Assembly: GCA_020055645.1 (NCBI GenBank)
Contig: CM034547.1
Span: forward strand, 67,552,884 to 67,616,883
Direction: 5' to 3'
Length of the DNA stretch: 64,000 nt
Source of the DNA: Tomocerus qinae
Taxonomy: Eukaryota > Arthropoda > Collembola > Entomobryomorpha > Tomoceridae
Positions within the stretch are counted from its first letter, which is position 1. Each line of letters starts with the position of its first letter. Below the pieces are notes generated by a model. It searched no databases, was not told the DNA's origin, and worked only from the letters and a program-made list of their open reading frames with translations. Position numbers and translations under genes: made by a program. This document shows positions 1 through 64,000 of the stretch, in pieces.

Positions 1-2040
1 CCGCCTCTACCTTTCGATTTATCCGGGAAATGTTCATCCATACCCGGACATCCAGTCTGAAGTGGGAAGCTGGGAGAAGTTTTTGCATTAACATAAAATT
101 TTCATAGTTTGGTGACGCTATTGCTGGCCAGATTTTGTAGTTTTACACGTTTTATTACATTACATTTTGCTGTAAAGAAAAACGGACTTAAGATGCCTCC
201 TGACCACATGCCTGCCCACACACACAGAGAACGACTTGGGACCGTGTCAAAATTGGGAACAAAGTTAAACTTTTGCTGAAATTCAATTTGAACTTTTTTC
301 ACCTCTTTATTCCTTACACTTTCTGCTCTCTCGCCAGTCTCACTATTTTCATTTCAAACATAAAATGTGAAAATTTAATTTTACGAAATGTAAATTTTAC
401 AAGATTTTATTGTTTCTAATTTTTTCGGGCCCTTCTTTGGTCTGTTTTTGAGTTACGATTGTGTTCATAATTTCAATTCTGACTAAGAAACGCATGCTCT
501 TTCAGATGGTACTATTTTGGTCTCAATAAAGTTATCTACCACAGAATTATTAAGAGTCAAAGTTAAAATTCCGGTTCATTCAGGCCCACCCTGTACATAC
601 AACATGTTTCCTCAGTAATTGTTGCATTCCAGGTTCCAAAATTCAGGTTAAATTGTCGTATCCATAGTAATTAATCACCATTTATGAGTATAAATTTTTC
701 CTTATTAACAACATTTAACAGTAAAAATATATTTAGATATGACTGTGCTATAACTGTCAACTAAATAATGTCCAAAGTGCAATAAAAATGTTGCAGTGTG
801 AAGAATTTGCCGCAATATACAAAGTAACTGTGAAATTAGTATTTTCTGCCTTCTATACGGAAAAGTTTTTTGCCTTGAAATAGTGTAATCTTATTTCAAT
901 ATTTACATTTCCATGAAATTTATATTTGCAGTTATTAGCACTTAAAGTCTAGTTGATAATAGGGTGAATCTAATGTTTAAGACAAGTTTTAGAGTTGTTG
1001 CAAGGAAATTAACTGTAAACGCACGGGGAGATTTTTTTGAAGAAAATCTTAAAATTACGAGCTGTAATTATATCGTGTCATCTAAATTATATCTTGTTTT
1101 CGAGTTTTTCCGGCCTTCTCCCCGTATATTTCTCCAGGTTTTTAACCTGTAATTTTATTTTATTCTTTTTCTTGATATATCTGGTTATAACTATCATATA
1201 ACTACGAACTACAAAAGATTTAAACCAGATTATGAATATTTCAAAATTATTTATGTAGGTTTAAATACAAGTAATACAGCACGCGACAATGTGCTCGAGT
1301 AAGGTTCTATTTAACATGCCCCATTTTCGAAATATTTATCTATGCCTAGGTTATGCATTAAATTTTACATTTATGGAAAAATGGCTCGTGTTTTACCAAC
1401 TACAAGGATACCAACCCGCGTCAGCCTCCAATAAAAAATAATACTATTATTCATAATTTTGTGAAAAAAATTAAATGGCATAATATATATCGTAATGGCA
1501 TAATCGGAGATTGCATTAGGAAAAGGAACTTTTCCATGTGTATGGTATTCCTAGTCCATCCTATCCATCCAATACCCAATTGACTATGATGCGTAGTAAC
1601 AGGTCGCCTAGGAGATACCAAACAATTTCAAAAATCATTCTTCCGGTTCCTATGGCTAAAGTTGAAACCGGACAGTTGATTTCAAATTAATGCACAACCC
1701 GCAGAAGAATTCTCTACGCTGTCATATATGCCGTGTTTTACAGAAGCTGCTAGTTTACGAGGAATCGGTGTCAATGGAAATTGACCCTTCAGTTAACTGC
1801 ATACTAGTGGTGAAACCACACATTGCCCTTCGGGCAATGCGCTGCCTTCTTTGCAGTTTCTCCCCGTATAAAAATTTATGAAGATGAAGTGTGTACTGAC
1901 AAAATGAAATGACGGCGTTAATTTTTTCCCCGCTGAGAAAATTTGCCATAGGAAACTGCACTTCGCTCTCGATCTATGTACCACGCTTATATGGGGAAAT
2001 TAAAAAATGAAAAATGGGTGGGTAAAGCTCGCCAATGACG
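1..2040. other. gene-free flank
   Basis: No reading frame here has protein-like composition or supported splice sites; the short open frames overlap on both strands and look like chance. The stretch is AT-rich and contains a diverged repeat copy (about 690-1170), described separately. Confidence 0.6.
690..1170. repeat. diverged copy of the 44-kb foldback repeat family
   Basis: The stretch about 960-1160 (a 'gtaaacgcac' core, then 'tcgagttttt' and 'ctccaggttttta') closely resembles 44130-44320 inside COG4 intron 1. The stretch about 700-790 resembles the reverse complement of 43820-43905. Shared modules in a different relative orientation indicate an old dispersed element rather than genes. 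I see no coding capacity. Confidence 0.55.
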
Positions 2041-2045
2041 TCATT

Positions 2046-2665
2046 GAGTGGTATGAATAAGAATAAGTATTTACTACAAAGTAAAAAGTAGAAGTAAAAG
2101 GTCTAGACTTGAAGGAAAAGGTAGGAGCAAAAGCATTTGCTTCAAATCGAATGAATAAAAGAAAACTTTTACTGTCAAGCAAATACTTTGCAATTGTAGT
2201 ATTTACTTCTCATTTTGTACACAACAAAATTTGGTTACTATGACTCAGCCAATCAGAGACCAGCAACGAATCACACCTATACTCTTCAATTCACAAATGC
2301 AATTTCGTGGTCATGGTTATAAGTAACCGGTCCGAGTTATCTATGAGGTACTTTAGAAAATTAATCGTGAATCCTACTAATCCTACTCTTTTGCGTGGAG
2401 AAGTAAAAGGTGAATTTGCTATCGGAGAAGCTTCAAATTTTTGAAGCAAATACTCAAAGTAGAAGTAAATTCAAGATGTTATTCATACCAAAATGTAGTA
2501 TTTACTTCTAACGGTAGTAAATGCTTCATGAAAATTAGAAAATACTTTTACTCCTAGATTAAGCATAAGCAAAAGTAATAGCTAATATTTTTATTCATAC
2601 CAAAGGAACCTTTTACTTCAAAAACTTTAAGTAAAAGCATAAGGTAGACCTTATTCATACCACTC
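2046..2665. mobile_element. short inverted-repeat element
   Basis: The ends are inverted copies of GAGTGGTATGAATAAG (starting at 2046 and ending at 2665). The interior holds further copies of 'tattcatacc' and 'aagtaaaag' in both orientations, so the piece can fold back on itself. There is no coding capacity and no clear target duplication; it is probably a MITE. Confidence 0.6.
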
Positions 2666-2814
2666 ATTGGCGAGTGTTTATTTACATAGAGATCCCCCAA
2701 AGCATTCGCTTCGCCGATCGTCGATGGAAGGACAATGGAAAAGCAATTAGCAACACAATACAAAATATCCTCCAATTATGTTAGTGATGGTGTTTCATTG
2801 GGTGGTACTACCAA

Positions 2815-3430
2815 CCTCCGTTATAAGACCATCTTAAGATTATCTTATGTAAGATCATCTTAAGACCAGTGGAGATCTTATTGAAAATCGGTACCACGAT
2901 CATTGTGACAACATCGTCTTACACAAGACTGTCCTGAGTCCAGTCTTCGTCTTCCATAAAATCAAGGAAAGTTAATCTCAAGTCCATCTTACGATCTCGT
3001 CAGTGCAAAATTTTAGACAACATCGGTGGGATTACTATATGGATACTTAAATTTGCATCAAAAATCCAATTTACCCTCCTATTGACACTCCCTCCTGCCG
3101 CATTCCCATCCGGAAAACCAAGGCAACAGTTCTTGCAATTCTTGTAATTTGTTGATGTAAGATAAAGCTAACACAAGGGACATGAGGAAAATGCCTACCA
3201 AAAAGGACGAAAGATCGTCTCAATACGACAAAATCGGGGTCTTGGGTAAGACGGACTTAAGATTGTTATTTGACGATCTTCTTAAGTCATAAGATGATGA
3301 TCATGGTACCGATAAGATGGACAAAAGATATTACTATAAGATTGTCTTGAGATGAGGATATTGTGGTACCAATTTTGAGGAAAGGTGGTCTTAAGTCGCT
3401 CAAAAGTTTTGGAGTGGTCTCAAGTCAAAG
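2815..3430. repeat. inverted repeat rich in 'atcttaagac'
   Basis: Many copies of 'gatcttaag', 'cttaagac' and 'ggtacca' occur in both orientations, with the left part (2820-2900) roughly mirrored by the right part (3290-3430). It looks like a degraded foldback element. No gene is seen. Confidence 0.5.
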
Positions 3431-3512
3431 TTCAGAGTATGAACTATTGTTTCGTTGTCTCCACTGTCGAATGTATTTATTAGAAGTTACACCGAATACT
3501 GAATTACTGTCG

Positions 3513-3768
3513 AAGGAAAAGTAAATAGAGCCCTGGGAGCCCGAATTTCCATAAGCGAATTTTGAAAGGTTTTCAGAAAAACACAAAATTTTATTGGCAA
3601 GTGTCTTGGCAACTACCTCTATTATCCTAGACAACCGCATAATGTCACTGTTGAATACTGTTTATTTCCATATTTATTTCGCATAAAACAACTTCAAAAA
3701 TGATAACAATGAAATTCGCGTGCCAAATAACTTACAAAGAAATCCCAGGGCTCTATTTACTTTTCCTT
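3513..3768. mobile_element. small inverted-repeat element
   Basis: AAGGAAAAGTAAATAGAGCC at 3513 is repeated as its reverse complement ending at 3768, giving an element of about 256 bp with good terminal inverted repeats and no coding capacity. It is likely a MITE; superfamily not assigned. Confidence 0.55.
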
Positions 3769-4257
3769 TTACAGTAGTAATACTTTTGTAAACAAAGTCT
3801 TTATGAATATTGATGTACAGAATAAAATATTACACAACTACAACATGCGACAGAATTACTTTGGAAAGATAAACCCGCGAAATATAAAACATACTTTATG
3901 TGCTAATTTTTTTCGTGTGAATTCCTCTCCAAAAAGCGTCGTCGTTTAAAGTCAAAGTCAACATCAACAAAACTGCTGAAGTGAACTTGATTGAACGGTC
4001 AACAGAGTCTTGCTGCATCATATTTATTTGGTAATTGAGCTTCAGTAATTTTTTGCATAGACAGTGCAAATGTATGGAATACTATTATTTTAAATTATTT
4101 TTGCCAGGTTATATTTGAAGCGGGAACAAAATTTTGTTAAGTTAATTCTATACAGATTGAACACCAAAGTTACCATTTTTATTGCATTTTTATTATTTCA
4201 AATGGAAGTGGTCGCATTTTTGGAGTTTTAATGCCATAATAAGGTTGGCATTATTTA

Positions 4258-4783
4258 TTGAATTTAGAGAATGTATTTTTATATTATATAAAACCGAACT
4301 ATCCTGAAACAAGATACAAGCTACCCGCTGCTACACAGCACCCCGAGAGCCGGGTAATTTTATACATCCAGTTTCAACCTAACTTCCATACAATAGATGA
4401 TATAATAAACAGAATATCCTTACGATATGGTATTATAGAAGATGCATAATAGTTGCATATAGAGTCGGTTTCTGATATAACAATATATATAGGTGACAGA
4501 AGTCAAATAATATTCCATGCAAATAGCAAAAATGGCTGTTTCATTCATCCCTGCAAGTTACCAATATCGGTATTTGACAGGACAATTTTTAAAATAAATC
4601 ACTCTGAATACCCCTACCTTGTCATTCAGGCATGCTACAATAATGTTGACATACCTGGTTTTATTGACTTCTTTTCTGCAACATGTAGATATTTCTGCTG
4701 CTGGTGACGATTAGGAGGCATTTTGTCAATTTTATGTGAACTTAGACCTGACAGAAGCACATGTACTGTCAATCACGATAACT
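4258..4783 (+). pseudogene. damaged coding tract upstream of the zinc-finger gene
   Basis: Frame 1 from 4258 reads as about 148 codons of protein-like sequence interrupted only by adjacent TAA TAG stops at 4447-4452. It ends at a TGA near 4707, while the next frame (+1) continues protein-like across a TAG at 4712-4714 into an exon-like piece, 4715-4783, of exactly 23 codons. That piece is followed by a canonical donor (ACT|GTAAGT) that joins in phase to the acceptor at 5042/5043. It may therefore be the old 5' coding part of the zinc-finger gene, disabled by two stop sites and one frame change, or a separate decayed gene with a real exon at 4715-4783. I do not recognise the family. Mini-introns of 23-30 nt would remove the stops but do not keep the frame. 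Confidence 0.4.
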
Positions 4784-5042
4784 GTAAGTTTCAAAAACAT
4801 CTATTAGCTGAGAAAAACAATTTTTCCTAATATACTTCCATTATCCTTGAGCGTTCTATATTTTTGACTCACCTATTTAGCTAGATCCTCTGACTTTGAC
4901 GCATTGTTATTATAACTGATAACAGTTAGTTAACGCTGTTAACTTTAACAGTGCCCTTCAGTATTCCAATCTTGAAAATAAAATATGAACTTTGACGTCA
5001 AAGGTACTATTGCTTATTCTATTTTCAGTTTTGTTATTTCAG

Positions 5043-8000
5043 ATAGTTGTACGAGTTGCTGCACGTAGAAAATGGTGCATGTTTGATGTTACTATTGGAG
5101 ATCGAATTTCATGCCTTTTCACTGGAGAAATGGTTACAGAAAAAGAGGAAACGTCGGGAAAATGCATGTCACCGAAAGCCAATAAACACGGGAAAAATTC
5201 CCAGACCTGTTTCAACTTTCCATCCTCACTGAGTGTGAAATTAATCTCATCGTTAAATGAAGAAGAAGAACGTTTCAAGGAGACCAATGAGTCAGTTGGA
5301 GAAGTCGTTTTATCACTTCGATGCAAAGCATGTTCTTTTTTGTGTCCTGACAAATCAACGTTATTGGCCCATGTAAAAGAATCCCACGGAGTTGGAGACT
5401 GTAAAGAAAAGGATGCTAATGTCAACAAAATTAATGCAACGGCAAGTACAAACGCTATTGGGCCGGGGTCCGTAATAAATGAAAGAAGAGATAATCGTTC
5501 CACTTCGAACAATGTACAAACTGAAAGTTCTGAAAAAAGACTGTATTCTGTCATTGGCGTTCCACACAGTGAGGAAGAAGAGGAGGATATGTTTCTGTGT
5601 GCAGAATGCGATGTTGTATTTCCAACTGAAGAACTTTGTTGTAAACACATGTCGCAGGTCCATAACATTAAGCATTTCAGTGCCCAATTCATCCGCGAAG
5701 AAATTATATCTAAAAGCTCTGTGGCTGAGGATAAACCTAAAAGAAGACAGGTAAACCATGTTCTTTTATATATTTACGTCAAATGCGCCAGTCAATTAAA
5801 TTGCATTGAAATCTGTGTATTATTTATAAAAATTCATTTAATTCAAAATTAGGTAAGGCCACCGAAACAGTACACTGAGGAGGGGGGAGCTATCGTTCCA
5901 AAAAAATTTAGAGTTACCAAAGACACATTTTTTTCGTGTTCAAAATGCAATGTTAAGTTTGAGTCCAGTGAGGTGACAAAATTTCATGAACAATGTCACG
6001 TGAAGCCCATAAATGGAAATGAAAAAGGATTTTCGTGTCCCGTTTGCGTTTCACAAAAACCAGCCGATATCAGTGTAACAGAAATATTTCCTATCTGGGG
6101 AAAAATTTCAATGCATTTATGGAAAGAACACAAAATAGACTGTGAGTTACACTGCTGTTCAGTTTGCAAGGTAAAACTTTTGCAATCAGTGAACAGATCA
6201 AATTCCTAATAATATCTTGAGTAGTATATAAATTTTATGAGCGTAGTTCTTTTTATATTAAATTGATGTAATTTAAGAGTTTGAGTATAGAAATATATAT
6301 ACGCTTACGCCAAATGTTTTCTTGTTTTATCTAGCAATACAAAAACCATCTTATAACCAAAGTGAAGGACCATGAAAAGTTACATTATCCTGATGCCAAT
6401 TATAAGTGTACGACTTGTAACAAGAGTTTTAAACAATACAAACAGGTATTTCTTTTTGTAGAGTAAATTTAATGTTCTTCTTAAATATTGTTCTGCTGGT
6501 TAGTACTTTTGAATTAATTTATGTACATATTTTAGTTAAAAACTCACGAGAAGTATCATAAGGACACAAATACAAAACTACCGCCGCCGCAAGATTCAAG
6601 GTGGTACACTCCAAAAGAATGCCCAATATGCAAAAGGATTTTAGCGGACTCAAAATGTTTAAAAAAACACATTTCTGCCGTTCATAACAAACTGAAGCCA
6701 TATGGATGTCATATTTGTGGTCACACAACAGCAAGAAAAGCAGAACTACAGGTATATTTAGTATTTAGTGTTTACGGTGTACGTTAAAACATACAGCTTG
6801 TATAATTGAATAATATGAATAAAAAATTCCTTTTATTTCAGTTGCATATTAGACAGCATACTGGAGAGAAACCATATAAGTGTCCACATTGTTCCTTTGT
6901 AACTGGAGACCATAATTCTTTGCGTAATCATAAAATGAGGCACAGTGATACAAGGCCGTACATGTAAGTACTAATTTTTTGAGTGCGAATAAGAATATCT
7001 TTAAAAATGAACTACAAAAAAGCGGTCATTCCGTATTTACTATTGACACATTCAGTTTGAGGAATTCAAGGAAAAATCTCGATTTAAGGCTGCCTCGATT
7101 ATACGGTTACAATCTTGTATAATCGCAAGGAAAGGTATAGGAAAATCGTATAATATTGATAACCCAAATTTTGGGCAACCGATTTCAAAGTGTAGTACCA
7201 GAAAAAATAGGGCACAAAATTCTGAAGGGTTTATTGTATTATTGTATTTATATTTGTTTTAATTTTTCATACAACACGAGTTAGAACGACACGAGTTTGT
7301 CAAATGCACTTTTTGAGAAAGAGCGTTTGCCAGTTTGCCACAATAAGACTTCAGAAAATATTTGGTACATATTTTTTAAAATCTAACAACTTTTTTATTC
7401 CCCACGGGGGACGTGTTATCAATGTTCTGCGCATCGACGAGATAGCCTTAAGTTAGTTAAGCAAATTATCAGAATCATGAAACCCATTTACTGGAAGTAC
7501 TGCACTAGATACAGGGTAATATTAATATCATTCTTATAAGTAAGGTGAGTACCACAACCTTTTCCGCTTGGGGTGGTCAATTTTCAAAATTGGGCATATT
7601 GAGATGTTCCCTTTTTGGAAAATTATCGCTCCTGCGATTAAGATGTGGTACTCAAAATATGATATTTGTTAACCTTGCTGTTTGCACCTTAAAATGAATC
7701 GACTCGTTTATGCTATGTACTATAATGATTTTATTGCAGTGTAGACACTTTTTTGTAGATAATTTGAGCTGTAGGCAGTAACAGTTTTTCTTTTGACTAC
7801 AAATATTTGTATCATTTTAATTCGGATTTACATTAAAAATGAAAGAAAATTATGAAAGCAGCGGATAAAGTTTAAGAATTCATAAATTAATTGTAAATTA
7901 TATAAATGCAATTGTTTTTACAGATGCCCATACTGTGACTATCGATGCATACAATCTGCCCCTTTTAAAAAGCACATTCTTGCGGTACACCCTGGGCAGG

Positions 8001-9595
8001 AAGTTGTGTACCTGTGTCAGTTGTGCAACCATGCCTCTGTTAATGACATTCTTTTCGCAGCCCACCAAAAGGATCACGAGAATGATCGAGAAGCAGCTAC
8101 ATGTGACAGCAACTCTAGTAAGTGACCTATAAGACTAATTTAAAAAACATTTAAATTCCTGCTTGTCCCCCAGGCCCCATGTTATGTCGCTGTCATTATT
8201 GTTGTTTGTGCAACAAATGACACAGGGTACACCATGATCTAAACTAGTACCAATGATCCTCGCATACTCTCAGAGGGGATTGGAAAAATCCGTTACACCC
8301 ACTGTGTTGATAGAATTGTTGGGTAGAAATAGAATAAATGAGTAGGAATATGAATGACATAAAAGGAACTTGTGCTGCAACATTTCTGTTGACAATGTAG
8401 GAAATAATGGCAGTTCTTCATCCTCATTTTGCTTTTCTGATATCGATCATAGGATCTGATGTATTCGTTGTATTTATTTGACATATTAATAATAAAGCAA
8501 ATTTTGTTCCTTTGTTTGAAATATAAACAATACAAACGCGCGTTGACTTGACATATTCTAACATCCAACATTTATTATGACAAATTTTTAAAAGCAATGA
8601 AGTAATCTGAAAAGTTTTGATGTTTTAGGTACAAGGGCTAGCAATGAGGGGGATGCAAATGGAAAGACATCCACTAAGGTTAGTAGTATAATAATTTTAT
8701 TATTTACAGCAATTTTAAAATACATTTTATTTGATTAGCATTTTCACTTACATTTAAAAAAATTTCATTCGTTTGTTTTTAGGCTCGAGTCGATTCTAGT
8801 AAACCGAATCGGTATTGGCTGGACGATGAAGACGACAGTGTTGAAATGGTTGTTGATACAGGTGGTATAACAATACCTGCTCCTGAAAGCGAACTAAGCA
8901 TATCTGAAATCCAGATTTTGGAGACTGATGGAACAATGCGAGTGGGATCTCACGCGACTGGAAAAATGGATATTGAACAAACAGAGAAGGCTGAAGCAGA
9001 TGGGATTTCTTCAGTGGAAACGCTGACGACTAAATCTCTATCACTAACATTACCGACTATGACGTTGTGTCTCGTCAGTCAAAGTCCGCCTTTGGACATT
9101 TTTGATACTGACGAATCGGCAAACCAGTGTCCTGCAAGTTTGGAAAATGTCAATGAACCAGAAAAATCTGTAGCCATAAATACGGAAAGCATGGATGGAA
9201 TGCAAAACGCTGTCTTAGTTGTCAATAATGATTCTCTTCTGAATGAAACTTCGAACTCGGACTCGTCGTTTCCCACCATGACACTAAGTTTATCATGCCC
9301 ACCATTAGAAATTTTTGACACCGATGAATCTGCTAATCAATGTCCCTCTGGATCATCAACAGAAGGCTTTGGTAGTTCTGCAGACAAGATTATTTCTTTA
9401 TTTCCAACCACGACGATCAACAAAAACATTACAAGCAGGCATGTAGACAAAATTCCATCAGGGTCCCTTGTTTCGACCATCGCAGGCTCTGCAAACTCTG
9501 TAGTCCCATTTCTCGAGCCTTTAGATTTATCGGATATTATTTGCCACGACCACTCGAATGATGAAACTCTCGAAAGACTGTTAGGTATTAATTAG
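5043..9595 (+). CDS. C2H2 zinc-finger protein, 11 fingers (5' end uncertain)
   Basis: Probable nuclear DNA-binding regulator; target unknown. Exons: 5043-5750, 5853-6170, 6335-6445, 6536-6751, 6842-6963, 7924-8117, 8629-8678 and 8783-9595. All have GT/AG borders and join in frame to give 843 residues. Fingers by first cysteine motif: CKAC, CAEC, CSKC, CPVC, CSVC, CTTC, CPIC, CHIC, CPHC, CPYC, CQLC. The TGEKPYKC linker occurs only between CHIC and CPHC. The acidic, Ser/Thr-rich tail has no fingers and carries a duplicated block (SPPLDIFDTDESANQCP and CPPLEIFDTDESANQCP). The first exon opens at a splice acceptor without a Met; the start is either upstream (through 4715-4783) or the ATG at 5079. 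Introns interrupt fingers 6 and 8 at equivalent positions, just before the helix leucine. No paralogue name can be assigned. Confidence 0.85.
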
Positions 9596-11100
9596 TTTCC
9601 ACAGTGAAAAAGTGAAAAGGTTCTAAGGTCAATTCAATTGCATTGGTTTGATTGTAGACATCTAAGTGGATGTTGTGTGTAAGTGTAAATGTAACATAAT
9701 TTCGACACATACAACAATATTTCTATTGAATTGAAAATTGAAACCCAATTTTATTTAATCTCAGATCGTATGACTATCATCCAATGGATTTTTTATTTCG
9801 AAGCGTTTGCTAAAAACGTGACTGAAACGGAACATTAAAATCTGGATTTGGCCAATTTTCAATTTTGGATAATGTCATCTGCCTACAAAAATCAATCTAT
9901 ATATATTTACATGATCATACCATTTATCATACCAATTAGTTAAGTATGGTTAAATGAAACCTGAACACAATGAGACTTCGATTTTTACTTTTTATTCCTA
10001 AAGTCCACTAAATCTGACATTAAAGTAATGTAATTGTATTACAATCAAAAGATGTTTATAAAAATTTTATAAGATTGTACAGATTGAATTCCTTCGGCAG
10101 TTGATTCTGGGTTTCAATTTCAATTCAGACAGACTGTATAAATATACTACTAATACAGTTAGTTATAATAGTCAGTGTAGTGTACACTATATTACTGGAA
10201 CTTCAAATTCAATAGAAACTTATCAACAGCGATGATATTAATGGAATATTTATTAAAAGTCATGCAGGCTTTGTTTAATTAGTTTATAGTTTCACATCTT
10301 ATTACTGTTTTGTTCAAGTTTCTCTTTCTCTTCGTATTGGATATGAAGTTCCTACTCTCAAGTTCATATTTCCAGGACACCTGAACCTGCCCAGTACTGA
10401 GACTGCAGGTTCAAGTGTCCTGGAAATATGATTTTGAGAAGTAATTTGCAGTATTATTTAAATTTAAATAGCTGTTTTTGATTCTCGTATAAAATGTTCC
10501 TACAAACTGTGCTTATTTACCATGTAAATAATTAGTTAATTACTGGAACATTAGTTTGGTTAATGATAGCTGGTCTGGTAGTACATTATGTAGATTTGCA
10601 AAAGGGAATGAGTGCTGATTGTCAGTACCTAATTATATAATATTTATAATGATAATGTATAGATTGATTCCTTTATAAATAATTGGGACGTACAAAACAA
10701 TGATTTGTTGACATAAAGGCATTTCAACCACATGTACTATTTAGTTTCAACGTTTTGCCCACTTTAATCTACACAATCGATTTCAATGTGGGTGTTTTGT
10801 TGCTTTCCGAATCTGAAAGTCCTTATTGGTGTGCCTCCTCAGGTGGGAGAAAATGATGTGGGACAGTTACAATGTACTACTATTACGATTCGTTTTGATT
10901 GTCGGCCATTTAAAATGACATTAAATTATAAGCTACTAATCTGTAAGGGGACAGGTCATAGAAATAGATGTATTCTAACGGGGCTGTATTTTCTTCTTTT
11001 GGCGCCCTTTTGGCGCTCGCCTTTTTGGCAGATATAATCCGCAAACAAAAAAAATTGCCATGATTTTCGCGGATCTAATCTGGCGAAAAGTTTTTGGGCC
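9596..11100. other. 3' flank of the zinc-finger gene, no further gene
   Basis: AT-rich sequence that presumably includes the zinc-finger 3' UTR. The short open frame at 10786-11037 has no splice support or recognisable domain. The only structured feature is the hairpin at 10357-10438. Confidence 0.5.
10357..10438. other. 82-nt imperfect hairpin, pre-miRNA-sized
   Basis: The arm CTCAAGTTCATATTTCCAGG... pairs with a downstream arm ending ...TATGATTTTGAG over about 33 positions with about three mismatches, around a loop of roughly 15 nt. Size and stem are compatible with a microRNA precursor on either strand, but a small foldback transposon remnant is equally possible. No seed was recognised. 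Confidence 0.35.
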
Positions 11101-11130
11101 GTTTACACTTGCGTTGTAAGAATAAGAATG

Positions 11131-12657
11131 CGTTACATTTGCTCCCGTATTACATTTGTTTTCACATTACATTTGCTCCCCATTACACTAGCCCCTTGTT
11201 ACACCTGCTCCCGGTACGAAAAATAGGAAGAAACGGCAGAAGGAAAATCATAACTACCAAACTTATTAAAACGTGGAGGTGGATTGGACATAGGAATGAT
11301 GGGACTATGGGATTCCAATAATGGGTTGAAGAAATAAGGTAGTAGAGCTGCCGCCAGAAAATAATTTCGGAAATATTTTTATGTTTAAAGGCAACAATTT
11401 CTTTATTTTCTTCGATTTCGGGGGAGGGGGACCTAGAGGCCTGCTCTGTAATTTAGAGATTGCTTGTACATACAAAATACCTATTAGTTTAGGTTACGTC
11501 CCTCGAAAGCGGGTCATGGTATGCCCTGTGTATTTCTTGGAGCGATTGTTTTAAATGTGTAACCTCTGTCTTACTTCAACTTCAACCCAACAATGTAATC
11601 AAGGACAAATTGAGGTATGGGCTTTACAGGCATACAGACAAGGACGTATTTAGGGATGGGCTTTACGGGCGGAAGCCCCCCCCCCCCCCCGAAATCCAAG
11701 AAAAAGGGAATTTTTTTCTCAAAATAGCAAAAACTTTCATTTTTGACTCATTTCCTTCAAAAAATGCCAAAAATTTTCTAAAATATCTATTGGAAATCTA
11801 GCCCCCTCCGAAACTCAGTTCTGCATACGTGCTTGCATACAGAAAATGTTTTTCTGCCCGGTAACCAAAATATTTTGGGCTTCCCTTTTCGGGCAGCCAA
11901 AAAGCTGCCTGCCCGGTAACCAGGTTAGGGCAGCCAAAAATCGTTGCCTGCCCGGTAACTACGTTAGGTCTTGGGCTCGCAAGTCCACATTTGTTATTAT
12001 AAAATCTGTTCAGTCGGGCAGCGCCTGTCCGTTTTTATCAAATTACGAGGGCTGCTTGCCCGATTTTACAAAATTACTGCCTGCCCGGTAACCAAATATT
12101 TTTTTTAGCCCCCCCCCCCGAATCCAAGAAAAAAGGAATATTTTTCTCAAAATAGCAAAAAATTTCTCGCTCCGCGCGATTATTTGCCATTTTTAGTCCA
12201 TTTTTGACTCATTTCCGTCAAAAAATGCCACAAATTTTTTCGCTAAGCGCGAATATATATACTTGAAATATCTATTGGAAATCTTAGCCCCTTCGAAACT
12301 CAGTTCTGTATACGTGCTTGAATGTAATGGAAAACTTCTGACAATATTTACCTGTACTGTACTGTACTGTATGCTAGAAAAGTAAACTGTTTATCCATAT
12401 GCTGTTTTAAAAATGTGATCATAGTAGTGACCAATAGCGTTTAAGCAATTTTTCTCTGCCCTAGTTTTTTCCTTCACTAACATTTTGTGCCGGGGGGCAA
12501 TAATAAATTAGCCCACACGTCTCAAAGTACTAAGTTTTGTAATATCGATTTTCGTTCTGCCCTTTCTCCCTATTTTTCGTACCGGGAGCTAAATGTAACC
12601 AGGAGCAAATGTAATAGGGGACTAGTGGAGCAAATGCAGCACGGGAGTAAATGTGAG
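11131..12657. mobile_element. inverted-repeat element with internal MITE
   Basis: The left end (11131-11228, repeated 'ttacatttgctcc', ending 'cggtacgaaaaatagg') is mirrored at the right end (12569-12657, beginning 'cctatttttcgtaccgggag', repeated 'gagcaaatg'). This gives inverted ends of about 90 bp around 1.5 kb. The interior contains a complete 197-bp MITE (11639-11835), repeats of 'gcctgcccggtaacc' (11860-12090) and a second C-tract copy at 12100-12320. There is no transposase. Confidence 0.55.
11639..11835 (+). mobile_element. 197-bp hAT-type MITE with 8-bp target duplication
   Basis: It is flanked by direct repeats CATACAGA (11631-11638 and 11836-11843). The ends are imperfect inverted repeats beginning CAAGGACGTAT and ending ...ATACGTGCTTG. 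The body has a run of C's then 'gaaatccaagaaaaa'. A related copy with the same C-tract body lies at about 12100-12320. Eight-bp duplications fit the hAT superfamily. It is non-coding. Confidence 0.75.
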
Positions 12658-12950
12658 AAACGGTTCGAACTTAACTAATTGACTGACTTCATGACTTGGG
12701 CAAATTTTAAACGAGCCATAGCCATACATTGAATTTTAAAATATCATCTACGTACTCTATCTAACACTTAACTATTTTAAATGTAAATAAATATTCTATA
12801 AGAACCATTTATTGATGTTGTAATAAATATCGTGGTATTTATTTGACTACACAAATCGTCATTCATTCATTCACACAAATGATAGCATTAAAATTGTAAT
12901 TGTAAGATGAATTACGTGAACAATAACACTTTAAGCAATGTTGAACAACT

Positions 12951-14430
12951 TCACCATTGCCGTTTTGGACCCTGAGTGGCATCCGTTAGAATTCGTAAAC
13001 TAACCCAATAAGGTGGTTTGCGCATTTGCTTATGACGTCCGTAAGTTCTGCACAAATTATATTTTACACCATCTTTCCAAATAAAATAGCAATCTTTACA
13101 GCGCCGCTTCAAGACTCCTTTAATCTTCATTCCTCTTGCAGGAACAAAAATGCTTGCGTTTGATGGTGTATCTCCCACGATTTCATATGGTGTTAAGCAT
13201 TTTGATGGTTGCAATAAATTTCGAATTTGTCCAACTTCTGCTGATTTATTCCTCAAGAGATACTGCATTGGATTGGACGTGGACAGTTGTCTAACATTTT
13301 CCATCTAAATAAAACACAAATTACAAACCATGACATTAACGTCTCTGTTCACGGTTGCGCCAGATATGTTCCAACTCCAATTACCAAAAAAGTTAAGTAA
13401 AGTTTAATTAAAAGTTTTAATTTCTTTGAAAGGACTCGTTGATATTTTTGGGATTACAGATTTGGAATCGTAGACTAATGATTACAACGTGAATTTTTAT
13501 AATTTAGTTTCAAATACTCTAAAAAATGAAGCTCCTTTAAAGTGTACTTTTCGCAAGCACGCGCCATGAGATTTAGTATTCATTCCAATAATACTATACT
13601 ACATATTATTATTTCATTCCCATTTTTGTCGTTATAAAAGTTGATAGGCATATGTTGTCCCCGACATCAAATATAATATAGCCTTCCCAAGGCTCTACTA
13701 TACTACCTCATCCCTCACCTTCCCGGATGCAATTTGAAGGAAAGTCCCATATAAAAGTTCAAACTTTCTTATGTCTTTCTCTACTTATGACTTAAGGTTT
13801 ATATATGTCCCTCGTTTTTGGAAAACCCTGTAGACTACCAAAATACATTAGGATCATTGTCGGTACTTCTTTCAAATTATGCAAAAGTTTTGATCCGATT
13901 TTCTAGTGTAGTACATGGTCGGAATCCGAATGGCCCGAATTTTCCGACCATGTTACTACACTAGAAAATCGGGTTAGAACTTTTGCTAATTTTGAAGCAA
14001 ATGCAAAGAGTTTCATGAAATAGTGTATAAGTAAAATGTAAACTGCGTTTTGTGCGAATATACCTAACACATATTACGGCTTTATAACATCCTTGCCCCC
14101 TCTGAAATCGACTTCTAAATACGGCACTGATGTTTTCAGAAGCTAGAATCCGTTTCCGGAAGGGGGGCTGAAATGTCATAACATAACATAACATGACATA
14201 TAACATAACATAACATGGCCTTTGCAAGTTATGTTCGCGCGAAAGCTGTTGCCTTTTTGGAGAAAATGAGCAAAAGTAGCTTAAAATAAAATATTATAGC
14301 ACAAATTTTATATGCACATTCAACCTTAGAATCTAGCCATATGCCATAATATCGAATAACTTACCGGAATGCTCGCTGTCATCCGGAAGCTTAAAATCGT
14401 GGACGCAAATCGACTACTTTGATCACGCAT
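12951..14430 (-). CDS. MRPL36: mitochondrial large-subunit ribosomal protein bL36m
   Basis: Structural protein of the mitochondrial ribosome large subunit. There are two coding exons, 14430-14365 (ATG at 14430, 22 codons, donor CCG|GTAAGT) and 13304-12951, joined in phase 0 for 139 residues. Exon 1 encodes a Ser/Arg-rich leader (SSRFASTILSFRM), which suits a matrix-targeting presequence. The bL36 core RGMKIKGVLKRRCKDC keeps the zinc ligands C-x2-C-x12-C-x5-H. The protein continues about 25 residues past the usual HKQ end, to ...ATQGPKRQW. AATAAA-like signals on the minus strand at about 12810-12845 could serve as poly(A) signals. The 1060-bp intron contains a long hairpin and a CATAA microsatellite. 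Open sequence continues upstream of the ATG, so an earlier start is possible. Confidence 0.85.
13866..14001. mobile_element. foldback hairpin in the MRPL36 intron
   Basis: 'gattttctagtgtagta' and 'catggtcgg' on the left are mirrored by 'ccgaccatg' and 'tactacactagaaaatc' on the right. With looser pairing outward through 'gcaaaag' this gives about 57-bp arms around a loop of about 20 nt. The stem is too long for a typical animal pre-miRNA; it is more likely a small foldback element. Confidence 0.55.
14176..14217. repeat. CATAA/ACATA microsatellite
   Basis: About eight units of 'cataa' with one or two variants (acatgacata), in the MRPL36 intron. Confidence 0.8.
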
Positions 14431-14753
14431 TAATTGACCAATTTTGTCAAGTAAGTTAAATTTTCGGTACATTCTTCAGCTTATTCAGCCAACTTTACTT
14501 CCGTTATGTTATGGGACCAATTTGACTTGTAAATTAATATTATAGTCATACAGAAAATCAGAACAGATCAATATTGAAGAATAACTATCATTTTACAGAT
14601 TTTCCAAACCTATAACTGAAATGCTATTTTTCTATTGAATTGGACCAGAAATGAATCAGAAAGTCGCTACACAATACTACACATTGATGAAGTTGAAATT
14701 AAGCAATATTAAAATTATATAAATTAAATAACTATACTCTTTTTGAATTTCAG

Positions 14754-14938
14754 ATTGTGCGCCCGTTCGTGCGACAGAAATTCTTCGCCAAATAGTCGTT
14801 TGTAACAAAGGATTATACCAGAAATCACAAGTTAGGATAGCCGACAGTGCAACAGCCTGCCCAACAAAGGTAAATTTAGCACGGACGAGGGAAAGAGGGG
14901 CAAAAGTGAAGAAAAAGCGAGGAAAGGAAGAAGATTAA
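14754..14938 (+). other. exon-like open frame, unidentified
   Basis: Directly after a good acceptor (tttgaatttcag at 14753) one frame is open for 60 codons to TAA at 14936. It starts CAPVRATEILRQIVV, contains QKSQVRIADSATA, and ends in a basic tail (KVKKKRGKEED). It has no internal start, so it would be a terminal exon. An internal donor-like AAG|GTAAAT at 14869 is an alternative end. I found no convincing upstream exon; it lies head to head with MRPL36 exon 1. It could be the last exon of a small gene or chance. Confidence 0.25.
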
Positions 14939-15710
14939 GCTTCGAGAAATTTTAAGACATTTTCCCTTCTAAAATTCAACAAATTTCCTATCATCGTGCA
15001 ATTTAATTCTTTATTACTCTCATTCTAAATAAAATAAATCCGCTATGAATTCTATATCACTATCTCCATCCTATGACTTTTCCCCTTTAATCTAACTAAA
15101 ATTTACGGGGAGGGCAATGAATTATAATGCTTTTTTCCTTTGTTTCAAGACACCAAGACATGAAACATACCTTCTTCCGTTTCGCGGGGTAAATCCAGCT
15201 AGCCGAATCCAAAGGTCCAGGTAGCCGAAGCCGAAGGTACTAGATAGCCGAAGCTGAAGAATGTACCAGGTAGCCGAAGTACCAGCTACCCGAAATCAGA
15301 AGGTCCAGCTAGCCGCAGCCGAAGGTTTTCAATTTCCACCTTTGTTACACCCAGAATTATTTATTTTTGAAAATTCGGGGCACTATTTTTAGTTTTCATA
15401 AAACAGTATCCACAAAAATAAATCCCGAAAGCTACATTTACAGTGGAAATTGTAACGTAATTATTGACTGTTCCGGATTATCAAATGACACTTAAAAATG
15501 TAATTTTCGTACTCTGCTGAATTTTAAATTTTTAAACTATGGAAATTGAAATTCTAAGATATTTTTTAAAGTCAACGCAGCGTGGGCTACAAGTTTCAGT
15601 TATCTGTGATCATGGCCTACAACCTTATAATTTGAAGTTTTCGTGGCCCACGCTGAGTTGATTAACTATATTGGTTTAAAAATTTCTAAAAAAACCTGGA
15701 GAAGGTGGAG

Positions 15711-15780
15711 ACCAAGGTAATTTAAATACCATGGCGACTAAACTGTATTGCCATAGCCATGGTATTTAAATTACCTTGGT
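15711..15780. repeat. perfect 25-bp inverted repeat
   Basis: ACCAAGGTAATTTAAATACC at 15711 continues as ATGGC to 15735 and is repeated exactly in reverse complement at 15756-15780, with a 20-bp spacer. The perfect arms in otherwise diverged DNA suggest recent origin or ongoing correction. Confidence 0.85.
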
Positions 15781-16015
15781 GGAGACTACGTGGAGCTGAT
15801 AAAATATTCTTTTTGCTTGGGAGAGGGGAATGGGTGGAAGGGTGGAATCTACGTAGAGCTGATAAAAATATTCTTTTTGCTTCAGGGAGTGGAATGGGTG
15901 GGGAGGTGGAAACTACGTGGAGCTGATAAAATTTTTTTGTTTGGGGGAGTGGAATGGGTGGTGAGGTGGAGGCTACGTGGAGCTGATAAAAATATTCTTT
16001 TCGTTTGGAGGATAT
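15781..16015. repeat. 60-64 bp minisatellite, four units
   Basis: 'ctacgtggagctgataaaa' recurs at about 15786, 15849, 15913 and 15973, each followed by a T-rich then G-rich stretch ('gtggaatgggtgg'). Confidence 0.8.
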
Positions 16016-16410
16016 TTATGATTGGTTAGGTGGATATGTTGGCTAGGAGTTAATGGAAAACATTCCTTTGTTGGTTTTTCGAACAATTGCTATACTGTGA
16101 CGAATTCACTGGTCGCCGAAGGGCTGGTAGGTTAGTATTTGATGCCGTTTAGTTTTATTGGATGGTACTTCGACTTCCGCTAGCTGATACTTGGGCTTCG
16201 GCTAGCTGGTACTTCGGCTTCGTCTAGCTGGTACTTCGGCTTCGGGTATAATAATAATGACTTAACCCGTCGGAATCGGGTATTTGGACCTTCGGCTTCG
16301 GGTAGCTGGACCTTCGAGTCGGCTAGCTGGTACTTCGGCTTTGCCTAGCTGGACCTTCGAGTCGGCTAGCTGGTACTTAAGCTTTTGTTAATTGGACCTT
16401 CTGATTTCAG

Positions 16411-16618
16411 CTAGCTAGTACATTCTTCGGCTTCGGCTAGCTGGTACATTCTTCGGCTTCGGCTAGCTGGTACATTCTTCGGCTTCGGCTAGCTGGTACA
16501 TTCTTCGGCTTCGGCTAGCTGGTACATTCTTCGGCTTCGGCTAGCTGGTACATTCTTCGGCTTCGGCTAGCTGGTACATTCTTCGGCTTCGGCTAGCTGG
16601 TACATTCTTCGGCTTCGG
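16411..16618. repeat. 26-bp minisatellite, eight near-identical copies
   Basis: The unit begins CTAGCTGGTACATTCTTCGG and repeats every 26 bp from 16411. The first copy has a variant (ctagctagta) and diverged copies flank both sides (16180-16410 and 16619-16640). The low divergence indicates recent expansion. Confidence 0.9.
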
Positions 16619-17456
16619 CTACCTGGACCTTCGGATTCGGCTAGGTTTATTCTTATAACTCCCCCCCCTTGAATTCTAAAAATTTGTTGGGGGTAGCATT
16701 TATTTTATTCTTTCCCCAAAAAACCTGGGAAGGAATTTCCCCCCAAACTTTTTTGGAGCATTTTTGTAGGTAGCATTTTAGAATACTAGGAAGATGCAAT
16801 TTCTACCAGCGCTATCAATCTACGTAATATCCAGTAGAGAGCAACCTGGGGACAATGTCAACTAAAATGAAAAGTGGGATTTTGGGTCAATTTTGATGAC
16901 GTAAGCTGCCGTCACACTTAGGGGGTCGGGGGGTTGACCATGTATTTTGATAGGCATTTTCAGTGTCCTCAAAACAAAGTCAAAATATCCATGACAATGG
17001 ACCGTGATTTCCGTCCCACTAGATACATGTTGACAGTGACGTCAGCTGCCGTCATTTTTGAAATACATGTAAAAGTATACTCTTTTGTCCGAACCTTTAT
17101 CCCTATATACTTCTATTATCCTTGGTAGAGAGTAGAGCAAGCCGTTCTAAAAATTAATTTAAGGTTCAGGGGTGGTTCAAAATACGGGGAAATTCAATGA
17201 GGGGCAGGTAATGGGGAAGTATCTATGGCTACGATTTAAAATACACAGAGCCATAGAAATTTACTCTATGACAATACAGCAAAATGAATAGGGCATAAAA
17301 GATTTTTTTTGGGAACTTTGTAAAATAGGAATGGGATGATTTAGGAAATGGTGCATGTTTCAAAAGACTCAGATTGTTTTTGCCACAAATGGGGATGTTG
17401 CTGGGTAACCAGCAAAAATTATCATAGAGGGTAAATGGGAATCGGAAAAATTCATA

Positions 17457-17786
17457 CTTTTTTTTGGAAATTCCCTAAGGATCTGTGACCACTGGTCCTA
17501 CACCCATGCAATAATTTTTTAAAAATTCTTCGAAACTTATTCTATAATAGTTATATTTAAAATTACACATTTTGGTCTTCGACTTGAAGATATCATCGTT
17601 TGAAACCGAAAAATGTGTGTTTTTTGTGCATTATTATATTGCGAATTTATATCTTCAAGTCAAAGACCAAAATGTGGAATTTTCAATATAACTACTGAAG
17701 AATAGGATTGGAAGAATTTTTTAAAATTTACTATATGGCCTTAGGACCTGTGATCTCAGATCCTTAGGGAATTTCCAAAAAAAAGT
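17457..17786. mobile_element. 330-bp foldback MITE
   Basis: 'ttggaaattccctaaggatc' on the left is mirrored by 'gatccttagggaatttccaa' on the right. Similarity of the arms continues inward over about 130 bp ('ttttggtctt...gacttgaagatat' against 'atatcttcaagtc...aagaccaaaa'). The unpaired centre is about 60 bp. It is non-coding. Confidence 0.75.
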
Positions 17787-17917
17787 TACTGGCAAATATG
17801 ATAGTCGAGAAATCATTTTTGTTTCCATGCACCTGGGCTTTAATACACCAATGATTTTATTATGTACCGTACTATAACGTAAGGCTTAAATAACAATATT
17901 AAATTGATATATATACC

Positions 17918-19716
17918 ATAGAGATATAACATAGGTAGGTATTGTACAAATCTAGAGAGAGCATTTGAAAAGGATGCGGAAAAGACATGACATGATGAGG
18001 GGATCTGCGCGAAAGCTATTCTCATGTGTTTTCGTACAAAATGAATTTGACTTGCCTCCGACTTCATCCCTCATAGCCAATCAAAATTGAATGGGTTATA
18101 CGAATGACCAGCAAACTCAAATCGTAGATAAATTAGGAAAATTTTTTAATGATTTAATCCTTGACAACAAACAAATAAAACACCCGAAATCACTTGGTAA
18201 TTTATCCAGCCGAACAAAACTGAACAAAAAATTATCAGTCCCCTCTGGATATTAAATTTTATTTTTGCAGGCAGAATTTAGGCAGTGAGATCTCGTTTCC
18301 TCCTCTGTTTCCTCCAAGAAGCATAAACGCTATGTTGTTGGAAACCAAAGAGGTTCTAATAATATTAAGGGAATAGAGCAAAAGTGGAGAATATTTTCTT
18401 TATAACATTAATGAATAGCTATTAATTTACCGATACCCACTAATACATCCGACCGCGAAATTTTTACGATACCTAGTAATGCATAATCGAAGACAATAGG
18501 GATTGATTTTTGTACCATTGAAAGGCATTACGGTTTTGGCTCTACATTTTACAACCTCTTTGTTGGAAACGGAATAAATGCAGAACATTTACTAGGATGC
18601 TGGAATGGGACAATCATTGATGAAGCATTATAGGAAAGGTAGAGGTAAGGGATTTTTCTCAGAAATAATTCCTTATAAATCTTCAGAAATCTATGTTTAG
18701 CAAAATTCGCTAGATGTTAGAATGATTGGCAATGTTGCAACTTGGGATTCTATTTCTTATCGTTAACTGTCTCCACAGCAAAACTAAAAGGCCATGGTAA
18801 GGCCCCATTCTGTTATTTGGTTCCCGTCAATTTTTTGCTTCATTTTTGACATTACTTAAAAAATTTAAGCCTAACAAGTAGCATGTTTCTTTTTTAAAGT
18901 TTTTTGCTAGGCCAGAAAATAGATAAAAAATAGTGACGGATGTTATAGGGTGTTTTATTAAGTTTGGAGGAAACAGACAATTGGTTATTTCGCATCCATC
19001 ATTTGGAAGAAACGGGATGGGAGGCAACGAGATCCCGCTATCTAAATTCAGCTCAAGTATAATAATATTGAAACAAGAAACCAACCAACCAACATGTTTC
19101 GTTTCTTATTCAGATTCGAAATTTAGAGCACCGTACTACTGTTCGTTCAGGAAAATTAGATAGTCCTGTGTGGCTTTTTACATGTTGATCATTTTGAAAT
19201 CTTAGTTTAATGGTAAATTTTATTTCACTGAAGACAAAAATCTAAATAACCATGGTAACATTTAAATATCCAAAAAACCTTTCAGATTTTGAACTTTCCA
19301 ATTTTTCTGAACGAACAATAGAGGACTAAAAACAAAGTTGGGGGCATAGGGGGCAAATGCCAAATTTCCCCAAATACCAAAATAAAATCGATGTGATTTT
19401 TAAGCCATTTATACATATTCAGGATGTATGGCATCCTTGCCGTCTCCGAAAATGACTTCTAAGGTCAACTGCATAAATTGGGGTTTGCGATAGAATGCGT
19501 ATTGGCTTTCGGGTCTCTGCTCTTTCAAAATAAGTTTTGTTGTCAAGAGAGATTTTTCATAAATTTATCTAAGATCTGAGTTTGCTGGTTGTTCGTATAA
19601 TCCATTCAATTAAGTATTACACGTCACTATTATTCAATTTATAACATTGGGGGAATACGATAGGCTTTCTCTAGATCTACTACAATACCTACCTATACTA
19701 TCTCTATGTATGATAC
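17918..19716. mobile_element. 1.8-kb element with long inverted ends
   Basis: 'catagagata', 'taggtaggtattgta', 'atctagaga' and 'ccagcaaactca' on the left (17918-18140) recur in reverse complement order at 19548-19716. The interior contains a separate inverted-repeat element (18270-19053). No transposase is seen, so it is non-autonomous. Confidence 0.55.
18270..19053. mobile_element. hAT-type MITE, GGCTGAATTTAGGC family, oldest copy
   Basis: The ends GGCAGAATTTAGGCAGTGAG and ...GATCCCGCTATCTAAATTCAGCT match the family seen at 39258, 41182, 41493 and 52790. The termini have mutations and no target duplication is visible, so this looks like an old copy. It is non-coding. Confidence 0.65.
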
Positions 19717-20263
19717 ATCATAGAAGGGTTCACTAATTTTTTTATTTGGTTTTTAATTCAAAAGTAATGCAAGAAGATACAAATACACTAGAATCATTTT
19801 TTAACTGAAGAGCAAAACTTGGTTTATTTATGTTTACTTACATTATAAAACATACTTTTCTTAAAAACTAAATATTACTTAATATAATTACGATCTGCGA
19901 TTAACGCAAAATCTATATTTAAAAGCAATTTCAATTATTTTATTTTATTATTTGTTGTTTATTAGTATTTAGTAATTTAGTATATTATTTAATTAATATT
20001 ATTAGTTCTGACCTCCTCTGAAAATAAAAGGACACCTAGCAGTAAATAAGCCTCCTATCAATATTATTACTTATTGGTAATTGGCATTGGTATTGTCGTC
20101 TGTTGGTTGGTCCTTGTTCCTTCAGGAGAGGAGACTGTATTTCAACGACCGAAAAAATGTCATACCTTCAATACGAATAAATCATAATAATAATATAACA
20201 CTAGAGTCACTACTATATATAATTATTATGTACCATTATATTATGAACCCTACCTAACCTATA

Positions 20264-21268
20264 CTAAATTAAGCCTTCAAAATTCCAAAATTTAACACAT
20301 CCGTCATCGCCAACTGAAACCAAAAGTGAACTAATACGTGGATTCCATTTTACTCTATTAACATCAGCTTCGTGTGCTTTTACTGTTGCCAATAATTCCC
20401 AATTGTTTCTTTCTAGCTCATTTCCTGTCGATTCTTTAAATATTCTGATATTGTCGTCCGCACAAGCAGTTGCAATGAGACCATTATGCTTATTCCAAGA
20501 GATGTCATAAATTGCTCGAGTGTGGTAACCAGATAAAGTTGCTGTGCAAAGCCATTTAGTATTGTCTTCTGACTTTTGCCAAATTTTTACGGTTTTGTCG
20601 TCAGAACAAGATGCCAAACGGTTGCCAGTTTTGTCAAAATCAATTGCCCAAACCGTGGATTCGTGTCCTTCAAGAGTGGCAAAATTGGACCAGTCCCCAC
20701 CATCCAAATCATTTTTATACATTTTGATTGTATCATCGTAACTTGAAGAAACTAAAATGTCTTCTTTTGGATGCCAAGCTACTCTTTTAACATCTTGTGA
20801 ATGTACTGTCAGCACACTGTCGCATTGAACCTCGTAATCATCTTCTTCATTCATTGACCATACCATGACATTCTTATCCCGACCACAAGTAGAAAAGTAT
20901 TCTCCAGAAAGAGACCAAGAGATACTTTTCACTTCATTTTCGTGACCCTCGACTGTGGAAACACATTCATACGTCCCATCACTCTGCTTTTCCCATAGAG
21001 TGACTGTCGCATCAAAACTTGCTAGCCCAACAAACTTTCCACATGGTGACCAAGCCACGTCACGAATCGTTCTTTGATGGTTGTCTCCACATTTGGTATA
21101 CGATATCCACTGTGAATCCACATTGTCCTCTGAACTTCCAGTTTTTCTGCACCAAAGTTTCGCAATTTTGTCTTCGCCACATGTTGCTAATTTATTCCCT
21201 TCGAAATCCCAGGAAGCTGACCACACTTTTCCTTTGTGACCAGAAACATTCTGTAGTAACCGAAGCAT
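20264..21268 (-). CDS. CIAO1: cytosolic iron-sulfur assembly protein CIAO1 (7 WD40 repeats)
   Basis: WD40 adaptor of the cytosolic iron-sulfur assembly targeting complex, which with CIAO2 and MMS19 proteins delivers Fe-S clusters to apoproteins. It is a single uninterrupted exon of 334 residues, close to the family's usual ~340. Seven WD repeats are visible, with signatures including HQRTIRDVAWSPCGKF, GHENEVKSISWSLSGEYF, HSQDVKRVAWHP and GHESTVWAIDFDKTGNRLAS, and the conserved IYDISWN in repeat 6. The start is the ATG at 21268 (MLRLLQNVSGHKG); an in-frame TAG just upstream excludes a longer protein. The stop is TAG at 20264-20266. The lack of introns contrasts with TOP2 and COG4, so the copy could have arisen by retroposition, but it shows no damage. 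Confidence 0.95.
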   Translation of the reverse strand: MLRLLQNVSGHKGKVWSASWDFEGNKLATCGEDKIAKLWCRKTGSSEDNVDSQWISYTKCGDNHQRTIRDVAWSPCGKFVGLASFDATVTLWEKQSDGTYECVSTVEGHENEVKSISWSLSGEYFSTCGRDKNVMVWSMNEEDDYEVQCDSVLTVHSQDVKRVAWHPKEDILVSSSYDDTIKMYKNDLDGGDWSNFATLEGHESTVWAIDFDKTGNRLASCSDDKTVKIWQKSEDNTKWLCTATLSGYHTRAIYDISWNKHNGLIATACADDNIRIFKESTGNELERNNWELLATVKAHEADVNRVKWNPRISSLLVSVGDDGCVKFWNFEGLI

Positions 21269-21829
21269 TTCAAAGATAAAGGAATCCAAGTTCTAGGTGG
21301 TTCTAAAAATATCAAATATCAACATTTAGGAGGACTTATTATACATCATGGTTTCCCCTTCATCTTTTCAAACTTTATTCATTAATTCATTATTAGTATT
21401 AGTTCATTAGTAATTGGTAGTGAAAAGTTGAAAGTGGGATGAAAATATAGAAAATAAACCTTGTTAAAATAGATAAAAAATATTGTATTTACTAAAAACC
21501 TACCTAATATTTATTTATTATAGTTGTATACTTTTGGTTTTATCCTGATTCCATTACCATTACTATGATTAGTGTATACTAATAGATTGCATTCACAAAT
21601 TAACAGTAGCACAATTCATACGCAAGTGTAAGCAATGCACTACACTTAAACTAACAATCAGCAGTTAGCACTTAGCACTTGTTTTGATTCAATTTTCCTT
21701 ACAGCCGAGCACAGAGCAATGAAAGCGAATGAAAGGAATAAAGTCTTTTAATACCCCCGAATTGCGTGATGTGAAGTGTGGACCAAAGCCAGACCAGACA
21801 TGCTAGTTTAGGTCACCGAGCTGAGCCAC

Positions 21830-22160
21830 TGCACTGGCCTCTAATAACATTGAGCGAGCCGAGCCGAGCCAGACCCTCAAAAAACTTTTTGGCGAGCTAA
21901 CCGAGCCAAGCCAGGTCTATCAAAAAATTTCGACCGAGCCGAGCCAGGTCAATGGCTCGGCTCGGCTCGCTAAAAAATCGAGCCTGTAGGTTTAAAATAA
22001 AAATGGCGGGAAAATTTTTGGGCGAGCCGAGCCAGGTCTATAAAAAAATTCAGCGAGCCGAGCCGAGTCAGGTCTATAAAAAAATTTCCGCGAGCCGAGC
22101 CGAGCCAGGTCTATAAAAAATTTCGACCGGCCGAGCCACTGAGTCAGAAACTAGCATGAG
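21830..22160. repeat. 'cgagccgagcc' low-complexity tandem region
   Basis: Repeated 'gagccgagccaggtctataaa' units occur mostly in one orientation, with one inverted 'ggctcggctcgg' block at 21955-21970. It is probably the amplified end of a DNA element. No gene is seen. Confidence 0.6.
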
Positions 22161-22463
22161 TGAGCCAGACTATCCAAAATTTTAAGTTTCTATTGACTCC
22201 GATTTGGAAAACTATGATTACCAAAATATCAGGTTACCATTTTCCTTCTCCAAAGTCCTGACCGATTTGCTTATATAATACTAGTTGAATCCTAGCACAT
22301 AAAGTGTGCTAGAAAATGTTGAAATCAGTAAATTTCTAGCGACTGCGCAATGGCCCGAATTTCATAGACCGTTGATTGGACTCAGTACTGATAGTCTAGT
22401 CCTTGCTCATTAATTACAAAATATTACCCTTACTCATTAATTCCAAAATATTACGGATATATA

Positions 22464-23596
22464 TACAGGGTGGTTGCTAATAATGTCCCCACGGTCTAGG
22501 CTCTCTAGCTCCTAAACGGAGGCTGCTACGAAAATGAGAGAACCATCGTTAGAAAGAGGAGGAAATTTCCTACAAAACAGACTATAAGAATAATTTTATT
22601 GACTCTAGTTTCAGGCTTGGCAATTTTATGAAAAATGACAAAGTAGCCTAAAGTTGTACGTATTTGTCTGCTGTTTATGAGGTTGCTCATTTTACATGGT
22701 AAATTCTAAGCTTTTAACGCTGCTTAAAATGGTGGATGTTCATCAAAGAGGAAATCACAACAATAAATTGGTAAAAATTTATTGTTATCAGCTTAGAAAT
22801 CAAAACGAAGAATTAAACACCACCCAGGTTGATTTGAGGTAAAGATTCCAGGTTTGCGGAACATTTTTTATTCCAAGTGAAATCTTGATCGGCGGTGGTA
22901 AAAGAATTTCTTCTATCAATCTGAAACGGATTCAAGCATTGATTTTCGTGAAAAATTAGCTAAAGTTAACCTCATTGGCTCCAATCCAAAAAACAGCTTC
23001 GTTGTTTAAGTTATGAGGAAGTTTAAAAAATAAAGATTTTTCTTGAAAATGAGTTACCCATTACAAACAATTTTTTTTGTCGATCCAAATCTGTATTTGA
23101 AGTGAAATGTGCGAAGACAAGAAAACGCAAATGGTCTGCTGCCCATTTCAACTGCATTACAGCTTTTGGTACCTTAAAGCTTGTTTGAAATTTGAGTTTA
23201 AGTTCAAAAGACTTTATCACCCTTATTTGGCAATCCAACCAAAAAGTGATCACTGGAAATCACAAAGATTCATTGTAACAGATCTTTTAGCGAGTTTCAG
23301 CCTCCAACTACTCTTTAAAACAGATTTAAACCATTTCCAAAAGTCCCCGAAGTTTAGGAACAAAGATTTATTAATAAAAGAATGTTGTGAAAAAATGAGG
23401 AATTTGACATGAAAATTTGGTATTTGACTTCCTAATTTTTTATTTTTTAAATAGGGATCAATAAATTTGCCCTTACAGTCTGTTTTGTAGGAAATTTCCT
23501 CCTCTTTCTAACGATGGTTCTCTCATTTTCGTAGCAGCCTCCGTTTAGGAGCTAGAGAGCCTAGACCGCGTGGACATAATAAGCAATCAGGCTGTA
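22464..23596. mobile_element. 1.13-kb element with ~125-bp terminal inverted repeats
   Basis: The ends begin TACAGGGTGGTTGCTAATAA and (reverse complement) TACAGCCTGATTGCTTATTA. After that the two arms are nearly identical for about 100 bp, including 'ctctctagctcctaaacgga' and 'gtagcagcctccgtttagg'. A TA duplication is possible (flank ...atata). The interior has short open frames (23107-23412 +, 23023-23253 -) without recognisable transposase motifs, so it is called non-autonomous. Confidence 0.75.
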
Positions 23597-24109
23597 CAAA
23601 CATTTATACAAGAATAGTGACAGGAATTCCATGCGCATGTCCCACTTTACGTTTATGTAGAGTAAAGATTACTAGGCTCCCAGTAAAATTTGGCAAATTT
23701 AGAAAGGTAGGCGTCCAGTAACTATTAGCAGAATTTATAAATAATTGCAAAAATTCCCCCACTTGTCACATAACAGAACACTTTTCATGCAGATGAGATT
23801 GTTGACAATTAGAGTCAATCAGGTAACTCCATATATATAAACTATAATACCATAAGGAATCTATGCTACGCATGTTAAAAATTTTCATTCTTGTGATTGG
23901 AATTGGAGGGAGTCATGAGCGGAGATCTCCTCCGCAATCTTTTAAAATGAAGTGCAATATACTTACATACAGTGACTAAAACCGGTGACTAAAACCATTT
24001 TCATAAGGAAGCATTTAATTTTTTTACGGTTTGGGACTAGCCATGTCATATGATTTTTATTGTAGTTTTCTCAATGTTTCATATAGTATTATAGTTTATA
24101 TATATGGGT

Positions 24110-24310
24110 AACTCATTTCGATAGAAGAGGAAGTGGGCATGCGCATTTTGTTATTTTGCCTTTAAGGAAATTACGTGTGTAGTTGATGAGAGGAGGAGGT
24201 ACCTAAAAGTGTAACAGTCAGCCTTTAAGTTACAGATGGGGAAGGGGTTTTGCGTTACACATTAAATGCAGGTCACCCAGGCTCTCCTACCAGACATACA
24301 TAGATTCATA
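24110..24310 (-). repeat. dispersed repeat, copy 1 (inverted)
   Basis: 'gatgagaggaggaggt', 'ggaaggggttttgcgttaca' and 'ctctcctacca' match, in reverse orientation, blocks at 36880-37075 and 47690-47920. The order of blocks is conserved across the three copies. It is non-coding. Confidence 0.55.
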
Positions 24311-24965
24311 GTTAGGTTGGTAAATTTATTGGTTTAACTCAGTCTGTGGTTATAATATAGAGATGGTGATAAAGGTAAACGCATTGCTCAGAAATTGGCC
24401 AAAATAATTTGTGACAAGAAAACCTCTCTTTGACCAAAATTAATACCAAATGCAATGAAATTCAAAAAGTCAGCTGTATATCAGACTACAAGTACAAAGT
24501 TTTTATTATTTTACACTGATTACATCTCATGACAAATTAACACTACATATCTATTATTTGTGAATTTTGAATTGAATATGAACTTATGGATACTTAAGAG
24601 GTATCAACTGTCACCTATCTAAATGCTTGCATAATGCATACTAATTGTATACTGTCTATATATTATAATATTATATGATACAATTAATAGTGGAGTATTT
24701 TAAGGTAAGTTACTCAAGTAAAATTGTATTACAAATTTGTAGAACAAGTTAAATAACTCTAACGATTAAATTACAGAAAGCAATTCATGCTTTTACGTTT
24801 CAAGTACAATGGTTTAAAAACACTATACAATTTAAATTAAATGGTGCAAATTCTAACGACCTTTGCTTATTAAATAACTATTAATAAAAACTGAAATACA
24901 TTTAAGAACATAACATGGAATACTGAACGCAGATTTACTGAATAACGAGAAATCGGAGATTTTGT

Positions 24966-27900
24966 TTAGTAATCCGACTCGTCGTCATCATCAAAAGTAT
25001 ATTTAGCCGCATTACGATTTCGACGTCCACGATCACCTGCTGCCCATGACTCATCGTCACCTCCCAAACTTAAGTTGAAATCGTCATCAGATTCAGATCC
25101 CTTATTCTTTTTCTAGAAATAAAATATTCCAATAAAAAAATTTATACGTCATTCAACTAAGTAATCATAGAGTCACAAAGTTTCTTACAGTTCGTTTCTT
25201 TTTCGCTGGCTTTTCACCCTCCGAGTCGTCAGAATCAAAATTTTTCTTGGCTTTGGATTTTTTGGGCTTGTCAGCTTTCTCCTTTTTGGGTTTGTCTGCT
25301 TTCTCTTTTTTGGGTTTTTCAACTTTCTCCTTTTTGGGTTTTGGAGCTCGTGGTTTGGGGGCTTTCTTTGTCTTCTCCGGGGATTCGAATAGCATATTGA
25401 CGTCATCACTATCGCTACCAGCAGAAGGAGCAACGGCTTCTCTTCGAGGAGATGGGGGTGAAGGACTGGGAGTTCTGGATCTGTCTCCGCCACTTTCACT
25501 GATCTTTTTCTGGATAAGAGAGTCAAAGAGACTGTTGCTGTCTGTTTTGGATAGCTTCGATGGGGAGTCGTCAAAGCTTTCCTCGTCACTGAAGGAATCG
25601 GCCGCAGTGCGTTTCTTACCGTTTCGTTTTGGTGCCCCGACATCCTCTTCGGAATCAGAGATTGAGTAGACAGGTTTCTTTTTGGGTAACGCAGCGGCAG
25701 TTCCATTAGTTTTCGGTTTGGGCTTAGGCTTCGCTGGGGCTTCGTCATCACTTCCCCCGCCTTCGTCGCTAGACTTGAAGGGGTCGCTTTCATCTGAACT
25801 GTAATTATATTTGCTTTTCTTGGCAGCTGCAGCACGATTGGTTCTTGGTCTCACGGGAGAAATGGGTGCTGAAGCGGGACTGGCATCGCTGTCTGAGTCT
25901 ATATCAATATCTTCACTTCCGCTTTCCCATTCGTTCTTCTTCTTTTTCTTCGTCGGAGACTTCTTCTTAAAATCTAATTTCGTTTGTTTCAGCCCATCAG
26001 ACCCTGAATTCTTTCCGCGTCCTTTGGCAGCGCCGCCTTCCTTTTTAGGTCTCTTTGCAGCTGTGGGCTTGTCCTTGCTCGGACTTCCGTCACCAGAGCT
26101 ATTAAGTTTGTCATGTAAAGAAACGTTTCCCTCCTCTACCAACATATCAAATTCGTCCTTTTCCTCCGGTCCGTTTTTGTCTTTCTTTTTTGCTCCTCGG
26201 GAACCTTTCGTTAATTTGGCTTTAGTTGCCAGTTCAGCCTTCTTTATCATCTCGTCGATAATGGGCTGAACTTTTCGACCTTGTGGAGATGGAGCGAAGA
26301 CAGCCAGAGCTTTTTTGTTAATTCCTTTCTTAGGGGCTTGTTGTTTGTTTTTGTTTGACTTGCCCATTTTGTTTGATGCGCCATCGTCCTCTAACTCTTT
26401 GGCTTCCACTTCTTCTAGTTTCTCCAAAAATGCATCCAAGTCATCGGAGTAGAGATCAGCAGGTGTTTTTCGCTTCAAAGCAGCCAGTGTTGCTAGCTTA
26501 TCGTCTCGGTCTTTAAGCAAAGCTTGCTTTTTCTCATCAGTTAAACTCCACATGGCCATAGAGAGCAAGTAACCATAATCCTTTCCTGCTTCTACATCTT
26601 CAACATCATCCTCATCTACATCTTCATCCTCTTCCTCTTGGCGCTGTAACAATCGATTTTGTTTATCTAGCCATATTTTCATTGGGTCAGAGTCATACTT
26701 TCGGGCAAACAACTCATCGATAATCACTTTCCTTTTCTTATTTTCCACGACAATTTTGTTATCGCACTTCTCCACGATGAATCTCGCTTGATTTGACAAT
26801 TTCTTCGCTTCTGCTTCTAAAGCTCCTAACAAGTATTCTCGTCTCTTCTCGTACATTTCCATTCGAAGTTCAAAAAACTCCTTCAAAATGTCAACAGCTG
26901 AGTCATATCTTCTCAGACAGCCGTTTTTATCAAAGAGGACCATTGAAGTAAGATTCATGGCCGACTGAAGCTTGAAAACCTTATGTAGACCTTGCATTTC
27001 AAACTTTTCCAAGTTCTGTTGGCTCATGGACACGACAAACTTGACAGTAATATCCGTGTGATATTCTTTGTAGTCATTTATCAAAGCAGGCGTTTTTTCG
27101 GTGCTTGTTTGCATGGCCTCCATTACATTTTCCTTGTACGCCTGTGTCCAAGTGTGAACCGGTAACTCTGTAATTTCTATTTTTGTGTCGCTCAAAATGC
27201 TGACTTCACCGTTGATCGCATATTTTTGAGGTGAGATTTCTAGGATCTCCCCTTTGAAGTTCTTGTACCAGGGTTTCATATGCTGAGGTTCGTCCCCACG
27301 TATTAAGCGACGGAGATTGGCCACAATTTGTCTTGGATCAAAATTCGGTACTTTCGTCATCCACCCAGTTCCAATCCCATCAGCTCCATTGACAAGAACC
27401 ATTGGAATGATAGGGATGTACCATTCGGGCTCTATTCTCTGGTTGTCATCGTACAGGTTCTTTAGAATCGCGTCATCTTTTTTGTCAAAGATCATTCTGG
27501 CCAATGGACTTAATTGTGTGAAAATATATCTCGGGGAAGCTGCATCTTTGCCACCTTGTAGTCGAGTCCCAAACTGGCCAATTGGTTGTAGCAAATTTAT
27601 ATTGTTGGAGCCCACATAATTTTGAGCTAGATTGATGATGGTGGACATCAGAGACTGCTCTCCATGATGGTAGGCGGAATGTTCAGCCACAGACCCAGCC
27701 AATTGGGCTACTTTAATTTCTTTCTTGTCGGCACGTTTCATACACGTGAAGAGTACTTTTCTCTGTCCTGGTTTCAAACCGTCCACTAAGCTAGGTATTG
27801 ATCGTTCGTTGTCCAAGTTGCTGAATAAGACTAATTCCTTGTTAATAAAATCTGAATAGGTGATAGCATGGACTTCTTTGTTGTAGATGACATCTTCAGC

Positions 27901-30900
27901 CATCCCCATCTCTTTTCGTCGTTTGCATCCTTCCATCCAATTAGTTAACCAGTCTTTTCTCTGTTCAATACATTTCTTACTGAAAGCCATCGTGATTTGG
28001 TCATCGTCAATGGTTCCTTGGTATTTAAATTTTATCCGATGACGTTGCATATCGGTGAAGTATTCTTTCGCTTCTTTCGAAGTGGAAGTACCCAACCCCT
28101 TGTAGTATTTTAGCTTGTACGTTTTCCAATTAGCCGTTGCTTTTTTCCACTCTTCTAATTCAGGCATGGAGTAAAATGACACACTTGTGTTTTGACCTTT
28201 CGTTGCTTTTACAATAGGGGTAATAAATTCTTCGATGAAATTCATCTTCAAAAGATTAGGCCAATTGTGATGAATAAAATTAATTATTAGCCCTTTAATG
28301 TGAGAACCATCGTGATCCTGATCTGTCATTATCATCACTTTCCCATAACGGAGTGTCCGCATTTCTTCTGAGTCAGTGTACTTCCGTTTGTATTGTAAAC
28401 CAAGAATTTTAACCAGAGCACTAATTTCTGCGTTATCCATAATCTGTAACAAGAATAAATTTGAATTTAGACATTTAGCTTAATTATTTAGAAAAACAGG
28501 ACTAGGACATTTATATAAATAGTTAACCTGCTTGTGCGAAGCTTCTCGGACATTTAGAAGTTTACCCCTCAAAGGAAAAACTCCGTAATGGTCCCTGCCA
28601 ACAACCCCTAAGCCTGCTACAGCCAAAGTTTTGGCTGAGTCTCCTTCAGTAAGAATTAAAGTACAGCCAGAGGAATTTTTTGTTCCTGCGTCGTTTGCAT
28701 CTTCTAATTTTGGAATTCCTTTGATCTTGTTTGACTTCTTTCCAGAACCTTTGTTTAGTAAACTTTCTGCCTTAAATTTTGCCCACTGAAGTACTAGCTC
28801 AACAATTCCAGATTTAATGACGGAAGTGTAGAATTTCTCAGTGGGTGCGCATTTAGATCTACAAAAAATCAAATTACACATTAAAATATTTTTTAGTTTC
28901 TAAGTATTAATTAGTATTTTTGGGCTTACCCGAATTGACGCTGCTGAAGTGTCATATGTTCTTTAGTTTGAGAATCGAATGTTGGATTTTCAATCAGGCA
29001 GTTTACGAATAGCCACATGTGATTTCTCACTTGAAACGGTTTAATGTTAATTCCATTTTTGTTCTTTTTTTTGATTGTTTCGACAAGGTTTTTTATGAGA
29101 AGCTCAGCTACGTAGTCAACGTGGCGTCCTCCCTTATTAAGAGAACATAGCAATAATATTACAATGTTATTTTCAACAAAATGTAAAAAAATAAGCACAG
29201 TAGCGTATAACCTAGTAATAGGCGATAATTTGATCCGACGAATTTCAAAATAACTTACTTTTAAAGTAGCAATGCTGTTCACAAATGAAATGTGCTGAAA
29301 TTGTCCCTCAGATGGAGCAACAGCAATTTCCCAACGGTCATTGACAGATTCGTAGGTGAACTTTAACGGATTTCCATACTCATCTCTGCGATCTTTAAGA
29401 AATAAGTCAACGTAATCTTTGAAGTTCTTAACCTGTAATCAAAAATTAAAAAATTAAAGGTAAAACTCAACAAAATAACATTTAAGAACAATTAATACAT
29501 TACATAATTAAAGGTGAACTATTAGAGAATGTTGATATGGAACTAACCGGTAGTCTTTTCCCGTTTAACATTACTTTAACACCACGTGTGGAAGCCGCAA
29601 CATCGTAAGCACGACGATGGAAAATGGATACAATATCGCTGTCTAAACTTTCCATTTTAAATTTTTCCAAATCTGGCTTAAAGGATATTTTAGTGAAGTC
29701 GGATCCATCAAAATCTTTGATCTTGGGTGGAGTTGTTTTGGACATATTATTTTCCCATGTCTATAAACAAAATCATAAAACAAAGAAGTTGTAAGAGGAA
29801 GTCAATTAGAAGAAATGGTTAAGTTCAACACCATTTAGTGTAAACATTTTAAGTAAAGCAACAACTGTAATTAAGTTAATTTAATTCATGAAATAATAAC
29901 ACGTGTTAAAATCTTGAAAAAGTTTTCATTGACCTATATTGAGGCAATATTTGACAGTGCGAGATGCAATTGAATATCAATCCCTCCCCCTCCCTCCAAT
30001 ATATCAAAAAGCAAAAACGACGTACAAAATAAAGAAGTGAATGCTAGGTACCTGTTTAAATGCTCGCTTGTACTTCTTAGACGCAGTTTCGACAGTGAAT
30101 TTTGTGCTGAAAACGTTGCATAACTTAGCACCATACCCGTTACGACCTCCAGTAACTTTCTTTTCATCATCATTGAAATTGGATGAAGTTAGCAAATGTC
30201 CGAATATCATTGTGGGAACCATCATTTTTTCTTTTTGATGTTCCACGACAGGGATCCCTGACCCGTTGTTCCAAATAGAAACTGTTTTGTTTTCAGGGTC
30301 AATATCAACTTTGATTGTATCCATTGAAGGATCTCTTTGCTTGTTGTCTGCTGCATTGACCAATATTTCATCAAATATTTTGAACAGTCCAGGCACATAC
30401 GTCACGGACTTTTGTACCATAGAACCTTCTTCGATAACCCACATGTTTTCAGTAACCGGCTCCACAGATCCTGTACCAAAGTACAATCATAGTTATAATA
30501 CAATCATAATTCGTTTAATTCCGATAAAGCTTTACAAGAAATAATATGAATAGAATACAGGAAGTCTTGTCCTTGACACAGTGTTCAGCTGTGAATCCAA
30601 AATTCCACTAGAAAACAATGAACAAGAAAAACAGCAAAAAAAGCGACATAATGGTATTCAAACAGGTTGAATAGGAGGCCGTCAATGTCGTCAGCCGAAA
30701 CTCGTCGATTTCGACTAATGACATCTTATTCAACATGAGAGCTAATTTTTCGGCCGATTTTTTGAATACCATTACGTCTAGTCCTTCACTGTTTTTGCTT
30801 TTAACATAGTATTCCATGCATTGCTAAATAGAAAATACAGCTGCTGACTGAAGACAGTGCATGGTGTTGATTACCATTCAAAGTATATTTATTTATTATG

Positions 30901-31102
30901 GAATAGAGATTTCAATAAATAAAGATAAAGAAAGGTAACTTGTCATACCAATATATGTGTCAGGACGCAGAAGAATATGCTCCAACTGGGTTTTTTTCTG
31001 ATAAATGTCTTCGATTTTATTAGATTTCTTGTTTGGTTTTGGTTCCCCCATATCTGCTATTTCAGCACTCCCGTCAACCACCGGTTTAGATTTGGAACTC
31101 AT
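24966..31102 (-). CDS. TOP2: DNA topoisomerase II
   Basis: ATP-dependent nuclear type IIA topoisomerase that passes one duplex through another for decatenation and chromosome segregation. Coding exons: 31102-30949, 30470-30052, 29760-29548, 29432-29259, 29132-28930, 28858-28528, 28443-25189, 25112-24966. All join in frame for 1631 residues. Order: GHKL ATPase (WNNGSGIPVVEH, then GRNGYGAKLCN), transducer, TOPRIM with EGDSAKTLAVAGLG and DQDHDGSHIKG, breakage-reunion domain with SPRYIFT (catalytic Tyr at about 804, matching the family), then a long charged tail with KPKKEK repeats and Ser/Asp clusters ending DDDDESDY. The start ATG at 31102 follows an acceptor by 15 nt, so an upstream 5' exon exists; the frame is open through those 15 nt, so a longer N-terminus is possible. 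The catalytic core appears intact. Confidence 0.96.
30608..30817 (-). other. open frame inside TOP2 intron 1, hydrophobic C-terminus
   Basis: A 69-codon frame (MEYYVKSKNSEGLDVMVF...) ends in a run of about 15 hydrophobic residues (LFLLFFLFIVF). It lies between TOP2 coding exons 1 and 2, on the same strand. 'taatggtattcaaa' and its reverse complement flank the middle (30651-30775), suggesting a small inverted-repeat element instead of a gene. I do not recognise it. Confidence 0.15.
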
Positions 31103-31258
31103 CTTTGCAAAGAGTTCCTGCAATACAATAAAATGATTTACAAAAATCAAGTATAGGTATATTATTTTTTTGTTTTTATGCGGAGCGTATTGAATCATAA
31201 TGACATTGAAATTTGCCATAACCGGTGTTGTCAAAACCATGTCATCAAAGATTGATAA

Positions 31259-31512
31259 ATGACCAGACACCAAAATGAACTTAGTAAACAGGCAATTGAA
31301 CCTGTAAAGGCCCTGAAGAGGAAGTGGCCATTAGAAGAGTTGTTGAGGACAATCTTCTACCATGTAGTAAAGTCAAGGACAAAAATGGAAGAGACACCGT
31401 GCGACTTTTTTGGCTCTTAAGGTCAACGCAACTGAATAAACTGGAGAAGCGAATTAGCTCAGGTCATAAGGCAGCGAAGGCAGCGGGTGAAGGATTGCAA
31501 ACTAAAAAATAA
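31259..31512 (+). pseudogene. frameshifted coding fragment
   Basis: ATG at 31259 opens 53 codons including KALKRKWPLEELLRTIFYH and stops at 31418. The overlapping next frame continues KVKDKNGRDTVRLFWLLRS and ends KAAKAAGEGLQTKK at TAA 31510. The two halves read as one protein broken by a single frame change near 31365. The joined motif weakly recalls bromodomains of the polybromo type (DxxGRxxxxxFxxLxS), but this is a guess. It is probably a decayed copy lying 140 bp upstream of TOP2 on the opposite strand. Confidence 0.35.
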
Positions 31513-33129
31513 TGTTCAAAAGGTACTATAGTTTAGTAACAGTATTTAAATCTACACTATTATAGCAACTAAAAAGAACACATTTTTAATCCCACGACAA
31601 CTACTATACAGGGTCGTCTGGATTGTGCAAAAGTATTTAGGACAAAGGATTGAAAGGACTTATGCATTGGAGTCAAGGCTAGTAGAAGTAAAATAGGTTT
31701 GGAATTCCCAGGCACTTCTGAATTTTTGTGTATGTAGTTTAGATATCTAATTTCCTTAGTACCACCATACCGGAGTAGCACCTCGATACGCTCTCTGATT
31801 GGCTATTGCTATAACGAATATTTTATTATAGATTCCCCAAATGGGGACATCTTAGTAAAATTTTGCAATTATTACAAAATACGATACAACTCATGACATA
31901 TCCTACACAGAATCCACCCAAAGGCTTTTCAAGGTGGAAAGTACAACGGAATCATATTGTTATGAATCATTTGCTCACACTAGTAAGTAAACATTAGTTT
32001 TTCAATTACGACTTTAAACAACGAGTGCACATTCGGTGTTCTTTTACTTTGCGAGCTTCAACGGAATACCTACCCGGCTTTCGGCTACGTTTAACTTTGA
32101 CTTTCGGGTCTAGAAAAAAGGACCTTTCAGCTGCTATTTTTCCGTGGCTATAATCTATAATGATTCAATAACTGAAGATAATTTTCCGTCCGTAAATAGG
32201 ACGGGCTTATTTCTAAGAACCAATGTAACGGAACACACATACCTACTAATCACAACTTCTTTCATATAAATTGGACTTGGGGCTTGGACGGTAAACGAGA
32301 GTTGAATAGAGAATTCCGTATTTGCGCTTGAATGTTTATAAGGGACAAAATGTCTCTTATAAACTTGCAATCAAATGTTTTTGAACGAAATGAAAATAAC
32401 TTTTTACAAGAAAATATCTGAAAGGTAGCTCAGTAGTTGTCTTTCAGAAGAGATTACTCTGATGGGGAGGGAGAGTGAGGTGAAAACAATTTCATTTAAA
32501 ATGTCAGTGAAGAGTTGCCACTCTCATTTACATCAAAAACTGGACTCTCACTCTTCAAAATTACATCTCTCAAAAGTTCACCTTTTTCCATTTAAAAATA
32601 TGAAATATGAGTGAAAGCATGAGTGAAAGGAAGAGTTTTTGGAAATTTCTTATTTAAAAATCGACTCGACTCCCACTCTCACGCACGTTTTACGCACTTT
32701 TTCGAGAGTGAAAGGTACCTCAATACGTACCTTACACTCTCAAAGAGTGGAGATTAGAGTGGGAGTGTTTATTAAAAATATGGGCCTAAGAATGACTTCT
32801 GAAAATCATAAAACTTTCGTCATGGACATTGGATCTGTAATTTTATTGGTCAAATGACACAAAATTCATCTTGACAGAAAACTCATCTTGACAACTGGGA
32901 CACTTTATTTAGCACAAAAGACAGGCCATCATGAAAAAGATGACAATTGGTAAAAACAAATTCTGACAAGGATGAAGGTTGGGGCTGTAATTTCTTTCGG
33001 CGGCGCCCAACGTGGAGGACATCCGTATCGTTCGCCTGGCTCCCAAAAACTACTAATTGGGCGTCGCAGGCGCTTGAAAAATGTTTTCTTTGGTCACGTA
33101 TTAGATCTCACCAAAAAAAGCTTTGGGCG

Positions 33130-33800
33130 CCCAAAGACGAAATTACACTCCAGCTAAATATCGTGGGGAATCGATTTCACAGTCCCCCAAAATTTGCGGT
33201 TAATCTTTTCAGTACTGTAGTTCTTTATTCAGGACAAATCATAGATTATATATCACTCGCGCCCCGCGTAGTAAAATAACCTTGCATATTTTACACGCTG
33301 GGGCTGCCTTCGGCAGGCTCGCTCATATAATGACAAATTTACGGCAAGGTTTGCGGGCGCCACTCGGGGGTCGGCTTCGCCGACCGCCCTCGGGCGCACG
33401 CAAACCTTGCCGTAAATTTATATCATTAAACTCACAAGCAAGAAAAAACAATGTTTTTTCTTACTTCAGATGTACAGAAACCATATACTAAAAGGGGTCC
33501 AGTGGGTTGTGGTTTCGTAAACATGCGGCGAAGGCCTAAGCTCCTCCCTTCATCCAATGACATGTGATACGGGGCGCCGCGGAAGCCAATCAAACCAGAT
33601 AACGGGCAAAAGTTTGCCTACCTTGCTATTACATTGTTCTGTACATCTTATATGGATATTTTCCATACGTTTAGTCTATGAGGACAAATCAGCTTTTAGT
33701 ATTATAGTAAGTTGCACAGAAAAGTAAACACAAAATTTGCGCGAAAATCATATCGATTCCCCAAGATATTCACCTGGAGTGTAAAGCCCCCGGATTGGGG
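33130..33800. mobile_element. foldback element with GC-rich palindrome
   Basis: 'acactccag', 'ggggaatcgat' and 'tcccccaa' at 33145-33190 recur as the reverse complement at 33738-33805, giving arms of about 70 bp. Inside, 33324-33428 is a nearly perfect palindrome: 'aaatttacggcaaggtttgc' against 'gcaaaccttgccgtaaattt', with 'ggtcggc' and 'gccgacc' at its centre. The GC content is far above that of the surroundings. Confidence 0.65.
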
Positions 33801-33924
33801 GACATAGTAAATAATGGTAACGTAATAAAAATGGAGGTTGTATACCAACATAATTCCCAGGTATAATCGGTATGGGTGCACCCGATGTACCGGTACATGT
33901 GTCATGTGTGAGAATGAAATTTTA

Positions 33925-34330
33925 ACCCTAGAATGCCCGCAGTGGTCCATCCATGGATTTTGGGTCTTTTTTTCTATCCTAGCTTCGAGCAGATATTCCT
34001 TACAACCTCAAGGATTTTTTTATTTGTCAAGAATGCGTTTCTCTCGTTATGTAGAAATCAGTTGATATTTAAGAAGGCAAAACAAAATAAAAAAACTGAA
34101 AAGTGGGACCACTTTTCTACGCTAATGCCCAAGCTGGTCCATCCATGGACAGTGATGGTTTCAAAATCCCTGAGTCCATGGGTGGACCACCTCTTGTAAA
34201 AACGTTGCTGGTGGAGCATATTATTTATGAAACCGTGCTCCGAACCCTGATAGTCAAAAATTCCCAAGCAATCCACACGTGGACAACCAATCACAACGCA
34301 CAGCCATGCATGGACCACTTGGGTATTAGT
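33925..34330. mobile_element. inverted-repeat element, 'gtggtccatccatgg' ends
   Basis: 'agtggtccatccatgg' near 33940 is mirrored by 'ccatgcatggaccact' near 34320, and an inner pair ('ctggtccatccatgg' at 34134, 'ccatgggtggaccac' at 34177) lies between them. It is non-coding. Confidence 0.5.
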
Positions 34331-36099
34331 TAGGAGACTGACCTAGCGATATTTAAAATCCCGCTAAACAAGGTGACTTTGTTTTCGAAAATAAACGCTA
34401 GACCTAGTTAGTGATAAGGGGGTTCCCTTTACTATTTTCGTCTCAGCGCCACTATAACAGGAAAGTCGAGAACAAGTTGGAGGCAGATTTTGTCTCCCGG
34501 AGCCAAAATTTTGGGCCACAGTCCTTTAACTCTTATCAACAGCTCACAACGTGAAGCGAAAAGTTGGTAAGAGTATAAAAACTTTAACTACTTGGGTATT
34601 AACGCTGATTTTATGTCCTGGGAAGACTAGGGTTAATGTAATAATGATGGAGAAAAAATAGCCGGTTATAATATGAATAAACAAAAATCCACTAGTGACA
34701 TAGAGATGTCATTTGTCACGTTTCCAGGGTCGTGGCGCGGGAGGCTTAGTCCCCCGCTCCGAAAGTCCGAAATATTTTTACCCAAAAGCGAAAATGGTTC
34801 CCTTCCCCAAATTATTCTGTCTACGGCCCTCCCTTCCTAGCAAATTTGGTATATTGCAGCAACACTGCATTGTAGATGCAAGTTTGTTTACTTTTGGTAA
34901 TTGCTGGCTGATGGTGACCGGAACGGAAGGAAACAAAAGGATGAAGGGAGGGAGGTGGCAAGAGGTCACCAGCATTCCAACCGGCTAAGTCTATCGTCTA
35001 TCTCACTTCCCCCAAGAAGTATAATAAGCTGCCTTTCAGGCGAGTTAAAAATTAAGTCACAAAAAGGAGTATAAAAACTAAGCCACCAAAGGAAGTATAA
35101 TAAGTCATAAGTGTATATATTTTTAGTGAACGAAAGGTCTGTTTACTGTGTTTACTAAACTACTACGACTTACCAATGACTAACCCGACAGACAGTCAAC
35201 AGTTGACGAAGAAAAATGCGACGACGCGACAAATGGACTGGAGGTTTTTTGGTGGACAGACGAAAAGGTAGAAGGGACTAAAAGTGAAGTAGTTAGAGAG
35301 GCAAAAGCTGAAAGCTCAACCGAAAACCTAAACTTAAATATCAAATGCAAATGAAGATAAGCTACGAAAAGGCGCGGTACCTCACTCACAGGACTCAACA
35401 ACCTTAAGCAGGTATGAAGTTTATTATTGTACTACTGCTCTACTGACTGAGTACTGAACTGACTATCAAATAATATTATTATGATTATGAGTGTCGGAAA
35501 AGAAAAGACCTTTTAGGTCCATTCCCGCGTTGCTTATTTTTGTGCACAGGCATCTTAGGCCGTCCTATATTTTAAATTGACCAATAGGATTAGCAGTCAA
35601 ACCACTTTCGGCCAATCAGAAGATGCCTCTTACGCTTCGGTTAGTGACCCTCTCATGAACCAAAATGGCACACGGAAAATTGACAAATTTCCAGCGAATT
35701 AACTGAACAGTTCCATAAATAACTACAAAAAATATTTATTTAAATGATTACCTCTATTTAATAAAAATTCAACAGCAATCAGTAGACAATAACTGCCGAA
35801 ATCGTCCGGAGAATCAATGACAAATTCCGTACATAGTTCTTCCAGCCCAGCTACTGAGCTGCTTACTGTTTCAGTCTCAGTTTATAGCTATAAAAGCTAC
35901 CAGGCCAGGCAGCGGCAGCAACAACGCAACGTAGAGTGAAAAGTCTTTTCTGACCGACTCTGTAATACTCTACTCTACTCTCTGCCCTGCTACACTGCTC
36001 TTCTACCTTCTTCTGTGCTAGACCACGTACGTGTACATGTACATGTTAGTTTTTGAGAGAGCTCTTGTGTCGTTGTCGTTGTGTCATTGTGTCTTGTGT

Positions 36100-36720
36100 G
36101 TGTGTATGTGTTGCTGAGCTGCTTAATGGAAATGACCAGTCCGTCTGTCTGTCCATCTGTTAACACCAAGGTCGCAGCGAGCACACAGGCACGTGCCCCC
36201 CCCCAAAAAATCGAGCAAATAAAGAAATTTTTGTCTAAAAACGCAAAAAATCGCTAAAATTTTCGTGCGAAAATTATGGCATTTTATATGGGTGCCCCAA
36301 ATTATTTCTGGCTGCGGCCCTGGTTAACACAGAACGGTTACAGATTATCAGTTGAAACTTCCTGTAAGTAATCTAGAGATGAATAGTAAGGTAGAGTTTA
36401 AAAGTTGACAAAACAGGACACACTCCCTGCGTGTGGGAGTGGTTCAAAAACTTAAAATTGATGTGACTTTTGCTTTTCTTATCGTAGAAGGTCATTAGAT
36501 GGCTCGTTTTAAAGGTTATTCAATTGATCAGGTCAAAGTTAAGTCATACAGGGTCAAATGGTCATTGAAAAATAGGGTGAAAACGTCACAAATCCTGACT
36601 ATCTCCGCTACTATTTTACATACATTTGACATGGTTGATATTATTATTAGATACTAGCTGTGAAACCTAGCAGGTACAATGTGCTAGAAAAAATTTAAAT
36701 ACGCTGTTTTGAAATATAAA
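36100..36720. repeat. dispersed repeat ('gtctgtctgtc' family), split by a MITE
   Basis: 'gctgctta..ggaaatgacc', 'gtctgtctgtc', 'cggttacagattatcagtt', 'cacaaatcctgactat' and 'tttgacatg' match, in the same order, the stretch 49310-49620 in a COG4 intron. The present copy is interrupted by a 156-bp insertion at 36167-36322. Confidence 0.6.
36167..36322. mobile_element. 156-bp hAT-type MITE with 8-bp target duplication
   Basis: It is flanked by direct repeats GTTAACAC (36159-36166 and 36323-36330). The inverted ends are CAAGGTCGCAGC and GCTGCGGCCCTG. The body has a C-tract and 'aaaaaatcg' repeats, like the elements at 11639 and 12100. Removing it and one duplication restores the host repeat seen at 49.3 kb, which confirms the boundaries. 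Confidence 0.85.
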
Positions 36721-36879
36721 AAGTAGATGCATGAGTCGGATCCGGAATTTCAAGAACGGCTTTTATATAGAGAATTTACTGCGCCCAGACCAAATTTCCC
36801 GTTAAGCGCCTGCTTATGGGCCGTTGCAAACATACGGATTTATTCACTGCGCATGTCCCATTTTACGATTACACTATTC

Positions 36880-37075
36880 TATAATATAATCGTAGACTGG
36901 AAAAAAATTACCTGACTATCCATGTTTGGTAGGGGACCTAGGGAACCTGCATATATTCGTAAAGTAAAACCCCCTTCCCCATGTGTAATGTAACGCAAGT
37001 GCTGATTGTACTACATTTCGGCATCGCCTCCTCCCATCAACTGCGTACGTAACATATGCACGTTCCATGAAATTA
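36880..37075 (+). repeat. dispersed repeat, copy 2
   Basis: Blocks 'attctataatataatcg', 'cctgactatc', 'catcgcctcctcccatcaac' and 'taacatatgcacg' match 47690-47870 in order, and 24110-24310 in reverse. It is non-coding. Confidence 0.65.
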
Positions 37076-38630
37076 AAAACCTACAGCAAGCCGTAACAGA
37101 AGCTCGCCTGAGTAAAGTTTACCGTGTACACATTTTGGTAGCGAAAAGTTACACAAAACCGAGCGTACGGATTTTGATCAAACTTTCAGAATTGAGTCTT
37201 TATGTATGTAGATACAACATACCGTATATTAAAAATTCAGACATTGATATTATAAGGAAACGAAGCTATATCATTTGAAATATCAACATAAAATCAAAGT
37301 TGATGATTGTTGACAATGAAAAGCAACTGAAAATCAAAATTGATTAATGTTGACTATGAAAATTTACAGAAAATCAAAATTGATTAATTTTGAATATGAA
37401 AATCAACAGAAAATCAAAATTGATTAATGTTGACAATGAAAATCAATAGAAAATCAAAATTGATAAATGTTGACTATGAAAATCAACAAAAAATCAATAT
37501 TGATTAATGTTGACTATCAAAATCTATACAAAATCAAAATATATTAATATCAACTATCAAGATCAATGCATAAGAAAATATATTAATATGGACTATCAAA
37601 GTCAATACATATTGAAAATATATTAATATTGACTATCAAAGTCAATACATAATGAAAATATATTAATATTGACTGTTAAAATCAAGACAAACTTGAAACA
37701 GATTCGTTATTTTATTTTTGTTGGTAATTTTCCGTTTTTGCTATTTTATAATTTCAGTTTTAGTAGAAGCGGTATGATATAGTTTATACTATCCTCTAAC
37801 AATTTATTGGAAACGGTATTACAATTTTCAATGCCCATTTTTCTACCTTGATTATCAAAATGAAGACAAAGTGAGCGCGCGGTATCTCAGCAACCAATGA
37901 ACCGATTAACCCCAAAATCAATAGGGATCGTCAGTCGTGCATAGGCATTGTATTTGCCAAGTTTGGTCAATATCCGTCTTTGTGTTCGAAAGTTATCGTG
38001 GGTACGGACGGACGGACGTACGGACTGTAAGATTCTATAAGCTGCCTTATTCAGGCGAGCTAAAATTGAATAAAATCCAAAATAGATTTTTTCCATAGTC
38101 TAATAGTTATTTTCCGGTTTAATTTGCTATATTATAAAATCTCAAATTTGGTAGAAGCGGATTGAAATATTTTATACTATCACGCTAACAATTTATAGGA
38201 AACGCCATTGAGCTTTTTAATGTCTATTAAACGCCAAATTTTCACTTTGACTATCAACATGAAGACAAAGTGAGCGCGCGGCATCTCGGCAACCAATGGA
38301 CCGATTTATCCCAAAATCAATAGGGATCGTCACCATTACATAGGCATTGTTTCTGCCAAGTTTGGTTAACTTCCGTCTTTGCTTTCGAAAGTTATCGTGG
38401 GGACGGACGTACGGACAGACTGTGCGGTTCTATAAGCTCGCTTCATCAGGCGAGCTAAAAATCTAAATGCGCATGCTTCTAAACCACCGAAATGAGTTGC
38501 TTCATAATAGTCAGCTATTGTCAGCAATCTCAACTGCGTGAAAATTGTTCTGTTCTGTGGCGATCAGCGAGTCTACCAACTAAAACCTACAGCAAGCCGT
38601 AACAGAAGCTCGCCTGAGTAAAGGTTGCAT
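37060..38630. repeat. composite repeat with 40-bp array and 'acggacgg' core, copy A
   Basis: It begins and ends with the same block 'cctacagcaagccgtaacag' (about 37080 and 38587). Then comes an array of about 40-bp units ('aaatcaaaattgattaatgt', 37290-37680), then two tandem copies of a 360-400 bp module (about 37755-38080 and 38125-38460) containing 'gtgagcgcgcgg', 'aatagggatcgtca', 'gttatcgtgg' and 'aggcgagct'. The same modules lie inverted at 45330-46460. It is non-coding and of unknown class. Confidence 0.7.
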
Positions 38631-39257
38631 TTTGGAAGGTACCCGACATAGGTACATTACGTGTGTTGGACTTCGGGTAAACTGCTTTGGAGTACATTTT
38701 CGAAAACATTAGTTTACGTGGTGGCTACTCTGGCTTACTACAGATATTAGGTGCACATAGGTGAGGGTAAAATAGAGTTCAGTCTTCTATTCTCCATACC
38801 GTAAGCGAAGCGGTAAGATTTAATTTTCTTTGGCAGAAGGAGGACTTTTCATTCACTCTCTAAGCTTACTTACACGTGGCAAATAGGCACCAGCTGTGAA
38901 CTCAATTCAAACTACCAATGTTCCAACTCTAATTCCAAGTTTTCATTTCAAAGCCGAAGCCGATTGTTAAGAATGTTAAGTTAACACATTCAAAGAGTAG
39001 TGGACAATAGACATTACTTTAGGGTTACACGTCAACCGCTGGCTGGACTATCGGAGCAGAGCAGACTCAGACACTACTACACTCTACACACTTGTCACTT
39101 CACACTTGGTGTTGTTGATGTCATTATCGGATCAATTCTGGTCGACGTACTCTGGTTAGTATCTGACGTTTCCACCCTCCCCACCCCCGAAGGGGGGTAT
39201 GGGACAAATTGACATTCCACCGGTTTTAGACCTAAAATCGGTCATTATGTTTATTAT

Positions 39258-39835
39258 GGCTGAATTTAGGCAGCGGTACCTCGTTGCCGGTGTTGCCGTT
39301 GTTGCCGGTGTTGCCGGTACACATTGTTGCCAAATAACTTTCTTACCGGCGACACCGGCAACACCGGCAACAACGGCGACACATTCCACATGCCCATCTG
39401 ATTGCCTTTATCACTTATAGTTTAATATATAATTGAACAAGCGGTCCATATATTCCGGATATAACAAACATGAAACATAACATAAATGAAATAAACAAAT
39501 TCGACAGTTATCATTATGAGTAAAAAATTATTATGTTATGTTCGTTATATTCAAATCTGATAGAATGTCAATTTTCCCCAGATCCCTCCTTATTTGTTTA
39601 ATTCATTTAGGTTAGGTTTATTATATCCGCATTATATGGACGGCTAGATCTATATTAATTTATTATATATTATACTACATAATATAAGTCATAAATGCAA
39701 TCAGATGGGTATGTGGAATGTGTTGCCGGTGTCGCCGTTGTTGCCGGTGTTGCCGGTGTTGCCGTTAAGAAAGTTATTTGGCAACAATGTGTACCGGCAA
39801 CACCGGCAACGAGGTACCGCTGCCTAAATTCAGCC
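39258..39835. mobile_element. hAT-type MITE, GGCTGAATTTAGGC family, copy 2
   Basis: The ends GGCTGAATTTAGGCAGCGG and its reverse complement flank arms of about 160 bp made largely of GTTGCCG repeats. The unique centre is about 260 bp. The flanks TTTATTAT and TTTATTTC are a partly decayed 8-bp target duplication (6 of 8 match). It is non-coding. Confidence 0.75.
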
Positions 39836-40253
39836 TTTATTTCATTTAGGTTAGGTTAGGTTACGGGGTTGGGGTGGGGAGGGTGGAAACGTGACCTTTA
39901 GGTCATGTCCGGAAAAGATCCGATGAAACATTGGGGTGTCACTGAATGTACAGCTACGACCAACAACTCATCTGGTCAAATTTTATTTCATTTAGTTCCC
40001 TTAGTTAGTATGTTTTAACACTTACAACTTAAGGTTTTTTGATCTTATGTCTTATCTTCATCTGTTGTTTATCATATCAGTCATGTCACCGAAAGAATAA
40101 CGGGCTAAATCCTTAGGTTAAGGTTAAGGTTTGGCTTAGGGTAAGGTTTGGTTTTCTAAATTGCACCAACTTCTATGTTAGGCTTTTTCATTATGCTACC
40201 TTCGATTTTCATTTTTAATTAGTTAGTTTTAAAAAAATGCTAATTGTGACCAC

Positions 40254-40837
40254 CAGAGATCGCAATTTGGAAGAGTATTGAGAAGGGCCTACTCTTTTCT
40301 CATTTTGAAAATCAAAAATTCTCAACTCAACCTCTCAATACTCTTTTTGTCTTAAGGCCATGCTCAACTCAACCTCTCAATACTCTTTTCACCAAACGGC
40401 CATACTCAACTCAATCTCTCAATACTCTTTTTTTCAAAAAGCCGTACTCAAGAGAACACTCTTTACTCTTTGAGAAAGAGTGCATTTGAGAGAGAGCCAC
40501 TCATGTTCTCAAAAATGAGAAATAAGAACTGATTGCGACCTAGAGATCGCAATTTGGAAGAGTATTGAGAAGGGCCTACTCTTTTCTCATTTTGAAAATC
40601 AAAAATTCTCAACTCAACCTCTCAATACTCTTTTTGTCTTAAGGCCATGCTCAACTCAACCTCTCAATACTCTTTTCACCAAACGGCCATACTCAACTCA
40701 ATCTCTCAATACTCATTTTGTCAAAAGGCCGTACTCAAGAGAACACTCTTTACTCTTTGAGAAAGAGTGGTAAAGAGTGCATCTGAGAGCCACTCATGTT
40801 CTCAAAAATGAGAAATGAGAACTGATTGCGATCTCTG
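40254..40837. mobile_element. 584-bp hAT-type MITE with internal tandem duplication
   Basis: The inverted ends are CAGAGATCGCAAT and ATTGCGATCTCTG, flanked by direct repeats GTGACCAC (40246-40253 and 40838-40845). The body is a near-perfect 287-bp tandem duplication (units at about 40261 and 40548) full of 'caatactctt' and 'gagaaagagtg'. It is inserted into one unit of the neighbouring 64-bp tandem repeat, whose intact units carry the unduplicated GTGACCAC. It is non-coding. Confidence 0.85.
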
Positions 40838-40845
40838 GTGACCAC

Positions 40846-41035
40846 GTCCCATGTTCGATTTCCATCAATTTTAATTAGGTTAGGTTTAAAAAATGCTAAT
40901 TGTGACCACGTGCCATGTTTAATTTTCATCAATTTTAATTAGGTTAGGTTTAAAAAATGCTAATGTTGACCATGTGCCATGTTCAATTTCAATTAATATT
41001 AATTAGGTTAGGTTTAAAAAAGCAAGTTATGACCG
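40846..41035. repeat. 64-bp tandem repeat, three intact units plus one split
   Basis: 'ttaattaggttaggttta' followed by 'aaaaatgcta', then 'gtgaccacgtgcc', recurs about every 64 bp. One further unit is split by the MITE at 40254-40837. Confidence 0.75.
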
Positions 41036-41181
41036 CGTGCCCCTAACTAAATCAAAAATGATGAAAAATTGAAGTCAGAAGTTAGAACAATGGAAAAACC
41101 CAAAATAGAAGTTAAAGTGTAATTTAGAATTTTAAAAAACCAAACCTACATAATCTTATAAGTTACATTGCCATAGTTACA

Positions 41182-42117
41182 GGCTGAATTTAGGCAGCGG
41201 TACTTTTTTGCCACTGCCCCCGCTGTTGCCACTAGGGGGTAAGTGGGGTCAGCGGCAACAGCATAAAAGCGGAAACAGTGGCAACAGTGGCGACACACAA
41301 AAACCACAGGTGGCAACAGCGGCGACACGCAAAATCCACTAGCGGCGACACAGCTAAAACCACTAGCGACAACAGAGACACATTAATCTGATTTCCTCTG
41401 TTGCCGCTAAACTTAATATAAGCCAATGGACTGCTGCTCTGAGCTCAATGCTCAACAGCGGCAACAGAGGATATCAGGCAGATTAATGTGTCGGCTGAAT
41501 TTAGGCACCAGGATCTCGTTGCCTCAATTGCCGCCGTTACCCCATGCTTAGTCACTTTACCTATTACTTCAATATGTTGCCTCCCGTCACTATTTTTGCC
41601 TCTTTTTTTGACCTAACCTAATAAAAAATAAACTGTTTTATTGTTAATGCATAACGAAAATGTAGCAGCATGTTTATTTTTAATTAGGTTAGGTCAAAAA
41701 AGATGCAAAAATAGTGACGGGAGGCAAATGGAAAAGACTATAGGTGAATTGGCTTAACTTGGGGCAACGGGGGCAATTGAAGCAACGAGATCCCGCTGCC
41801 TAAATTCAGCCAATATGTCTCTGTTGCCGCTAGTGGTTTTAGCTGTGTCGCCGCTGTTGCCGCTAGTGGACTTTGCGTGTCGCCGCTAGTGGTTGTACCG
41901 TGTCGCCGCTGTTGCCGCTAGTGGTTGTACCGTGTCGCCGCTGTTGCCGCTAGTGGTTGTACCGTGTCGCCGCTGTTGCCGCTAGTGGTTGTACCGTGTC
42001 GCCGCTGTTGCCACTGTCTCCGCTATTATGTTGTTGCCGCTAACCCCCCAAATCTCCCAGAGGCAACAGGCGACAGCGGGGACAGTGGCAACAAAGTACC
42101 GCTGCCTAAATTCAGCC
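41182..42117. mobile_element. hAT-type MITE, GGCTGAATTTAGGC family, copy 3 (host of a nested copy)
   Basis: The ends are GGCTGAATTTAGGCAGCGG and its inverse, with a perfect 8-bp target duplication TAGTTACA (41174-41181 and 42118-42125). The arms carry 'gttgccgctagtgg' repeats, including a 32-bp tandem array at 41890-42010. A second family member is inserted at 41493-41811. It is non-coding. Confidence 0.9.
41493..41811. mobile_element. hAT-type MITE, GGCTGAATTTAGGC family, nested copy 4
   Basis: A 319-bp element inside copy 3. The ends are GGCTGAATTTAGGCACCAG and ...CCGCTGCCTAAATTCAGCC. The flanks AATGTGTC and AATATGTC are an 8-bp duplication with one mismatch. The interior has 'cctaacctaat' and its inverse, as in copy 5, so copies 4 and 5 form a shorter subfamily. 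Confidence 0.85.
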
Positions 42118-42309
42118 TAGTTACAAGTAAATTCACCATGAAGAGCAAAACAACGATGTCCTAAAGAACTTGTAACTCTTCGTTTTCTAAAAATATGGGC
42201 ATCGAAATAGTCATATTTTCAACTTTAACCGACCATAACTTTCTTATTTGTGGGGTTCCCCCAAAACCCAATACCATATTCGTGATGTACTCGACAAGAT
42301 CTTTCGAAT

Positions 42310-42510
42310 GAGCTATATATCGGTTGCCCGCTAACCAGGTTAGTGGGGTCAAAAATTAATGACTGCTCGCTAACTAAGTTAGGACTTTTTTTTCGCGCCA
42401 AAACATTGAAGTGAATACCCTTTCTTAGCGCTTGTGTCCGCGCCGCGCTGCCTGTCCTGCTAACCTAATATTTTTTTGCCTGCCCGGTAACGAGGTTAGC
42501 GAAAATAGAT
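42310..42510. repeat. 'gcccggtaac..aggttag' repeat fragment
   Basis: 'gcccgctaaccaggttag' (42327) and 'gcctgcccggtaacgaggtt' (42479) match the motifs at 11860-12090. It is a degenerate non-coding repeat next to the COG4 promoter region. Confidence 0.5.
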
Positions 42511-42649
42511 TTTCTGTATGCCTGAATTAGTTAATATTTAAACTATAAACTGATCAACTTTGTCTCTGTTAATGTTAACTCGCGCAGTGTTTAAATTTCT
42601 TTTATCTTCGCTCCATGTCCAGGGCCGAAACGCTAGAGAAAGAGATTCA

Positions 42650-42680
42650 TTCGTTCATTGGCCAGTGGCCAATGAACGAA
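42650..42680. repeat. 31-bp perfect palindrome upstream of COG4
   Basis: TTCGTTCATTGGCCA, a central G, then TGGCCAATGAACGAA. It lies 230 bp before the COG4 start codon and contains two back-to-back CCAAT-box cores (ATTGG and CCAAT), so a promoter role is possible but unproven. Confidence 0.5.
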
Positions 42681-42909
42681 GACATTTATTGTCTGCATTT
42701 TGCAAAAACATTATATATTCAAATTACTTTGTTTTGTTTTGTTTTTAATCTTACAGTGAATCTTGATCTGGAGGGACTACCAGTGACCAGTGTCAAGTGT
42801 GGTAACTGACGGAATCTGACTGGTATTATTGATTATTATAATAATCCGCAACACCAATGACACAACATCAATGAAAATTACTGCTGACTGAAAAGTGAAA
42901 AGGTCCAGC

Positions 42910-45900
42910 ATGTCTTACGATCACTATCGTGTTTATTTGTCTGAAATAAACAATTTGGAAGATATTGAAGCGCTTCAAATAAAATTAGATGAACAAGAGG
43001 TGAGCCACTTTAATTAATTACATTTTTTAAATTCCAGAGCATCATCATATTATTATATAAACACTGTGGGAAGGCTTCCCACTGGGAAACAGAAGCAAAG
43101 TAGACCTTTGTTTTCGTATTTAAATACCAATAATCAATCTTATTCAATGACATTTTGTGGAATGGAGCAATTTGATTGGATATCTCTGTGTAACGAAATA
43201 TTACCCAATTGGGACATCTTAGCCACAATGTGAAATTGTAGCAATGCACAGCGTTTATCTATAATTTTACCTAACTATAGTTTGATTCAGAAAATTAGAA
43301 GGGAAAAGATATAAAAGGTTAGGTGGCTGGTCCGGTTTTCAAAATCCGAAATGATACAGTACTACCACAGTACTTCTTTAACGAAAGGCTTCGTCTCTAT
43401 CTGAATTGGTTGAGTGGCTGACTATCAATATGCATTTTAAACATGTTTCTCTACAGGCTCTATTTCTTCCAAAAGAGTGAAAACATAAGAGATCACGCAG
43501 GCTGGGAACCGATTGTTACAGACGATGTTGACAATTTCAGCATCTACTCTACTTTAGAATATGAGAAAACTAATTTCTCGAATTTTATAAATAAAATTGT
43601 CTTACTACATAACATAACTTAAATATAACTTAAATAAATAATTTAATATAATGTAATAATATAACCCTTCCTTACAGTATTTTTGTAAGTTTGGATCAGA
43701 GCTACACTATACAGTAAACATATAAATTTTATATAAATGTAAATATTGAAATGAGAGGATCCTATAATATTTTTTATAGGATTTTTAAGATTAACTTTTC
43801 CGTATAAAAAGCAGAACATATAAATTATTTGGACATTTAGTTGACATCGTTGACATTATAGCGCAGTCATATCTAAATATATTTTACTGCTAAATTTATA
43901 CTAAAAAATTGTTGCTTAATTACTATTACTATTACAACAATTTAACCTGGTTTGGATTTTCAGAAAATAACTTGGAGTCGTTACAATTACTGAGCGAATA
44001 ATATTCTGTATGTACGATTGCAAAGGTGTTCCCACAGAACACTAAATGGCAACTTTGACTGGTGTTCTCTTTTTCTAAAATATTTTCTATCCCCGCTTCA
44101 GGAATTAATTGAATTACTATTATATTTTTCCTATAAAATGCTTTGTTTTTCAAAGAAGATAGTTGCAAGTGAATTAGCAGTAAACGCACAGGGAGAGTTT
44201 TTGAAGGAAATTGTAAATTTACGAGTTTAATTTATATCTTGGTATCTAAATAATGCCTTGTTTTCGAGTTTTTCTGGTATTCTCAAGGTATATTTCTCCA
44301 GGTTTTTACCTGTTATATTTTTTATTTTTGGAACCTTGGACTATCAAGGAACAAAAGGTGGTTTCTAGATTTTCAATATAGTTGCTTTAAATGCATTTAA
44401 AAAAATGAAATTCTCAAAAAAATGTTTTATAAAACGTTGATGTTTTTGCCCCATTTAAAGCAACTATATCAAAAATCCAGAAACCACCTTTTGTTCCTTG
44501 ATAGTCCACGGTTCCAAAAATGCAGGTCCCAGAAAAATCGTGCTCCTCCGGGAGAAATAGTAGCCGATGTAAAAAAAATTAATATGCATTTTGATGGTTC
44601 CTTATGGTTGCTATGCAGGCACAAAGTAAAACCTTAAAAATCAAACTCTGATGAAAATGAGTAACTTTTTTAAACTTATATATAGATTGAGTGCGATGAA
44701 AAAATTAAAGAGCTTTTAAAATGTCGAAGTGACATAGAAATTCAATTGAAAGCTGTTAGCAAACGGTTATCAAGTTTGAAGCCTGTTGAGTCAGAGGCGG
44801 AGCACTTCGCGGAGGTCATTAAAAGCACTGCTGTTTTGGCTGAGGATGTCAGCGCTAAAGTTCGTCAGTTAGATAAAGCAAAGGTTTGTCAATTTTCTAA
44901 TGTTTTAGGAATTTTATAATAATTTCAATAATTTCCGGTAAAACGTTTTTATAGAATCGAGTTTCGGAATGCCAGCAGCGTGTAAATGATCTTTTAGACT
45001 TGCAACAGTGCAGCGAAGGGGTTGCTACCGCCATGCAGAATGAAGACTTCGAAAAAGCAGCTGCGCATGTACATAGATTTTTAACTATGGATGAAACTCT
45101 TCTTAAACATACTGCAAGAGATGTGTCTGAAGGTAAGAACAACAATGAAATTGAATGTGTGCTACGTGTACCCTACTGCCCTATTCAGCGATCGTGTTCA
45201 GCTCATGTATGTATAATCCTATTATTTTTTGGTCGTGCACGATCGTGGTTGGCACAGCAGTGCAGTGAGGTCCTGGTGGGTGCACCCACCCAGACCTATT
45301 GTTCCAAATAGTATAGTACTGTGTACTGTGTAGTACTGTTGATTTTCATAGTAAACATTAATCTATTTGGATTTTCTGTTGATTTTCATAGTAAACATTA
45401 ATCTATTTGGATTTTCTGTTGATTTTCATAGTAAACATTAATCTATTTGGATTTTCTGTTGATTTTCATAGTAAACATTAATCTATTTGGATTTTCTGTT
45501 GATTTTCATAGTAAACATTAATCTATTTGGATTTTCTGTTGATTTTCATAGTAAACATTAATCTATTTGGATTTTCTGTTGATTTTCATAGTCAACATTA
45601 ATCTACAATGATTTTCTATTGATTTTGATGGTCATCATTAATCAATTTAGATTTTTAGCTCGCCTGACGAGCTTATAGAACCGCAAAGTCTGTTAGTCCG
45701 TTCGTCCGTACCCCGGTACCCACCATAACTTTCGAACGCAATGGCAGAAGTTGACCACTAAGTCACTGACGATCCCTATTGATTTTGGCATAAATCGGTA
45801 CATAGGTTGCTGAGATACCGCGCGCTTACTTTGTCTTCATTGTTTGATAGTCAAAGAGAAAAATGGGCACTGAAGATTACGAAGATTACAATAGCGTTTT

Positions 45901-48900
45901 CTATAAATTGTTAGGATTATAGTATAAAATATATCATACCGCTTCTACTAAAACGGAAATTTTATAATAAAATAACAAAAACGGAAAATTACCTTCAAAA
46001 GTAAAATAACGAATCTGTTTTAAGTTTGTCTTAATTTTAATAGTCAAATTAATATATTATCATTATGTATTGACTTTTATAGTTTACTTTCATTATATAT
46101 CGACTTTGATAGTCAACATTAATCTATTTTGATTTTCTGTTGATTTTGATAGTCAAAATTAATCAATTTTGATTCTCTGTTGATTTTGATAGTCAAAATT
46201 AATCTATTTTGATTTTCTGTTGATTTTGATAGCCAACATTAATCTATTTAGATTTTCTGTTGATTTTGTTAGCCAAAATTAGTTTGTTAATGTATCTTTT
46301 CCACTATTATTATACCAAAGATGTGCACACGGTCCCATTTACTCAGGCGAGCTTCTGGTACGGCTTGCTGTAGGTTTTACTATTATTCTACAAAACATGT
46401 GCACACGGTCCCGTTTACTCAGGCGAGCTTCTGTTGCGGCTTGCTGTAGGTTTTATTTTTAATTCACCAAATTTAAAATTTTTTTAACTACTAAATGAGA
46501 TCAAACGTCTCAGGTCGAAATCTTGATGCATCTTTCCATAAATTGCACGATGCCGAAGACCAACTAAAAAGAGTCGTTAGCGCTAAATTTGACGAAGCTG
46601 TACGTGATGAGGACTTGGCTTCTGTGGAACGCTTTTTCAAAATTTTTCCTTTGTTGAATATGCACGACGACGGTCTTCGCCGGTTTACAAACTATTTGTC
46701 CTCTAAGGTGTGCAGTAAATTTATAGCATTGAAATAAGTTTTTTAAATGGTCGGATGATGCTAGATTAAATGAAATTTTACATTTGTGTTTTAGCTACGA
46801 GACAGCTCGCAAAAAAACTTAAATGAAGCTAAAATAACAAAAGATGGAGATAAACGTGCCAGTGTTATATATGCTGATACTCTAACTCTTTTATTCGAAG
46901 GAATTGCTCGTATAGTTGAAATTCATCAACCATTGATTGAAACGTATTACGGTAAACCCAATGTTAATATTATTACGTTAGTAAATTTCCATTCGTGTAT
47001 ACATCAATTTGCTGATAATTATGTTTGATCAACCTATAGGACCTGGAAGAATGCTTTCAGTTATGGAATATCTGCAGAAAGAATGTGACTTCCAAGGCAA
47101 GATGGTTGTTGAAGAATTTCGGAAAAACCGGGACTTTAGTCGAAAAGTCCATTTAGTTTCTTCTTTCATGAATCAAAAAGGAGAATCGAAAATCAACCCC
47201 AAAGATGTCGATTTAGTACTTAGTGAGCTTACATTGTTAAATGCCAGGACAGAATTATATTCCCGATTTGTTCGTCGCCGAGTTGTGGTGACTATATATT
47301 TGATGTTGCAAAGTTACAACTTTTCCTTCTTCAATCATATAAGACTTTCTAGTAGTGCTTTGTCTAAATTCACTTTAAATTGGACATTCTATTCTTTCTT
47401 TCAGTCTGACATTGATGTTTCTATAACTGACGAGGGAGAAAAAAGTCAAAAGCTCGCAAGTTTGGATAGATTATTGAAAGATAGTGAAACTTTCCGTACT
47501 ATGCAAGTGCTATTGGGTCAATACATTCTGTTGGAACAATTTTTTATGGCTCAAAGTGTTCAAAAAGTAAGTTGAATGAAAGTGAAATATTGAAAAGTAA
47601 TGACAAGGATACATACAAGGGGCAAGGGGATACCAATAAAAGTAAACCATCCATACAAAAGAAACCAGCAATATAGCTTCGCATATTCTATAATATAATC
47701 GCGCAAATACCTGACTATCTATGTCTTGGTAGGAGAGCCTAGGAAACCTGTATTTCTTACGTAACCTAAAACCCCCTCTCCTAAGTGTAGCGCAAGTGCT
47801 AGCTCTAGCTGTAACTCTGTTGGACATCGCCTCCTCCCATCAACTAAACGTAACATATGCACGTCCCATGAAAGCACAAAAGCAAAATGCGCATGCTCCC
47901 TCCCTCTAAGAAGACAGTTCGTTTTCCAAAATCCCGGATTCATATTTTTCTGATTTTAAAGGGGAACATTCTGGGGTGTTTATTAAAAAAAATAGTATTT
48001 TATTATTTTCTGTATTGGACACTACGAAATACAGTTATTATTTGGGTTTAGGAACTTTTCCATTTGACTCGGAATTGTTTTTATTACTGTGATGGGTGGC
48101 CGTTTAATTTTTCTTGAGTGCCAGGTTCGCCCCTTTGCTGGGTTCACTAGTTAAATTATATTCACGTTGCTTAATGGGAGTTGGGACTTTATCCAGAGAT
48201 TTATAATCGAACATAATATATATAATAGAATCGATTATATATCGTAGCGAGTAAGTTTTATTTCATGATGTGTTTATATTTTATTATAAACAGGCTGTAG
48301 AAATGGATAACCTAATCGAAGCTTCGGGCGAAGACAGCTTTGTTCTTTCTAGTATGACCGATGATGTATTTTTTATTGTGAAGAAATGTATTCGACGAAG
48401 TTTGGCAAGTCAGAGTGTTGATGGTGTTTGTGCGGTAATAAACAATGCATGTGGAATTCTTGAATCGGATTTTGCTGATTTACTTCTAACTCAGCTTAGA
48501 CAAGGTATGAAATAAATATTGTATTTCTGTATAGACATCTTAATTTTTTCTCTCTTCGATTGAAAAAATACGCTTTATCATCACTGCCACCAATACATAA
48601 TGTCTGCATGCAAGGTGTATTTAAAGAAGGCTCATAGGAGGCAATTCACCTTCCCCCCGCCGAAATCCAAGATAAATATTATATGATTTTTAAGCTATTT
48701 TTGTCAGATTTTGGACAAAAACGCCAAAATTTATCGTCAGAGGTGGTTGTGAAAGGGAAAGTGACACTCAAAATCTAGCTTAATGGTTGTAGGATGGCAA
48801 AATTGGTCTCTAGAATCACAGAACTATCTGGTTTAGGTCTGGTGCCTTAAGCCTTACATATCCTGATATCCTCTGACTTCTAGATATTGCAAGTCATTGC

Positions 48901-50615
48901 AACTTTAAAATTAAAACCTTGAAATCAGATATGCATATGAAGAAACACAACCTACCAGACCTAAACCAGTTTGTTCTGTGATTTTAGAGACTAATTTTGT
49001 CATTCTGCGACAAGTATTCTCAGAAAAGTAACAAGTTTTCCAAAAAAGCTAAGAGCTGATTTGATAATGAAGATAACGGCACGTGACTTCGAAGACTGGA
49101 TTCTTAATATTTTAATTGACGATATTGTCTTGATAACTTTCAGGGTTTCCAAGTGGCTACTTAGATCTTGCACAAGCTTACAGTGTTCTTCAATCATCTT
49201 TCCAACACGGAAAAATTCAAGGGTCGGATATTGAGAAAAGTCGAACACAATTTGTGGTAAGAATTCGAAATGGGTTTACATATAGCACAAGCTAAAATTA
49301 TTATGTAGCGGAGCTGCTTTACAGGAATGACCGATTTGTCTGTCTGTCTGTCGGACTGTTAGCACGATTACTCAAGAACGGTTTGAGATAATCAGTTCAA
49401 ACTTTCTGAACGTAATCAAGGGATGAAAAGTTAGGTCAAGTTTGAATATAGGTAGCATCAGAAATACTGTTAGCTCATTCGAAAGGATATTCGTTAGGTC
49501 AGGTCTAGGTCAAGTAGTCAAGACGTACGGGTCAGAAGGTCATTAAAAAATGCACAAAGACGGTCATTTAACGTCGCAAATCCTGGTTATTTACAAGCAT
49601 TTGACACGATTTATCTAATTTTTAGGCTTACCTGAATAATACCGACATAAGTATGGAGTATGTGACATCCTTGAAAAATTCGTTAGAGGGTTCTATAAAT
49701 GAGTCACTTGGATCCAATGTTACCTCATATGAAAAAGAGAAGATTTCCAGCTGTTTGTCTGGACTGGCATCTGTAAATATCCGCTTGAAGTCCGTTTCTG
49801 AGTTTGGGTTTTCTCAGTTAAAGTCTAGTGCTGTCAAACCCCGTGTCAAGCCGTGGTTGGATGCATTTTTTCATAGCGTAAGCTGAACGAATGTTTTCAA
49901 TAATGAAAATAAAATATTTAAAATTTACACTTACTTAATACTATATTGCTAATATAAATGAACTCGTTTGTTCAATAAAACATGCTTTTTTCTGTTCAGA
50001 GATCCTCCTACGAACTTGCCGAAGATGATTTCACGGATGACAGCGTACCAATGCAAACATTGATTACCGATTTGGACGCTTTTTTTAAATCTTTTAAAGT
50101 ATGCTTATCCCCAAGCACATACGAAGCTTTTATTTCAATGGTGACTACAGAAATTTCAATACAGATGGAGAAAGTATTACTGAAAGCAAGATTTAACCGA
50201 GTATGTGAAGTAAATGTTACTCAGTTATTAATGGTTAATTATTAAGTTCCCTTTCATAATTACTTATTTCTTTGCAGATTGGGGGCTTGCAGTTTGATAA
50301 AGAATTAAGAATATTAGTTGGCTATCTTACCAGCTCAACCACTTGGTCAGTAAGGGACAAATTCGCACGTCTTACTCAAATTACTATTCTGCTTACGTTG
50401 GAGAAAGTGTCAGAAGTTTCGGATTACTGGGGTAAGGGACCAGTAACTTGGAGATTAACTGCTCAAGAAGTCAGACAAATACTTGCTCTGAGGTAATCAT
50501 TGTAATTTACCTTTAAACTCTTCATTTATTGTACAAATTAATATCAGAACATTTATTTGAAATTTGTCAAAGGTCTGATTTTCGGCTTGAGGATGTGAAA
50601 CGTCTGAAATTGTGA
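42910..50615 (+). CDS. COG4: conserved oligomeric Golgi complex subunit 4
   Basis: Subunit of the COG tethering complex, which captures retrograde vesicles at the Golgi and binds SNARE partners. Exons: 42910-42999, 44686-44883, 44955-45132, 46514-46707, 46795-46951, 47040-47287, 47405-47566, 48294-48504, 49144-49256, 49626-49877, 50000-50200, 50278-50492, 50573-50615. All are in frame with GT/AG borders, giving 753 residues (human about 785). Conserved stretches: [93 protein letters not shown] and the terminal EDVKRLKL. The N-terminal quarter is coiled-coil-like. The acceptor at 46513 (gtctcag) restores phase; the nearer 'gag' does not. Introns 1 and 3 are large and filled with repeats. An AATAAA at about 51020 could end the transcript. 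Confidence 0.96.
43457..43622 (+). other. orphan exon-like frame in COG4 intron 1
   Basis: After an acceptor-like tttctctacag, one frame runs 54 codons ([20 protein letters not shown]..., then ...[15 protein letters not shown]) to TAA at 43620. Composition is protein-like. It cannot be a COG4 exon in the right phase: phase 0 hits a stop after seven codons. It may be a relic of another gene or transposon; not recognised. Confidence 0.25.
43690..44630. mobile_element. foldback repeat in COG4 intron 1
   Basis: 44325-44520 is a hairpin: 'ccttggactatcaaggaaca' and 'aaaggtggtttct' pair with 'agaaaccacctttt' and 'gttccttgatagtccacgg'. The downstream tail ('aaaatgcaggtccc', 'tggttgctatgcaggc') is shared with 56790-56930, and the upstream part with 690-1170. 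It is a multi-copy non-coding element. Confidence 0.6.
45338..46460. repeat. composite repeat with 40-bp minisatellite, copy B (inverted to copy A)
   Basis: Six nearly identical 40-bp units start at 45341, 45381, 45421, 45461, 45501 and 45541 (each begins GATTTTCATAGTAAACATTA), followed by diverged ones. Then come the 'gctcgcctgacgagcttata' module (45660-45960), a second diverged array (46060-46290) and two copies of 'ttgctgtaggttt'. All modules match 37060-38630 in reverse. It lies wholly within COG4 intron 3. Confidence 0.85.
47690..47920 (+). repeat. dispersed repeat, copy 3, in COG4 intron 7
   Basis: 'attctataatataatcgcgc', 'acctgactatctatg', 'catcgcctcctcccatcaac' and 'taacatatgcacgtcccatg' match copy 2 at 36880. 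It is non-coding. Confidence 0.65.
49300..49622 (+). repeat. dispersed 'gtctgtctgtc' repeat in COG4 intron 9
   Basis: It is the uninterrupted counterpart of 36100-36720: 'gctgctttacaggaatgacc', 'gtctgtctgtc', 'tgttagcacgatta', 'aacggtttgagataatcagt' and 'cgcaaatcctgg'. It fills most of the intron. Confidence 0.6.
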
Positions 50616-51143
50616 ATTGGTCGTGTAGAGTGTAGAGACTTTTCTTAATTGTATGTACAATAACATAATATATATCTAATTTAATTGTCGATATTAAATT
50701 ATATGTATTATATTTTATAAGTGCGTGCATTAATTCAAATGTTTCATGTCCAAATATCTGAATTTATTTTGACGGTCGGCGGTCATGACCTAAACCAAAA
50801 ATATATTCTTTAGGTTTTAAGATGCTTTAATATTTCATCGTTATGTAGGTAAAAGTTCTCAATGTTTTCATGTGCAATTTAATTGATTTGGTCCACTTTC
50901 AAAGCAAATTAAAAAATCTATTGGCTTGAGGACAGTCTCCTTTCTTTGAGAAAAGACCTGAAAGCACAAAATATGCCTTTTCACTTTTCATGAGTATTAT
51001 ATTACTCTTTTTTATTACTCAAATAAAATATTAGTTGAATCATGATGATAATTTGATAATGTACTTGTAGAATTGATTCTTGTATTATATTTAACAAATT
51101 ATAATATACAAATATGAAACGGGTAAATTTAATTTTCTAGTGA

Positions 51144-51398
51144 CATTATGTTAAGACCTTCGGCTTAGTTTTACTCCGGGAACAGCTGTATAATTTAGGA
51201 CAGTTAATGGGTGTTGATTCGTTAAAAGTACGTACTATGTTACAACTTCTTAATTTCATTGAACTTCGCGAGACATTTGCTCCCAAATCCTGTTTGGATG
51301 GTCTGCGACGTTTGGTCGCAACTCATAATTGGCGATGGCGATTTCTTTTCGCTGAGGAGGGGTCCATTCTCCTCTCAATCCTATGTAACAAACTGTAG
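51144..51398 (+). pseudogene. HEAT-repeat-like coding fragment
   Basis: An open frame of 84 codons between stops (TGA at 51141, TAG at 51396) reads VLLREQLYNLGQLMG, then MLQLLNFIELRE, then ATHNWRWRFLFAEE. The LxxLxxxxNWRxR pattern recalls one HEAT repeat of the PP2A-A / PP4 regulatory type, but I could not extend it on either side. It has no credible start or partner exon and sits between COG4 and PITHD1. It is most likely a broken copy; family assignment is tentative. Confidence 0.3.
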
Positions 51399-52230
51399 TT
51401 GTGTCGTTACCAAAGTTCGTGGGGAAATGAATGCTGAGATGACTTACTGAAGAAAAACTGACCGGTCTGTAGCAATAAAAAGAAATTAATTAATTGTTGG
51501 CAATAATTAACACATATGCATAATTCTATTCAAAATCATGGTTTCCGTAATATTTTTCACTGCAATGGTCAAATAATAAAAAATATATGATAATAATAAT
51601 ATGGAGGCTAAATATCTCTCTACTGACAACAATCCCGCGAAAACGTTTACCAGTCTCACTCAACAAGAATTTGTACTTGTTGAGTGAACTTCCAAATTGA
51701 AAGACTTCAGTTGTTCCGTTTTGTTCCAAGGGGACTGTGTAACACTACAGTTTATTATGTACTATGCTAAAAAAAAGTACATGTAATGATATCTTAACAT
51801 AATTACGCCTAGCTTATTTCCGTGTAAATCAGAAAGTTTTAGGGACACTGCTAAATCGGTTACAGTCACCTCCTGAAAGGGGAATTGGGGACAGACGGAA
51901 AATTAACATATTAAAGTTCGATCGATTGTCGATAGTTATAGATCATGTTGAGATCAACTACTGTATTGCCGATTGCCGCTACTTTACTCCGCCTGTTTGT
52001 AAATGTTTATTTTCAGCGTTGTTTTTTGGGAGTTTTTACGAGGTCAGCAAAATTAAACGAACATCTGATATTCGGCGTTTAGGGTTTTAAGTATATTCTT
52101 GATTTAATATTAACATCAACATTTACGTTTTGCCTACGCGTGCCGGACGATTTTTCTCAGTTGAGATGATATTTGCCCTATATTGACTACGAAAGTACGG
52201 AATTGGTATATTATAAGGAAGTATATATGA

Positions 52231-53340
52231 CTATAACACGTACTTAGTTGGATATTCAAGAAGACCGGTTGGATCTCTATGAAGTTCAAATTCCTGGACA
52301 GCTTCAGCTCGTGTATCATCAAACGTCATATGTGGTCTATTTTTGAATCTGAAATACATGCAATTATTAAAATTGCATTTTAGTACTCTGCTGACCCTAA
52401 AACATTTACAGATACAAATTCCTAACCTATAAAGATAAAGCCTAAAATGAATAAACCTATAATACAAATGAATTAACATGATATACAGGATAACACTAAG
52501 TAAGCTTACAAACGCATTCTTCCGGGATGACAGTCATCATCAGGAGCCACAAGTATAATACCCTTTAGTTTGATGTTTCCAGTAAATCTGTAAGCAACAA
52601 AGGCATGATGAGACATGAACTATATTATGACAATATTAAACTATATTTTAGGTATAAATATATTTTTGTACGGTATATTGAAGAGAAGTTCTTCATCCAC
52701 GTCACTTTCAACCATCTAGAAATGAAAAATTTTGTTACTTCTCACGAAATTAACAGACTGCAAAATAAAAATGTGTATAAAGAAATTACGGCTAGATTTA
52801 AGCAGCGGGGTCTCGTTACCTCAATTGCCCCTGTTGCTTCCGTTGCCCCCTCCCCCGTTGCCCCTAGTTCAGCCTCTTAAACTATTATCTTTGCTATTTG
52901 CTTCCCGTTACTATTTCTGCCTCTTTTTTGACCTAACCTAATTAAAATTAAGCATATTACTTGCTTGTTAGGCTTTAACAATAAAACAGTTTATTTTTTA
53001 TTAGGTTAGGTCAAATAAGAGGCAAAAATAGTGATGGGAGGCAACGGGGACAATATATTAAAGTAATAGATTAAGTGGCTAAACTAGGGGCAATGGGGGA
53101 AGGGGCAATTGAGGCAACGAGATCCCGCTGCCTAAATCCAGCCGAAATTACTGTGTCAAAGTTGAGTCTCGTTTCCCAAGGTTTGAATATGGATTTAGCC
53201 GAACCATCCACTCGTTCATTAAGACATGTTAAATTCTCTTTATCCACTTTGGTGTATAAGCTGTACTCTATTCCCATTTCAGGAGAATCTTCTTGGTGTG
53301 TATGATCCCCATTGCAGCCCCCTCCACAATTGTGAGGCAT
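52231..53340 (-). CDS. PITHD1: PITH domain protein PITHD1, apparently truncated
   Basis: PITHD1 proteins carry a PITH domain related to the proteasome-interacting domain of thioredoxin-like protein 1. Exons: 53340-53152 (MPHNCGGGCNGDHTH..., then GSAKSIFKPWE), 52715-52672 (ESDVDEELLFNIP), 52587-52510 (FTGNIKLKGIILVAPDDD) and 52348-52244 (HMTFDDTRAEA, then HRDPTGLLEYPTK). All join in frame and match the family up to about residue 139 of the usual ~210. Reading on past a donor-like AA|GTACGT gives Lys-Tyr-Val-Leu and TAG at 52231 (142 residues). I found no following exon for the C-terminal third in the 1.6 kb before COG4 ends. So the gene is truncated here, or has a very diverged last exon. Intron 1 holds a MITE. 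Confidence 0.75.
52790..53143. mobile_element. hAT-type MITE, GGCTGAATTTAGGC family, copy 5, at a splice site
   Basis: A 354-bp element in PITHD1 intron 1, with ends GGCTAGATTTAAGCAGCGG and ...CCGCTGCCTAAATCCAGCC. Perfect 8-bp target duplication GAAATTAC lies at 52782-52789 and 53144-53151. On the PITHD1 strand the duplication reads GTAATTTC, and the copy at 53151-53144 is exactly the first eight bases of the intron. Without the insert the intron would be about 74 bp. The interior carries 'cctaacctaat' and its inverse, as in copy 4. Confidence 0.92.
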
Positions 53341-56300
53341 GGTATATAATAGTCCTGTTCAAATCAACGAATTCACTGCCTCCCTGGCCCTGGTATATTA
53401 CTTTAACAGTTTCAGTAACTGCACAGATCTTATCTAGAGCCTAAATAATTAAAGACACAAATGTTTAGGTAAAAATTAAAAACAAAATATTATGCACTTC
53501 TTCGATTTAAATGGAAAATGAAAATGTGAATAATGTTTGATATTGTCAATAGAGGTTTCCCACAATTGGTGACCGGTCACTAAATTAACATGAATATGTA
53601 TTGAAATGACTCAGTACCTACCTGCCTGTGTTATCCTGGAATTGTGGGAAACGTCTATTGTCAATTGTGACTTCCTAGACTTCGTGGTCTCCGGGACCAT
53701 CACTTTTTAAAACGTTATTCAATCAATTTCTAATGTGAATTTCCTTACAGTTATTCAGTCTTCGATTGAGGCTAAAGTTGGCTATCCTGACTCCTGACCT
53801 CTGGAAATTATGCTTTGGTGTAGCAGGTATGATTTTTTAAGTAACTGTCTTGCCTATCCACTATTAGCACTGTGGCAGTGACCCAGACTCACTGTCTTGT
53901 CTTGGTCGTAATTCTGACTTTGAATTTCTAGTTTGTCTGTTAACTGTCAAGTCCTGTGGTAAAGTGGTAAAGGTAATACAGCAAAATAAATTATTAGGTA
54001 TTTTTATTTTATTGTCATCATGACGAGACAGTATTGAACTTCTTAATTCAAAATCTACAACTTTACCCGCTGGTAGACAGCAAGATGAATTAGTATGGAA
54101 ATAATAGTTCGGATACCAATGCCCCATAATGGGAAAAGTGTATTAGTAATTAATAATAGTAATAAATAATAAACATCATAACATAAGAGTCAAACGTAAA
54201 CCAAACCTTACTTATCCCAAACTTGAAATTGTGAGGAAGGAAAGGTGAAAAGATGAAAAGCTAGTTTTCTGAAATTACATTAGCATTTCGATCAATTATC
54301 ATTAGGTTACGGCCAATAAAATTGATAAGCAAATTATCTTTTGATGGCTACATTTTTCAAGAATTCAAAATAGTATTGAAATTGAAAATACGAAAATGAG
54401 TTACCTATATCCTTCTATAACGTAAAAAATATTTCGGATTTAGCTATTGAATATAAGTATGCGACCGATCCCGATGTCACTAAAATAATCATAATATTAT
54501 TAGATAAAACATTGTGAAAATGGCATTGCGTAATATGTTGATGAGGGGCAATGGGAGAATTATTGTGTACTCACAGTACTCCAGTACTCTACTCAATCAA
54601 GTTCAATTTCTATATTATAGTTAGGTAGAGTTAGGTAGATATACTTCAGTTAAGAAGCATAAAATAACTAATAAGCACCCAGTACAAAACCGAAATAAAT
54701 GTTCGGATCTCTAAAATCGGTTCTATAGTCTCCAGCCAGACCTGCCTGAGGTATAGGTCAATCAATCTACGGAGTGTTAGGAAGGAATCATATTATTGTA
54801 TTGTACTATGACTACGGACGGTATAATGTGAATAGCAGCATGTCTAGCATGTACGTATCACGTAGGATAGGGAATTAGGGAGTGAAGCTTGGCAAAAATG
54901 TAACGATTGATTTCATTTCATCCACCTGGGCTTTTATCCGAACGAGAACTTGGCTCCAGCAGCTCCAGTCAACAACGCAGCAGCAACTCTTTTCTTCCAC
55001 TCCACTCTTTCTGTTCTTTTCTGTCCATTGGACAAACAACATGTAGAGCAAACACAACTCTCTTTCCCATTTTGTTTTCTACGCCCTACTTCTTCACTTT
55101 TCTTTATTTTCTTCTAATTCCCTTTTACAGTTTTCCTCACAAATCTTCTACTCAATTTCCGTGCAGTTTTCCTGTCATTACGTTGAAATCTTTCGAGCAT
55201 TCTAACTGACGTTAGTGCTTATTCTTATTCATTATTCTAATTTAGGGAAAATGTTCTTGTTGAGTATGTCATCAGTCATCACTAATTTTAATAAGTGCAT
55301 TTACAAAAATTGGAGTATCTTTATAGGTACCTAGTTTAATTATTTTATGTATACAATTGACCAAGTCAGAGTTTTGACGGTCTATCAAACTCGTACGGTC
55401 GTACCTATATTCTATATAGTACGTACTCCATTATTTCTGTTGTTTCATGTATTTGGTTGAACTTGTGACTGTTCCAACCAAAGGGCTGTATTACAAAATA
55501 CACACACTGCACCGCAATGAACGTTTTCTGCTGATCTACTTTTAACCTTGTTTCTCATTCTCTCGTCTGAAGCATTTGTTTCTGTTGTACTCTTACACTC
55601 TTACCTTCTAAAAATACTCAGTTTTTCATTTCATCATGTCTTATTTCACCTCTTCTTTTGGTTAATGAAATCCTATTCCTCTTACCAACCATATTCATAT
55701 AAGTACTCAGATCATTATACCAGAAGCGATGAAGAGAATGCTAATATCTGTATACTGAAGGATTTACTGTCTTCACTCAAACTACCTAAAATTGATCGAG
55801 CTGTCTAATAAACAAAATAACTGCAACTTCACTTGCACCAGGTAGGTACACTCAAAATCAATGTACTGGATACTGGATAGAATCTAATCTTAGTTAATCT
55901 AATTTTAATATAGTAAAAGTTATGTGAATGAATTCCTTTCGGGACCTATTCCCCTGCGTCTATTTTCAAAAAGTCCATATTCAATATTCAAAATGATTCA
56001 GACTTGCATATACATCCGTAATCCGTACCCAATTACTATACATTTATTATTTATATATAGTAATAATTGTATCAAAAACAACATTTTGGTACCATATTAT
56101 TCCTTTCCACAGGTATAAAAAATCACAAAATTGTCTGGGTTGGAATTCCAAGTTACGAGCTCATCTATAAGTTTAGATTTTGAAACGTTCATTTGCCGTT
56201 TTTCTTGTTCATGAAAAAGAGGTAAAGAACCAACTATTTTTCCATAACATTAGTATCTACTGTTAGCAAATTATAACTTCCTTGCACCTACTATATAAAT

Positions 56301-56440
56301 AACGTCTGTGTGATAAAAAATAGTCCACTTTACATTTCCTTTCAATCTTTCTTTACGTCTTCCAAAGAAATCTCTTCTTTTTCTATGATAATTTTGAAAA
56401 TTCCATAAAATTTCCCAACTGTCGCCACAACCAAAAATTT
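53341..56440. other. gene-free AT-rich flank
   Basis: This includes the presumed PITHD1 5' flank. A minus-strand frame of about 50 codons (53445-53290, ...VKVIYQGQGGSEFVDL...) overlaps the PITHD1 start in another frame and is not called. Small frames at 54907-55209 and 55665-55808 have no splice or domain support. No repeats stand out. Confidence 0.45.
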
Positions 56441-56449
56441 TCTTCGAAT

Positions 56450-56930
56450 TAGCTAAGATGCTGGTGAAAGTTCCAGTGAAAGTTTTATATTGAGTAAAAA
56501 TTTCCTTCGCATTAGCTGATGCTGGTGAAAGTGCGAGTGAAAGTTTTATATGGAGTAAGCATACAGGAAGTGAAAGTATTATGTTTAAGTATGGACTCCA
56601 CAGGAATCCAGGAATATCCAGTAACAGATTCTATAATTCTGATGATTGATATTGTTCCTTTAAATTGTTTTAAAAAATCAAATTCCTAAAGAAATTTTAA
56701 ATTGTCCCATTTTTAGGAATTTGATTTTTTTAAAACCATTTTAAGGAACAAAAGAATTATAGAATCTTTTACTGGATATTCCTGGATTCCAAAAATGTAA
56801 GTCCCATAAAATTAGGGCTTATCCTTCGGGAAGAATAAAGCCGGATGTAAAACATTTTTTAACATGCATATAGATAGGCCAGTGTGGTTGTGGTTGCTAT
56901 GCAGGCGTTCGTGGAAAGCCTCCTTAATGT
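56450..56930. mobile_element. foldback repeat, 44-kb family
   Basis: 56603-56790 is a hairpin with arms 'ggaatccaggaatatccagt' and 'actggatattcctggattcc', continuing inward through 'agattctataatt' and its inverse. The tail 'tggttgctatgcaggcg' matches the element at 44520-44630. It is non-coding. Confidence 0.65.
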
Positions 56931-59600
56931 CTTTTTGAATCGGCATATTGCTCTTTGTGTATGATGTCTAAATCTTAAAAACTTTGAATCGATTGAACAT
57001 GAACATTGAACACATAGCTATGTGTAACCTATTCCAGCTTATCAAAGGTCTAATGAAAATGTGATATATAAGCAAAGTTGGAACATTTTCTCAAAAATGA
57101 GATTTTGAATGACTTTCAGCATTATCTTGTAGGAAATGAATGGTTCAAGTTATAGCTGAAAAGTTATATGAAATGGTTTTATTTTTAGATTTGCAGTACC
57201 TAATATTTGTCCATCTATATTGATTTGGAGAAAAAAGAAAATATCTAGACAGCAAGAGCCAAGTTAGCAGCACGCAAGTCTACAAACGATTATTTATTCA
57301 GACATTCAGAAGACCTACGGATATACAATGACTGTTTTTGTAATATATATTAGTGAACATAAGTGAATTGTCTGAAGTGACATTTTATGTTCTTGTTCTT
57401 GCTGACACTAAAGTCCCTTAAAAATGTCGAAGAAATTGAAGATCATTTTACATAACATCTTACCTCACAACGTCCAATATTACCAATATTTTGAAAATGA
57501 TCATTTTCCAGGTTTTCGTTTTCCATAACAAGACTTGTTAGCTGCATTTACGATTACCACGACTGCTGCTACGAACCTAGAAGATACTAAGCCATTCTAA
57601 ATTCCGTGCCTGTCAAGTCAAATGCAATCCGACCGAGTCCACTTCAACTTCAACCTCCGGCAGTTCACACGACTTTCAACGATTTGATTTGGAAGAACTA
57701 GAAGTATAGTATGACTGAAAATCAACAATTACACACAGTTCAGTCGTCCAAAATCGGAACAGAATCCAGACCAGAAAAGGAGTACTTATGGTAGAGACTT
57801 ATAAAACTAAATAGAATGATAGGACGAAAGCCTTAAGACAGATATGAAAATGCCTTGGAATGTGCCACGGGCTACTCGTCTATGAAAAACTAATCTACAC
57901 TACATAATTTGAATTAATGGTAAACAAGGTCTCTTTTTTCAAATATTCAATCTAGCTAACCTAAGCAATCAAATTGTATACAATCAACCAGGCTGCCCAA
58001 GATTAATTCAACTAATGCCGAAACAACAGAACTAAACGAAGAACACTTAGAAAACATCAAGACATTAACAGCTGGTCATCATCCATTCCCATCAACAGCA
58101 AGTAAAGTATTCTGATAATTTTTAACTTTCTTATTCGTTCAAGTAAGGCAGCTACAATACAAATTATACTTTTGAGTATCACAATCTTTTACTAAGTAAT
58201 AGTCTTCACTCTTCAGTTGAGACAGATTGTTATTAATCAATCAATCAGATTCATGAACACAATGTAAAAGCTTAAACATTTGGTACCTATTTAACTAGCA
58301 CAGACAGACGGTAAATCTAATTAAACCTCTACTTAATTATTACTAATTTAACAACATACTTTATTGATGCAAAGCTGTAATACAATACAAAAGCAAGCCC
58401 AATCAACTCACTTTAAGGTACTAAAATCAACAATAATATGGTATAAAAGGTATACTTATTTAGTGTTAGAATAGTAGAGGTACATAATTATATATAGACC
58501 ATAACCATAATGTTGATTAGTAATTAGTATTACTATATCATTGTGTGAAGTATGGCATGGCAAACGATTGCCTTAAAGCATGAACCATAATCAATTATAT
58601 ATTAGTTAAAACTATGCAGCGTACTAATATTATTAACAATATTCACTCACGAACATGAAAACATGCCAGAATAGAATAAAAATAGCAACATAAATAAGTA
58701 TAATAGTAAAAGTATGAAGTAAGGATCAGGAGAAATTTCTTTATTATGTATTTGAAAAATTAATGCGCACAAAACAATAATATCACGACCAGTTTGAATA
58801 GTGAAAGAATTGCAGCTATTTGCAACTTTGCTATCAAAACTCGGATTGATTCGAATTCATTGAGATGATTATTTCTACTTTATTATCACAACTCAATTAC
58901 AAATTATAAAATACAAATAATATTTGTAAAACAAATAATAGCTAACTAACAACTGCAGCAATAGCAATAAATAAAACTAGTCCAATCAATGAAAGTTAGT
59001 GTATTCATCATGAAAGACTTTGCTCTAAATAGACTTGGTCTTCTAAAGAAAAATGTAGCACTAAACAGGTAAAATTCGACTCAAAATAAATGCCTAGTAA
59101 AATGGCTAATTCATAAAATGATGCAGAAATTAAAAACACGCTAGTCCTTTAGATTACTCAAAAATGATACAGAAAATTGTAGCACATGTTAGTGGTGAAC
59201 GATAATTAATATGAGATGTACATTTACTAGATTAGCTGTATAGCTGTAGAAATTCCTATTGTACTGACGGCTTCGTTACGTTGAAATGATAGACATACAG
59301 AGAACAAAACTGATTCGCTCATGAACAAAAATCGTACGATCTACTTGGACAAAGTAAAAACACATCAGCAGACCGCGTCAGTCAGGTCAATATTGTTTTC
59401 GTGACAAATATTAATTGAACAATTTGAAATCCGAATGACTGTAAGTACTAATCCAGCCAGCAGAGCATAAACCTAATGCCAGCCTGAAACTGACTCAGAT
59501 TTCAATAGAATATTGTAAGACTTAACTCAACATCTACTAAAGCAAATTGAACCGGACCAGAACTCAAGACTCGTCAGATACATCAGACTGCGAAACAACT
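56931..59600. other. gene-free AT-rich tract
   Basis: I see no supported exon, tandem array or inverted repeat here. It could be intergenic or a long intron of a gene outside the window. Confidence 0.4.
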
Positions 59601-59605
59601 TTCTT

Positions 59606-59808
59606 TAATGGACCAATTGGCTATTCAATCAGCGCCCCTTCAGCGAGACACCACGACATTAAAAAGATAGACACAACAGCCGAGTTTCGGTCCGCCGCAG
59701 TATCCATAAACCATTAGGCGGTCGGCCGAAAGTCGGCTAAAGGTCTATTTTTTAATGTCGTGGTGTCTCGCTGAAGGGGCGCTGATTGAATAGCCAATTG
59801 GTCCATTA
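59606..59808. mobile_element. 203-bp hairpin MITE with near-perfect 59-bp arms
   Basis: The arm TAATGGACCAATTGGCTATT..., running to 'cacgacattaaaaa' (59606-59664), is repeated exactly as its reverse complement at 59750-59808. Looser pairing continues inward ('agccgagtttcgg' against 'ccgaaagtcggct'). With ATGGACC as terminus, a TA target duplication is possible, which would suggest a Tc1/mariner-type MITE. It is the youngest-looking element in the right part of the window. Confidence 0.8.
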
Positions 59809-62800
59809 CAACTCAACCTTAGGTACTTATCGTTTCTAAGTAATAGGTAAATTACCCCAAAATTGAACATTAACCTTAAATTTTAGGTCCAAATCTGCTA
59901 TAAAGACCACGTGGTATAATTTTTGCAAATTTTATAATTTAAGGTAAAAAATTAGACACTAGATGTGGTTTTAAGGGTTTTTTCTCTTGACACAGAAACG
60001 CTAAGTACCTATTACAAGAAATTGACAACTCAAAATTATAACCTTAAACATTTTAGTTAGTTTAATGAGTTCATAATATTATAAATTTGGTTATTTGTGA
60101 TGTTCTAGTCATCATACTCAAGTTCCTTTATAGTCAGTCAACGCTCAGTTCCTATACTATACGTTCCGTGTCCAATTTTTAATTTAAGTGTGTGAAAGTA
60201 GGTTTTGAATGGTCTTATTTATACTTCTAAGGATACTTACAAAAGTTTTATACACCAAATATCGTTATCGCTCTAGTCCACATATCATAGAGACACATAA
60301 TATATTTATTATGGATAGAGTAAGACAGTTATTTAACGAGGTGGCTTAGACTTAATATAGAGAATAATTGGATCATTTTTAGTGTGGGGAACATTTCATA
60401 GGCTCACTTACGTTATTTTCGTCTTGTACGTCATATATAGGCTCAATCACTTTATACATTATAATATTACCAGTACTATAAGTTATGTAACATAAGTAAT
60501 GGTTAAGGTCAATAGTGTAAGGAATAGTTAGGAACATGAAATTGGCAAAGTTGAAGACTGTCTTCAATTAAACTTGCCATTTCTAAGGACAATTGCCAGT
60601 GAACGGAGTAAATAGAAGCGTCGGAGCAACGAGTTCATTCTGATGCAAAAAATGCCGAAAGATTTTTGTCACGAGTTTTTGCTACGTGACAATCGATTAA
60701 GTAAGCAGTGCAAACGACGAATGACCCGTGAAACTTCGATTGTGCCATATTGCCATCGTCGATATTAAATGTATTGCATTTGTACATAGTGTAAGGATTA
60801 AGATTTAAGCATCGATTATGCATGCAAATCTTAACCAAACTGCTTTAATAACAAATATTATTAAGTATATAGCTTTATCATGGATTGAATAGAATATAAA
60901 TGTTGTAATAACATATACCTACCTTACATACATAGCTTAGTGCACTGTATCACAATTCTAACCCTAACTCATTTTAATAGGTACAATTTTTTTGTATTGA
61001 CCCACCTCTCTCCACTAATTTAAATGTAAAATAGCTCCTCGTTGGAAAATATTACATAAGGTAATTGTTCGATTTAAATTCGTATAATATAGTAGTTTGT
61101 ATTGTAAAGCAATAGTTCAGCGAAGATGATATTGTCGTTATTGTTCATATCATCATTCAAGACAGGTAACATTACTCAAAAAAGCTGCAAGGTATGAATT
61201 ATTGCTTTTCAGTCCGTGTTGCTGATTCTAAACGCAAATGAATGGCCAGCCCCTATTTCATGCACGTTTTGTAAACATTTTCTGGTAAGAGATATTTATT
61301 AGTTGATGAAGAAGCATTCCAATTCCAGTAGCTGTATGTCAAAGTTTGTCCAGCAATGATATAATATCCAATCTATATGCAGAATTGAAATGGGCAGGGG
61401 CAGGACAGCAGCTTTAGCTATTAGTATTGCATAGTTAGTGCATTCTATGAGACTTTACGAGAGTGAGAGAATTGAACATCAAAACAACTAAAAGACTCTT
61501 TTGGTCAGCCAGGAATGGTTTCTCTTCCTACGCAACTTGAACTGTCTCATTCAATCCAATTATATTAAACTCATTCTTCGCTATCTTCTTTCTCTCTCAG
61601 TTGCATACACTCCCCTGCTATTTAAGATTATATTGTTACAATACTCTGGTATTGCATCGTATCGTATCCTTACTTAAATTACTTGTTTGCCTCACCATTT
61701 CGGCTCTTTTAATTATTGTTTAGCACCGATGCGATTGCAAACATGGTTTATTTATTTACCCATTACTACATGTAATTACATGTATTAATAATATGTCGTA
61801 AGGACAAAGGCTACACAAAGAGCGGAATATTAGTAGTGGAAATAAAATTCCACTGTAAAATTAAATTCGATGTGGCATCTAATTAAATTATGAAGACATT
61901 TGTTAAAGCCAACTTTATAAAGCAAGAATTTCTTACTGAGTTCATAAGTAACGATCGAAGCAATTAAATTTGATCCACCATTTGAATATTTTTAATTAAC
62001 CATAAGGGCAGAAATTGCCGAGTGAATAGTGAATACCGAGTCAGACCGAGTTACGAGTGCGGTATTAGTATTACAATAGTCTCCAATCATTCTGTCAAAG
62101 AATGCGTTAGCCCATCTATGTATTCTATGCTTTCTGTATAATTTTTGTGTTAGTCAGTCAGTCATTCAGTTGTAGTATTCAAACAAGCAAAATATTTACA
62201 TAATACCATAATATGATATATTATTGATGATATTAAATATTAACCATGTAAAAAAGCGAATGTTGAAATGGAATCAATACTATTGATTATTCTATATTCA
62301 CTATATAACTATACTGTCCTGTGTTGATAGATTGATTCATATAGAATTCCATCGGTACTCCAATTTCCGTTTTAGTTCGCTTGCATTTCAAAAATGGTGG
62401 ATATGATCCACCCACTACATGATGATTAGATTGCTGTATCCTGCTGTCTTAATTGTCATTCTTCTCTGGTTATCAAATTCTAATGCAATCTTTTTGGACT
62501 TTAGATCTTTTTTGCAGATTTAGAAGATATAGGCGTTTTTTAAAACTTCTTTTGTCATGCATTACGTGATGATAGGGAGGAGTATCAATGAAAGTAGCAT
62601 AAAAGTAATTTATTTGTGTATGGAAACTGTGAAGTTGATGGATATGGGTTGTATTTTCCCTGTGAAACTGATTCGAAAAATATATTAGGTAAATAAAAAA
62701 TAAATTTCACAGTTGATATAATATACAATACACCTTTTAGAAGATTTGTGACATGCATGTATGCATTTTGAATTTGCAAATGTTTACGGAAGATTAAATG

Positions 62801-64000
62801 CATAATATGGTTAATATTTTAAAGTAGTTTACTTACTAAAACTGAATGTGTAAATAGCATCCAGCCTGCAGAACCGCTGTAACTACTTAATCTAAATATA
62901 ACTGAGTTACATTTTAAATGAATAAACTTAATTAACATGGATTATTGTATAATATGTGTAGGTATACAATACAAAATTTCGTTTTTGCTTTTTATGACCT
63001 TGTTTTGGGGCGTATAAGTATTACTATATGATAATGGATTTTCTAATGCACTTTAGTGGTCGTTTTGACAAAACATACTCACAGATTTCTAAAATAGACA
63101 TTCAGTATTGTTATTGTTAGTGCATACCTATAGAAAATTAATATTTATAGGAATTGTGGGAAATTGTGCACTCTATCTGTACTCTATGCAATGTATTACA
63201 GCCACTTTCTCATACAGGTCGTTTTATTCAATGTGTACTACGAGAACTGTTTTCTGCCAGTCTCCACTTCCATATTAATCACCTTAGTAAGAACAATTTC
63301 CGATCACAGACAGCAACCCTTTGTAATAGAGTAGAGTTTATAAAAGTGCAGAGTACATACATGAATACATACGTAACATTAAACTACGTAGGTATGCAGT
63401 AATACAAACAAGCTATCAATTATGAATAATTGTCTCATCAAAGCGGGGGCGTGATATTCATAATTATAGAATATACATGCTCGATCGAAACAGCATATTA
63501 TCAGCATTCAAACAAGTCAAGCCTAAAGATTAATTTTCATCATTATCACTATTTATTATATAGGTACACAACTAACATGTACACTTGCCCCATTCTATTT
63601 CACAATTTCCCAAATTTATCCGCCAGGATAGCTGTACAAAAATTTATTCTAAATACAAAAACAATAGATATTTTAGGGCAAGATATTTTTGTTGCAACTC
63701 AATTCACTCTGTCTTTATTTGCAAATTAAGTACTCTTAATACCTATACACACATGAATTACCACCTATTTACTTTGCCTAACATTAAACCTAAAGAGAGC
63801 CGACCCAAAAATAAAATAATTAAAATATCTCATACTGTTAAAATAAAAACCATTTAGAAGTGTAAACAATATTTAAGCTTAGAGCCTAAAACTTTAAGTC
63901 GTTTTCCCCAAGGTTTCATAAGAATCGAAATCTGTTAACCCGCAATAAATAAACTGACACAGGAATTGATTGATGGGTGAAATTGAATGGGAGATTCTTT
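59809..64000. other. gene-free AT-rich end of window
   Basis: Only short open frames occur (for example 60379-60567 -, 63154-63402 +, 63430-63729 +), without domain or splice support. No repeat arrays are seen. It may be intergenic or intronic to a gene beyond the window. Confidence 0.4.

Follow-up and report, generated by a model that had tools for sequence, protein, structure and literature searches.

Results

The PITHD1 gene and its first intron

The window analysed here is a stretch of 64,000 nucleotides of Tomocerus qinae DNA, positions 67552884-67616883 of its contig, in a genome of 334 Mb and 115 contigs. It contains a gene on the minus strand that encodes a PITH domain (Pfam PITH, E 1.9e-48, residues 20-183 of the spliced model). 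The product is a short protein that has a PITH but no thioredoxin domain, and on this ground we take the gene to be PITHD1. The coding part of exon 1 (53152..53340, minus strand) comprises 63 codons and ends in phase 0, as judged from the reading frame and the PITH match; its 3' end at 53152 reads ...FKPWETRLNFDT, corresponding to the residues LNFDT. This is followed by intron 1 (52716..53151, minus strand), which is 436 nt long, or 74 nt when an inserted element and one octamer are subtracted, and which on the gene strand runs from GTAATTTC to TTTCTAG. Exon 2 (52672..52715, minus strand), made up of MVESDVDEELLFNI and two bases of the next codon, contains 44 nt and begins at 52715 in phase 0 with the residues MVESDVDEELL.

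From the frame and the homology, the donor of intron 1 is most probably located at 53151, and the splice between exons 1 and 2 is supported by the PITH match, which spans the joined exons. An acceptor at an internal TTTTGCAG was considered and rejected, the 42 extra nucleotides ending, by eye, in an in-frame TAG. A first intron of 74 nt would not be odd for PITHD1, since introns 2 and 3 of the gene model are 84 and 161 nt long. At the junction of exons 4 and 5 (window 51453-52243), the model may miss a small exon. No empty orthologous intron was found in the collection searched, which contains no relatives of this genome; comparison of the PITHD1 protein with viral contigs gave six pattern stretches and no relative.

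A MITE flanked by an eight-base target duplication

The element in intron 1 is a MITE of 354 bp (52790..53143) with imperfect terminal and long internal inverted repeats and with relatives in the same genome. Its inverted ends are GGCTAGATTTAAGCAGCGGGG and GGCTGGATTTAGGCAGCGGGA, and its 52-nt arms, octamers included, are 88% complementary. The ends are shared with the relatives, of which there are many, and the element has no coding capacity: its minus-strand frames are interrupted by stops and no open reading frame of at least 110 amino acids overlaps it on either strand. On both sides it is bordered by GAAATTAC, at 52782-52789 and at 53144-53151, identical at 8/8 positions; from the base composition, the chance of such a match at two fixed places is about 2.8e-5. 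The exon-side copy (53144..53151) makes up the first eight nucleotides of PITHD1 intron 1, with the GT at 53151-53150, while the intron-side copy (52782..52789), which likewise reads GTAATTTC on the gene strand, is a possible distal donor.

Being near-palindromes that lengthen the arms, the octamers could be taken for part of the inverted repeat. This was rejected, because other copies of the family carry other octamers and an empty relative carries one copy only; the octamer pair is a true target duplication, which in the family is 8 and sometimes 9 bp long and varies in sequence among copies. The preliminary description of this DNA, made from the letters alone, had proposed a MITE, an eight-base duplication coinciding with the first eight bases of the intron, and growth of the intron from about 74 to 436 bp. 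All of these are borne out, including both lengths and their coordinates, the exon-side copy starting exactly at the modelled donor 53151.

Copies of the family

With the element as query against the 334-Mb genome, 845 first-look candidates were obtained, of which 40 were scored, so that the copies described here are a lower bound. The query gave 114 matches, many of them one place read on the opposite strand. All of the 40 best-scoring places (L002-L031 and L032-L041) were fetched and examined. An exact 8-bp repeat is present at the expected ends in 20 of these 40, representing 19 independent insertions because L017 and L022 are one site, and five further places have an exact repeat with a one-base shift. 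In six of the 40 the match is 7/8 (shifted in three of these), and in the other nine no repeat was found within shifts of three bases. Clear 9-bp repeats are present at three places (L006, L019 and L025). The sequences of the duplications vary from site to site. Compared with four relatives, the PITHD1 copy shows 89.0-92.7% identity, and its best match among the places scored in the genome reaches 93%, so that there is no hint of a very recent insertion.

Four relatives are located in the window itself. The closest (41493..41811; 80.5% identity over 298 aligned columns) is flanked by AATGTGTC and AATATGTC, which match at 7/8 positions, and is nested within a larger relative (41182..42117) that has the same ends and a perfect duplication, TAGTTACA. 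A third relative (39258..39835) has the common terminal repeats and flanks matching at 6/8 positions, while a fourth (18270..19053) has altered ends and no visible duplication (2/8). The nested composite of 41182-42117, whose inner duplication is AATGTGTC (on the opposite strand, GACACATT), recurs at L042 and L045. Its outer duplication at L042 is GAAGGTCA, as opposed to TAGTTACA in the window, which suggests that the two nested elements transposed together; at L045 an outer duplication was looked for and not found. By eye, many GTTGCCG/GTGTCGCCGCTGTTGCCGCTAGTGG-like repeats lie between the ends of the larger relatives at 39258-39835 and 41182-42117, and two adjacent, near-alike blocks, each some 290 bp long and with many CTCAATACTCTTT motifs, are present at window 40244-40840.

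An empty site related to one of the insertions is also present in the window. L017 and L022 contain the same insertion, which lies in a longer stretch present twice in the genome (99.7% identity over 2572 bp), and the window piece 53545-53668 is a relative of this stretch without the element, with 103 of 131 aligned columns identical (79%, gapped). Here, a single GAAATGAC is found in another repeat (53603..53610, plus strand), where L017 and L022 have the element. While 53545-53668 matches the L022 insertion point itself, the window pieces 59607-59667 and 59750-59807, in opposite orientations, are 97-98% identical to a 61-bp part near that insertion.

Register of the insertion and use of the two donor copies

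For octamer composition, 23 exact, zero-shift 8-bp repeats were used. The recurring nested composite was counted once, and L022, the places with one-base shifts, 7/8 matches or no match, and the relatives at 39258-39835 and 18270-19053 were left out. Donor scoring was done on the same set minus the nested composite site: for 22 insertions whose octamers are exact, the flanks were joined and scored in both orientations (44 ends), and scores of at least 2 bits were called donor-like. The donor matrix was a generic one, not trained on this species; it is a rough guide, the modelled donor of PITHD1 intron 2 scoring only -2.24 bits.

The preliminary description had proposed a genome-wide scan for copies that start at donor sites. 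Over these 22 insertions, a donor-like score at the start of the duplication was found for one of the 44 ends (PITHD1 itself, 3.98 bits), against 0.72 expected from other positions in the same flanks. A family that targets splice donors or GT starts, which would make the PITHD1 register something other than chance, is highly improbable on these numbers. It would fit the four of 23 independent octamers that start with GT in one orientation, and a modest surplus of G in the first position of the target (15 of 46 ends, where 8.2 would be expected; uncorrected p about 0.012), which would slightly favour registers beginning at a GT donor. However, the three GT-start octamers besides that of PITHD1 score -5.04, -5.45 and -1.3 bits and are not donor-like. 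In this small sample of 22 sites there is no sign of a donor preference. Along the flanks, donor-like scores are commonest at offsets -8 and +9 (four each over the 44 ends, against one at the start).

The second octamer had been described as a latent alternative donor. Its sequence does permit this, but with the same matrix it scores lower than the first copy (1.47 against 3.98 bits), and a transcript spliced from it would be longer by 362 nt and run into a stop once 26 extra codons have been read. The first copy is thus most likely the one used, although the lower score does not exclude use of the second, the modelled intron 2 donor having a score lower still. A 511-nt stretch containing the intron is predicted to fold into a long hairpin (-232.4 kcal/mol, against a mean of -122 for 100 shuffles; z -17.9). 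At its foot, one copy of the donor pairs with the other at 6/8 positions, with predicted probabilities of 0.55 to 0.99, because GTAATTTC is nearly palindromic. Donor positions +1 to +4 have unpaired probabilities of 0.36-0.55 in the empty-site fold, compared to 0.32, 0.89, 0.33 and 0.08 in the filled one; an effect of the modelled fold on access to the donor is possible but not clear-cut.

The hairpin and the pairing of the copies speak for competition between the duplicated donors, by which the insertion would alter PITHD1 splicing through an alternative donor, intron retention or occlusion of the donor by the hairpin. We nevertheless consider this unlikely: a strong hairpin is normal for an inverted-repeat element, the donor is partly paired in the empty-site fold too, the distal donor is the lower-scoring one and leads to stop codons, and static folds ignore co-transcriptional splicing. 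It is very unlikely that the paired octamers would loop out the element, so that the long intron acts like the former short one, or mask the donor, so that PITHD1 splicing is adjusted through the fold.

Relation to DNA transposon superfamilies

The terminus of the element is GGCTGAATTTAGGCAGCGG. Among known transposons, Merlin elements carry a conserved 5'-GG-3' at their termini and duplicate 8 or 9 bp of the target (available part of PMC8101967), and duplications of 8-9 bp are also given for 14 mosquito MULE families (available part of PMC5225508). The GG termini and 8-9 bp duplications of our family fit Merlin, and also MULEs. As far as these sources describe them, the PITHD1 element resembles Merlin- and MULE-derived MITEs in being short and non-coding, with inverted ends starting with GG and duplications of 8 and in some cases 9 bp; it differs in that none of the 12 Merlin-type transposase loci examined could be tied to its ends. 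IS1595/Merlin-type transposase matches are present at 19 places in the genome (e.g. L050-L061), with open frames of up to 365 amino acids. Twelve of these 19 loci were retrieved together with flanks of about 1.5 kb, and in none of the 12 was the terminus of the element found at up to 5 mismatches in 19 positions. At three of the retrieved Merlin-type loci (L054, L056 and L057), the inverted ends are CTGATCACGAATATGG and are bordered by CTCGTCGAG/CTCGACGAG; at another (L055), the ends are GGAGGTTAGC, bordered by TTAATTTA/TGAATTTA. Two scans of viral contigs with terminus patterns gave no matches in either, and in prokaryote genomes the terminus 19-mer was found exactly once (L001), about two matches being expected by chance (an estimate), with 80 surrounding bases unlike the element.

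Discussion

What lies at this locus is an intron that has been lengthened right behind its first eight bases. Very probably, a MITE entered a PITHD1 intron of about 74 nt that already existed, the donor was kept, and the exact register reflects chance together with what selection tolerated. In such a course of events, a non-autonomous cut-and-paste DNA transposon would have been inserted through a staggered transposase cut which, to judge from the duplication, spanned intron positions +1 to +8. Gap repair would then have duplicated these eight bases, leaving the exon next to an unchanged donor, GTAATTTC, and a second copy behind the element. The transcript would most likely be spliced from 53151 to 52716, with an intron 362 nt longer than before. 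The exact coincidence of the duplication with the exon border would be due to chance, and to selection tolerating an insertion that left donor, branch region and acceptor intact. For one intron of 74 nt, we estimate the chance of this register at roughly 1 in 30 to 1 in 70; as the family is large and the genome has many short introns, such exact registers are to be expected. The PITHD1 case was noticed for its neatness and is an ordinary coincidence.

The donor had been described beforehand as recreated by the duplication. The exon-side donor stays as it was after any insertion here or further downstream, so that it was kept rather than made anew. A kinship with introners, also put forward at that stage, is not supported either, because an introner creates a new intron, whereas here 66 nt, including the acceptor, follow the element and the second octamer. 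It is scarcely credible that the element created the intron by insertion into coding sequence, with the duplication supplying a splice site. The duplication does coincide with the donor, as in families with a duplication-derived 5' splice site (available part of PMC9860276), but several features of the locus contradict such an origin. Behind the duplication of an introner, exon sequence would be expected, while the 66 nt beyond the second octamer end in TTTTTCATTTCTAG, and the intron is thus not bounded there by the element or its duplication. The 74 nt that remain once the element is subtracted cannot be divided into whole codons and contain a TAG directly before exon 2, in the frame of exon 2, and the protein joins in frame without them. 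An introner origin was therefore rejected on account of the residual intron and acceptor beyond the element, and insertion into a pre-existing intron is the reading that we retain.

With a control from the same genome, the locus illustrates how a DNA transposon can come to lie precisely at a splice donor and probably do no harm, because the duplication keeps the donor on the exon side. It also calls for caution: a duplication flush with an exon border should not be read as the mark of an introner if the acceptor and the remaining intron sequence are located beyond the element.

This element or locus was not found mentioned in the literature searched. Introns have been proposed to arise through insertion of transposons at splice motifs, on evidence that the available part of PMC3443670 describes as indirect; gains with an AGGT duplication are listed there for Oryza, Drosophila, Oikopleura and Zea. 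These share with PITHD1 a target duplication at a splice site, but in them, as that part describes it, the duplicated AGGT provides a new intron with both of its splice sites, whereas in PITHD1 only an existing donor was kept. Introners, too, are elements with inverted ends and target duplications found in introns, and some families take a splice site from the duplication (available part of PMC9860276). They make new introns, whereas the PITHD1 element lengthened one that retained its own acceptor. As the intron in all probability already existed, the PITHD1 locus would belong neither with transposon-made intron gains nor with introners.
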